Source: Owenia fusiformis (lineage: Eukaryota; Annelida; Polychaeta; Sabellida; Oweniidae). From it: a stretch of DNA of 64,000 nt. Under the pieces are notes generated by a model. That model had not been told where the DNA came from and ran no database searches. It saw nothing but the letters and a program-made list of their open reading frames with translations. The translations under genes and the position numbers were made by a program. Shown here one piece after another: positions 1 to 64,000 of the stretch (the first letter of the stretch is position 1; every line of letters begins with the position of its first letter). The stretch covers positions 21,498,822-21,562,821 of the forward strand of contig CAIIXF020000008.1 in NCBI GenBank assembly GCA_903813345.2. Reading direction: 5' to 3'.

Positions 1-648
1 GAAAGGACAGTTGGTATCTTTCAAACACGCCAGAGGTTGTCTCTAGAGGGTGGGCCCTAAATGTATGTAAATGTATGCAAAATGGTCGCCATTTTTGTCT
101 TGTGAAATTCACTTGTGGCCCGTTTGATCTAAAAGGAAAAGTAGATTACTCCAGGAACTTTATCTATGGGGAAATAACGCGGAACACTATAATTTTAGAG
201 AAATTCAGTTTTTATTTCAAGAACTTTGTGTAATTGATCTGATGCATTAGATTAAAACATTGAACAATTCCTTTTTGGTGAAAACGAGGTCAATGACTGA
301 AAAAGTATGTTGAATATCACCAAAACATATATATACTTTTTGAGAAACTGAATGGATCTACAAGATAAATTAACTAATCTTCATGGTCAGAAAATAGTCA
401 TAATCTCGCCTATTTGCAAAATGGTCGCCATTTTTGTCTTGCGAAATTCACTTGTGGCCCATTTCCTAGCTTTACAAATAATTTCAGGTGTCCTGCATTG
501 TAAAAAGCAATGTCACTGTAAAGAGTAGTTGTATGAAATAATTTTGTTAAAAAAAAGCTGCAAAAATTACATCCATTTTTCTTATTTTCTGCCATTTTAG
601 CCATCATTCACTTTTGAGCAACACTATGTGAGCCCAGCACCCACGGTA
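1..648. repeat. Noncoding; direct repeat of a short AT-rich unit
   Basis: No gene is supported here. A segment of about 50 bp beginning with gcaaaatggtcgccattttt occurs twice in direct orientation, near 78-130 and 415-470, with only a few differences. This marks the stretch as dispersed-repeat DNA. The core aaaatggcc recurs in other repeats of the window (4440, 14810, 20430), so it belongs to a larger family of degenerate repeats. Confidence 0.5.
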
Positions 649-875
649 CTATTTTTTACTGTTTAGTTCTAAAATGTAAGATTTGTAAATGCTGTAGGCA
701 ACTATACTTGTAAAATAATTGAAAAAATTAGTTTGAGAGTCTTGGCCATTATAAACAATTATTATTTTTCTATAGGAAATATTGAGACAACATATGTTGT
801 ATATAAATTTCCATATATCCTTTGACAAACAACATTCAAATAGAATATGTTTCAAATCACATAAGTGATTGCAAA
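649..875 (-). pseudogene. LINE reverse-transcriptase C-terminal remnant (zf-RVT-like)
   Basis: The minus-strand frame that ends at 649 reads C-x2-L-C-D-L-K-H-I-L-F-E-C followed about 8 residues later by W-K-F-I. This is the Cys-His-Cys plus Trp pattern of the zinc-finger segment at the C-terminus of many non-LTR reverse transcriptases. Only about 70 residues remain. No RT core is present, and the frame is cut at its 5' side by the DNA element that begins at 878. It is probably a dead fragment whose upstream part was lost or displaced by that insertion. The family assignment is by motif only. Confidence 0.5.
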
Positions 876-877
876 TA

Positions 878-2662
878 CAGTAAAACCTGTCTAATCCGAA
901 CACCCATGGGACCAGCCAAAAGCGTTCAAATTGGCAGGTGTTCAAATTTCAAGGATTTTGTTGGTCAGGGGGGGGATTTTCATTATTCAGTGCACTATAT
1001 TGAACACTAAATACTAAGTCAGAAAACAATACATGTTGTTAATGAGTTAATTCTACAATAGGCCTATAGCCTATATGCTATGTTTTATTTATATTTTGAA
1101 CAATTTCATCATTTTAGTAAAAATAACTCTTATATTTTGGCAAAAACTTTGTAATACACTGTAAAAGTATATGATAGTCTCGTACGAAATCTCATGCTTA
1201 TCAAATGGCTTATCCCATATTATGGTTATATAGCACTGCTTTACTTTTGCTTGAAAAAGTCCTTCATTGTTGTTTGTTTCTTGGCACTTTTAGCATTAGC
1301 AATATTTGAGTAGATATCCTCAAGTAAAAATAATTTTTCATGAGTGTTCATTCGAGATGATGTATAATCCTTCAAAATATCAAGGGCATTCAGGATGTCA
1401 GATGTATGCAAATATTACAAAGTTGAATTTTTTCTCCTTCTCGTGATATAATCGTGTCTGCAAATGGCGTCTGTGTTGTCTTTGTGATTATGAAACATTT
1501 ACTGATTGAATCTTAGCTATCATAACAGACCCATGGGATATAAAACAGTTAAAGGGTTCCGATAAGCATCCCGTATAAAAACAATATGGCGGCTCCAGGC
1601 GAATCAACTGGATCAGTCCATTTTTAAGAAATAAGGGGAGTTCTGTAAAATCCAGTTTATTGAAATTGTCTTTGAGATAAAGTAATCCGTTTATAATGAT
1701 TTTGAAAACGTTATACATGGATTGATTGCGTTCAAACAGTACATTTACAATAGCCAATATAAATCCTTGTATTAGAACTGCTTTGTTTCATTTGTAGGAT
1801 ATTTCATATGCCAAGCTGTGTGCTATTACGTTATGGGGAAATTTAGATGCCAATTTTTCCTTATTATACACAAATAGAAGATCCTGAAACTTCACCCATA
1901 AATTTGGAATTTATTTGTCAAAATAAAAATCACCCTTTTATAAATGTGTGACGATCTATAATATACTTATGCTATATAACAGTTAGAGGTGTTGACACAA
2001 CGACATCGAACCTGTGAACCCTTGAGTATTTTTCCGGGATTGGGCCTTTTATACTAAACGGTGAGCAACACCAGAAACGAGCGTTCGATTTGCTAAACGA
2101 TATGCGTCACCCTTTAAGACCTGTTCATAATCCAAACCAATTATCTCCCAGACTCTCACCTTTCTCTTAATCCAAATCAAAAACATCCAGGTAATTTCCA
2201 ATAATGATAAATAATTTATCTTCTTGATTCACACCTTTCTCTTAATCCAAAAATAAAACATTCAGTTCTTTTCTAATAGGATAAACCAATTAACTCCTGT
2301 ATTCACACCTTTCCAAAACCTCCTGTTGTTTTCCACAAATTAGGGATGTCACTGAGACTAAATAAGTTAATTAGGACAATTGGTTCTTTGATTACATTTG
2401 TAAAGATAAATAACAACTATAACATTGACTCAATATCTGGCTTTAATTGAAATGTCCAGACATTTGATTTCTGATAAAAATGTTCAGATTAGACAGGTCA
2501 CTTTTTCAAATCTGGTTGTTTACTGTTCAAATTAGGAGGTGTTCAGATTTCAAGGTTTTTTTAACATGGGAGTCAATGTGAGGAAAAAATGGGACCGAAA
2601 AAAGGTGTTCAAATTGGAAGGTGTTCGGATTAGCCAGGTGTTCAGATATACAGGTTCTACTG
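878..2662. mobile_element. Non-autonomous DNA transposon, pogo/Tigger-like TIRs, TA TSD
   Basis: The left end starts CAGTAAAACCTGTCTAATCC and the right end closes with the imperfect inverse (…ACAGGTTCTACTG). TA dinucleotides flank both ends (876-877 and 2663-2664). Both termini also carry internal short repeats of the type gtgttcaaatt / gtgttcggatt. No transposase frame is visible in the 1.79 kb interior. The interior includes about three imperfect units near 2090-2340 built on cacctttctcttaatccaaa. CAGT-starting inverted repeats and a TA duplication are typical of pogo/Tigger elements in the Tc1/mariner superfamily. Related shorter copies lie at 18205-18809 and 25950-26120, with fragments near 13165-13340 and 47930-48080. 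Confidence 0.75.
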
Positions 2663-4255
2663 TACTACAATGATAATAATTTGTTATACCATAGATAAAT
2701 AAGTCAGTAAAACCAGGAAGTATATTGTTAATTAGTTTGAAATTAAAATTGGCAATTTTTATTTTGTATTTTTTGTCTTTAACTTTGATGATCTTGCTAA
2801 TAAAAAAAATTGACCATCTATTTTACCTTTATTTGTTATACAAAAATAGAATTATTATGTAAGTAACATATAGGTTTTGATATGAATAAGCGTCCATATA
2901 CATTCATCCTTATACTCATAGCATCTTTCTGTTTCACCTGAAACATGTCAGGGCTGAGAAGATTTGAGATGTCATTGTTTATCATGATGATACAGTACAG
3001 TATATTATTTGATTTGAAAGCTACACTGCAGTGTTACTATAACACACCAGGAATATAAATAAAATAAATTATTACATAATGTTATCAGGAGGCTCCAAGG
3101 CAAATGCGAATGTCTATGAATGCAAGTAAAGGTAAACTATAATCAAAATGAATGACATGTGAACATATTAACAGACCATTTATTGCATTAAATGCTTTGA
3201 TTGACCAAAATGAATGAATATAATATGACAAGTAAAATTTAAAAGTGACAAATGTCACCCAACTCTTGGGAAGCCCCTGTCAGGGTACATGGCATTTCAT
3301 TAGAAAGAAAATGAAAATGGCCTATAATTCTAAATGATAGACCTACTCCATGTTGCAATGTTACAATCTGTTAGAGTCATGTACGATAATGAAGTAGCAA
3401 TTTTTTAAAATGCTGTTTTGACCCTCTAAATATATGTAGTGATATTTACCTAGTGCGTTGTTGTTGTGCTTTAGCTTTTATCATATAAGCAGGCTAACCT
3501 CAATAGCATTCAAAAGTTGTATCATACATAAAACAGTTACCTTCCTTGTTGCTGTAGCAAGATTTATGTCATTTTGTCTATTTGCTTGAATGAGTTTCTT
3601 TGTTGGTGAGAGAGTTAACGCTAACTAAAATAGTTAAAATGTTTTTGAATCTTTGGATTCTTACATGTACATGTACTTCTTTGACCTTCATTTATTTTGC
3701 CACTTTTATGTTAGAAATACAAGGATTGTCCAAAAAGTCTTGAAATTTCATCAAATTTTTATTGTTCAATTTGTTAAGTTTAAAGGAACTACAAAATGTT
3801 TTATCTTTATGCACATAATATGCACAAGGTTCTGTTTATAATGTGAAATCAGTTACTTTGGCTTTATGTTGTTTGCAAATTGATAATTTCCATTAATGGC
3901 TTTTATACTTAGTATATAACTGTACAGGGTGTCCCGAAAGTATGCCCCCCCCCCCCCCCCCCCCTAGGCAGACATACACCAATGTTCCCATAGTATGTGT
4001 CATATATCATTTTAAAGCTTTTGAATACTTTAACGGTGTTTTACCTTTCTTTATGTTCATATTTCTGACAAATAATTTACATTCATTTGTTGCCTCACTG
4101 CTTTTTTTTCCTGACTATGCCACTGGTCTCAGCAAGGTTGCTTATGGTCCTGTAATTTTATATATGCTTAAAGAAAGGATGAAACAAGATGTGAAAATTG
4201 TAAAATATCTTCTCCTGAACAAAACTGTTTGAATGGCCCTAATATGTGTATAATT
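2663..4255. other. Intergenic or intronic AT-rich DNA, no gene seen
   Basis: No exon could be supported. About 100 bp at 2900-3000 is repeated in inverted orientation at about 8990-9100. A C-homopolymer of about 24 bases lies at 3939-3964, directly after the motif gggtgtcccgaaagtatg, which looks like the end of a DNA element. The stretch may be an intron of the MyTH4-FERM gene that starts at 5366, because that gene's upstream exons are not in view. Confidence 0.4.
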
Positions 4256-5080
4256 ATCCCAACAAACGAAGTTCTGTAGGGATATAGTGAAGCCCTCCGT
4301 CCGTCAGTCAGTCAGTCAGTCCGTCAGTCAGTCAGTCAGTCCGTCCATCTGTCCGGAAGATAACTCGAATACTAGTCGACAGATTTTCTTCATATTTGGT
4401 GGAAAGATGTATATTGGTGAATGAATTTACGCAAAAAATCTTTTTTCAAGATGGCCGCCAGTCTAAAAATGGCGGGAATTTTTCGCAAAAATCTTATGTT
4501 TTTCATTTTAAACCAAAATAATAAATATTATTATTTGATACTACAACATCTATCTATTTCACATATATCCCGGGTTTTTCACCCTGACCCCCAGGGGCCG
4601 TAAATGGCGGGTTGGGAAAACAGGAATTTGCATTAATTTTGAGATGTTTTTGAAGTATAGCTTTATTATACTCAAATGAAAGGCAATTTAGAGTAGATTG
4701 CAAATATTGTAGCATTTTTCTGATTCGGGCCTCAAAAAATTCAAAATGGCCGCCTAATGCAGGATTTCGCAATTATTTTATGATCTCTTAAAAGTATGGC
4801 TATATTATACTCAAATTGAAGGAATGTCAGAGTAGATCACAATTGTGGCATTGTTTTTTTCTGATTTGCGCCTCTGAAAATTCAAAATGGCTGACTAGAG
4901 CAGAAATTCGCCATTACTTAGAGTTATCTTTAAAATCTGGTTACATGATACTACAATTATTTAAAATATTTATTGAAGGTAAGAGTAGAAGGTCAATATT
5001 ACATTGTGACTGTACAGATTGATGATTTATATATAGTGTTCGTTGGGATTTGCTACTCCGTGGAGTTGCCGTTTTCTAGT
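4256..5080. mobile_element. Short-TIR repeat element with CAGT/CCGT microsatellite
   Basis: It starts atcccaacaaacgaa and ends ttcgttgggat (5039-5049), a short imperfect terminal inverted repeat, followed by ttgctactccgtggag. Just inside the left end is a (cagt)n/(ccgt)n microsatellite (4300-4345). The interior consists of three degenerate units built on caaaatggccgcc. A reverse-orientation relative lies at about 27455-27960 and shares the ctccacggagtagcaaatccc end, the ggacggacgg tract and the ctatatccc block. No coding capacity is seen. Confidence 0.6.
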
Positions 5081-5365
5081 TATAATTTTCTAATACAGGT
5101 TTGATTGAGCTGAAGGTCGACAGCAGAGTCCAGAGTGTAAAATGTTGGAAGAAGTATTTCAATAAACCTGACTATGTTTTCCTTATCATCCCAAATTCAA
5201 TATCTGAAAAAAGATCTGAGATATCTGAATGCATATAAAAGATATTGAAGATTTAATATTAAAAATGACCGAGCGTGTTCATTTCAGAAGTATTGCTTAA
5301 TACTTTCTAAAAACCTAAACATTTTAATTGCATGTGTAAACTCCTTTAATGCTATGTGTTTGCAG

Positions 5366-8300
5366 TGTCTTCACCGTATTGTTGCCAAGGGCAACCGTCG
5401 TCACCCACCAAGTAGTCACGAGATAGTCTTTGTCACTGCACGGAAGCCGATTGAAGAAACCATACATTTCATTGATGGCCAGAAACGAATTATGGAGTTT
5501 GATTCTGCAACTACTTCTGGAGAAGTAAGTTTTTTCAGGGCTTTTACAATAAGGACCTATGATCATAGCAGGAATATATTTAACCGAACATTATCATTAT
5601 TTTATTATTTAAAATCTTTTCAACTTTTAAGAGACGCTCGGTTAACTTGGTTGAGATAACTTTTTTAATGTTTCAAAATGACTTATTATTAAATTCCTGA
5701 TATGCAAGTTTTTACTACTACACAGAATTTACTAAGAAAAGTTGGATAACTCTTGTATTTATTTATAATGGGGTTAAATGAGTTTAGTCTAAAGTAAATC
5801 AATAAACTTGTGCATGATTAAAGGATATCAGCACTACAACAGTATTTGCATGTAGAGATAGTATCCAAATTACAAAAACATTTTTAAAGAAATTCATCAT
5901 TTGGTTTTTGTTCATTGTCAAAAGAGTATTATGTTGAACCTTTTTTAACACTTCTCAATGCATAAAATAGGATGTCATGTGTTGTATAAGTATGACCGTT
6001 AAATCTGCATTGGTGGCTTTCATACCATCACATTTTAAACTGCAATAAAAATCAGAAAAGTTAATAAAAACTCCTTTATTTGGTATTGGGGTAAATATCA
6101 AAATACATGTACCAAGGGAAGGATATTCATATTCAAGTTTTATGTAGCAAAATGTGTTTTGGTATAATGCATCTAGATGTATTTAGATTTGTATTGGATT
6201 TATGATGTTACACTTTGCAGGCAGTAGTTTGTAAACAAATTTCCAGCACTGGAATCCAATATATAGGCTAGGTGGCATAATTTTCTTTATTGGCCAATAT
6301 TATAATGATAAAATCCCTATACATGTATTTGTAGATCCTGAAACAGGTGAAAGCAAAGATGGGTGTGAAAGGTGATTCACATGGTTTCTCAGTGTATGAG
6401 GTCTGTGCTGATGTGGAACGTAATATGAGACCAGATGATAAGCTGGCAGATGCCATGTATCAGTATGAACGATGGACTGACAATGGGAAAGCAGGGAAAC
6501 TGAGATTTACATTAAAGGTAAGAAGATAGATCGTCAAAAGGAGCAATATGTGCCATTGGTTCAGTGTCTTTATTGTGGTATAATCATTCATTTGAAAACA
6601 AATTGTGGCTATTATATATCAGTCAGTTGAGCTAGATCATCACTTCATAATGGAACACTTTTTCAATATTTTTATTTTTCGTTAAAGATGGAAGATATAC
6701 ATTGTAAGCAATTGTTGTCAGATCCATTTTTATCAGAACATATTAACTATTGATTTTCTTAAAGATACTTGTATAGTTTGATGGACATACATAGCTAAAG
6801 GTTTCTGAAAAAACATTTTTTTCCAAAGGTTGACTCTACTTTGGGTTTTGCACCATATGATTTGTATCTCCTCATGTTGCATTTTGTTGAAATTCTTGCA
6901 GAAGCGACTGTTTGTGGACCCAATTATAAACACCCAAGACCCAAAGGAATGTGATTTAGTGCACCACCAACTGGTCTCAGATATATTTGAGCAGAAGATA
7001 CCATTATCAAAGTCTGATGCAGTTCAACTCAGTGCATTACGTGCTCAGGCAGAGCATGGAGACATTTCTCTTAGCGATACATGTGATTATTATTCTGTGA
7101 TGCGGATTCTACCTAGGAGTCTCCGAGAAACCATAGATACATCTGAAATTGAGGCTATACATCAGTCATTAGAGGGCACCGAACCTCGCAAGGCTGTTTT
7201 GTCATTTATTGACCTGTTAAGTAAATCCTGGCCATTAAGAGGGGCAGCAGTGTTTGAGATAAAGGTAGGAGTTTTTTAACAGGTTTAAAGGCCCTGTGTA
7301 ACTGTTAGACTTATAGGGCCTTAAAACAAACAAGTCATTCCATAACAAGAGCTCGCAAGTGACATTACATAAAATATGATTCAGAAATCTTTAATAGAAT
7401 GTGTAATGCCTGAATGAATTCAATTTATAAAAAATATGGTGATTTCATGACTTCATTGATAGTTATGGATAGAGACTAGCAGTTATGTTTTTATGAAACT
7501 ACACTGTTGCCAAAATATATTGCAGCACCTCCAGTTTGTTTCTATGTTTATATAGCAGACAGATTACTCCAAGGTGCCTAACAATGTCTGGCTGGCAGTT
7601 AACCAGACTGGCCTCCATTTAATGGAAATCAAAGGAGCAGTAAGTCCATCACTTTATTATAATATCTGAAATAATGTTATATTTCCTCTTAGTCTTATTT
7701 TGTTATTTAGTATACAAGAGTATATCTTTAATAGTACCATATATGTACATTTAGCCAGCAGATTTTCTATCTGTTCACTTGTGGATTTGTGTCAAGAATT
7801 TGAAAAAATATCCTATCTCTTGATTTTGATCGAGTTACCATCTTCAGGTAGAATTCTCTCTGGCTTTAACATTATCTCTCCAATTATTGTAAAAAATATG
7901 ACTTGTGTTATCCAGAAAGTGTACAAATCCATTCCATACAGCATTATAAGCAGCCACAGGGCCTCCTTACAAGGGCTGTGTATTACAGTGAAAACTACAA
8001 AGAAAGAATCAAAACATGAGTTCATGACATCTCAGGTAAAACTAATACATGCCAGCCTCAGCCTTCTACTTGTATACTCATTCTATCCCCTGCCTATTAT
8101 AATTCGGCTAGATTAATTGATGTAATGCTTTGCATCCAGCCTATGTTTGGAGTTGTCATGAGTTTTTGATAACATGTATTGATACATACCACATATAGAT
8201 CAAAATGACAGTAATTGGTTTCGCGGCAGTGTTGGGTTACATGTCTATGGTTAATATTTAAAGTGATATTCCTTTTGTTTGATATCCATGTCATATTCAT

Positions 8301-8509
8301 GATGATGTCTATTCAAATGATTGTGTTAAATATTAAGATAGGAATTATTACATTTTCAGGGTTCTCAAATATCTCATCTCATAGATGATTATAAAGCAGT
8401 AGTGGGATCAACACGTTTAAAAGATGGCACTGCTGCATCACTGGCCAGTGTTAGTCTTAGTAGCAGTGCATCATCATGTACTCCAGAGTTTGCAATAAAC
8501 AAACTATGA
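5366..8509 (+). CDS. MyTH4-FERM domain protein, C-terminal exons (unconventional myosin or PLEKHH-like), 5' partial
   Basis: Six exons: 5366-5524, 6335-6517, 6902-7264, 7556-7639, 7916-8035, 8360-8509 (stop TGA 8507-8509). All introns are GT-AG and phase 0, giving 352 visible residues. The first exon reads from the end of a MyTH4 domain (CLHRIVAKGNRRHPPS) into FERM lobe F1. Exons 2-3 continue through F1 and the helical F2 (LSALRAQAEHGD), ending at FEIK. Exons 4-6 form the PH-like F3 lobe (NNVWLAVNQTGLHLMEIKGA, then KHEFMTSQ and ISHLIDDY), followed by a short Ser-rich tail. MyTH4-FERM modules bind microtubules and cargo in the tails of myosins VII, X and XV and in PLEKHH proteins. I cannot choose between these without the upstream motor or PH domains. 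The upstream exons lie left of the window or beyond a long intron. Confidence 0.85.
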
Positions 8510-9740
8510 CACCACAATCTACAATCGGCACCGCGGTCAAAATCAAAAAACTATGACACCTCAGTCAACAAACTATGACAAAACAAACTATGCCACCCCA
8601 GTCAACAAACTATGACACAACAAACTATGACACAACAAACTATGACACCATAAACATAGGCAAGAAGCAAGAACACAAAATTCAACAAGTTATGATATCA
8701 TACTGAACATGACATCAAACTGTGATATTAATGTGAATAAACCATGACATCATAAATCTGATGACAATGACACAATTTACAAACAATGACACGCTATAAC
8801 ATCAGAAACTACTGCTCTATGACACATTGTCAAGTATAATCATAATTACGCATGAAATTAGTCATGCTTTGAAATTCTAAATCAATAAAGATTTGGTGAG
8901 ACACATGAATGCAATGAAGAATGATATAAGAGCACATGCATATGGCACTCGGCTTTACATAGCATCCAGTATTAGGTTCAAAGACATGTGCAATGATATA
9001 CTGTATGTATGTGCTTTAAGTCAACATGATAAACCATGACATCTCATTTCTGTTCAGCCTTGAGATGTTTCAGGTGAAACAGAAAGATGCTATGAGTATC
9101 AGAATGGCTTTAAGTAATAAAACCCAAATTTTAATAGTAAATGTTGTAAGTTATTACTTACACTAAATTTAAGTCATTTTACTATATGAAAATCTTATCT
9201 TTGGCAAAACTGAATTGAGAAATTTGTAAAGTGATATTTGTTAGTTCAAAACAGTTATTTCTGTTGGAAGATCAAGCCTGTTTATAAGCTCCCAAGAAAT
9301 GTGGATTACATTAAACCTAAAAAAATTCAAAGTTTAAATTGTGTTTAACATCACCATCCTTCTATGATTTGGCCCCTCAACAGGATGTTCAACATAATTA
9401 ACATTGAATGGCCTGAGTATAACTGCATCTGGATCAAATGCTTTGAGATGCAACATTCTCAATCATTCTGAGTCAACTTTTCATGACATTATGATTCATG
9501 AGACTCCATTTTAGCTATGCAGAGGGACTATTCTTCAGAGAGTATAAGCTGTGGATACTGTTTGTAATGTTTTATGATGTTGCAAACTGAAAATGTGTGG
9601 ATATTTGAGTTTAACTGTAATGTTTTATTCAGTAATTTGAGTATAGAATTACATGATATGAATCATTTCTCTAGTTATTGGACTGTGTTCAGAAATTGAG
9701 AATCATATCATATAGTTTTTATAGTTTAAGTTACAATATT
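8510..9740 (+). other. Probable 3' UTR and downstream flank of the MyTH4-FERM gene, with acaaactatgaca repeats
   Basis: From about 8495 to 8660 there are six or more imperfect copies of aacaaactatgacacc, and the stop codon itself lies in the first copy. Diluted versions (catgacatc, aatgacac) continue to about 8800. Possible polyadenylation signals (aataaa) occur at about 8883 and 9117. About 100 bp at 8990-9100 is the inverse of 2900-3000. No other gene is seen. Confidence 0.5.
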
Positions 9741-9743
9741 TTT

Positions 9744-10115
9744 AATTAGAAATATAGACCGAAGAGCAGAGGTACATGTAATATTGTCGAATACACCCCA
9801 CAAGGGTAGGCACAAACCTTTTCTGTACCCTGAACGACCAAAGGGAGTGAGAAGTTCGAAAGCTTTTGTGCCTAGCCCTAAAGGGTGTATTCGACGATAT
9901 TACACCTGCTCTGAGGTCTATACTACGATTCGAACATGAAAACTCACTAAAATGTTTCGAATATTCATAATGGTCCGCCATTACTACAGCCTGTCGTTAT
10001 GACATCACACATTACACGTATTACCAGGGGTATTGTTCGCAAATAAACCTTGGGTGAAATGTTGACTTTGTTAACAGTTTAAAGGAGTGAATACAGTCAT
10101 GTTCGAATTTCTAAT
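9744..10115. mobile_element. Palindromic MITE, copy 1
   Basis: The left part begins ttagaaatatagaccgaaga and contains a large imperfect hairpin. It reads gtaatattgtcgaatacacc…, then tgtgcctagccct…, then ggtgtattcgacgatattac. The right end closes with gttcgaatttctaa, so the outermost bases form a short inverted repeat (ttagaaat/atttctaa). A second copy in the opposite orientation lies at about 49439-49800. There is no coding capacity. It spans 370 bp. Confidence 0.75.
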
Positions 10116-10481
10116 ATATCTAAATGATTGTCTTTTTACAAAAATTGTTTAATTTCAAAAACAGAAGGATGTACAATAAGACATGAATTATTGAATTTCT
10201 GAACACAGTACAACTTTTCAACAATAAACATGTACATTGTTTACATTTGTATAATAAGCCTTTCTGTATATAATGGTAATATTATGTACATGTACTTCAA
10301 ATGATTTGTACTTAAATTGTTCTTTTCTTGCAAATATGATAAATAAACATTGATGACTAAACAAAATTAATGAATTAGAGTGAATTATTTTGAACTGTAG
10401 GTTATTTTTAAATGGAATACTGAGATTCATACAAAATTTTCGAACCATTTAGAAAAATATATATCAGCCTTTCTGCTAAAG

Positions 10482-11258
10482 ACAGATCAATCTGGTAGGT
10501 TCCAGTTTTCCTTTACAAACCTTATCTTATTACCAGTCCATACCTTATCTTATTACCAGTCCATATCTTATCTTATTACCAGTCCATACCTTATCTTATT
10601 ACCAGTCCATACCTTATCTTATTATCAGTCCATACCTTATCTTATTACCCATCCATACCTTATCCTATTACCAGTCCATACCTTATCCTATTACTAGTCC
10701 ATACCTTATCTTATTATCAGTCCATACCTTATCCTATTACCAGTCCATACCTTATCTTATTACCAGTCCATATCTTATCTTATTACCAGTCCATACCTTA
10801 TCTTATTACCAGTCCATATCTTATCTTACCTTATCTTATTACCAGTCCATACCTTATCTTATTACCAATCCATACCTTATCTTATTACCAGTCCATACCT
10901 TATCTTATTACCAGTCTATACCTTATCTTATTACCAGTCCATACCTTATCTTATTATCAGTCCATACCTTATCTTATTACCCATCCATACCTTATCTTAT
11001 TATCAGTCCATACCTTATCTTATTACCCATCCATACCTTATCCTATTACCAGTCCATACCTTATCCTATTACTAGTCCATACCTTATCCTATTACCAGTC
11101 CATACCTTATCTTATTACCAGTCCATACCTTAACTTATTACCAGTCCATACCTTATCTTATTACCAGTCCATACCTTATCTTATTACCAGTCCATACCTT
11201 ATCTTATTATCAGTCCATACCTTATCTTATTAGCAGTCCATACCTTAACTTATTACCA
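10482..11258. repeat. 23-bp minisatellite array 1 (about 32 copies) with a 40-bp leader
   Basis: Tandem copies of ccagtccataccttatctta plus tta (23 bp) run from about 10525 to 11258. Common variants are cc for ct and atcag or cccat for accag. A leader of about 40 bp (gatcaatctggtaggttcca…) precedes the array and recurs before array 2 at about 12536. Confidence 0.9.
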
Positions 11259-11260
11259 GT

Positions 11261-12545
11261 TTTTTTTTTTTTTTTAATATTCCAGTTTATTTCGATCAAT
11301 CATCAAATGTGTACATAAGAAAAATTGCCAAGGTTATTAGATAACATTAGCGGCAATTGTAACTATTTTGACAAAAAATATTGATTGATTAGGAAAATAC
11401 ACTGAACATTTGCAATAATATGGAATGTACTACTGTGTTTACTCTGCTTGCCCCACCCTCTACCTCAATTCTTTACCCTAGTTATTAAAAAGATCTTGAT
11501 CAAGAGCTTTAAAAGCTTGACTAGTGAAGTGAGCTGAAATCTCAATTAATTTTTCATTGACTTCAACACTTAGAGAATTGTCACCATACAAGAGAAAATC
11601 AGTTTTATTTTGGTTTGAAAAGTTTTCAAATTCACTTAAAAGATTTAAGTCTGTTAGCCCTGCAAGTAAAACATCTCTTTCATTCACAAGCAGTGGACAT
11701 TTAACCAGAAAATGCTCTGTAGTTTGAAACCTAGAACCACATGGACATTTAGGATCAGTTACTGAGACAAAGTTGTGAGAATATAGATGGCTATTCAAGA
11801 GGAGGCCAGCTCTAAGCCTATTAAAAACTATCTCAATATGTCTTGGCATAAAAATATTCATTTTCGAAGTTGATACAGAGACCAGGCTCATGCACTCTCT
11901 TACTGATTTTTTAAATCTTGAAATAGGTTGACCAACTCTGGATGTATTTGGAAGTTTATTCCATAGGGTCATGGATTTAAATAATGTGGACTTCTCACTA
12001 GACACACTAATCTGGTTTGGAATCCGATAGTCTGGCTGGGATCTTAAGTTTCTAGTATGAGTGATTTCATAGGAGCGAACTAAATCACATATGAAAGGTG
12101 GAAAACAATTAAACCGTGCTTTAAAAATAAATATTTTCAAATGTTCTTCTCTTCTAGATGCAAGAGATTTCCAATTTAGGGATGCAAATACCTTGTCAGT
12201 ACTTGATCCATGTATTGCACCAGATATCAAACAGGCTGCTCTGTAGTGTAACTTATCTAGAGCTTGGAGTTTGGTTAAGGAAGCTTTGTTGTAAATTATA
12301 TCACAATAGTCATAGTGAGGTATAAAGTAAGCATTATAAATTGTCTCAAGATGCTTGGCTGATAATTTTTTGCATAGAGCTTTCAATGGTCTGATTAAGT
12401 TGTTAATCTTTACAATTAATTGGTCGATGTGTGCATTGAAATTTAGTTTACTGTCCATGACTAATCCGAGGTGTTTATGCATTATACATTTGGGAACTTC
12501 TTCATCCCCTAAAAACAGGGGAGACTGATAAAGACAAATCAATCT
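11261..12545 (-). mobile_element. 5'-truncated LINE (non-LTR retrotransposon) with poly-A tail
   Basis: An uninterrupted minus-strand frame (11478-12542, 354 codons) encodes the C-terminal end of a non-LTR reverse transcriptase. It carries the thumb-like motif KHLGLVMDSKLNF, then NAYFIPHYDYCDIIYNKAS, RREEHLKIFIFKARF and a Cys-His cluster CPCGSRFQTTEHFLVKCPLL. The YxDD catalytic core is missing. The T-run at 11261-11277 is the poly-A tail on the minus strand, preceded by about 200 bp of 3' UTR. The same family occurs at 23995-25356. The open frame suggests a fairly recent insertion, but it cannot transpose by itself. Confidence 0.85.
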
Positions 12546-13045
12546 GGTAGGTTCCAGTTTTCCTTTACAAACCTTATCTTATTACCAGTCCATACCTTAT
12601 CTTATTACCCATCCATACCTTATCTTATTACCAGTCCATACCTTATCTTATTATCAGTCCATACCTTATCTTACCTTATCTTATTACCAGTCCATACCTT
12701 ATCTTATTACCAATCCATACCTTATCCTATTACCAGTCCATACCTTATCTTATTACCAGTCCATACCTTATCTTATTACCAGTCCATACCTTATCTTATT
12801 ATCAGTCCATACCTTATCCTATTACCAGTCCATACCTTATCTTATTACCAGTCCATACCTTAACTTATTACCAGTCCATACCTTATCCTATTACCAGTCC
12901 ATACCTTATCTTATTATCAGTCCATACCTTAACTTATTACCAGTCCATACCTTATCCTATTACCAGTCCATACCTTATCTTATTACCAGTCCATACCTTA
13001 TCTTATTACCAGTCCATACCTTATCTTATTACCAGTCCATACCAT
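12536..13045. repeat. 23-bp minisatellite array 2 (about 21 copies) with the same leader
   Basis: The unit is the same as in the array at 10525-11258 and it is preceded by the same leader (gacaaatcaatctggtaggt). The two arrays flank the LINE fragment. It ends at about 13045 in unique DNA. Confidence 0.9.
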
Positions 13046-13519
13046 ATACCATGGCCTTACTCTATCCCAATGGAACTTCATTCATTGAAAGTGTGTGAAT
13101 GTTAAAGGTTTAACTGTCATGTTTTATTAAGTAGTTTGAGTATAGATTAACATGAAATGAATTACTATAGAACCTGTGTATATTTGAACAGTCTTTTAAA
13201 AAGACTCAGTGTTGGTAGGTGTTCACTTTCACTAGGCCTACAGAGAGGGTAATTTATACAGAAGTCAATAGAGTATGTGCAGAGGAAGGGTGTCCACTAG
13301 AGAGAGGTGTTCACCAGACAGAGGTGTTTACTAGAGACATGAAATGACACATCAAATAGAAAACAGTTCTGTACTCTTATTTGTTGGATATTTCTCATTT
13401 GAGATAAATAAATAAACAATAGAAACTGGGAAATTTTTTATATTTAATTAGTAAATAATTCATCACGGCTTCAACCAAAGCATCATGGATTGCCCTGTAA
13501 GAACTACATAACATAAGTT

Positions 13520-14480
13520 ACAATACAGTGCGTATCAAAAAAACGCAACAGATTGTTATCTTAGAAAAGCACAAAACCAGTGATAACAGCATTGATTTCA
13601 TTCAATGCACCATAAAGCCACGTGTCTCCTCTTTACAATGATATATCATTCATTGATATTTGGTCATGGTTGGGCGAGTAATCATTTCATTTGCAAAGTG
13701 GGCCAAAATTAGCTTCGGGCCAAGTTATAAACATTGCAAAAGTCAGTGTACAGAGCCCGATGCAATATTGAACGAAAACATAAAACCAATGCTGACTGCA
13801 TCCTTTTAATTCAATGTACCAAAAAGCCAAATTAGTCCTCTTTGCAATGGAACATCATTCATTCACAGGGAGTCATCTCTGGGCGAATAATCATTAATTT
13901 TGCAAAGTGGGGCAAAATTCAGCTCGGACCCAAGTTTAAAACATTGCAAAAGTCAGTACAAGGGGCATAGGGGCTATTGGAAGAAGGTGTGACAGGTATG
14001 GCATAGACAGTAAAGTGTTCATACTCATACTCTTGCAAGAATACGTCCTATACCCCTCCAAATTGCCACCACTTCCTTGCACATTAAGATGCGCTCATCT
14101 GTCCACCCCATGCATGGTTCAGCCCTGAATCATGTGTGGGTTAAAGCAAAGAAAAGCAGCCCATGAGCAAATTTTTCTCGAGGTTTTGCAATATCTGGTG
14201 GAGGAATTGTGAGCACAGATGCTCCTGAGATAGCTCCAAAAGAAAAAGTCACAACAAGTCAAGTCAGGGGAACTTCCATTGGCACTTAGCCCTTGCACTG
14301 ATTTTTTCAATATCTAAAACTTGGTGCAGAGCCGATTTTGACCCACTGTGCAAATGGAAGGATTTCTCACCCAACCATTACCACATGTGAATGAATGACA
14401 TATCATTGCAAAGAGGAGAGACATGGCTTTATGGTACATTAAATGAAATTGATGTAGTCATCACCAGTTTTTTTTTATTT
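13520..14480. mobile_element. Decayed mariner/Tc1-type transposon with about 110-bp inverted termini
   Basis: The left segment (about 13570-13680: accataaagccacgtgtctc…ggtcatggttggg) is inversely repeated at about 14365-14470 (cccaaccattaccacatgtg…acatggctttatggt). The outer left end reads cagtgcgtatcaaaaaaacg. An internal direct repeat of about 150 bp (13610-13760 against 13840-13960) is present. The minus frame at 14119-14310 contains SSPDLTCCDFFFWSYL, resembling the SPDLTPxDFFLW motif around a catalytic Asp in mariner-type transposases. The transposase is otherwise frameshifted and dead. Confidence 0.65.
14119..14310 (-). pseudogene. Mariner-like transposase fragment
   Basis: About 60 residues remain, with the motif SPDLTCCDFFFWSYLRS near the start. 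In mariner-family DDE transposases this block (SPDLxPxDFxLW) contains one of the catalytic acidic residues. The conserved Pro is Cys here. Frame breaks lie on both sides. It is inside the inverted-repeat element at 13520-14480. Confidence 0.5.
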
Positions 14481-14779
14481 CATCAAATACATACATTGTA
14501 TTAACAAACTGGAAAACACTATTCATGGATGTTGTTGTGTTTTATATACTCCCAAAAAAATCAAAAACTAATTTTTTATCAAAAATTCCATCTAACAAGC
14601 TGTTTTAAAAAAAACTTATACAGCATTTAAGAGTAACTATGGTGATGATAACCTGCTGTGTTGTTATTGAAAGAAAATAAAGTTTATATCGCAAATATCA
14701 ACAAATGTGCTGCATTCAGTCTAGATTTGGACACCATCTTAAACCTACACGTTTAAATTGAATCTGTTGGGCAGTTGAG

Positions 14780-15270
14780 TGCTGATGAAAAGATTTCTTG
14801 AAAAACTCAAAATGGCCACCATGTAATTTACCAATATATCCAAAACCTAATCATATGTTGAATGAAGTTCAATGAACAAGAGATATATATTTTGGTGACA
14901 ATATTCATCCTAAGATTTAAAATCCCCACCCACAAGTTATTTACCCAGCATGCACAAATGATCTGATCTATTGTGGCACTCATTTTTCTTGCAGCTCTAA
15001 AAAACTTTAATTGAAGAGATAATCAATTTCCTGGAGATTTTGATTTCAAGATACATACAAAATGACTTCAATGTAATTTACCAAGCATGCCTAAAATCCA
15101 AGCAGATGTTGGCACTAGTCTACTCTCGCATCTGTAAAAATTTGAAATTGAACGATTAGGCATTTTGCTCGAATTTTGGTGACAAGCTGTATTGAAAAAT
15201 TTAAAATTCCAAATGGTCATCATGTAATTTACTCAGCATCCCCAATATCTAATCAAATGTTAGCAATTGT
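14780..15270. repeat. Three imperfect ~150-bp tandem units
   Basis: The motif aaaatggccaccatgtaatttacc recurs with divergence near 14808, 15058 and 15212. Each time it is followed by a cc(a)aaa(a)tc(c)taatc-(a)gatgtt block, at spacings of about 150-250 bp. No coding frame is associated. The core resembles the aaaatggcc repeats elsewhere in the window. Confidence 0.5.
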
Positions 15271-15618
15271 TCTTGCATCTGTGAAGATGTTAGTGCTATG
15301 TATATACATTCTTGGATACTAAGATGTACAATTTCTATAATTGATTCTATTACTTCAATGAGTCATTGTAAGTATGGCACTTATATTTTTATGATACAGA
15401 TGTAACAACAAAATGCCAAATGAAAGAGTTGCAGTTGAATTCTGATATAAACAAAATATACAGAATCAGGACCATAATATACATAACATCATTTTGTCTT
15501 TGTATATGTCCATGTTAATTCATCTGTTGTATTTAAAAAAATGTACAGGATTTTCTTGCACCCATCTCTATGGAGATAAATGCATATAAATTGAGCCCGA
15601 GTCCAAGATGTACACCTA

Positions 15619-18600
15619 TTAGAATCGTGACTGTTCTCGTTTCTGTGGATACTGGGCAGGATGGGGATTTTGTTGCATCTCTCGTCCATATCTATAGGGA
15701 ATATGTCCAGAGTTATCAGCACCTGTAATTTACACATAAATTCAATTAACATTTTCATATGGAGTACAATGATTAATATCAGACTTTTGACATAAAGAAA
15801 TAGTCAGTTTGAATTTTCAACTTACAGTGAAAATCACCATAATAATTTATTCAGAAATTCATAAACCAGGCCCGTAGCCAGGCGGTTCAGTGGGTTCAAG
15901 CGAACCCTCCTGGCCAAAAAATTGCAATTTTTCACAATTCTGAGCAATTTTCAAGTGATTTTGGCCACTTTCGGGCCAAAGATGTCAAAAGTGACCCCCC
16001 CTGGAATTTTTCAGAACCCCCATGGCTGCATGGCAAATCCTGCCAACGGGCAACAGTTGTCACACCCAATTATCAAACCCCATTATACTTATGAAGGTCT
16101 TAATCATATGCAAAGTACATAACAAATGGTCATCTGTATTCCACTGATCTTGACACACTTAACAAGCAGGCTATTTGATCAGAGATTTAACATTAAATAG
16201 GATCATAATCTTGCCTGGGTAGTTCCATGAAGGGTTTTCCTACAAAATATAAAATAGAAGTTGTTATACAAGTTGTATTTTCGCATTGTATAAAGCAATC
16301 AAGTTTATTTTGTCACATGATTAATGTTATATCAATTCACTCTGATACATAAATGTTGTTTTAGAATCCTTTCTATTACTCTCGTTATTTTGTGTTGTTT
16401 TGTCATATGTGATTATATTTGTTGTCCCTTGTGCTTTTTAAACATGTAGTATGATGTAGTTGTCCCTTATGCTGTAGTGTGATGTATAGTTTGTGCCCTT
16501 ATCTGTATTTTAAACATGTAGTTTGATGTATTGTTATGTCCCATACGCTTTGAAACAAGTAGTGTGATATGTGATGTTGAGCCCCTTATGCTGTTTAATA
16601 ATATAGTGTGATGTATTGTTATGCCCCTTATGCTGTTTTAACATGTAGTGTGATGTATTGTTATGCCACTTATGCTGTTTTAACATGTAGTGTGATCACA
16701 CCGGAATAGCCTGACAACGTATTAAAGTCAGATACCATTGTTACGAATGGCGCACATAACCGTCGCTTCAACTGTTTAATCATTTCATGGGATTTTATCG
16801 TCGCTAATTCTGTGAATGTATTAAGCTCTTGTGATAATGTATCATATGAAATCCCATTTTCGATCGAATTGGGTCGTGAATCGCCACAATATAGCGTCTT
16901 TAATATCGTCAATGACAACGAAATCTGAATTTGAGTAATTTAGAAAGACAACAGCATATTGTAATTACAGTGTCAGTTGTCCCGTATTTCATTTTGATCG
17001 GTTGAATTAAAGACTTTATTTCGATGGTAGAACATTATTAACTGTACAATGAGTATAAAGACACTTTGATCGATTGTTGTTCCAGAGGAATTTAGTCTAA
17101 GTGCTCTATTAAACATACAGTTTATGAAAATCTAATTGAAGCGACGGTTATGTCCGCCATTTGTGACAACGGTATCTGACTTTACCGTTGTCAGGCTATT
17201 CCAGTGTGGTGATGTATTGTTGTTCCTTACGCTGTTCAAAGATGAAGTGTTATGTAAATGTATTGTTGTGTCCTTATGTTGTTCATTGGAGAGATGGTAA
17301 GTGTAAATTGGATAATCAAAAACATGTATGTGTTAAAGTCTTAAATTATCAAATTATGTGAAACTCACATTTCTTACATTCCTTCTGCCACAACAAACAA
17401 CTGCACAGCCCAATATAGAGGATACAATGCACAGAAAACCACTGACAACTCCAATGGCAACCAATGCCCCATTAAGACCGAGCCGGAGGGACTGAAAAAT
17501 TGTTCACTTGAATTATCCTTGACACAAACTGATTAAGGTTGCTAATGAAACATGTTGATGGCAGTTTGCTCGGCTGTTGTATAGCCATTGGACTCAATGC
17601 ATTTGGACTGACCATTCCTCTGAGGTGTTGTTTCAAACTCTACCCAAGATGCATAGCATCAAGTGCAAAGTTTAAGAAACAACGCCTGACGAACTCCTAT
17701 GCAGTGTCTCGGTATAGACACTGCGGCGGGCAGATTATGGAATCCCCAAAATTTGGGGAAGATAGTCTCCCTTTTTGTCACAGATGTACTTGTTTTTCAC
17801 ACAACTTATAAAATATATGTTCTTTTATGTTCACCAAAAATTATTTTGTCAAAATATTCCAAAATCAATGAAATATAAGAGGAAATCCCCGCGGAAGGAA
17901 TTCTGAGTAAAAGTTGTGTTGATAAAATTTACCGCACGTGTTGTTTATTAGTTAATACGCGCAATTCAACCAATGAAATTGTCTGAATTTTACAATCACG
18001 CGACCTGAGCATGGGACTAGAACCAATCACGTCAGTTGTTTATTACGATGTTACCATGCTTACGGTGAGATACCTGCCCGCCGCAGTGATATATCACTGC
18101 ACGGGAGTTCGAATGCCTGAATGGAATGAATCAGCCACAATGCGTCTTGGGCTAAAATTCTCTTCACACATTGCAAAATAGTTAATAAAATATCACTTGA
18201 AATACAGTAAAACCTGAGTTAGTGAACACATATAGTGAACACCTATCAACAGTGAACTTTTTTTCGGCAAAACCTTTTCACCCATTGACCCCCATGTTAA
18301 AGTACAATCCTGTAGTGAACACCTACCTACTGTGAACAGTGAACACAAAATCTTGGCAAAATTAATAGAATTATCCTGTCTCTAGTGAACACTAGATGTA
18401 CAGTGACATGTGAATTTCAAAAATGACATCACTTTGACTGAATTTTGGATATTTAATCGTGTAAATCAAGATTATTTCTTCTTGCATCTAGTCTATTGCC
18501 CTTTTAATTATTTTTGGCAGGTAATATAAAAATGTTCACTAGAGACAGGATAATTCTATTGATTTTGCCAAGATTATTCCCTCCTCCCCTTTAGTACCCT

Positions 18601-20171
18601 TTGCATTCGTTTGACTTCACTTCTTAAAAGAGAGCTTCGTCGTAGTTTAACTAGACTCTGCACACAGGGTACCCCTTTAGCCTTGTTTAATAACTGGTCT
18701 CTATATAATACAGCAAAATGCCGAGAAATCAAATCCTTGCTGTAGTGAACACCTACCAACAATGAACGTTTTTCGTGGCAAAAATGTTCACTAGACACAG
18801 GTTTTACTGAATATAAAATGACATAAATAATTGTGAACTTAGTACTCGATGCTGCATCTTGGGTAAACGCCTGAGTGGAATGAAATTGGCCACACCTTGA
18901 CTAGAATGTCTGGATACACTCTCGTACTTGTACTTGGAAACTAATTAAATCAATTGCTGCATCAAATCCTACCTACCAAAACAGATATTTCTCTTCGATC
19001 TCTCGCATAATACCACGAGTATGAATAGAACGATACCATACTTGCATGGTTTACTATCATGAAAATGGCAAAGAATATTCCAAGAACACTTAGTACCAAA
19101 TATGTCGAAATCTGAAAAAATCACAACTTTTTTACTTTATAACATTTTCAATCAGCGTTCATATGCGTTCGTTGTGCATGCCCTATTTGTGTACAAATTC
19201 AGCAAAAAGCCAATCTTGAAAATGTAAAAAAAATATTAATGATTATTACTGATAATCTTTAACTTTTTTTATGTCACAATTGTTTTAGTCTTCAACTTTT
19301 TGTGGACGTTGTTTGGCGGTTGGCGTTCAGTTATTTCTTGGGGTCATTTTTAACATAAATGCATAGAATAATGACTAAGGACGTAATTCAGTTGAGTGGA
19401 AAGGGAGTGATTAAAAATGTTGCCTCGTTATGGAGAAATCGTTTTTTCAACATGTGATCATGAGCTCAGCCGATGGTGCCACTTTTGAACGTGTTAAGAT
19501 ATGCCTCGCATGTTCAGTACAGCTCTGACTTGGTTTGATTAACAAATATATTTATACATTGCAGACCTCATTGAATGCTTAATTTTGATGCTTTTTGAAA
19601 AACCGAACAAGCGATTTTATAAGTCTCAAAATTTGTTTTAATCTAACATAAACATGTGTAAAACAATATCTGCGGACGTACCATACATTGCGTTTTAGAT
19701 ATTCCTGCCCTTATACCAATAAAACCAGTCACCAAACACACCTGTAAAGAAAATTGAAAATAATCATATTACGTAGATGTAATCAGAATTTGAAAGCAAT
19801 TAGCAGAGGCCTCAGTAATAAAGATAAATCTCGATTTGAAGGAAGAATGTGATAAATCTAAAGAATGATCGACTCAAAAAAGCACTTCTCTTTTCACTTG
19901 CATATATGCATCGATAAACAGTTCATATCACTATTTTTGGCCTTATGTAATGAAAACTTACAGCTCCACTCCAAACTCCAGCAAACAGCCAAGGACTTAG
20001 TATGTTCAAGGGTTTGAAATGGAAAATCATTCCACCAATTACTGCAGCTCCAATACCCAATATCATCAACAATGAGCCTAAGAAAATTGCGCCACAACCT
20101 TTAAATTCATTAATCTTCTCTCTCACTGGTGCATTGTCTGGGGCAGTTTGTTGTGGATTCTGGCCCATCAT
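15619..20171 (-). CDS. MS4A/CD20-like four-transmembrane protein, complete copy (copy A)
   Basis: Six exons: 19962-20171, 19682-19741, 18977-19111, 17378-17491, 16215-16239, 15619-15722 (stop TAA), encoding 215 aa. All introns are GT-AG except the one after exon 5, which has a GC donor. Four hydrophobic segments lie near residues 27-50 (GSLLMILGIGAAVIGGMIF), 60-83, 93-116 and 143-169 (ending GCAVVCCGRRN). N- and C-termini are short and polar, as in MS4A/CD20-like membrane proteins that act in receptor complexes or ion flux. The motif GVWSGA followed by a TM2 of the type LVTGFIGI fits that family. The ATG lies just after an acceptor (tatacag), so a 5' UTR exon is expected upstream. A tandem paralogue lies upstream at 20297-23912, with introns at identical phases. 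The family name is from motif memory; function is not established. Confidence 0.8.
16430..17290. repeat. ~50-bp minisatellite, split by a MITE
   Basis: Imperfect tandem units with the consensus gtgtgatgtattgttatgcc plus ccttatgctgttttaaacatgta run from 16430 to 16696 and resume at 17209-17290. The element at 16697-17208 interrupts them. The array lies in intron 4 of the MS4A-like copy A. Confidence 0.75.
16697..17208. mobile_element. 512-bp MITE with ~80-bp TIRs and a 5-bp TSD (GTGAT)
   Basis: The left end CACACCGGAATAGCCTGACA and the right end, whose inverse is CACACTGGAATAGCCTGACA, start an imperfect inverted repeat of about 80 bp. It includes the block aaccgtcgcttcaa/ttgaagcgacggtt. The flanks are GTGAT at 16692-16696 and GTGAT at 17209-17213. 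No transposase is encoded. Ends beginning CAC together with a 5-bp duplication recall Transib-type elements, but this is only a structural resemblance. Confidence 0.8.
17691..18110. mobile_element. Inverted-repeat MITE in an MS4A intron
   Basis: The left end reads gaactcctatgcagtgtctc and then cactgcggcgggcag. The right end is the inverse: ctgcccgccgcagtgatata, then cactgcacgggagttc. The arms are about 50 bp, each containing a small nested hairpin (gcagtgtc…gacactgc). The interior is AT-rich and noncoding. It lies in intron 3 of copy A. Confidence 0.65.
18205..18809. mobile_element. Short relative of the 878-2662 element
   Basis: It begins cagtaaaacctgagttagtg and ends cactagacacaggttttactg, an inverted pair. 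Both halves are rich in short direct units (tagtgaacacctac). TA precedes the left end, but AA follows the right, so the TSD is degenerate. It lies in the same MS4A intron as the element at 17691-18110. Confidence 0.7.
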
Positions 20172-20296
20172 CTCTGTATATAAATGAATTAGTTATTTTC
20201 AACGCCTGGACTGATATGTACAGTATTTCACAAAAAAATTATCAGAAAAAAGTATTTTACGAACAGTTCCCTTTACAAATAATGTCATAATCTTAC

Positions 20297-23200
20297 CTGG
20301 GTAGTACCTCTCAGTGTTTGCCTGCAAAACATGTATATTAAATGTATATTATATTTTTGCGTAATAGTTCATAAAGAAAGACACACTCTCTGTTTAAGAA
20401 GTAATTTTCATTATTGCAGCTGAATTTCAAAATGGCCATAGTTTTTCATAAAACTGCAATTGCATTTTCAATATGGCCACTCATTTCAAAATGGCCACCT
20501 TTGAAGTCATCTTTGATACCAGTAGACGAAGTTGGTTCAAATTTTGCATGCACATGCTTTGGGGACATAGCAGCTGAATTTGAAAATGGCCATGATTTTT
20601 CATAAAAATGTAATTGCTGATAATGTCTTTTGGATAAAAAAAACTCTTTTAAAGGAGGCATTATTAAAAAATGGCCACCTCTTTAGTCATCTTTGATAAC
20701 TCAAATACCAGTTGATGAATTTGGTTCAAATTTTGCATGCTCCTGCTGTATGGACATAGGAATCTGCTCGTGAAGGAATTTTCAAGATGGCTGGCGCTCA
20801 ATTCATAACGGCTGTAATGTAATTTTTGTAACTTTAACTGCGGTTATAGGATTTGGTCAATGTTTTCTAGGCTAATGCCAAATGGGCATGAGACCTCTTT
20901 TCAAGGATTTCCATGACCACTCAATTCAAAATGGCCGTAATCTTTGATAACCAAAATACGAGTTGACGGATTTGGTTCAAACTTTATATGGCCATCTTAT
21001 TTCATAAAGATTTAGTTTTCTATAGGCCTAACTCAAAAACCAATAGCCAGATTGTATCTGCCGATGCCTTTTATTGGCATGTGACTCTGGTCAAGAAGAA
21101 ATGCTTAATTCAAAATGAATGCCATGTCTGAGGAAAGCTATGAGTTTTCTGGTATCACAAATACCAGTTAGTTGCCACATTTGGTCCAAAGAACCACGGA
21201 AGGTATCGCAACACATATCAGACAGTCATATATTGGAGTGTGACTATTTATTGAGGATTTAAACAGGTGCATACATTATCCCCAGGAGAAGTATTCATAG
21301 AGATGATAAAAATTAGAGTTTGAGACAGGGAAAGTGCAAACACCCACCATCCCCCCCCCCCCAAACAGTTCTTTCTGAAAGGTTGTCTTGGTTATATAAA
21401 TAAGCACTATACTAGTGCCAAAAGGGAAAGGACCAAAAGTTGTAATGGAACTTAGCAAGAAAAAGCAAACTCTAAGTGCATACCAGTCAAGAAAAACAAA
21501 CCCCATATATTGTGTTTCCACTTCATTTATTTATTCATTGCCCTCAATTAGAAGCAATTAAATGGAAATCAAGTAAGTGTAAATCTCTACTTACATTCCT
21601 CCTGCCACAACAAACAACTGCACAGCCCAATGCACAGGAAACAATGCACAGAATACCACAAATAACTCCAATAGCAAACAATGCCCCATTAAGACCGATC
21701 CTAGGTGACTGAAAACATATTTGCATCAATTCTGTTTAAAGTTATCAAATAGATTTCAGTATGCTCCATATAAATGTTTGGAATCCGTGTCCTGGTGACC
21801 GGATAGACAATGGTGTTGCATGTGTACTTTTTAACGGGGTCAACCCAGTTGTCCGAAACCCAGTTGTCCGAAATCCAGTTCTCCGAAACCCAGTAGTCCG
21901 AAATCCAGTTCTCCGAAACCCAGTTGTCCGAAACCCAGTTGTCCCGGGGTGTACCCCTTTTTAACAGCCCAACCATGTACATTACAAGGCATGAGATTTT
22001 ACTGAAACTGTTAAATGTGATGTCAAATAGTAGCATTACATCTTCTTTATCTTAAATTTGCCTCAGCTATTACAATTTGCCTCACTCTGCCTCACTATGC
22101 TCGTGGCAACATTTTTTAACTTACACCCCTTTCATAAGATTTTAGTACATCCCAAATCCCAATCATCTGCAAAAATCTTAGGTGCACTAGAGTTGTATCA
22201 TCCTGTCTCGACTAAGCTTGTATTCGCGAATGCAACTAACGACCGTCGGCTACCAGATTACCCTAATATTTGACCAACTCATTTAAATATGAATGCAATA
22301 GTGGCAGGTCATATTCATATTCAAATGAGTTGCCTATAAACAGTAGGTTAATCCGGTAGCCGAGAGCCGAAAGTTGCTTTCCCGAATACAAGCTAACATC
22401 GCAAGAGTGCTAAACTGGGAAAATGCATTGTTATCAATTTTCATTATCTTAAAGCACGGGGATAAAGCAGACCCGATGATGCAATGAGCTTGCTCGGCGG
22501 TATCATGACGGTGTAACGTGTCTTAATGTATAAGTGTGCTCGGCGGTAGGTTCAAACAACGCGGATCCTCAAAGCATGTGCTCATGGTATATTCGTGTTT
22601 TAACACCCGTGTTAAAGTATATAGGGAGAACAGAGAACCATTGATAATTCGATAGATTGATTGGATTCATTCGTGTACTTACCGGATTTAATGATTTTAA
22701 TATATTTAATGGAGAATCCTTGTATATGTTAAATTGACCTTGTACTGCCCCTGGCATTGTAACTGCACTGTAACTCAGCAAGGCAATGGCAAAGAATATT
22801 CCACTAACACTCAGTACCAAGAGTGTTGTAATCTGCAATTGACAATGGAATTTTATGCTTAAAAATGCACAAAACAAGGCAATATTTTATTTTGTTTTTA
22901 AAACCAAGCTATGATCTTGACATTTTTATGAGCTTTGGAACGTCACCTTCCAAAAGAATTATTTTCACAGTGAAAGTAATCATTGAATTCCGTGTGTAAG
23001 TGTGTTAATTTATAAGTGCGTATAAATTATGCCCACGGTATGAATAAAATTATGAATGCAGTATGAATAAAAATGGTATTTCAATGCATTTCCTGGTCAT
23101 CGCATACCATGGTATGACCATATTCTTTTTCCACTTTGTAAATTCTGAGCAATGATTATCATTAATTTGTTAAAACCGTGTATGGTGATCGAATTATTAT

Positions 23201-23912
23201 GTTCATTTATTTCAAGCAAGACATTCTGAATTTATAGGGGCAATCACTGTGACATGGTACACTGTGGAAGTCTCAATTCAAATCATGAGTACATACCATA
23301 CACTGCGTTTTAGATTTTCCTGCCGCAATACCAATAATACCAGTCAGAACAAAGAACTGTAAAGGAAGTATGAAAAAGGAAAGTCATAAATCATCACAAA
23401 AAGGCAGGACTATTTGCAGAGCCCTTGTAATAGTTCATGAAAGGTCAACAAGTAAATGGCAACACTCCGAAGTAGCAAATCCCAACAAACAAATTAGAAA
23501 TGGAAAGAAACAGATAGATTTTCTAACTGTAATGCTAAAATCTCAAACAGTTACACATAATCACTTGGGTTGGAAATGAAAAATTAGATTTTCGAGAAGA
23601 ACTAATGTACATTGTAACTACAGTAAGACGGAGTCTATGGATTTTTATAGCACCATAAAAAACATAATAATAACATTAAATACTTACAGCTCCAGTCCAA
23701 ACTCCAACAAAATAATGAGTGTCAAAGTCTGGAAAAGTCAACTCAATAGGATAATAAATATGGAAAATCATGCCATCGATTATTGCAGCTCCAATGCCCA
23801 ATATTATCAGCAATGAGCCCAAAGAAATGGCGCCACATCCTTTAAATTCCTTTATTCTGTCTCTAACAGGAGAGTTGTATAAAGTAGCTTGTTGTGAATT
23901 CTGGGCATCCAT
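20297..23912 (-). CDS. MS4A/CD20-like four-transmembrane protein, copy B, lacks its own terminal exon
   Basis: Five exons: 23688-23912, 23297-23356, 22683-22832, 21595-21708, 20297-20321, with exon lengths and phases matching copy A (60, 114 and 25 nt are identical). They encode 191 residues before the last donor (ccag|gtaag). The four TM segments are kept (GSLLIILGIGAAIIDGMIF; VGVWTGAFFVLTGIIGIAAG; LLVLSVSGIFFAIALL; GALFAIGVICGILCIVSCAL). The extracellular loop in exon 1 is five residues longer than in copy A. No terminal exon with a stop lies between 20296 and the first exon of copy A at 20171. The exon 5 donor is phase 1, and it would join in frame either copy A's exon 1 or its last exon. 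A 5' UTR exon must lie upstream, because the ATG again follows tatatacag. Either the product shares copy A's exons or the gene is decaying. Confidence 0.72.
20400..21250. repeat. Degenerate ~200-bp tandem units (aaaatggcc family)
   Basis: The block ttggttcaaattttgcatgc (20530, 20719 and, weaker, 20962) and the block tcaaaatggcca (20428, 20490, 20930) alternate at roughly 200-bp spacing. The same units in reverse order and orientation occur at 27480-27960. A separate 160-bp segment at about 21188-21345 (ccacggaaggtat…gaggatttaaacag) recurs at about 46880-47050. No gene is seen. Confidence 0.55.
21841..21945. repeat. 18-bp minisatellite, about 6 copies
   Basis: Tandem units of cccagttgtccgaaa(c/t) with tt/ctc/tag variants. 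Both strands stay open through the array and would encode repetitive peptides (NWVSxNWVS), but this follows from the 18-bp period and does not indicate a gene. It lies in intron 3 of MS4A copy B. Confidence 0.85.
22215..22394. mobile_element. 180-bp fold-back repeat
   Basis: The left arm agcttgtattcgcgaatgca…gtcggctacc.agattaacc is inversely repeated on the right as ggttaatccggtagccgaga…cgaatacaagct. A second hairpin lies at the centre (caactcatttaaatatgaat/atattcaaatgagttg). It sits in MS4A copy B intron 3. It probably is a short MITE. Confidence 0.7.
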
Positions 23913-23994
23913 CTCTGTATATAAATAATATAAATAATAAATGTTATTATTCTCAAATACCTGAATTCCTCCATACACATATGATATAGGGAAT

Positions 23995-25356
23995 TTTTTT
24001 TTTTTTTCATTTCTCATTTATTCCAAATATAACATAAAATACATTACAATATTATTGCCTACGTTTTTCAACATTGTCGGCAATATACAAAACATATAAA
24101 AATGGAAACAATGAAAATACAATAGATAAGGTACATAATATTAATGGCAGGGAATGTTAGAGGCTTTCAGGGGGGGGGTTAATCTAAAATATCAAGAGCC
24201 TGGCAGATGTAATGGCTAACTATATGAATAATTTGTTCATTATCAGTTACAGTGAGATTTCTGTCTCCAAATAATAAAAATTGAATTTTTTCATGAGAGT
24301 TTAAATTTTGGAAACGATTGAAAAATCCTAAGGTTTTTAGTCCTGCTAGGAGAGTGCATCTTTCTTGTTGCAGCAGAGGGCAGTTTAATAAAAAGTGATG
24401 CGTTGTTTGTTGTATGTCACCACATACGCAGAAAGGGTCATTTACTGTCACAAAGTTATGGGAATATAAATGTGCTTTTAGAATCAGTCCAGCTCTAAAT
24501 CTATTGAACAGAATTTCAATTTTCCTTGGCATTGTCATATTCATTTTAGTAGTGGATACTCTGGAGTCAGGGCTCATATTTCCTCTTACTAACCTTTTAA
24601 ATCTAGATATTGGTTGGCCTTTCCTGTCCTCATATGGTATGTCATCCCACAGGGTCATAGCCCTGATAATGGTTGACTTTTTGAACGAATTACTGATTGG
24701 AAAGGGGCCGATTTGGAATATTCTCGTATGAACTAACTAAATCACAAATGAAAGGAGGGAAACAATGGTATCTAGCCTTGAAAGCAAAAATTTTAAGATG
24801 TTCTTCTCTCCTGGAAGCTAACGTTTTCCAGTTGAGTAATGATAAAACTTTCGATGTGTTTGAACCGTGTATTGCTCCTGACACATGGCAAGCTGCTTGA
24901 TAATGAAGTCTATCCAATGTTAATAGTTTTGAAGTTGATGCCTTATCATATATTGTATCACAGTAGTCGAAATGTGGTAGTATAAATGAATTATATATAT
25001 TCTCTAGGTATTTACTGTTTAGCATTTTAGTTAACTTTTTCAATGGTCTCATGAGAGAGATTACTCTCTCTATGAGTTGGTCAACATGTGAATTAAAGTT
25101 TAGATTTTGATCAAGTACTAAGCCCAGGTGTTTGTGTTTGGTGCAACTAGGAATCACATCTCCTCCTAGTTTTAAAGGGACTGGCTCTTGTAATAGTCTT
25201 CTATTTCCTGATACAAAGGTTAAGTCAGCACTTTTTTGTGCCTTAAAAGTCATCTTCCAAGTCATGGCCCAATTTGCCAAAATGTCAAGATCTCTTTGAA
25301 GTGGTTGGTGAATGTTTAAAATCTGATCAAAACTGTCATGTGCACTATAAATAGAT
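23995..25356 (-). mobile_element. 5'-truncated LINE, same family as 11261-12545, with TSD
   Basis: The minus-strand RT C-terminal region runs from about 25350 (FDQILNIHQPLQRDLDILA) through KHKHLGLVLDQNLNF, NSFILPHFDYCDTIYDKAS and RREEHLKIFAFKARY, down to the Cys-His cluster ending at 24181. One frameshift lies at about 24660-24710. The poly-A tail is the T-run at 23994-24008. The direct repeat TATAGGGAAT flanks the insertion at 23985-23994 and 25357-25366. It landed about 80 bp upstream of the coding start of MS4A copy B. Confidence 0.88.
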
Positions 25357-25883
25357 TATAGGGAATCAAAACATTTTCGGTGATGCACTCTATTTTTGCC
25401 TGAATATAAAAAATTTTGATACATTTTCAGGTTGAAAATTATATAAGCAAGCGCTAAATTATTTGTTTTTGTATTTTCAACTGAAGAATTAATACAAACT
25501 GCGTAGAAAAATGTAACATTGTTTACCTGATTTAAGTTGTGCCGTGTTTATACTGTGCCTCTTTTTATGCAACTAAGAAATCCTATCTTATATGGAAAAT
25601 AAGTGAATGTAAGCAACATTTATGTGGTTGTAAATTTGATTTAAAATTGTAGTAACACCACTACTAAAATCACTTCAACCTGCACCTTCAACATACCAAA
25701 TTCAAATGGATGTACTGGTTGGTTTTTGCCAAGCGAGGAAATTCAAGTTAACCCTAATAATCCCCAAAAATGAATTAGAATTACCCAATAAATTGCACCA
25801 AAATTAATGATTGCTTGCTAAGTACTAAGGGTCTTACATGACAACATTTTATACACTTATCAAAAGTAAAAAGCCGTCGGGGA

Positions 25884-25922
25884 ATAACATTGCTTGTGAA
25901 TGTTATTCACAAGCAATGTTAT
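25884..25922. repeat. Perfect 18-bp hairpin with a 3-nt loop
   Basis: The arm ATAACATTGCTTGTGAAT (25884-25901), the loop GTT and the exact inverse arm (25905-25922). There are no mismatches. It is not at the end of any recognised element. Confidence 0.9.
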
Positions 25923-25949
25923 GGCATTTTATTTCAAGATTTACATGTA

Positions 25950-26120
25950 CAGTAAAACCTGTCTAGTGAACAGCTCTCTCTCTCTCTCACTCTAGTGGGC
26001 ATCCTTCCTCCACGCATACTCCATTGACTTCTGTATAAATAACCCTCTCCGAAGTGAAGACCTACCAGTACTGAATATTTTTTCTCGGCAAAAAATGTTC
26101 ACTTTACATAGGTTTAACTG
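25950..26120. mobile_element. 171-bp MITE of the cagtaaaacctg family, TA TSD
   Basis: It starts cagtaaaacctgtctagtga and ends ttcactttacataggtttaactg, flanked by TA on both sides (25948-25949 and 26121-26122). The short interior contains a (tc)n run at 25976-25988. Confidence 0.8.
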
Positions 26121-27454
26121 TATGTATGCCATTTAGAGGATTTTTGAATTTAGTCCATCAGCAGCTGTAATATAAAATCCAGTGCTGTGATTGAAATAAG
26201 TTTAGTTTTTAAATATGTTTTTCATTGAAAAAAGGTTAAACCTTGCTGGTGTAGGAAAAGTTCAAGATGGATCTGTGAACTCCGCTTCAAATATATGCTT
26301 ACATGTGTCGGTACTCTATATACACATAAATTAGAACTTTATGATAACCCCTCGTATGCCCATACAGCTTTGGCATTTCTTTATGAAGGAATATTCGTTG
26401 CAAGCCCATTGCTGTTGGTCTAGTTATCTAAACTATTAAACAAAATTAATTGATAATTTACTTAACACAGCTTCCAACAATACTGTGTATAAATATGGAA
26501 TTATGTTTAGTATGGGTTATAGATACAATTGCTGGAATTAAAGTGCTAGGCCGATTCAATGAGGCTAATATAGTATAATGTAACCCAAGAAATAAAAGGT
26601 TGCTATGGCAATACTTTTGTCACTCTGATTGCTTGAATGAGTTAGTTTTCAACATTTTCACCAACAAAAAAGAAGTTGATTTGAATCGAAATATCTTACA
26701 CATATGTTAATAATAACATCTGATTTCTTAGTTCTGTACACTAATCTGTAGAATTTTTCTCATTCTTGAGATAAATTAATAAAATACTATGAAATATTAT
26801 TTTCTTATCATTTATTAATTGCGATTTCTATAAATAATTTATAGGCTTAAATCAAAGCATAATTGATTGCCCTGTAAGAATTCTATTACATAAGTTACAA
26901 AATAGATAAGCATGGATGTTTATACAATAGATTAAGCATAAATAAGAAAATTGAATATTCTTTCAATATGCTCAACTACAGTCAAATTTTTGAGCTGTAA
27001 ATTGATTACCATCCCATTTACTGTACCTTAGAATACTAATCACATGCAACATATATTCAACTGAATAAAGACTTTATCAACAGAATCCAGAAAAAACTAA
27101 TTCCGAGGTCAAGGTCATACAAAATGTTGCTGCACTCCTGCAATAATATTAGATTTATCTTTGTTTCATATAAACAGATTATGATCTCACTAAAATAAAA
27201 GTATTTCTATAAAAAGTCAGAAATTTTGGGAAAGCATGCATGGCATTGGCAGTGAATACTGTTTGCAAAAAATAATCTATTTAATCTTGCGCTAATTTTT
27301 CAACAGGTTATTATGAACTCATCTATATCCTTTACTTCCCCTTTAAGGGCTACTGGTGATAATTGAAAAATGTAAACCCTTTAAAATGCAGAAAGCAGGT
27401 GTTTATAACTTACATTCAATTTATAATACAGTAGTAAAAACTAGAATAAAAACA
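26121..27454. other. AT-rich intergenic DNA, no gene seen
   Basis: No exon with credible splice sites and family similarity was found. There is no clear tandem or inverted structure over 50 bp. Confidence 0.4.
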
Positions 27455-27960
27455 GTAACTCCACGGAGTAGCAAATCCCACCGAACAAAACATGTTTTGA
27501 TAAATAGCGGCCATATAAAATTTGAGCCAAATCCATCCACTGGTATTTGAGTTATTATCAAAGATTGTGTTTTTATGATACATGGTTGCCATTTTGAAAT
27601 TCAGCTGTCATCTTTAGATTTCTTCTTTAGCAGAGCTCATATGTCCCAAGGTATCAGCAAATAAAATTTAATGCAAATCCATCAACTGGTACTTGAGTTA
27701 TCAAGGATTACATGTTTAATGAAAAATGGCGTAGATTTCAATAAATAGTAGCCACCTTGAATATTTCTTCTCAATCAGAGCTCATATTGAAAATTCCTTC
27801 TCGAGCAGATGTCCTTCCCCCATAAGGCATAAGCCTTTAAAATTTGAATCAAATCCGTCAACCTGTATTTGAGTTATTGCCCGGACAGATGGACGAATGG
27901 ACGGACGGATGAACAGATGGCTTTCCTATATCCCCCTCGAACTTCTTCTAGTGGGATAAT
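27455..27960. mobile_element. Reverse-orientation relative of the 4256-5080 element
   Basis: It contains ctccacggagtagcaaatccc at the left, degenerate aaatggc units with aatttgaatcaaatccgtca, a ggacggacgg/ggacgaatgg tract at 27885-27920 and ctatatccccctcgaacttc…tagtgggat at the right. All are in the order and orientation opposite to 4256-5080. Confidence 0.6.
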
Positions 27961-28553
27961 AACTGGTGATGTCATGGAAGATCATTTAGTGTCATAAAGG
28001 ATTGGAAATATTGAGTTCTGGCATAATTTATTGTATTTGTTAAATTGAATTGTTCAACATGTTTACTTTGGATGACAATGTCACTAGACTTGAGACAGGA
28101 AAGACATATACAGAATGACTAGTAAATGACTACAACTTAGTAATAATTAAGCTCCATTTTTATGCTTCCAGTACTGGTTGCATGTGATAAACCACTTTGT
28201 TAGATAATCAATTTCAAATAAAATGAAGCATTACATATGACAAATAGACTGAATGCAGTGTCTTTTAATCATAGTTTGCCATGGGGGACTTTCATTGATG
28301 AAGCACGAGGTTGTGGTATAATGGTATAATATTACCATGAATCTGGAATAACTAGCAATATAATAATAATGGAAGCATATCAACACATGTACATCATATC
28401 ATTTTAATAAAGTAAAGTAATACATGTACAATAGTCTAAGTTGAAACATTCTGTTTTAAAATATTATTCAGGTTTAACAGGCACAATATTTTAAAGCAGA
28501 TTTGGACAAAATTTTACCCTTGATCTAGATAAAACAAAACAATTATGTAAGCC

Positions 28554-28796
28554 CTAAGGCCTATGTACTGGTTGGTAAGGCCTATGTACATGTACTGGTT
28601 GGTAAGGCCTATGTACTGGTTGGTAAGGCCTATGTACATGTACAGGTTGGTAAGGCCTATGTACTGGTTGGTAAGGCCTATGTACATGTACAGGTTGGTA
28701 AGGCCTATGTACTGGTTGGTAAGGCCTATGTACATGTTGGTAAGGCCTATGTACATGTACAGGTTGGTAAGGCCTATGTACATGTACAGGTTGGTA
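28554..28796. repeat. 21/27-bp minisatellite
   Basis: Alternating units of ggttggtaaggcctatgtac plus t and the same unit extended by atgtac, about ten copies. Both strands stay open across it only because of the period. It is not coding. Confidence 0.9.
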
Positions 28797-28799
28797 AGA

Positions 28800-29894
28800 T
28801 ATTTGAAGTTTTGTTCATGGTATTTTCAGAAAAATTAATAAATCCTAATATAATACAAATTGTAAATTATAAGAAGCACAAATGCTACAGAGCCTCCTCT
28901 TAAAAATATAAGTACATGTATATAAATTAAGCGCATAAATTGAAAAATGTTTTTTTTATGTTTTTAAATGAAATCTGAAGTGCCACTGTCATTTGATTCA
29001 AAATTACTAAAAATAGTAAATTGTAGACACTGAAACACTACCTAAAATATGAACTTTTCTTGAAAAAGTCCTCTTCTAAAAACAATTTCACATCTGAAAC
29101 CAACAATATAATATTGCTGTCTTGTCAATGACCCCGATGAATTTTGATTTATGGCAGTAAGTACCACCACCTCTCCAAATCATGTGAGAAATTATTTTCC
29201 ATAAATACAGCTAAAATAGAGACAAGTTGCACTTTAAATTTGGATTTCTGTCAAGGTTTACTGATGGAATTATTTCAGGAATTGTATAAGGAATTCTAGG
29301 TTAAAATTCAATTCTGAGGCTATAAATTGCCATTTAAGTATCAATCAACATAAATAATGAGAAATATCTTCACAATAAAATCTAAACAGGAAAGCATTGG
29401 AAGTGAACAGAGGTCTCATTAGTTGGACTTACACTACACTTGTAAGGGCTCTTGGGTAAGATGCCTCAAGATTGTAAAATGAATCCACAGTTTCTCAAGA
29501 CATCTCGATTAAAACGTCTTGCCAAAGCATTTGGGACCCTAGTCAGAGCAAGACATCTTAAAGCGTAGGATATCTTACAAGGCAAGTTTACATCCATCAG
29601 CTTTTGCTCAAATAATTTTTGTAAGATATTTTAAAAAGAGTAATGTAAACTCCCCTGCATTTTTGTAAGAGCTCTAAGCGAAGACATCTTGGAATGCTTT
29701 GTATAGTGTAAACAGGGCTACTGAAAAGCATATTTCAAATTCTCACCATGAGCATTCATAGAGAAAGCCCATGTTGGAACATAACCCAAATTATACACTT
29801 CACAGTATCAACAGAGCTCCAATTTTTAAGTAGTCACAGCTGTGTTAACTTGGACAATGTTTACATTAAATAAAATAGTAGAACCTAATTTCAG
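28800..29894. other. AT-rich DNA downstream of the C16orf89-like gene
   Basis: This is probably the 3' UTR and flank of the minus-strand gene that stops at 29895. No coding region is recognised. A loose inverted motif (aagacatctt / aagatatttt) recurs around 29480-29690 but forms no clear element. Confidence 0.4.
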
Positions 29895-32800
29895 CTAATG
29901 AAGTACAGATCTGTATCTTATTCTAATTCTCCGCCTTTTTATGAATTTATACATGACAAACATGACACCTATGCCAGGTAGGATCACTAAATATGTCATC
30001 AACGAGCTTGGTTGCAGAGTAGTGTTATTCACCCCAGGGTAGATATGACTTTCATCAACATGAAAATCACGATTCTTGTGTTTCGTTGAATCTTGTATTT
30101 TATGTATATTATTATCAATATAGATATGTTTACTGTTATCCTGGATTTTATTGGCTGTGTTGCTGTCTTCTTTTTCAGAGTTATAATAGTCGTGAGTTTC
30201 ATGACTGTTGTCATCTGTATTGAGATCATTATTCACCATGTCTTTAGGTATTGGAGGTAGACCACGATGTGCATGTAATTTTTTATGTTGTTCTTTCTGA
30301 TTGGGACCATTTTCTTCATCTTCTTCATAGTTATTATCATCTTCATCATCTTTGTAGTTCTTCTGTTCTTTGTCCTCATCTTCATCTTCACCATTTTGAT
30401 CCTCTTCCTCTTCTGCATTATTGTCAGTATCATCATCATGACTATGTACATTGCCATTATCTGGAGCTGCAACATTATTATCTTCATCCAAGTTTACACT
30501 ATCATCATCATTCCCAGGATCATTTTCCCCATTTTGTTTAATGGGTTCAATTTTACTCAGTTGTGTTGTGTCATTGAGATATGGTCCTAACTCTAGCATA
30601 TACCTCAGATAGACAATTAGGGCTCCAGAAGCTACTGCTGTCTTGTGAGATAAGCAACCATCTAAAAGCATCACAACAATTCCAAATTCATGAATCAATT
30701 CCAATATACCAGTTAATAGAGAAATCCATACATGTTCAATTGATATTAAAAGATACTTATTGCTACTACCACTTGTTCATAATCTAACTGATTAACATCT
30801 TGATTTTGGTGATAAATTTCATACTGCTATTTTTAAAATAGTTGCATTTCTAATATTAGACAGAGAAGTATAGAAACCTTTTATTTCTCAAAAATACATA
30901 CCTTCAAGAGTTTGCTCCACGAGGAGACGTCTGGTTTGAACCAATGGATTGTCCTTGACATGATAAGAATCTTGTATTTGTTTTGCATCATCCATGTTTG
31001 GATCATTCCAGTTATTGTCAACATTCCCATTATGTACTGCATTGTTATTACCCTTATTGTTCAATGAATCCCTCATTTGGGCATTTACATGATCAGCAGT
31101 ATCTCGGTTTAAAGTTTCAGCTTGGTTATATGCCTTCTCGCTTTGTTTATTAAGTACATTATTGTCCTGATCTCCAAACATTTGGATGTGTTTATTATCA
31201 ACTTGTACAAATCCAATATTTGGTGAATCAATTGGTGAATTATGTGAGTTATCATCAAAGCTATCATCAGCTGCTTTATTAGCATTTGGGTCTTGTTGAT
31301 TGGCTAACTGCATCATATTCACTTTTTGGTTTTCAGCAGCTTTATGTATATTCAAATCATCAGCAGGTTTTGCCTTGTTATCATCTTTGGTATCATAGAT
31401 CATATTATTTAGAAGTTGATGACCTTTGTTTTGATTATAGTCATACTCATCATTATCATCATCAACATCTTCTCGGAAAAGTTTTTTCTCAACCTGTCGT
31501 TTTGCTAAGGGGTCAACACCAGTGACCTTGTTCATTTTGCCATAGCAACCATTTGGGTATTGCCATGAAAGAATCTGTTGTAAATATGTCATGTTTAGGA
31601 ACTGGTAGAAGCCGAAAAGAGGACACACAAATTCTGAAATCAGAATCATATAACAGTTCAGATTATATAGAATACATTGTACAACTAGTAACTAGTCCAT
31701 TTTTATGTCACCACCACAAATGACAGGTGGTGACATTTAGCATGTTAATGCCTTGTTAGTTTTTGTGATTTAAGTCACATCATCCAATAAAATTCAAATG
31801 AAAAACAAGAAAGGACAAGTGACAAGTATACAATGCTGGATATACAGTACATATAATTTCTATATACACATTAATAATGTAATGTCACATAAATAAATGT
31901 AACAATTATTGTTTGTGACTTTGGTGAATTTCGTTACCCAGGAATTCTGTAAAAGATTTACAATTACTCAAATTACTTAGCCACCCATGTTCTGAAAGTG
32001 GCAAAGACAAATAAAATATTGTGAAATCAAACCAACTTACAATGTGGACACATACATAGGTACCAATTTTGGGGGAAATTTGAACAGCCCAGAAGTCGTT
32101 GCATTTATCAATTTAAATCTATTTTTATAGCAATTGCATTTTTTGTGAAAAAAATTTTTAATTAAAAAAGTTTTGTTTTATAGACTAGATTCCTACCAAA
32201 CAGATTCAAATATTTTGTGTATCTTTTTAACAGTCTGAGGACAAGATAATACCTTTGCTATGCTAAAAGGATGATTTGTTCAAAACATGAGTTATTGAAT
32301 ATGGTAGGACCTTGGGACAACTGACGTAAATCTAGTAAAACAGTCCAGATTACTATGATAAACACGGGCTCCTAGAAGGCCCTGGAATTAACAGAGACAT
32401 TTAATACTTACGAACTTCAAGAAATAAATCTTGATAAATCGGCAAAATAATGCCCTTTTGGATCCTCAAAACCTCTTGCATCTCAAAGTAATTATTAGTG
32501 CAAAACTCTAATACATGGTCATCAATGTTACTGTTCTTAGATTTGAAGAATTCTGCAAGCTGAGTATTACAGCCCATTCTCTCGGCAACCATCACCCATA
32601 GCAACTGATGAGTCACTGAATAATCTTGCATGCCCTGAAAGTAAAAGAATTTATTGATGTTGATCCAGATCTAAAAGTGGCAAATGGTAACTGGACAACT
32701 CGAACCCAGGACAACTTGGCAAATCCATGGCCTAGCAAATTTCAACAAACAAATTATTCAATAATTTGAAATATGTCATGGCCGTAGCCAGGCATGAGGC

Positions 32801-35800
32801 AACTGAGGCAACTGCCTCATGCCTCACATAGATAAATGGAGTACCTTGGCACGAGGTAAAAAATGAACTTTGAATGAAAACATGAAATGACATCTAAGTA
32901 TATGCTGATTTTCCATTGATTTACATGAATAACACAAGTACATGCAAATTAATGAAATGTTATTAGTTGATAATGATGTTGAAGTCAGCGCATAGGGCAA
33001 ACTACTAAAGAGTATATCAAAGATATCATGGACAGTTCTTAGGAATTCTATTAAGAATACCATGCTGTAAAATCATTTCATCTTTATGTTGGACTGGAAT
33101 TGCTCAAACAAAGTCGCTTTTTCTATCTACATATGTATTTAATATCAGTAGAAATAACCCTCATATTGACAATGTTACAAGGTGTGCTATGTGATCTTCC
33201 GTATCCCGCACTCTGCATTCTCAACACATATATTTGCACATGGGAATAACATATTGTTTTAAACATCCTTGATATGGAGCCAGGAATCTTTATATGTCAA
33301 AATTCAAATCCATGATACCATTTCTACAGCTCTGATTCTGGCTTAATGCAGGATAAAAATGCAAGGTGAAATATCTCCTCTGATTTAGGTAAACCAACAA
33401 CATGGGTAGGGGATCGAAAGGGAATATTTAAACAAACATAAGCTTAACTGAACACATACCTTGGTTGTCATGACTTTGAAACATTTATCACTAATGATAC
33501 ATTTCTTTTTGTCTATCCTGCCGGTGCCTAGCAACTCCATCATACACTCATCACTAAGCTCCTCTGACATATATCCTATAAGCAAAATACTTATAAACTT
33601 ATCTCTATGACAACGGCAATTGCCTTAATCCAGAGAAATAATTCACTGACATTCACATTCTGTAATGAAATATGTTTCTACTTTATAATAATTAATTTGG
33701 ATTCATAGTGTCAAATCAAGTGTATTTAATTTTTCAATTGCTAAATATAAATATATGCCAATATTTATGACATATGACATGGTTAGTAAGCCCATTAAAG
33801 TGAAGCCCTTTATCCATCGATCATAACTCTCCATCCAAAGCATATGAAAAACTCATACTAACTTGTAGTAGACTGATTAGAGTAGATTGTATTGCTATTT
33901 TGATTTGTCTTGTTAAGTCCAAAATGACCATCTCAAAAGACCGGAATTTCCAGAAATATTGAGATCTCTCTAAAGTGCAACTTGATTGAAAGGTATTTTC
34001 TCAACATTTCTTCCATAAGTGGAAAGTTGTTGCTTTTTAGTTTATATCTTTTGTTTTTGCCAATAATGCATGTTTCTCAATACATGTATACAATCTTTGA
34101 TGCTCAGTATGACGATGGAAGTAATGATATAGACCAACTTGTCCTAGTTTATACTGTTAAATATATATTTTCTGTAAACTAAAAAAATGTGTCTTACTTA
34201 GTTCCCTCTTTTCAATTACATCTTTGCTCCAACGTCTTCCAGGATCAATTCTTCTTGGTGTCCTCCACATTCCGTAAGGCGTGGACACCAATTCCTTCAT
34301 GTTGTGGAAGTAATCAATGTTATTCTTAGCAACAAATGGAAGTGATAAGTCAGAAATGTTCTTTGCAGTATGTAAAAATTCTTGCAGTTTAGACAATAAC
34401 TGTTTTTTCGTTATCTCGAAAGTGGGTTGTGGTGGGATGTTGGAGAATTTTCCCTTGTTGTCGTCTTCTATTAATAACTTCACTTGACCTAGAAACAAGA
34501 TGAGAGATCATTTTATATGTAATTTATGCAATACAGTTTGTATCCAAGTGTATAGTCACTGGTCAGGCATGAGGCAAATAAGGAAATAACCTTGCCAAAA
34601 TCTTATAAGGAAATAATTATTCGGGTTTCTTTACATCATAACTCGAAGTGAGATATTCTTGCAAAACTAATGTTAGAATTCATTGTCCACTATCTGGTAG
34701 TGGTGTCAATTAACCGCTTGAGCATTAACCGGTTAACCGGGGGTTTTTACCGGTTAAAGTCGGTTAACCGGCGGGAAATTTGAACTGATAATTTCAAATG
34801 AAATCTTCATCTTCGATCTTGAAAGTTGAAAAAAATTTGAAAAATGATATATCGGCGTTTATTTTTTACGTTCATCAAGCTTTACGCTATTCTATGTAAG
34901 TGAGCGCGGGAAAGCAATGTGGCAGGGATTAAAGTTGCTGATTGGATGTTTGTAAGGAGTGATCGGAACTATCACATGTATGAGTAGCTCACATGTAACT
35001 GACGCTTGAAAAACAAACAGATTAAAATGCAAAGTAAGTGCGGGAAAGCAATGTGGCAGGGATTAAAGTTGCTGATTGGATGTTTGTAAGGAGTGATCGG
35101 ACCTATCACATGTATGAGTAGCTCACATGTAACTGACGCTTGAAAAACAAACAGATTAAAATGCAAAGTAAGTGCGGGAAAGCAATGTGGCAGGGATTAA
35201 AGTTGCTGATTGGATGTTTGTAAGGAGTTATGGGACTTATGACATGTATGAGTAGCTTACGTGAAACTGACACCATAAAACCAAACGGATTAGCATGCAA
35301 AATAAGCGCGGGAAATAACATAATTATACACGGTCAACTAACCGCCCATAAAAACTCAGACCGGTCAAGGCATTATCGGCGGTTAACCGGTTAACCGGTT
35401 AATACTTGACACCTCTACTATCTGGGGGATTTCCGCTTTGGGGATCAGGTTCAAGCATAAAATTCAGAAATTTTAACATTATTTTTTATGACCATTTTCA
35501 ATATAATTTTATTCCTAGCATTATTGGACTTGTTGATAAGACGCCTGTAGTGGCCCCTATAGGCTGCTCAGAAATGGACTTGGGGCCATGAATGGCACTT
35601 AAGAGTGATTTATTTTCATTTCAACACTAAAAAGGAATCATTTGGCATTGGTTTGCTCGATGTACTCGAGATGTAATTTAAACGTTAACTTAGCGCCCCC
35701 TATAAGCTGCTAAGAAATGGACTTGGGGCCATGAATGGAGTGATTTATTTTCATTTCAACACTTAAAAGGAATTATTTGGCATTGGTTTGCTTGATGTAC

Positions 35801-36912
35801 TCAAGATGTCATTTAAACCAATTTTTGAGGCATTTTGAAAAGCACCACCTGGTGGTTGGCCCAAATCTTTCACTTCAGAGTTGCATTTCTGGTGATGTCA
35901 GACACTTATCCCGTGCCAGGACTATAGTCCTGGACCGAGCGCAATCTTTTGCCTGTACGATTACAACTTGGGAGAATTATCTACGTCCCTTACACTTAAG
36001 ATACCTACTTCAATAGATTCCTTGGTATTTTAGCATTCTTTCGTGTAGTTGAATCCACAATTGTCTGGGTACATGTATATCGGCAGAATGGGAACATTTT
36101 TCATTGAGAGAGATTCCATCACTTTTCAAGATGGCGGTTGGATTTAAAAGGGGATTCCCCGTTTGACTGGCCTGGAAGTGGTCCGGAAGTACCAATAAAT
36201 GGAGGAATTTGATGGTTGAAATAAGTTCAAAAAGTGACAAAAACGAAAATTTCTTCATTCTGCCGATAAACCCAGACAATTGTGGATTCAACTACACCAA
36301 AAGAATGCTAAAATACCAAGGAATCTATTGAAGTAGGTATCTGTAATGGGCCTAGATAATTCTCCCAAGTTGTAATCGTACAGGCAAAAGATTGCGCTCA
36401 GTCCCGGACTAAAGTCCTGGCACGGGATAATCAGACACATATCTACTTATTGCAGGCTTTATACCGTTTGTATGTCAATTATGTCAATATCTATAAATCT
36501 TTGCTAGCTCCTAGATGTTTCTGAAGTGGCTACAAAACTTTTTGAAAATTTTGGTACCTTATCTTGTGGAAATGTTATTGCTAATGATAGTCTGATAACA
36601 TGGATAATATGAAGTTCTCCATATAGTGTAAATATATAAAGCCAGGGATGACTGCACACTGTGCCTGATACTAAGAAAACGATTTGTCAATGACAGTGAT
36701 TGGGATTTGTGAACGAAATAAATCACCATACCTTCAAGGAGTCTCAGTCCAAATATCCCATCTAGATTGAACTCTTTGTAGTTGTTTTTGTAGTATGAAA
36801 TCATCCTTTCTAATGTGTGTATAACATTACTTAAGGTGGGTACGTGTGAAGCCGAAACTACCGTGAAAATGAGAAAAAATAAACATACTTCCGTGTTGCC
36901 GGAAGTTCTCAT
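29895..36912 (-). CDS. C16orf89: C16orf89-like (UPF0764) protein with acidic inserts and a C-terminal membrane anchor
   Basis: Six exons: 36732-36912, 34198-34488, 33460-33575, 32412-32634, 30902-31633, 29895-30661. All are GT-AG, the phases close, and they encode 769 aa. Residues 1 to about 22 form a signal peptide (VCLFFLIFTVVSASH). The conserved core follows: NLDGIFGLRLLEG, SDECMMELLGTG, CFKVMTTK, SVTHQLLWVMVAERMGC, FCTNNYFEMQ, PLFGFYQFLNM and ILSWQYPNGCYG, then RRLLVEQTLEGDGCLSHKTA. This matches the secreted C16orf89 family in block order and cysteine pattern. Unlike the vertebrate protein as I recall it (about 360-400 aa), there is a D/N-rich insert (about residues 310-500) before RRLLVEQ and a second acidic region (about 540-720). 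Near the C-terminus comes a hydrophobic stretch (TYLVILPGIGVMFVMYKFI) and a basic tail. The inferred topology is type I with a lumenal or extracellular acidic domain. Its biochemical role is unknown. Confidence 0.87.
34698..35417. mobile_element. hAT-type MITE with three ~135-bp internal tandem units
   Basis: The terminal inverted repeat is TAGTGGTGTCAA…TTGACACCTCTA, followed inward by several ttaaccggttaaccgg motifs on each side. Perfect 8-bp direct repeats CTATCTGG flank it at 34690-34697 and 35418-35425, as in hAT elements. The interior holds three tandem units of about 135 bp (about 34900, 35038 and 35173) built on gtgcgggaaagcaatgtggc. No transposase is encoded. It lies in intron 1 of the C16orf89-like gene. 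Confidence 0.9.
35540..35825. repeat. ~150-bp tandem duplication
   Basis: The block cctataggctgctcagaaatg through ttggggccatgaatgg, ttattttcatttcaacacta and catttggcattggtttgctc occurs at 35555-35675 and again at 35698-35815 with about 10 percent differences. It is intronic, in the C16orf89-like gene. Confidence 0.75.
35906..36430. mobile_element. 525-bp fold-back element, 8-bp TSD (TCAGACAC)
   Basis: The arms are about 190 bp. The left arm TTATCCCGTGCCAGGACTAT…ttgtctgggtacatgtatat is the near inverse of the right arm, which ends …AGTCCTGGCACGGGATAA. Direct repeats TCAGACAC flank it (35898-35905 and 36431-36438). It is noncoding, in intron 1 of the C16orf89-like gene. Confidence 0.85.
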
Positions 36913-37457
36913 TTTGAATTTATGTTACACGAGAACACATTTTGCGCAAAAACTATTGAGTCGCGCCGTTGCACCATGGAGATCTATTCCCTAGGGATAG
37001 AGGCCCGTGTGGTTGTGTCATAACCTCTGTTTTATAAGAATAATTACGAAATAGATCGAATGGTTCATGTTTGCCTCTTGGAACAAGCGAGAAGTTTTCA
37101 TATCACCAGGACACACTTCGTCCCCGGGATTTCGTTAAAGACTAAGTAAGGGCAACGCCCACTTACCCATGAGTTATATTTATCATAAATGCAGGCATAC
37201 TGTATGGGTGTAGCCAGCTTTCAGTCAGGATGAGGGGTGTGATTGCCCAAAAATTGAGTTAGAAGCTTCAAATAAAATGCATTTAAAGATCTTTCCTTCT
37301 TTTATCCCCCCATCTAATTATCTAATGGTTCTATTTTTATTGGTGGGATGCTTCCCACCCATCGTAACCTCCTCCCTGACTACTATATATTGTGAACTGT
37401 TTTAAGCATGAATGTCTTGTATCAAGGACCTTGTTCAATGGATGAAGGCGGTAAAAA

Positions 37458-38344
37458 CCCAGGGGGGGGGGTATTCCCATTATTTGCTATATGGGGACGT
37501 GCCCCGGCTAAAGTGGGTCACTTTTTCGCCGAAAAATCTCTAGATGGGGGTCCCATTTTGAAGAAAAAACCCTAGAAATGGGTCTTTTTGAAAAATCCTA
37601 AAACTGGGTACTGTTTCAGGAAAATCGCCGGAACACTGGTGATCCACTCGATTACGCTGGTTACCAAAACGGTTTACCAAAACGAACCGTTTTGGTAACA
37701 AAATGTCGGAACGTCGAGTGTATGATTTTTCTTTTTTCCTTATATCACGCGTTGTAGGCAGAATCCCCACGACGTTTTTTCTCACAAACGTATATTAGTA
37801 TCATATGTTATAAAAAATGTACATGTTTGCGAAAAAATAGCTCAGAAGACAACAGAATCGTCGATTTAATTGGTCACTTAAGTTACATAAACGGTTTGGG
37901 TTAAAAGTGCAGATCTTAACCGTTTTTCGAAAAACCGTTTATGTAACTTAAGTGAGTAATTAAATCGACGATTCTGTTGTCTTCTGAACTATTTGTTCGC
38001 AATTATGTACATTTTCTTAAGCATATGATACTGATACACGTTTCTGTTAAAAATGTCCTGGGAATTCTGCCTACAACGTGTGAAATAAGGAAAAAAGAAA
38101 AATCGTACCTTCGATGTTCCGACATTTTGTTACCAAAACGAACCGTTTTGGTAACCAGCGTAATCGAGTGGATCACCAGTGCGGAAGTGGGTCTTGTTTT
38201 TTAAAATTACCTTGAACGGTGGGTCTATTTTTCAAAGAAAAACCCTAGATGTGGATCCATTTTAGAGAAAAAATGCCTAGATGTGGGTAGATATTTTGAG
38301 TCTCAGCGGCACCCCTGTACAAAAATTTGACCAGTACCCCCGGG
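37458..38344. mobile_element. Outer TIR element (ccccggggg ends) interrupted by a nested fold-back
   Basis: The left end CCCAGGGGGGGGGTATTCCC is roughly inverse to the right end (CAGTACCCCCGG). Direct copies of GGTAAAAA lie at 37450-37457 and 38345-38352. Inside, repeated phrases of the type tgggtc(t)tttt and aaaaccctagatgtgg run towards both ends. The centre is occupied by the fold-back at 37634-38181. Confidence 0.65.
37634..38181. mobile_element. 548-bp fold-back element nested in another repeat, 5-bp TSD (CGGAA)
   Basis: The arms are about 250-265 bp, starting CACTGGTGATCCACTCGATT on the left and mirrored at 38181 on the right. The short centre is at about 37900-37932. Direct repeats CGGAA flank it at 37629-37633 and 38182-38186. 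Each arm contains an inner palindrome around aaaacgaaccgttttggtaa. Confidence 0.88.
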
Positions 38345-41167
38345 GGTAAAAAGCAAGGAGTTTAAAGGTTAGTATACAAGACACGTGGGATAAGAGGAGG
38401 CCCCATAAGAATCATAACACACAGCACTGACCAAGAGAATCCTTTCTAATGGTACTGTACCAATTTTTCTTGGTGCTAGGCTGTGAGGAACTATACCGGG
38501 GGTTCACTGTATAAACCTTGATGGGGATCATCAGTGCACAAAATGAAAATATAAATAAAATATCAAAATGAGGGTCACTCCACAAAAAAAGAATAAATAT
38601 CCATTGTAGTAGTGGGGTGTAACAACAATTAATGGTCTATTCCTGTGATATGACAATATTTTTAATGTTTGAAGCATTTGTTTGAGCGAGGCCAATGGGC
38701 CACTTTCTATATTTATGTATGTACTAAATCCCAAATTAAAGGGATCCAACACCTTACAAAACTTCTTAACGGAGAGGAATAAGGGAAAATGCTTGCCGGA
38801 TTCTGAATCTGTGTATTTTTTAATGATTTTTCACCGTCTTAGAATTTCAATTTTTTTTCCTTTGAAAAAATGAGATTTGCATTGTTTTCCAATTAGAAAA
38901 ATGAGTAAACATGAATAGCTCGAAATCTAACGGTGAGATTTTGTTTTAAATAATCATGGATATCAAGGCTAAATATAGCTATACAGTAAACATAAAAAAG
39001 CAATGCTTGGACTCTTCATATTCACACAAAAAAATAATTAGTAAATGAGGTTTGATATTTGTGAGAATAAGTTGTACGAGGTGCAATGCTCTACAAACAC
39101 CAGACTACAGGGTGGATTAGGATCAATGACACACATAAAAATTAATTTAAAAATATTTCATGATAATAATCTCAAACAAAAGCAGTTAGCGAAGGATACG
39201 TTTCATTACACTAAATAAATAGTTATCACTTTTGACTATATATACATATCTCGTGGGAATGTATTTCCATCTGCTCAAGATATCATATTTTAGCTTCGAA
39301 AATCACAATCGTTGGATAATACATTTGCCACCCTGGCCACCCTGTAGCAATGTAGCTTTCACTTGAAGTGTACCCTTGAGAATAATGAACTTACCTTCAA
39401 ATTGGTCTTGCTTTTGTGGTGTATGTGGCTTTTTAGCAAATCTGCCACGCTTATTTCTTTCCAGAACCATCTTGTTCAAATGTATCACTATACGCGCATG
39501 TATAGACAGATGACATACCTGTAGATACTGTATACATATAAATTATATATTGCACCTGTATTTACTTACATGGGAATATATTCCCTTTGGAAAAATGCAA
39601 ATGCATGAACATATATTTTTATCTTATATATGACTTCAAGCTAACATATTATTTCATATTTATATTTTCATAGTTAGTTTAACATGAATAATAGATCCAT
39701 GAGAACAATATTCTTTTTTTTAAATTGATGGGTTTACTGTGAATTCAATAAATTACAATTTGCAAGGGGTAAGTATACTGTATGAGCTAGCTAATGGCTT
39801 TGTATTTTATGTTAGGCCAGGGTAATTAAATTAGTTGTTTCTCTTTCTTCTATTTTTCAAAATTGATACGGGAATGACGGTTTTTATGTTACCTTTTTTG
39901 TCTATCTAAAATGCTGATGAGGGACGGGATGATTTTTTCTTTAGAATAACTGTAAAGACAAATAACTAATTTTGAAGGAAATAAACTGAGTTTATGTTGA
40001 ATTTAGCCAACTTTACTGGTATATTTCATCATATATCAGTACCACGATATTGTCAATTATCCTGATCCATAAAAAGTAAAAAAAAAGTGTTTCACACGCC
40101 ATGGATGCGCGCGAGGTACGGTGTTTTTTTCTCAGAAATGGCAGAAAAAAGGTGGAGGGGGATTGAGCCACACGCGGGCAAGAATGAGAAACAACTAATT
40201 TAATTACCCTAACTTTAGTTCATCCAGTAGTACGTTTTTACTGCAAAGTAATGTTTTTATATGCAGCTTAATAGCATAAAATATGTTGAATGAAGCATAT
40301 GGTGTGGATTAGTCGTGTGACACACAAACTGACCAATACATGAGGGTATTAGCTACTTTTCACATAAACCAAAGGAGGACAGTGCTTTTATTTCAACTGG
40401 GAGCTTACCTCCACACGACTGATCATCTTACCATGGTGGTGGTCCCCTTTAAAAGGTGTTTGGTTATTTCATTTGTGATGTGGTGCTTCCACATCTTCCG
40501 GACCGTTTTTAAGCAGAAAAGTATTGAATGTATGGATAAGCATTCTTTAGTTCAAAGGAAAACATAAAAATATTTATTGAATAAATTCAAACTGACATTA
40601 TGTATCAATCATCCGCCCAGTGAGGTAACAAAATCACAGTATAGAATGGTTTTAAACTCGGGTTTTACAATCAGTTCAAACAATCCCATACATAAAACCA
40701 TGAACCATAAAACCATGAAAACATATTACGCAAGTGCGAGGCGGTTGAACCCACTCCCAAAATTTTATAAGCGACTCAAATTACCCTGAAGTAGACGAAG
40801 ATTTCATTCACAAAATTCCGTATTGAAGACTGACGATAATCTGTGGCCTGTTCCAAACATCCAATCGCACATACAGTACCCTTTGTACAGTTTTCTAGGG
40901 ATACTTGACACTATCACTCTTACCCTAAAACGATAGGCTATAAGAGTGGATTGTTCACCCAGTAAGCGGTATGACAATGGCAAATTAAAAAGCCTTTTCT
41001 GTTTTTTATGCATTTTACTATTTGAGTTTGTGACTGGGTGCCTTTAAAGACTGAAATGCAAATTTTTGTTCAACATAACCTACAAGATGACTATGGTAAA
41101 TCCTCTTGACAGACTTTGTCAAACAAAGGTCCCTTTATCAAAAGTCCATTATTGAACCCTGGATCGG
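38345..41167. other. Intergenic AT-rich DNA between the C16orf89-like gene and the amidase gene
   Basis: No complete gene is seen. A possible small first exon lies at 39395-39470 (-). Downstream of the amidase stop (41168) the stretch to about 40800 may be its 3' UTR. No tandem array is seen. Confidence 0.4.
39395..39470 (-). CDS. Possible orphan first coding exon (25 codons)
   Basis: A minus-strand ATG at 39470 opens a basic, hydrophilic stretch (MVLERNKRGRFAKKPHTPQ) that runs to a good donor (ttgaag|gtaagttc), ending in phase 1. Exon 2 of the C16orf89-like gene at 34488 also starts after phase 1, so splicing to it would be in frame. It would replace the signal peptide with a charged N-terminus. 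Nothing but the open frame, the donor and the phase supports it. Confidence 0.25.
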
Positions 41168-44100
41168 TTAATGCCGTTCCATGGTTTGGTCACGAATCTT
41201 CTCAACAATGTGTCCAACTCGTAGGCAAGCTGCATCATCGTTGATCTTTGCCACAATCTGCATACCACAAGGGAGTCCGTCGGTGAAGCCTACATTGATG
41301 GTTAGTGCTGGGTGACCTGTTACATTGAAGGCACAACAGTTATTTCCCCACATCATACCAAGTTCGCACACCTCTGGAAACCAAACGTAAATGTTTCATT
41401 AATTATGCTCTTCCTACAATACGAGGGTTGATCATAAAGTTCTCATAATATCTCTCTTATTTCTTTATTTTTCAATATATTCTAATGAAATTTTCTCAGA
41501 ATGTGCAGCATGGAATGTCTTATTAATTCAGCAAAGAATATTTACTTTAACAGAAATATTAAATAAGAAATGGTTGCTATAGTAACAGGAAATCAAGGCA
41601 ACCGGGGCAAATAAAAATAATTGAGAGAATGAGCTTAATCAACCGTGTTTACATACATGATAAACTCTCATGAATTACCAAACACGTTATAATTTTAACT
41701 TGAATATGTTGTAAAGTGCTTTAAGAATTACATAAATCGATCATGTAAATTGTGTGATGTCATAAGAGGTGCTTTATTGCTCCATTAGATGTGATACCAG
41801 AGTCGAAGACTCAAAGCTAATGATCAGAAATGACTGAGTAAGAGAATGCAATAGATGCAGATCTTCAGAAAAATAAAATTCATACTGATAAAATGTTATG
41901 TTAAGTTTGTAAGATCCTTTGGTCAGACTAAACATGATCTAAAACAAATACATTGCTACAAAACAAAATTACACCCTGTGTGTGGTCTGTACATGTTAAA
42001 AATGAGCTAAAGGGGCAAAATCAATTTTCCTCAGGATATTTGACAAAACATTCATGGGGTCTAACAGTCACTTCTATGAAGCATGACAATCATCCATTAT
42101 GAGATCACACAATTCACATGACCATTATAATAGTCCACAACAGTCAAGAGCCTATATTATTTGACAATTTAATGTGTTTGATAGCTTTTTTGACGACTTA
42201 TTATGTATTTAAACATGGTTAATGGGGGCTATTCTTGCTAGTTTTTTTTATTTGCCCCGGGTGCCTTGATTTTAAGTTACTATGGCAATCATTTCTTACT
42301 TAATGTTTCTGTTATTCTAAATATTGTCTGCTTGATCAATAAAGCATTCCATGCTGCACATTCTGTGAAAATTTCATAGGAAAATATTGAAAAATAAAGA
42401 AATTAGAGAGATATTATGAGAACTTTATGATCAACCCTCGTATGATTAGGAAGAAACATTTATGAATAATTGTACCAGTGTGAAACAAATTATGGTCCCC
42501 TGGGGATTATGGTCCTCCTTTTTAAAGGCCCTTTACTGGCCCTGATTGTGTTTAAGATAATAAGGGAAAGAGTTGTATTTAGGTCACCACATAAATCAAT
42601 AGAGAGTAGGACCAAAATTTGATAGGACCACCTACCCTTTTACACCGGGATCAACTGGGGCAGTCGAACGAACCACAAGTCAACCGATTACCCTGCGCGC
42701 ATAGTCTAGTCATAAATTACGGCGAATCTTTATTTAAGAAGTGAAGTCGAACGAATGCAAAGGGTATCAACCAATTAAAATGAATATTTTACTTGTCTAT
42801 TTGAATTTTATTATAACCGGGAACCCCATATACTCGTAGTCGAGCAAAATGACAGAGCTCATCAAACAATAACTTACTCGATTGAGCCAAGAATATAGGT
42901 CTCGTAGATTTAGCATTTACTTTTCTGGATGTAAGAGAAAAACTCACCGGCAACGGAGGACTCGACTGTAGGTAGCTTTGGTGGTCTGTAATGCATAGTT
43001 GGCATAACCAAAACATCATACTTCTCTAGTACTTTGTCGTAAGCATGTTGCAGCTCGATCTGCCAGTTCTTCGACTTCATGTAGTATTTCATTCTGTAGT
43101 ATGTTTTCTGGTAGTTTGCCCAAAGGATCATGACTTTGGCGAATGTGTCAAGTGTATTGGATCGAGAGTGGAAACCGTCCAGTACAGTCTCTCTGTTTTC
43201 TATTGCGTAGTACCCCCTGTGTCCTAGGTTATCTATTAAAAAACAAACTACTTGGATGCTTGCAGTGTCATCCTTTACGATGGCATTCCACTTTCAGTTT
43301 AGACCTTCTTTGTAATGAAGTGTTTCAAATATCTTACCCCCATCCAGTTATCCTTATTTCGAGACCAGTATCGTTTGTTTTAGTTCTTCATTTTGTAAGA
43401 CATGCACTTTTAATTTATACTTCGAGTTTCTATGGACAGGGTCACTGTTGGACCGTTCAGCGTTTCATACTTACCATCACACTCAAACATCATTGGAAGC
43501 CAGATATTTTCACCTTCCTCGTGCATTGGTATAGAAACATCTTCTACAATCGCACCAACTGTTTTAAGTTTCATCGCTGCTTCACGGACAAGATCATCCA
43601 CATCTTGATCTCTGCCAACGAACCCCTCCTTCAGAATACCAATCTTAAAATCTTGCAAATCTGTACCAAGCTACAACGAAATCCATAATATATTCACCTT
43701 TGTAACAGTAAGTTACACATATCTGAGACTAGCATACCATTTATGTTAGTCTCAGCACATATGGAACTTTTCTGTTTGTAATCTCCTAATGCCCCCCCCC
43801 CCCCCCACCCACTGTCTATATTAATTCCACTCTAAAGACCGTAAAATTAGTTCTCCATTCATGTCTGGTCATCAAAATAGCTTTCCATGAGTTTACAATT
43901 AATCATTCGTACCTCCTATCATATACCTCAAACAATTTCTGAGAGATCAGCAATTTGCTCACGTGTTACTTATAAGATACACACACACAAAAATATACTT
44001 ATAAAGCAAGACGAACTTAGAGATGTATCTAAAAGTGTATCAAGAAAACGGGAATTTTTTCTACAGACCGGAAACGAACCCAGAATTTAAATAAAATTGT

Positions 44101-47100
44101 TCCAGATTTTTCAATTTTTCAAGTTAAGATATATGCAAGCTTTGTTAGAATTTGAAAAAGCTCTCAAGGATTAAATGCTCATAGCAATTGTAAAAATCTA
44201 TTTAAAAATAGTGCCTCTTTCAATAGTGTAGCTTATTATGTAACTGTATCATATGTACACTTCTGTATAAAGTCGATGTAATAGTAAGGGCCTTTGAAGA
44301 AACATTTAAAAAACTTTAGAAAATAAGCCATAGAGAAAATTCACCATAGAGACATAGTCCGGCACTTGAAGAGAAGGTGATTGAGTGGGATCTAGTCCGC
44401 CATCATATCCCGCAATCGCCTGAAACGTATAGGATGAGAATAACGAGTTCAGTATTCTGTATAATAAAAGTCAATTGGTTCGTTGGCTGCATTTCACCGA
44501 TTAACAAAAATAAAACTTTTACAAAGTAGATTATCAATTATTGAAAATATATGGTTTTTACAAATCATGTGCGCTTTCACAGTAGTTTTTATAGTTATAA
44601 TCTCATTTGGAAACGGAGTTCAGCAGTCGGCGTTCCTGGTTCGGCGTCTGTTACAAATTCTTACAATTTCCAATAACTGGTAGTGACATTTTATTATGTT
44701 ATTGCCTTGTTGATTACCTGTAGCGCAATGGCACAATCCCGAACGGTCTGTGTCATGGGACCCGTGTAGCAAATAGAATTATCACATCCATTGTGATGCC
44801 CTGTATTGGGAACCAGGCCGTAAGATGGTTTGATGGACACTACTCCACACAGTGACGCGGGAATACGAACTGAACCCCCTGCGTCCATACCCAAGGCGAT
44901 ATCAACTTCTTTCTTTGCCAACTAAAATTAAGAAAAAAAACATTTGTTTCCAATCCTCCTTTGTCTTCTTTGGTACTTTTGGTACTTTTTAGTTATTGTT
45001 TCTTTTTGATTTTTTGCTTGGTTAGTGGCCCGGTTAGTGCCCGTGAAGAAATTGTACTTGAAAGTTTTTCTGGAATTTTTGGGACTAAATCTGTGATGAC
45101 ATTACCAGTACAGCATTGCCGGTAGATGATCCACCTGCGCTTCTTGTTGGGTCATAGGGATTGGAAACTGGACCTCTAGCTGATGTGAAACTGGAAGCAC
45201 TTAAACCATATTCTTCCTGCGTTGTCTTTCCAATGATGCGACCGCCTGTTGCATTGATATCAAATAACTATTTAAATTTAAAGCTATAGGAAAGGATAGA
45301 GTGTGTAAAATCTAGGTAAAATGAAGTACGTTTTAAAGAAACATATATTGATGTGTCAAAAGTATCAGAAAAATAGATCTGACATAACTGATCGAATATG
45401 AACACTTGAAGTGTCACTACGATACAAACAAACAGCATTAGAAAAATAACATTGAAAAGTGAACAATCCCAGGGAACAACCCCTTGTCAAAATTATTGCC
45501 AAGGCTCAGGTGCCGAGTAACCTAGCAAATATAAGTAAAGTAGCAAAGGAATTCCGTAGTACCTGCGTCTAAAACCCTAGTTACACATGTGGTATCCTCA
45601 GGAGGCACAAAATGATCGATCATCTGTGAGCCACTTCTCATTGGAACCCCGGATATGCAGATTTCATCTTTGATAGCCACGGTTTTACCTTTAAGAATGC
45701 CTTCTGGCGCACCCTTTATCTCTACCTTCCAACACCTAAAATTCCATACAGCATGAGTAAATCCCGGGGAGTAAATAAAGGATGTAGACGAGTAAAAACG
45801 AGTTGATGGTGCGTGTTAAAGGCTCATATCGACAAAGTTGGCATTTTTGGAACGATTGCTTCCAATATTATACGTGCAATCTTTGTCTCATCCCATGGTC
45901 CTTTTATATTTCCCGTACTTCGGTTATGAAGCAATCTTAGATAGCTGTATGTCTTTGTTCTGTAAATCACCTATGATGTGCTTGTAACAAACTAAATCAC
46001 TTTTTCATTTTAGTAAGTCAAAACGAGCCTCTTACCATGCATTGTATAGGTTCTCTTCTTTCGTTGGTGCCCTGCCATACGTACGTGGGTATTTAGTTGG
46101 AAGATGTGGGGTTGGTAGGTCATTGACACTTTGATACACCTCACAATACGTTTCCATCACATCTGAAAAATAATATAATCAAGTTAAGATTATTCATAAA
46201 TTCAAGATTGCATACATTTTTTTTTTTTTTTTTATTGAATCAAACATAAAATAATACATTAAACAAGGCAAAGATGAAATATTAAACCACTTTCACACCA
46301 CCTCCATTCATTCAGACATTCGCAGCAGTCATACCCAGAAGTTCTGGTATATATATAAACATGGTATTTTCAAATTGAGTCACGTCCAAGTTGGGATTTA
46401 CCTCATTAAATTGTTTTGCATATATATAGTATTTGGTTGCTAGTGATAGCCACATTTTAATTTGAGGACCTCTTGAGACGTATACCTTATTTCAACAAAC
46501 CCGTTACAAGTTTAAATGAGAACGGGTTTGTTGAAATAAGGTATCTTGATAAAGTATCTTGATTTTCATGAGGTATATTTTAGATGGATACTACACGTTG
46601 ATTGGTAAAGGTTGATTCAATTCTGTCAACTCTAGTAAACTTAGATTTTCACTTGATCCCGCCTTACCAGAGTATTCTTTGAGTTCATCGTCAGTTGTCT
46701 GTAATCCAAGTTTCTCTGACAAGGTTTTTAGTTGGTCGACAGTAGGTTTTTGTACAGCAGGGATTCTCTTTAATGCTAGAAAGACAAACGGAGTGACATC
46801 ACAAAAATAGAATCAATATCAAACTATGGCAGACCCAGCTTTAGTATACCACCTTACAGAATAAATATATTTTTCTGAAGGACCACGGAAGTTATATATA
46901 TCAAAATAGATTTCAGATAGCCATATGTGTGGCTATTTTCTGAGGATTTAAACAGATACATATGAAAGGCCAATGCATCCATCATCTCCAGGAAAAGTAC
47001 TCGTAGAGATGTTGAAATAACTTGGACTTTGAGATATGTAATGTGCAAACAATCCACCAACATGTTTTTTGAAATGCTGTCCTGATTTTCACCCCTTTCC

Positions 47101-48469
47101 CCACCTGTTTGTTCAATGTTAGATGCATCGATGTGTTGCGTTTCTGAGACACTCTTGAAAGGAAAAGCATGAATTTGGGTTATTACCGTTATGTTCGCAT
47201 AGGGAAATATCATGCGATTCATTGTTTTCAGCTTAATTTTGGTCACCCAAAATTGATATCTTTAAAACCCCTGACTAATGAATGCATTTTACAGATATTA
47301 TGCATATTCTTAAATGTGTGTGACTATTGGTATATGTTTTATTGCTCTTCACCTGATCAACAGCGGGAGCTAAAAAACGTGTCTCACTCAAATTCGTTCA
47401 TGATTTCCTTTGAACGATGTGAGAAAATACGAATGTTCTTAATGATCTTGCTTTGGATAGCTCTTAAATGAAGTCCTATGGAAAATACCAAAGACAGGCC
47501 TTGAACATAGATATGATCCAGGACGCTTCATGTGTTTCGATCTAGCATAAAAAACGAACAAATAAAAAAGCATATAAATTAATAAAAAACACAAGCACCT
47601 GACGCTCAAGAGTATGATGCGGTACCTGCAGATCAGATGTGAATATGTAAATGTGCAAACTAGAATCATATTATTCATGTATGATTATAAAGACTATTGT
47701 CTTCGTCCGTGTTAGTGTTTGCTCGCGTGTTTTTTTCCGTGGGGAACTGAGAATGCTTGCCGTAATGTTAGTGAAGGCATCGATACGCAACAGACCAATA
47801 GGCCTAAGATTGAGACCATTGGATGGCTTTTTGATATCATAACAAATCAGTGTTAATTTGAAATTATTTGGGCAATTTTGTTATATGATATTTTGTTTAA
47901 AGTTTTCAAAACAGTTAATTCATTAAATATGAGTGTTCATTGTTCGAATTTAGTCAGATTTCAAGGTTTTTTAAAATGGGAATCAATGGGAGGAAAATGG
48001 GACCTGAAAAAGTATCCATTCGGATTGGACGGTGTTCGGATTAGCCAGCCGTTTGTATCTACAAGTTTCACTGTACAGTAAGCTGGGACAGTTTTTCACC
48101 ATTCTGACCACGTACGCGTTCTCATGATTTTTTAGCCAAAACTGTCAAAGCCTCCCCCCCCCACCCCCTTGGTAAAGGCTGGCTACGGATAAGGATTGTC
48201 TTACGGCCGGGCTCCCTACGTATCCTTCACATTTACAGTTACATATCCGTTTGATTTACCGGCGTCGTTCGGTAATGACATCAGAGAAAAGTCCCCGGCG
48301 CTCGGAATCGGATATCGGCCGATTCCTACTCCTCATCGGCCGGCGCAAATGTGACCTAGGTATTAACCAACATGTCATCTTTTGTCGGGCCTGCTGTGCT
48401 TCTATTTCCTCTAGTGTATGATGTATTTAAACTGTACTTACCCGGTGGTTTGGTGGTGTTGTCTGCCAT
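41168..48469 (-). CDS. Amidase-signature family hydrolase, complete
   Basis: Ten exons: 48442-48469, 46668-46775, 46036-46162, 45563-45735, 45106-45245, 44718-44921, 44345-44419, 43475-43670, 42948-43232, 41168-41373. All are GT-AG, the phases close, and they encode 513 aa. The N-terminal helical segment ([15 protein letters not shown]) and [20 protein letters not shown] precede the catalytic domain. Lys110 (VAIKDE), Ser185 (SAGGSSTGN) and Ser209 ([11 protein letters not shown]) form the Ser-cisSer-Lys triad. The 24-residue Ser-Ser spacing equals that of FAAH. Such enzymes hydrolyse amide bonds. [13 protein letters not shown] and the extra N-terminal helices resemble bacterial nitrile-pathway amidases (Rhodococcus type) more than FAAH or GatA. 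No signal peptide or TM segment is seen, so it is probably cytosolic. The natural substrate is unknown. Confidence 0.9.
41422..42440. mobile_element. 1,019-bp Tc1/mariner-type MITE with ~200-bp TIRs, TA TSD
   Basis: The left end CGAGGGTTGATCATAAAGTT…ggcaaccggggcaaat (41422-41613) is inversely repeated on the right (about 42235-42440, ending …GAACTTTATGATCAACCCTCG). TA flanks both ends (41420-41421 and 42441-42442). The interior is AT-rich with no transposase frame. It lies in the last intron of the amidase gene. Confidence 0.88.
46218..46480. mobile_element. Probable retroelement 3' end (poly-A on the minus strand)
   Basis: An uninterrupted T-run of about 20 at 46217-46236 is followed by attgaatcaaacataaaata. 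This resembles the T-run plus AT-rich 3' UTR that begins the two LINE fragments at 11261 and 23994. No RT frame follows, so only the tail of a retroelement remains. It lies in amidase intron 2. Confidence 0.4.
46482..46544. repeat. Perfect 24-bp inverted repeat with a 15-nt loop
   Basis: The left arm at 46482-46505 (starting ataccttatttcaacaaacc) is exactly inverted at 46521-46544. It lies in amidase intron 2, about 120 nt downstream of the end of exon 2 in the sense of transcription. Confidence 0.9.
46880..47050. repeat. Second copy of the 21188-21345 dispersed repeat
   Basis: It shares ccacggaagttat, a block of the type cagatagccatat, tgaggatttaaacaga and gagatg…gtgcaaac in the same order and orientation as 21188-21345. 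It lies in amidase intron 1 and is noncoding. Confidence 0.55.
47930..48080. mobile_element. Right-end fragment of the 878-2662 family
   Basis: It closely resembles 2520-2662: agatttcaaggttttttaa, atgggaggaaaatgggacc, ggtgttcggattagccag and a terminal ttcactg followed by TA. The left end is missing. Confidence 0.65.
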
Positions 48470-48839
48470 GGCTCTTCCTTGCTCTCTCAGCTAGTAAATA
48501 TGTGGATAGTAATTTGTTAATGTTTAATCTTACTAGAGTACAGTAATACTCGACAGTGTTAACAGTTTATGAAGGTCATGAAGAGAAGTCTACTACAGAG
48601 TAACGATGTACAGACTTGACGCAATCAAGAAATATGATGCGAAAATGACGGAATCCAGAGTCGAATAATTTCATATCGTACATATAAGAAAAATCAAGAT
48701 GACCACACAACATAAAGTCAATTAATGAAAAAGGTCTGAATCAATTGAAGCGTGACAGTGGACTAAAACGATACAAGCTGAGATGCATCGATGTAAAGAT
48801 AAGTTGGATTCTTGATCCATCTCCAATATGTGACTTAAC

Positions 48840-50060
48840 ATCAACACTTTTCCTTATTAAGAGCCTTGTGGAAGGGGGCTCAATGGATAGGAACTGGGAT
48901 GAGGTCACATTTAAAGGTCAATATGACCCGGGATGGAGGTCACATTTAAAGGTCAATATGACCTGGGATGGAGGTTACATTTAAAGGTCCATATGAACTT
49001 GGATGGAGGTCACATTTAAAGGTCAATATGAACTGGAGTGGAGGTCACATTTAAAGGTCAAAATGACCAGGGATGGAGGTCACATTTAAAGGTCCATATG
49101 AACTTGGATGGAGGTCACATTTAAAGGTCAATAAGATCTAGTATTGAGATCACATTTAGAGGTCAATATAAACTTGGATGGAAGTCACATAGAGGTAATT
49201 AACATTAACAGGTATGGAGGTTACATTCAAAGGCAATATGAACTGCGATGGATGGAAGTCATATTCAAAGATCAATATTAACGGGAATGAGGTCACATTC
49301 AAACGTAAATATTAGAGGAATGAGAAGGTCATATTCATAGGTCAATATTAGCGAACATGAGAAGGTCAAATTCAAAGGTCAATATTAACGACAATGAGAA
49401 GGTCATATCCAAAGGTCAATATTAACGGGAATGAAGTCTGATTCGAACATGACTGTATTCACGCCTCATATAAACTGTAAACAAAGTCAACATTTCACCC
49501 GGGGTATATTTGCGAACAAACCCCCTGGTAATACGTGTAATGTGTGACGTCATAACGGCGGGCCGTAGTAATGGCGGACCATAATGAATATTCGCAATAT
49601 TTTGGTGAGTTTTCATGTTCGAATCATAACATAGACCCCAGAGCAGGTGTAATATAGTCGAATACACCCCTTAGGGCTAGGCGATAAGGCTTTCGAACCC
49701 CTCACTCCATTCGTGCGTTTGGGGTACAGAAAACGTTTGTGCCTAGCCCTGCGGGGTGTATTCGACAATATCACCCCTGCTCTTCGGTCTATATTTCTAA
49801 ATTCAAAGGTCAATATTAACAGGGATGAGATTGTCACATTCAAAGGTAAATGTGAACGGGAATGAGGTCACGATCAAATGTGAACATGAGAGGAATGAGG
49901 TCACATTCAAATGTAAACATTAACGGGAATTGGGTCACATTCACACGTCAATATTAACGGGGATGAGAATGTCACATTCACAGCTCTGAATCAGAGTGGA
50001 TTTCAATCAGATTCAAATATCAAGATGTGAAGTAGGTCACATAACATGAGTATATTTAAA
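48840..50060. repeat. ~34-bp minisatellite (ggtcacatttaaaggtcaat), interrupted by a MITE
   Basis: Units of the type ggtcacatttaaaggtcaat plus atgaacttggatgga are tight at 48900-49130. They become more divergent (attcaaaggtcaatattaac) up to 49437, then resume at 49800-50060 after the palindromic MITE. It lies just upstream of the amidase gene start (48469, minus strand). Confidence 0.85.
49439..49800. mobile_element. Palindromic MITE, copy 2 (opposite orientation to copy 1)
   Basis: It begins gattcgaacatgactgtatt and ends ggtctatatttctaa. The internal hairpin pairs gtaatatagtcgaatacacc with ggtgtattcgacaatatcac. It is homologous along its length, in reverse, to 9744-10115. It is inserted in the 34-bp minisatellite. 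Confidence 0.8.
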
Positions 50061-51163
50061 GGTCGGTATCTAGTCTAGTGAAATGGAGGGCTCGTCTAAA
50101 ATTGAATATCAATATAGATGAGTTTCTTAATCAGTTTATTATCTTGAGAACATAAACGTGGTAACTGTCATCGATGCTGCAGATTTTGAGGTTTGGAGAA
50201 ACTACACCTACAGTCTTTAAATTTATGTTGAGAAACATTTTAATATAGATCGGGACAAGCTTAAAATCATGTCAAGTTGTTATATATTACACCCGTATAT
50301 TGTACTTTGTAGAGTCTGCACTTCTGACACCCTTAAGTAGTACATTAGACATGTTAGAGACTCTAGCATGTATATTCATTTGTTTGAAATTATAAATGTT
50401 TTAAGGTTTGTATTACTCTTAACAAAACATTTCAAATCCATTAAAACATGCTCATTTATTTTATGTTCAAGTATCATATTGCTGGTTGCCATTTTGTTAC
50501 TTTGGTAAAAAAAAGAATTTAAAATTAAAATTCTTTGATGATCGATTGATCTACATTTAAAACCATGACACATAAGTGACCAGATATTGGCAAGTTTTCA
50601 GCGTTTGGCTAAGTAGTCCGTTACTCAAACAATACAAGTCAAAAAGCCCAAAAGCTATATGAGATGAACGGATACGATGCCATCTATCTTTCATTAAGTT
50701 TAATCACATAGATGGCACTTTAGAAAAATTTTGAGATTCTCCTTTTCATATTTTGATCTATTGTTTTGAGCCTTTCATTAAATCAAACAATAGTATTTTT
50801 TGTTTTAACAAGTCAACTCAAACCGGCTACATCAAGCCTAGCCTTCTAATTACAATGTGCTTAAACTGTCTACGAATAGGTGATCACATCTATAAAATTG
50901 GATAAAACAATATTTACATTAATTAAAAGAAATAAAAATCCCCCGAGTTATTCTCCATTGCATTGATTCATGTTAACCTATCAAAGGAACGATCATCATA
51001 AATATCCATTCTACATCAAAAACACTCCCTTTTGGTAAAATGTCATTTAAAATTCCAATACATTGTTTTTAAAGAACAGCATTCAGTAAGTTGAGATTCA
51101 GTTCGAGAGATGCAATTCAATGAGTGCAGCTTAAAGCTCTTAAAATTTGAAATGTCCCTGCGC
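50061..51163. other. Probable 3' UTR and flank of the decapeptide-repeat gene
   Basis: AT-rich DNA downstream of the minus-strand stop at 51164. No exon, tandem repeat or element end is recognised. Confidence 0.4.
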
Positions 51164-54121
51164 TTATTGGAACATTAGTTCTGTGTCAATTGTAGCATCG
51201 TGGCTGGTCAATCCATTGGCAATGACTTTCATGTCTGGCACTGGGTAGAATGTGTAGTCGACCAAGGGTTTTGTGAAGGCGCCGGTTTGACCGTTGAACC
51301 AATCCTGAAAGTAGAAGTATTAGACGGTGAGATTTCATTGCTGAAAGCAATAGACCCATTGCACACATTGAAGTAAACCCATGAAAATGTTCAATTATGC
51401 ACAATCTTCAGTTTCATATATTTTACATTGGCATAACTATGTGAAACTCATATTGAATTGAATGATTCAAAAACATTTTTAATCAAAGATTTTTTAAAAC
51501 AATATTCGATACAACACTTTTAACAATATGAAAATTAATTCAATTAATTTATTAATCTAACTTGAGATAGCTTATATAGGAAATGTACCCCTAAAACTAA
51601 AATCAATGGATCGATTTTCAATTAATAAAAGTATACAAAAAGCAATGACTTTAGAGATGAAAATACGTCATGTATTCAAGTTATTCAAAACCGGATATTA
51701 ATAATCCTTTTGGAATTTCGCGCAACACTTTGATTCTAATTTACATTTGCAAAACACTAAAACCAACCGCATTTAGAATAACTAAAGGGTATCGATAGTA
51801 TGGGTAAAGGTACTTTCAAAATAAACATTATGTAACATTGTTCATCAAACATATCATTATGTCAAGCATCCTTTTAGAAATAAATCATATCTTGGCGTGT
51901 AAAAGTCCGATGTGGTTGCGTGGGAGTGTCATTCGAACCAATATATTTTATGAGCGTTTTAATGTTATCTTCGGTCAAGACGATTGAACGTACACATCAA
52001 CGATAAATGACCACTGGAGTGAGTTATCTTGCATCAACCCCTTCCCGCTCATTATTAGTTATCATGTCTCGTTTGGAAAGTGTATATATTAGTGGGAGGG
52101 GGTACATAAGTACATAAGTCTATGTACCCCCTCCCACTAAGAAGTGCTTGAAACAAAGGAGTGGAGAAAGTCTTACTAAGATGTAATAAGTAATAAGTGG
52201 TTTTACCTGTTGGTCGTATTCAGAGTTGATCAGTTCTAGATCCCCCTCAGCCTGTGACCAAGGGGCGTACTGTGCCGTGTTGTTCGCGCTGCTATGCGTT
52301 TCTGGGGCTCCTATTGCTCGTATCACAGTTGATTCGGTTATTTGAGCTCGGGTCACAGACGACTGGCTCGCTGAAGGTTGGATCACAGCGGACTTGGTTA
52401 CTGGTGGTCGGATCACAGCGGAATGGGCAACTGGAGGTCGGATGACGGTTGACTGGCTCACTGGTGGTTTTATTACAGCAGACTTTGACACTGGAATAGC
52501 GGGAGGGGGATTGTTTCTCATATACTCCAATGCAGACTCAGACAGATGACGGTTTCGGTGAAGCACTGGTGCTTGGCTCGGATCGGCTCCCTGAGAAAAA
52601 GATGCCATTCGTTTGCTCTTTGGCTTTGGCGTATTAGCAGGGAGTTCACCTAGTATACCTCCCGAGAGTCCCGTGAGCCATTCTGTTGAACCCACAATAT
52701 TGTCATTTCCAGAACTTTTTGGCAAATCGTGTGTTTTGTTGGCCTGTTTGCATGTTTTGCACGATGCAATGGAAGTGAGAAATCGTTCATACGGAGTAGC
52801 ATTGTCTATGTGCGACTCGTCGTAGCCCATAAATTGATCACGGATGCGTACTGGGGTGGAGAAGTACGAATTACTATTTTGTTTGTAGATGTTGGCTGGT
52901 GGTTGCTTGTTTGTATTGTGAACGGGTGTAGAGGATGCGATCAGGGGTGGGGAACCTACGATATCTAGGTTACCATATGGACAGTCATCTAGTTGCCTGG
53001 CAACGGGATTCTCGAAGTTTCTTGGCATAGCATCTGAAATAACAATTGCTGATTAGTTCGTTTGTGGCTGAGAGTAAATTATGTGACACTTGATTAGGCG
53101 CATGATCATACTTTCATAGCGCTTCTTCGAATTAACCCACCCCCCCACTCACCCGATATCTATTTGGTTCAATTCGGGGTTCACTAAAGCTTATATCAAG
53201 TTTCACAATTCCGATCATCACATATTGAAAAATGTGAGAAGAGACTGATGACTTTGTTTTGTCCCCCTCCCGTTCAGTTTTAATCTCACTTTTACAAAAT
53301 GCTGAGTTAGGCAGGGAGGGGGTTCCCAAGGCTTCGAGCAAGAATAGGTTAAAAATCCATGACTGAAAAATTGCATTCATGAGATGTATGTGATAACAGA
53401 GACATATATGTGACTCTGGTAATAATAATTGATACCCCTGTGTTTTGTTTTTGTTTGTTGATGTTGCATGAATTGATTCAAATGGTGATTGATTGAATGG
53501 TTGATTGATGAAAATAATATTTTACGTATAATACTTACCAATTAACTCTACAAGACCTTGAAGTTCAAAGACGGACTCATCCAGCTCGGGTTGGTTTGAG
53601 ATGTCGGAAGAGATGTCAGGAGTTGACACTGACCAAATGCGATCTTCCTGGCTCAACCAACTGTGCTTCGATCCATAATCAGGAATATCGGAATTGAAAA
53701 TGGAACTATCGGTTGATGTATCTGCGGAAGAGCTTGAGAAATCGCCCACGTCGCTGCCAGAGATTACATTCAGAATGTCTTTAAGTTCATGTATAGGTTC
53801 TGGTAAGCTGGTATTCTGTTTCGATTGAGGCTGCGACCATCTTGCCCATGTTGGTGCCGTCGTGTCCCGGGCCTCACCTTCCTCTCTGGTTGTATTTTCA
53901 GGGTTACCCAGCATAAGGATATTTCCCTCTCCAACAATGTCCTTCAAAATGTCACTAAAGTTGTGTGAGAAATTGACATCTATCCAGAGTGGTTCATCAA
54001 ATCTCCCATCTACTTGAGACTCTAACGGTGCGAATCCTGGGGGTGCTTTGCTGCTTGCTGACCCGCCTGGTTGTCCTTGGCAACCGTTTACAGTTTCAGT
54101 AGATGTGTCCTCTGGTACCAT
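51164..54121 (-). CDS. Unrecognised 516-aa Ser/Pro-rich protein with decapeptide repeats
   Basis: Three exons: 53539-54121, 52207-53033, 51164-51304 (stop TAA). All are GT-AG, the phases close, and they encode 516 aa. I do not recognise the family. The N-terminal exon is acidic and Ser/Thr-rich and probably disordered, with a patch LWIDVNFSHNFSDILKDIVG that could form helices. Exon 2 has a patch TPYERFLTSIASCKTCKQAN with a CxxC pair, which might bind metal. It then has six ten-residue repeats of the type PV-x-x-S-x-VIRP between about residues 375 and 437. The short last exon encodes DWFNGQTGAFTKPLVDYTFY and a further 26 residues, which look ordered. There is no signal peptide or TM segment. 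It is probably nuclear or cytoplasmic and regulatory, but that is a guess. Confidence 0.75.
52089..52140. repeat. Perfect 20-bp inverted repeat with a 12-nt loop
   Basis: ttagtgggagggggtacata (52089-52108) is mirrored exactly at 52121-52140. It lies in intron 2 of the decapeptide-repeat gene, about 65 nt after the exon 2 donor, and could fold in the pre-mRNA. Confidence 0.88.
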
Positions 54122-54968
54122 TGTAAGGATAAATTAATACAAAAATCTCACAAGCTGTGTTACTTTAAAATTGTGTGTGTATATAAATAAAATCCGTTTA
54201 AAAATAAACTATCTTATGGTTTGGAGAATTGATCCGTACGTCTTGTCACTTCAAAAACTTTCTTCTTCTGGATTCACGGAGCACTGACACAGTATTTAAC
54301 CCCTATAATCTTTGCCTGAGTTACCTTACACAATGCCAAACAGAGCTAATTAAATCATTGCTTCTGAAGGTTATGTGTTATGAGACATTGAGCCGCCGAG
54401 TAAGAAGTATAATTAGTCTCCAGGATCTTGATTTCTGCAAATGTACAAACGATATTAGGTAATTAACTTTTGACACTTTCATACTTTGTTTACCTTTTCA
54501 AAAGATTAGCTAGATAAGTGAAACTCGCTCAGATGTTTGGATGAGATTGCATTCCGGGATTGCATCAAAGGTATGATCGTATCAATGTGCTAAATTCCCC
54601 AGAGCGGAACTGTTTGATGAATTTCTTTGATTCAGAACAAAGAAAGATTGTCAAAAGAGATCGAAAGATTATGACAGCAATTAAATTCATGAGCTAATCT
54701 GATCAAAGGTAACCACCTAAAATAATAACATTTCATGTGTTTCGATCAGCTTGTCTGCATCTCATTTGCATTTATGGGTTAAGCAAGTGAGAGTGGGCAA
54801 GGGGGGGGGGGGGGGGGGCGGTCGAGTCCGGGGTCGGGATTTTTCTAGATTTTATATGGGAATAATATACCACTTTGTTCCCCTCGCATTCGTTCGACTT
54901 CGCTTCTTAAACAGAAAAAGACGTTTTTAAAGTCTCGGTGTTTGAACTAAGATTACAGAGACTATAGG
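54122..54968. other. Upstream region of the decapeptide-repeat gene, with a G-homopolymer
   Basis: This is expected to hold the promoter and 5' UTR of the minus-strand gene that starts at 54121. I see no clear TATA box or initiator. A run of about 19 G lies at 54801-54819. A short stretch tattttgaccct recurs within the large element that follows. No other gene is seen. Confidence 0.4.
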
Positions 54969-57900
54969 TAGTGAGGTAGCACCGGGGCGAAAGTTGTCAA
55001 AATTGGTTTTTTTGACCCTAAAAAGGAAAATTACAGGGGGTACATTATCATCATTGAATAATTCATTCAGTTAGTCTTCGATCATCATAATGATTTTATT
55101 GAGAGTTGATGAGATCATTTTAAGGTAGTATGCAAAGTTTCAATGGTCTGTCACTCGTGGTTGCCATGGAAACCACAATTTTTGCTGAGAAAATCCTTAA
55201 TTTTGGTAAAACCTGTACCTGTACATAATATAGAATGTGGATTATTTTTCAAATCAACAGATATCAGAACATTTTAGCACTCTAAAAATCACCAGGGCTG
55301 TCCAAACATTTGTTTAAAGAGAGAGAATATTGCAATTTATATGACTGGTAAGTGTCAAAGACCATACAATTACATAAGTGGTCAAAAGTGGGCGTCGCCC
55401 TCATAATAGTAGTTGATTGCCATTCTCTATAAATACAGAGTTTTACTTGACTTTTGAGATACATTTATATTGAATTTATTTGGTTATACTTAATATCAAG
55501 TATTTTTACATCTAAGTGTTATAGTTATTGCATGGGGATACAGGGGGGAGGGGGGGGGGGGTAGTAACAGAATTGGGAGCGGGCAGAGCTTATCAGCCTT
55601 AAGTGTAAATCTCATCTACATGGTTCTAGATTTCATAGGGTACAGCTTCTGGGTCGTATTATATTCATCTCAATATATAAGATATTAGAATTTACATGGT
55701 TGGTAAGTGTCAAAGACCATAGAATTACACATGTGATCAAAAGTGGGCGTCGCCCTAATCATTGTATATGGTTCATTCTCTATAAATACAGAGTTTAACT
55801 TGACTTTTGAAGTACATTTACTTAAAAACATCTTTGATTTATAGTTAATGTCAAGCATTTCTGGTAAGTTATATATGTACATCTAATTATAATAGTTATT
55901 GTCTGGGGGTGGAGGATGGGGGGGGGGAGAGTAACAGAATTGGAAATGGGCAGAGCTAATAAGCCTTAAATGTAAATCTCATTTACTTAATTCTGGATTT
56001 CAAGGGGTGCATCTTCTGGGTCTTCTTCACATTCATCTCAATATATGGGATATTCCAATTTACATGATTGGTAAGTGTCAAAGACCATACAATTACATAA
56101 GTGATCAAAAGTGGGTGTTGCTCTAACAATATATTGTTATCATGTGGGAGAATATAAGTATACCACTACACTTGCAGATTTGAGAGTCATTCAGTTGAGT
56201 GTATCTATTTGGCGCTCCACCTTTGCCTTTTAAAAAGGTGCTATTGCCCCTTCTGCATGACACTTCATCTGTGAATGTGTGAAGTGCTAGGAAGGCTGCA
56301 TATATGTCAGGGTCTATATTGGAGGAAATACCACTGACATCAGTCTTCTTTTGTTTCCAACTCAAGTATCCAGCAGCACACTTTGCTGTATTTGCTTTTT
56401 GTTTTCATCATCATACAAGAACTAATTCCAATCTTTAGGGACTCTTGTTTTTCTACCTTAAATAGGGCAAGGTGTCCGTCCCCTCTTTCAGGTTCCTTTA
56501 TAGAATTTTTCATGTAATTATCACATACAAAAACTAATCAATCTGCAATTGTAGAATCTTGAAAAAAGTCTCCGCCAGATCCAGAAACAAAACTACCTTT
56601 CAAGTTGAATTATGATTTGGGATATTTGGGGTTTGTTTTCTTTATGATTTGTATACATTTAGAAGTTTTCCTTTTCTTGCTGGGTTCTATTACAAATTTT
56701 GGTCCTTTCCCTTTGGCACTTGTGGTACATGTTCATGCATAGGGATGGGTTTCTCTGTTCTTGCAAGAAGTCCAGTCAGTGTTCCTAGAGCCCAAGGCAC
56801 AGGGCTCAATAGGAACTGCAGGAGACATTCTAGGCTAATTTTATGTTCCTTAGCAAGATCGAAGCTGTTCAAAGATGTTTCATTCAGAATGAATTTGAAC
56901 CATCTTATAAGCTTGTTCTGAGCACTTTTTTACTGTCACTGTCACTGCTGTAGTTTGCTGCTATAGTTTTCAATTTCATATGTCTTATTAGATCATGAAA
57001 TCTTTTTTTCAACTAATCTCAGATGGTGGTATCTCTTCATGCAATTTCCCCTTTTGACTAAAATTAGATGAGATCTGCAGCGACATCATTTGGCACAGAT
57101 TTTCCTTATGATACATCGGAGAGATGACCTTCATCCTCAATGGTAAATGGATCAAGAAAGTCTTTGATTGCGGTTTTTGTCATCTTTATGTCTTTTTCTG
57201 TACTTGCTATTTGTGCCTTTCCAAGGTCATTATGGGTGTCACACTCGTCTCATCTCTAGATAATCTTCCTAAGTTGGTCTTGAAGGACTGTCTGATTGTT
57301 ATAACCATCTCATCCATATAAAGCACTTATTGTTTGTATGGCCCATATTGCAAATCCTCGTAGTGAACCACCAGATGGACTTGAATGGAAACTAAATGAC
57401 TCCATATCTTTCCAGTGGGTATTGACTGATATCCCATACAAGAGATTGGTGATATAGCAACACCAGGAGATGAATCAGAAAACTCCAGAAGATGTACCCT
57501 ATGAAATCCAGAATTAAAAAGATGAGATTTATACTTAAGGCAGATGAGATCTACACATTCTAATTCTGTTACTACTCACCCCTGCCCCAATGTAAAAACT
57601 ATAATACTTACACAGATGTATTTACCAGAAATGCTTGACATAAATTAAAATAACAGCAGTTCAGTATAACTATGAATGTATCTCAAAAGTCAAGTTCAAT
57701 TTTGTATTTATACAAAGAACCAATCATCTACTATTGTTAGGGCAACACTCCTTTTGATCATTTATTAATATGTAATTGTATGGTGTTTGACAAATCCTGT
57801 AAATTGTAATATCCCATATATTGAGATGAATATGAAGGGGACCCAGACGATGTACTCCATGAAATCCAGAACTATGCAGATGAGATTTATACTTATGGCT

Positions 57901-58970
57901 GATTACCTCTGCCCCCTCCCTATTCTGTTACTACTCTCCCCCATCCTCCCCCGAGAACTATTACAATTTGATGTGCATTACTAACCAGAAATGCTTGAAA
58001 TTAAGTATAATCAAAGAAGTTGTAATGTAAATGTATCTCAAAAGTTAGACTCTGTATTTATACAGAATGAATATATGATAAGGGCGACGCCCACTTTTGA
58101 TCACTTGCATAATTCTATGGTCTTTATACATACCAATCATGCAGAATTATAATATCCTATATATTCAGATGAATGTGAAGAAGACCCAGAAGATGTACCC
58201 CATGAAATCCAGAACTATGTAGATTAGATTTATACTTAAGGGTGATTAGCTTTGCCCTCTTCCAATTCTGTTACCCCCCCCCATCTACCCCCTCCCCCAT
58301 GCAATAAGTATAACACTTACATGTACATTATTTACCAAAAATGCTTCATATTTAGTATAACCAAAGAACATCATTATAAATGTATCTCAAAAGTCAAGTA
58401 AAACTCTGTATTTTTAGAGAATGGCAATCATCTACTATGATGAGGGCGACGCCCACTTTTGATCACTTGTGTAATTGTATGGTCTTTGACACTCCCCAGT
58501 TATGTTAATTGCAATATCCTTTATATTTAAATAAATGTTTGAACTGCCCTGGTAATTTTGAGAATGCTAAAATGTTCTGATATCTGTTGATTTGAAAAAT
58601 AATCCACATTCTATATTATGTACAGGTACAGGTTTTACCAAAATTAAGGATTTTCTCAGCAAAAATTGTGGTTTCCATGGCAACCATGAGTGACAGACCA
58701 TTGAAACTTTGCATACTACCTTAAAATGATCTCATCAACTCTCAATAAAATTATTATGATGATTGAAGTCCAACTGAATGAATTATTCAATGATGATAAT
58801 GTACCCCCTGTAATTTTCCTTTTTAGGGTCAAAACCCCAATTTTGACAACTTTCGCCCCGGGTACGGCGCGTCAGACAAACATTTTCTGAAGTATCACAT
58901 AAAAATACATAAGGAACAAGTAATTTCAATTTGTTCAGAAGCGGGTACATTTTTCGGTGCTACCTCACTA
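54969..58970. mobile_element. 4-kb long-inverted-repeat element with tandem subrepeats in both arms and a central coding relic
   Basis: It starts tagtgaggtagcacc and ends ggtgctacctcacta. About 340 bp at 54981-55320 (ggggcgaaagttgtcaaaat…) is the near inverse of 58540-58865. Inward, each arm carries about three ~360-bp units. The left units hold aagtgtcaaagaccatacaa and gtgggcgtcgccc at 55350, 55705 and 56073. The right units hold the inverse, gggcgacgcccacttttgat, near 58080 and 58440, plus a weaker one near 57740. G-rich or C-rich runs mark each unit. The unpaired centre (about 56120-57500) holds minus-strand coding relics. Only the right arm has an extra ~110 bp between its outermost 15 bp and the long repeat. 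Confidence 0.82.
56123..57240 (-). pseudogene. Coding relic in the centre of the 4-kb inverted-repeat element
   Basis: Three minus-strand fragments in collinear order, in different frames with stops between them. About 57130-57200 reads AIKDFLDPFTIEDEGHLSDV. The stretch 56690-56920 reads LNSFDLAKEHKISLECLLQF followed by LSPVPWALGTLTGLLARTEK. The stretch 56123-56400 reads AKCAAGYLSWKQKKTDVSGI followed by DPDIYAAFLALHTFTDE. They resemble parts of one large protein of a type I recall as uncharacterised, repeat-associated proteins in marine invertebrates, with a PVPWALxTxxGxxxKT motif. I cannot give a curated family name. The gene is dead here. Confidence 0.5.
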
Positions 58971-61685
58971 ACTAACTACCCCACTCTGCGCGCAGTGTAC
59001 CACTTTTGCAAATGCCCTTGCAAAAAATCATGCCCATCAGCATCACCCTGGCAAATACAGTAGTTAACAGGGAAATAAAAATCTCAGACAAAATCTTCAA
59101 GTGACCTTGTGCATTTTATATTTTATTTCAAATTATGACATGCAGGTGATTATGGTCTTTCGATTTATACTTTAGTTAGAATATGGTACATTGACTGCCG
59201 ATGTTAAAAACATTGGCGCGGTAACTGGGACGGTCGTTGTGTTGGCGGGAAATTCAAAAATTTGAAAACAAATTTAATCCTTAATTTTATTTCAAAAATA
59301 TGATTTTCGTTTTAATTCTTCATGGGTCTTAAGTTATTTCTTTGTATGCCATACATGTTGCCATTGGTGTTTTTTTCTACTTATTCCGACTCTCAGCAGG
59401 GGGTTATTATGCATCAAAACTCGTGAAAAAGTAAATATACTTATTAAATATAACTAGGACAGTAATAAAAACCACATTTCACATACATTTGACTGAGGGA
59501 CCAAAAGTCCATATACCCGGACACATCCTTTTAGTTCTTTGAAAATGTGAATTCTAGGTCGGTTACATTTCCCATACACTTGCGGATCTGGGGGGGGGGG
59601 GCAATTACTAAATACCTTTTTTAAACCACATTTCTAGATGCAATTTTACATGTAGACTTCAAATATGATATCTCTTAAACTAACATTTGAATATTTAATG
59701 AAGTAAATCAAGATTATCTTGTATATTAGACCAATTTTCAAATTTGGAAACATTCACTTCGTGAGAGGAGGGGGGGGGGGGTTGTTACTCAAATCATCTG
59801 CTCATGTTATACCTCAACAAAACTATTTCAGTTTTGACAATATGTATATATATTCTATGATAGATGATAAACTTAACATCTATTCTTATGTACAAATTAA
59901 AACACTTTCTCCAACAATGTTGTAGATTCCCTTGCAAATAAAAATGTGTGTCAATAATCTCTACACTTATGTACAGTGGGACAATTATCCCATATACATA
60001 AGGGTTGTGTACTGGGAGGTTTTGAATCCAGGTTTTATCCCAAGGGAAATATGTGTATTTCACAAGGGACTGAAGGAGATACACATGTTTCCTAAGGGAT
60101 AGACCCTGGATCCAAAACTGACTGTACATAAGAGATGTATTCCATACCCATTGAGCTTCTTGGTATAATTCTACCTTTAAGATTCCAGAATATTAAAAAA
60201 TGGATTTTTTGTAGCATTATTTCAACAACTTAGTTAAAAAATTCCTATATTTAGATTTTAAAAGTTAAATTTTTCAAAGACAACCATACCAAAAAAATCA
60301 TATTTAGATTTAAGTTAAATTTTTCAAAAACAACCATTCCAAATAAGAAATTATATTTAGATTTTAAAAATGAAATTTTTCAAACACAAAATGAAAAATT
60401 TTATAGTCATTACTTTTTGAATCAATATCAAAAATCATTCTAAAATTGTGGAGTCCGGGATGGATCATACAGCCTGCATATCCCAGACCTCAGAGATAGC
60501 AGGATATATACAGAAAGTATCCATCCTGTTCTACAGATGCACTTTATTTTCCCTAAGATATGTACCTAGAACCTCAGTAGGTAATAGGTATGGAATATAA
60601 ATGAATACACAGAGTGCTTTCTCAAACCTTTTCTAGATTTTAAAACAAATGCTTACAAAATAAACGATTCAAACTTTACATCTTGACATGTGGTTTGTTT
60701 CTGTATTATGTAAAACTTATAATCTTAAAATAAGTATAATCCATTACTAGATACTGTATGACATGTTTTGACTTCTGTTTAGTAGAAGGTGAGCATAAGA
60801 AATTTAAATGTCTCTGGCTGAAACCAAGTCATTCAAAACTACAACAGGTCTCGACATTAAATCAGTCAAAAAAAGTAAATTTCATATTGAAGTAATATAT
60901 TTGCAACTAAACAATATTTGGAATTGAAGTCCCAATGAAACTGCTATTTCTGTTGTCACATTTTCCTATGATGGACATGAAATTCAAGACCCAGTTTTCT
61001 ATATTGGTTCATTCATATCTTGTTTAACTAAAATAAATCTCAATTGTTTTTTATACAAGGTCCAACCAACTTAAATCAACATAGTAACCGTTGGTCATAA
61101 ACTCATGTCTCACTAAGTTAAAATCAGATAAAATAAATTCTTGACTGAGATTTGTGCACATAAACATTATTTAGGGTAACTTCAGACCCCTGAAACTGTC
61201 TTCCAAGAAGACATTTGTCTTTTCTGTACTTGTATGGTGACATTTCATTGGATTCCTACTAATCAATGTCATCCTTTGAATTATTGAATAATTTTCTCGA
61301 AATGGCCATGCTATATAGCAATTGAAAAACTGAAAGTCCATTGTCAGTTTTAATGATTTAAATTGCATTGTTTTGATGTTAACAATATCAAGGAGTGGAT
61401 AGTATCATTTTGTATCTATTACTTTGATTTTTAAATTCTTCAGTCATACCAATCGTAATAATGATTCCACAGAAATGGCTGCCAGTCTCCATGTCCATAT
61501 ACAGTAATTATATCACTATCCAATCACATCCATATACAGTAATTATATCACTATCCAATCACATCCATATGCAGTTCACATTCCTCAATCACTGACACCA
61601 TTGGTTGAATATGCCAAGACATGACAGCGCAGACCAGGGAAATGCTTGTGAAGATGGTACACTTCTGTTGAGTGAACATGGGATG
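58971..61685. other. AT-rich flank, including the probable NXF1-like 3' UTR and small repeats
   Basis: No gene is seen. Small structures: G-runs at 59591-59602 and 59770-59780, and an imperfect hairpin at 60015-60118 (ttttgaatccaggttttatc / gatagaccctggatccaaaa). About three ~55-bp units lie at 60240-60400 (agattttaaaagttaaattt). A direct duplication of about 33 bp is at 61495-61560 (catatacagtaattatatca twice). The stretch just below 61686 is expected to be the NXF1-like 3' UTR. Confidence 0.45.
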
Positions 61686-63767
61686 CTATGACTTGACAAA
61701 TGCCTCTGGAGGAATACTGCCTTTATTCTGGAAAAAATAGAATCTTCAATTTTCATTTCAATAAAACCTCATATCTATGTGTACCCCCTCATGCCCTTTA
61801 ATGTAGAGCTGATGTTTCTTTCATTTATAAAATTAATATTCTGTTCTGTGCTAAGTTTCTAAATGTTTTCCTCTCTAAAATTAAATTAGTGCATTATTGC
61901 ATTTTCTCTTTTCTGACTCAGCGATGTCCGACACTGATCAGAACATGCCTGTTTTTAAAACTCTTCATATCTCAAAGGGATTGATTGCTTCAATGCTTGG
62001 AAGATCACTGGATTTGACTGATAGGATTTCCCCAAATTGTACATTTGTACTTACCCGTAGATCTGTGAACACTTGAGCAGACTTCTCAAAGTCCCAATCA
62101 TTCTGTGCCAAACACCTGAAACAATAAGACGATGTATTACAATCTAACCAGATATATCCAGGTACCTGTATAAGCATACAGTATACAATAAGAATTCAAT
62201 CCATTTCTAAAACTTATTTACAGTGGTAAAATTTTGAAATTGCAAATGCCAAGACTATTGTATCTCAGAATTCTCATTTCAGATGTGATTCTATTTTACT
62301 AAGATTTTGTTACACATCGTACGGTAGGAAACTATGGAGGATATATGATTTGATACTAACTTAACTGTTGTAACAAATTGTTATCAAATCATTTATATTT
62401 AGCTAAGCATCTAGTATCACACATTATTAATGTACCCTTGCACAAATTTCACCCAATATTTCTCTTACAACAAATATTCATCAATTGTAAAATTAAATTC
62501 AGTGATGATAAAAAATAGTGCATTAGTTAACCTACTTCATTGACCAATCCTGGTTCATGCCTGACTGTTGAGAGAATTGTTGTATCATCTGAAGCTGGAT
62601 CTCTGTGAACTGAGTCCCCGCTAGGCCTGGGGGTGTCACAATACTGGCTGGGTTAATGGGGGTAGGGACAGGGGAAGAGAGTAATGATGGCCCAGGGATA
62701 TCTTGCACTGGACTGTGAGAGGGGGTGGGAGCTGGTGTCTTGAATGCTGACTGAAAACAAAATTATATCCGATACTGTTATACTTGTTTGTATATTTTAA
62801 CTGGTTTTTATCACATCACAACACTGGCTGCTTTTCTGAATGTTCAAATACAGTTAAATACTGGTTTATAAAAAGCTAACATCCCAAAATCCCCTCATAA
62901 AATGATGAAAACATAATGATTTTTATCTATAAAAAATCTATGAGAAGCCTTTATGCAATACATTTTTATTAGTGAACACTCATCACTTTAGCTCAAACAA
63001 GTCAGTGTTTTATGTATTATATTGTATTATCAGTGACCCTGTGAATAGTTCTATCTCTATTGATTCTCCACTTACCCTCATCTGATCATGACTAGCATTA
63101 CTGTACGTTATCTCATCATTGGTGATAGCTATGCCTCCAGCCTGAGGTATCGTCACAAACATTCTACTGAATTGACGGATTGGAGGACGCTCCGTTTTAG
63201 AATCAGCTGGAATTAAGGTTAGATTATGAATATAAATCCCTGCTCAGATGATTCAATATCAATTTTCATCAATCAGAGACAAAATAATCTTGAGCCTAAA
63301 GTTACATTTGTAATTGAAGAATAAGTTTGTTGTTAATAAGTTCAAGTAATGATACAAAACTACTCACTTTCTTTGAAGACCCCATTTACTGTGAAACTCA
63401 ACAAAGAGGCCTGTAAAGAAATAGAAACATGTGATTACAAGTGAATACAAACATTGAATTACAAAGAAGCTGCTGCAAAGAACACTCACAAGTAAAAACG
63501 AATGGTCTTGTAAAATAAAAAGTTTTTGGAATAACCTGGTAGATCATCATGCCTTCACTAAAAATTAATTTCACTTGAACTGCATGTCATATGATGCGCC
63601 ATTTCTAATATGGGTGGAGTTTGATGGAGGACTCAAGACTGAGTTACTTACACTGATGTGGTTGACATCCACCACTAAACTGTTCATATCATGTTTAGTC
63701 TTGGGGAGGTTGGTGAGGAAGGCAACTACATTCAGCTTCCCTTGTTTCAAAAGTCGCATCCTTTTAT
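61686..63767 (-). CDS. NXF1: NXF1/TAP-type nuclear mRNA export factor, C-terminal exons, 5' partial
   Basis: Six exons: 63652-63767, 63368-63410, 63076-63206, 62536-62750, 62055-62115, 61686-61727 (stop TAG). All are GT-AG and the phases agree. They give about 202 residues. The first three exons carry the second half of the NTF2-like domain: [33 protein letters not shown] and [13 protein letters not shown]…[12 protein letters not shown]. In NXF1 this domain pairs with NXT1. Exon 4 begins with a Pro/Ser linker. Exons 4-6 then encode the UBA-like TAP-C domain ([40 protein letters not shown]), which binds nucleoporin FG repeats, ending PPEAFVKS. The RNA-binding and LRR parts lie to the right of the window. 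The order and motifs match NXF1 closely. A paralogue (NXF2/3-type) cannot be excluded. Confidence 0.92.
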
Positions 63768-64000
63768 CTGAAAGACACACAGTCAAATATGCAGAGGCAC
63801 TATACAAAGTCAAACCTCTGTTTTTAAGGAATCAAATTCAAACATGGTCCAGGGTTATCCCTACCATTAAAGTAGGTGCTGTATCCATGTCAAAATCTGA
63901 AAAGTGCATGCCTCTCTATTGAGAATATGTTAGCACATGTCAAAAGAATGAAATATTGGGGTATTTTGATCAAAATTGGGGAAGATCAATGCAATGTTTT

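Follow-up and report, generated by a model that had tools for sequence, protein, structure and literature searches.

A probable degenerate foldback transposon with tandem subrepeats in its inverted arms in Owenia fusiformis

INTRODUCTION

Two long inverted arms enclose a short middle region at positions 54969-58970 of the 64-kb stretch of DNA analysed here, which is called the window. Such an arrangement raises the question of whether the locus is a transposable element, and of which kind, or whether it arose by duplication in place. The window has 35% G+C and contains many local repeats. Among its open reading frames, matches above the Pfam cut-off were obtained for the TAP C-terminal domain known from nuclear RNA export factors, for a FERM domain and for an amidase, and its overall appearance is that of animal nuclear DNA. 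The element has long inverted arms with internal tandem repeats, which is the structural hallmark of foldback elements. We consider it probable that it is a DNA transposon of the foldback type, degenerate and non-autonomous, present as one copy in the 64-kb window.

RESULTS

Termini and candidate target-site duplication

The anatomy of the element was observed from its ends inwards. Both outer ends carry a mirrored terminus, TAGTGAGGTAGCACCG, at 54969-54984 on the plus strand and at 58955-58970 on the minus strand. An earlier note on this DNA had described it as 15 bp long; it is present, and the exact match runs over 16 bp. With up to 3 mismatches allowed, this sequence has two sites in the 64-kb window, which are the two termini only. 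Shuffled sequence contains 0.22 sites on average, and two sites are reached by 2 of 100 shuffles. Lengthening the terminus outward by 4 bp gives an inverted repeat with 19 of 20 matching positions, of which the inner 16 are exact (TAGGTAGTGAGGTAGCACCG at 54965-54984, plus strand; TAGTTAGTGAGGTAGCACCG at 58955-58974, minus strand). Immediately outside this repeat stands ACTA on both sides, at 54961-54964 and 58975-58978, as a direct repeat of 4 bp. ACTA at both ends is a candidate 4-bp target-site duplication.

The mirrored terminus at both outer ends and the flush ACTA next to the 19/20 repeat argue for a transposon. Among the symmetric boundaries up to 6 bp from the mirrored termini, one has a 4-bp flush direct repeat and three have 2 bp. 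The chance of such repeats was simulated with random flanks from the window in 20,000 trials that included the allowed boundary shifts. A flush repeat of at least 4 bp arose in 5.85% of trials over all allowed shifts and in 1.19% when only non-inward shifts were counted; a repeat of at least 3 bp arose in 10.97%. The right flank is itself an ACTA run, which further weakens the case for the duplication. The longest word common to the 60-bp flanks has 5 nucleotides, which is ordinary given a random mean of 5.9. Both the position of ACTA inside a run and the ordinary flank word count against the transposon reading.

Among all boundary pairs up to 30 bp from the termini, none has a flush repeat longer than 6 bp, and the flush repeats of 6 bp do not lie at the mirrored ends. 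This bears on a special case of the transposon reading, namely that the element is a foldback of the Mutator superfamily (Phantom/FB type), the usual superfamily for structures of this kind. Tm1, with composite arms that resemble those of the element, is described as a Mutator/Foldback family (PMC3169594). However, the 8-10 bp target duplication of Mutator/FB elements is missing from this one copy, although decayed or recombined copies can lack it, and Pfam scans of the middle region detected neither a Mutator domain nor any other. We regard a Mutator origin as unlikely.

Outer arm domains and extra bases at the right end

Adjacent to the termini are outer arm domains of ~320 bp, at 54985-55307 (plus strand) and 58539-58858 (minus strand). 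The arms had been said to contain about 340 bp of near-identical inverted sequence, and this was confirmed: with the 16-bp terminus included, 54969-55307 and 58970-58539 are identical at 324 of 336 aligned bases (96.4%). The similarity continues inwards, and 55010-55507 is 94% complementary to 58337-58834 over 498 nt. At the right end only, an extra 96 bp (58859-58954, ±3 for a common CCG) sits between the mirrored terminus and the outer domain and has no left counterpart. The left junction has CCG in common with both sides, so that a deletion at the left via microhomology is plausible; an insertion at the right is possible. When folded as DNA, the right end including the extra bases has a z-score of -2.44, and 3 of 200 shuffles fold equally well.

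Tandem subrepeats

The outer domains are followed inwards by tandem subrepeats. The left arm carries, on the plus strand, L1 (55308-55662, 355 bp), L2 (55663-56030, 368 bp) and a truncated remnant, L3 (56031-56141, about 111-120 bp). The right arm carries, on the minus strand, R3 (57467-57834, or from 57460, up to 375 bp), R2 (57835-58176, 342 bp) and R1 (58177-58538, 362 bp). Three subrepeats of ~360 bp had been proposed for each arm. This count holds for the right arm, whereas only two units are complete in the left arm, next to the remnant. Full units are 342-375 bp long, and pairwise identity among the units is 74-88%. Between the arms, units in register in a MAFFT alignment are 86.8% (L1-R1), 80.3% (L2-R2) and 87.6% (L3-R3, 113 columns) identical. 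In a tree of the six units, L3 and R3 are grouped with a support of 97, L1 and R1 are separated from the others with a support of 88, and the placement of L2 and R2 has a support of only 49. The grouping of units 1 and 3 in register between the arms and the unequal number of units per arm, as in Galileo copies, are both in favour of a transposon. Presumably, an array of at least three units predates the divergence of the arms, and the left array would later have shed most of its third unit.

A recurring core, gtgggcgtcgccc, had been noted in the subrepeats. It is exact in four of the six units, whereas L3 deviates from it at 3 positions and R3 at more than 3. Beyond the element, a further copy with one mismatch was found at 37150-37162. 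Searches of viral contigs for the exact core and the exact terminus gave no match. The segment AAGTTGTCAAAATTGG of the terminus also reappears, with 2-3 mismatches, in four of the six units. It has 9 matches in the window (2 termini, 4 in units, 3 elsewhere) versus 2.4 expected, a count reached by none of 100 shuffles. Direct alignment of the terminus with each unit gave P values of 0.017 to 0.52 in six tests, mostly not significant, and the units are copies of one another. For both reasons, the idea that the terminus-like sites serve as secondary transposase sites is a lead only. A further stretch, 55201-55232, is common to the outer domain and R1 (P 0.023 among 12 outer-domain tests), but we give it no weight.

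Uneven divergence between the arms

The two outer domains are closer to each other than L1 is to R1 (Fisher P 4e-6, with the two identities taken from different aligners). When whole arms are aligned with lenient gaps, identity is 95-100% in the three outermost 100-base windows and 85-95% in the inner ones, so that the contrast between outer and inner parts shrinks with its direction unchanged. The earlier suggestion of arms that remain matched during decay of the coding part applies to the outer domain (96%); the subrepeats are only 80-88% identical in register. Such uneven divergence is not predicted if one inverted duplication produced the whole arms at once and they then decayed neutrally. 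It would be expected from gene conversion between the two ends or from an outer domain of younger age.

These observations are relevant for the alternative that the element is not a transposon and instead a local inverted duplication of a segment that already carried tandem repeats. One copy within the 64-kb window, flanks without a long duplication and the abundance of other local repeats in the window are all compatible with a local origin. On the other hand, a single event does not predict an outer domain at 96% next to units at 80-88%, unless conversion is added. Both arms also stop flush at a common terminus with the candidate ACTA, although the arms of a duplication would do so too. We judge a local duplication to be improbable; the greater likeness of the outer domain compared with the units argues for the transposon reading.

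Assuming that the element is a foldback transposon, we infer mobility, a transposase acting in trans and conversion. A transposase made elsewhere would have recognised the mirrored termini, and cut-and-paste movement would have left a target duplication that was short, probably 4 bp. Unequal exchange may have added and removed tandem subrepeats in each arm. Gene conversion may have kept the outermost ~320 bp of the two arms alike, or this part may be more recent in origin. The middle would be a dead gene or captured filler.

Middle region

The region between the arms (56142-57466, ~1.3 kb) is degenerate and a possible gene remnant on the minus strand, where stretches of it align to an approximate comparison protein (see below). 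It had been interpreted as a dead gene with three collinear minus-strand coding fragments. Open-frame lengths do not support these fragments: the longest open stretch has 101 codons and lies on the plus strand, a length reached by 22% of 500 shuffles, and the three longest total 267 codons, a sum reached by 12% of shuffles (P 0.22 and 0.12). Five separate pieces of the middle matched no family in Pfam, nor did a joined reading of the middle and three others, and peptides from it had no match among PDB sequences. In the Pfam scans, no transposase was found in the middle, which counts against the transposon reading. This includes a P-type transposase with a THAP domain, which a non-autonomous copy may lack. 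The case for a dead gene is weak, since the open frames are ordinary and Pfam and PDB gave no match. A coding character is suggested by the likeness of minus-strand motifs to the approximate comparison protein, not by a database match. A pattern search for relatives of a 79-aa open frame in viral contigs gave 30 matches, none of which was confirmed.

A separate 100-bp piece at 21411-21510 (plus strand) is 82.5% identical to 56622-56723, which indicates that the middle includes repeated DNA. It was found in a sensitive search with 86.6 bits; the reversed element gave one chance match of 36.3 bits. Mismatches between the two copies fall on the three codon positions in 3, 5 and 6 of 33 cases each, without a clear coding signal. 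Apart from this piece, the rest of the 64-kb window contains no other copy of the element, a point against the transposon reading. The surroundings of the 100-bp piece are repetitive as well. It is adjoined by the second member of a 127-bp pair (17373-17498 and 21590-21715, 88% alike), possibly duplicated exons, and a 15-bp tandem array, AACCCAGTTGTCCGA, lies ~330 bp away at 21842-21944.

Possible relation to AcademX transposons

The minus-strand peptides of the middle resemble a protein that is widespread in invertebrates, carries XPG/FEN1-like motifs and is probably associated with AcademX. This raises a second special case of the foldback-transposon reading, in which the element descends from an AcademX-type transposon and has decayed, or was moved by such a transposon. 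Its middle would then derive from a gene whose protein has an XPG/FEN1-like nuclease, and a 4-bp duplication would be typical of the lineage. We find this conceivable but rather doubtful. An approximate sequence of this protein, not taken from a database record, aligns in order with 57009-56956 and 56857-56720 of the minus strand with a joint E of 2.3e-4. The best single stretch scores 31.2 bits, and 100 shuffled queries, 97 of which gave a match, did not exceed 24.3 bits. However, the alignment score is biased, as this comparison sequence was composed when the fragments were already known. A third in-order stretch, 56528-56484, is weak (E 6.5 alone), and the C-terminal half (recB) of the comparison protein has no match in the element and none that exceeds the shuffles (best 22.7 bits). 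Pfam and PDB show no match to the middle, and the same libraries did not recognise the comparison protein either. Its sub-cut-off match to Intein_splicing in Pfam (E 0.021) and its match to a ribosomal protein in PDB (E 0.78) were taken as chance.

The candidate ACTA duplication is 4 bp long, and AcademX elements are described as producing 3-4 bp duplications and encoding a nuclease (PMC10045372). Academ elements are reported to be amplified in bivalves with a mean length of 5.6 kb (PMC10294476). Against this, a duplication of at least 3 bp arises by chance in 11% of trials, and a middle of 1.3 kb seems too short for a whole Academ gene. The Academ passages used for comparison make no mention of foldback arms with tandem repeats. 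Patterns built on Academ-type motifs had no match in viral contigs; in genome contigs, one search gave none and another gave one. This single match is in a bacterial contig, where a 361-codon open frame runs opposite to it, and it was taken as chance since no listed frame of at least 60 codons on its own strand covers it. Peptide strings of this protein family were not found in a text search of the literature.

An Academ-lineage transposon with independently evolved foldback arms of ~360-bp tandem subrepeats is a tentative idea that we think is probably not correct. If it were true, Academ would join Mutator and P as superfamilies reported with foldback tandem-subrepeat architecture. The superfamily origin, including the link to Academ, is a lead and not a membership.

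Comparison with known foldback systems

The likeness to FB and Galileo elements that had been pointed out is borne out at the level of architecture, and Tetris is closer still, as far as the excerpts of the cited papers describe these systems. Tetris of Drosophila virilis consists of a flanking domain, ~220-bp tandem repeats and a variable middle without apparent coding capacity (PMC4079207). The element follows the same order of a flanking domain, tandem repeats of a few hundred bp and a middle. Units within complete Tetris copies are 87% alike, and unit number varies between alleles (PMC4079207). In contrast to the element, Tetris has 8-10 bp duplications and units of ~220 bp (PMC4079207); the two are likened by architecture, not by sequence. 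Galileo subfamily F, of the P superfamily, shares long, internally repetitive arms with unequal numbers of ~210-bp tandem repeats, but has 7-bp duplications and a P-type transposase (PMC3573991), to which no match was found here. A 7-bp target duplication of the Galileo/P type is missing in this copy of the element; some chimeric Galileo copies also lack matching duplications (PMC3573991). Tm1 of root-knot nematodes has composite arms with tandem repeats that are 93% alike on average, but differs in its units of 13-15 bp and its mostly 9-bp duplications (PMC3169594).

Since its arms share their domain structure with those of Tetris and Galileo F, with Tm1 similar, the anatomy of the element is of a known kind, which argues for the foldback-transposon reading. 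For Tetris, it has been argued that foldback arms with tandem subrepeats allow transposons to give rise to satellite DNA (PMC4079207), and in Galileo such arms are described as a cause of inversions (PMC3573991). The occurrence of such an element in another animal, and perhaps in another superfamily, would support a repeated origin of this architecture; a single decayed copy on its own alters little.

Other repeats in the window

Several further repeats were observed in the window. A 23-bp unit, ACCTTATCTTATTACCAGTCCAT, forms arrays at 10519-11260 and 12571-13047, on either side of a 366-codon frame (11481-12578), and two direct copies that are 91.6% alike occupy 10473-10995 and 12525-13047. 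This frame, which had no match in Pfam, looks like the end of a non-LTR retrotransposon. Part of it (11751-11930) is 73% identical to 24434-24616, within open frames at 24182-25355. At 34898-35315, a 134-bp unit is repeated in tandem about three times, with 92% matches. A 373-bp inverted pair (9740-10108 and 49441-49807) is 87% alike with its halves 40 kb apart, and one half adjoins a 35-bp tandem array at 48887-49430.
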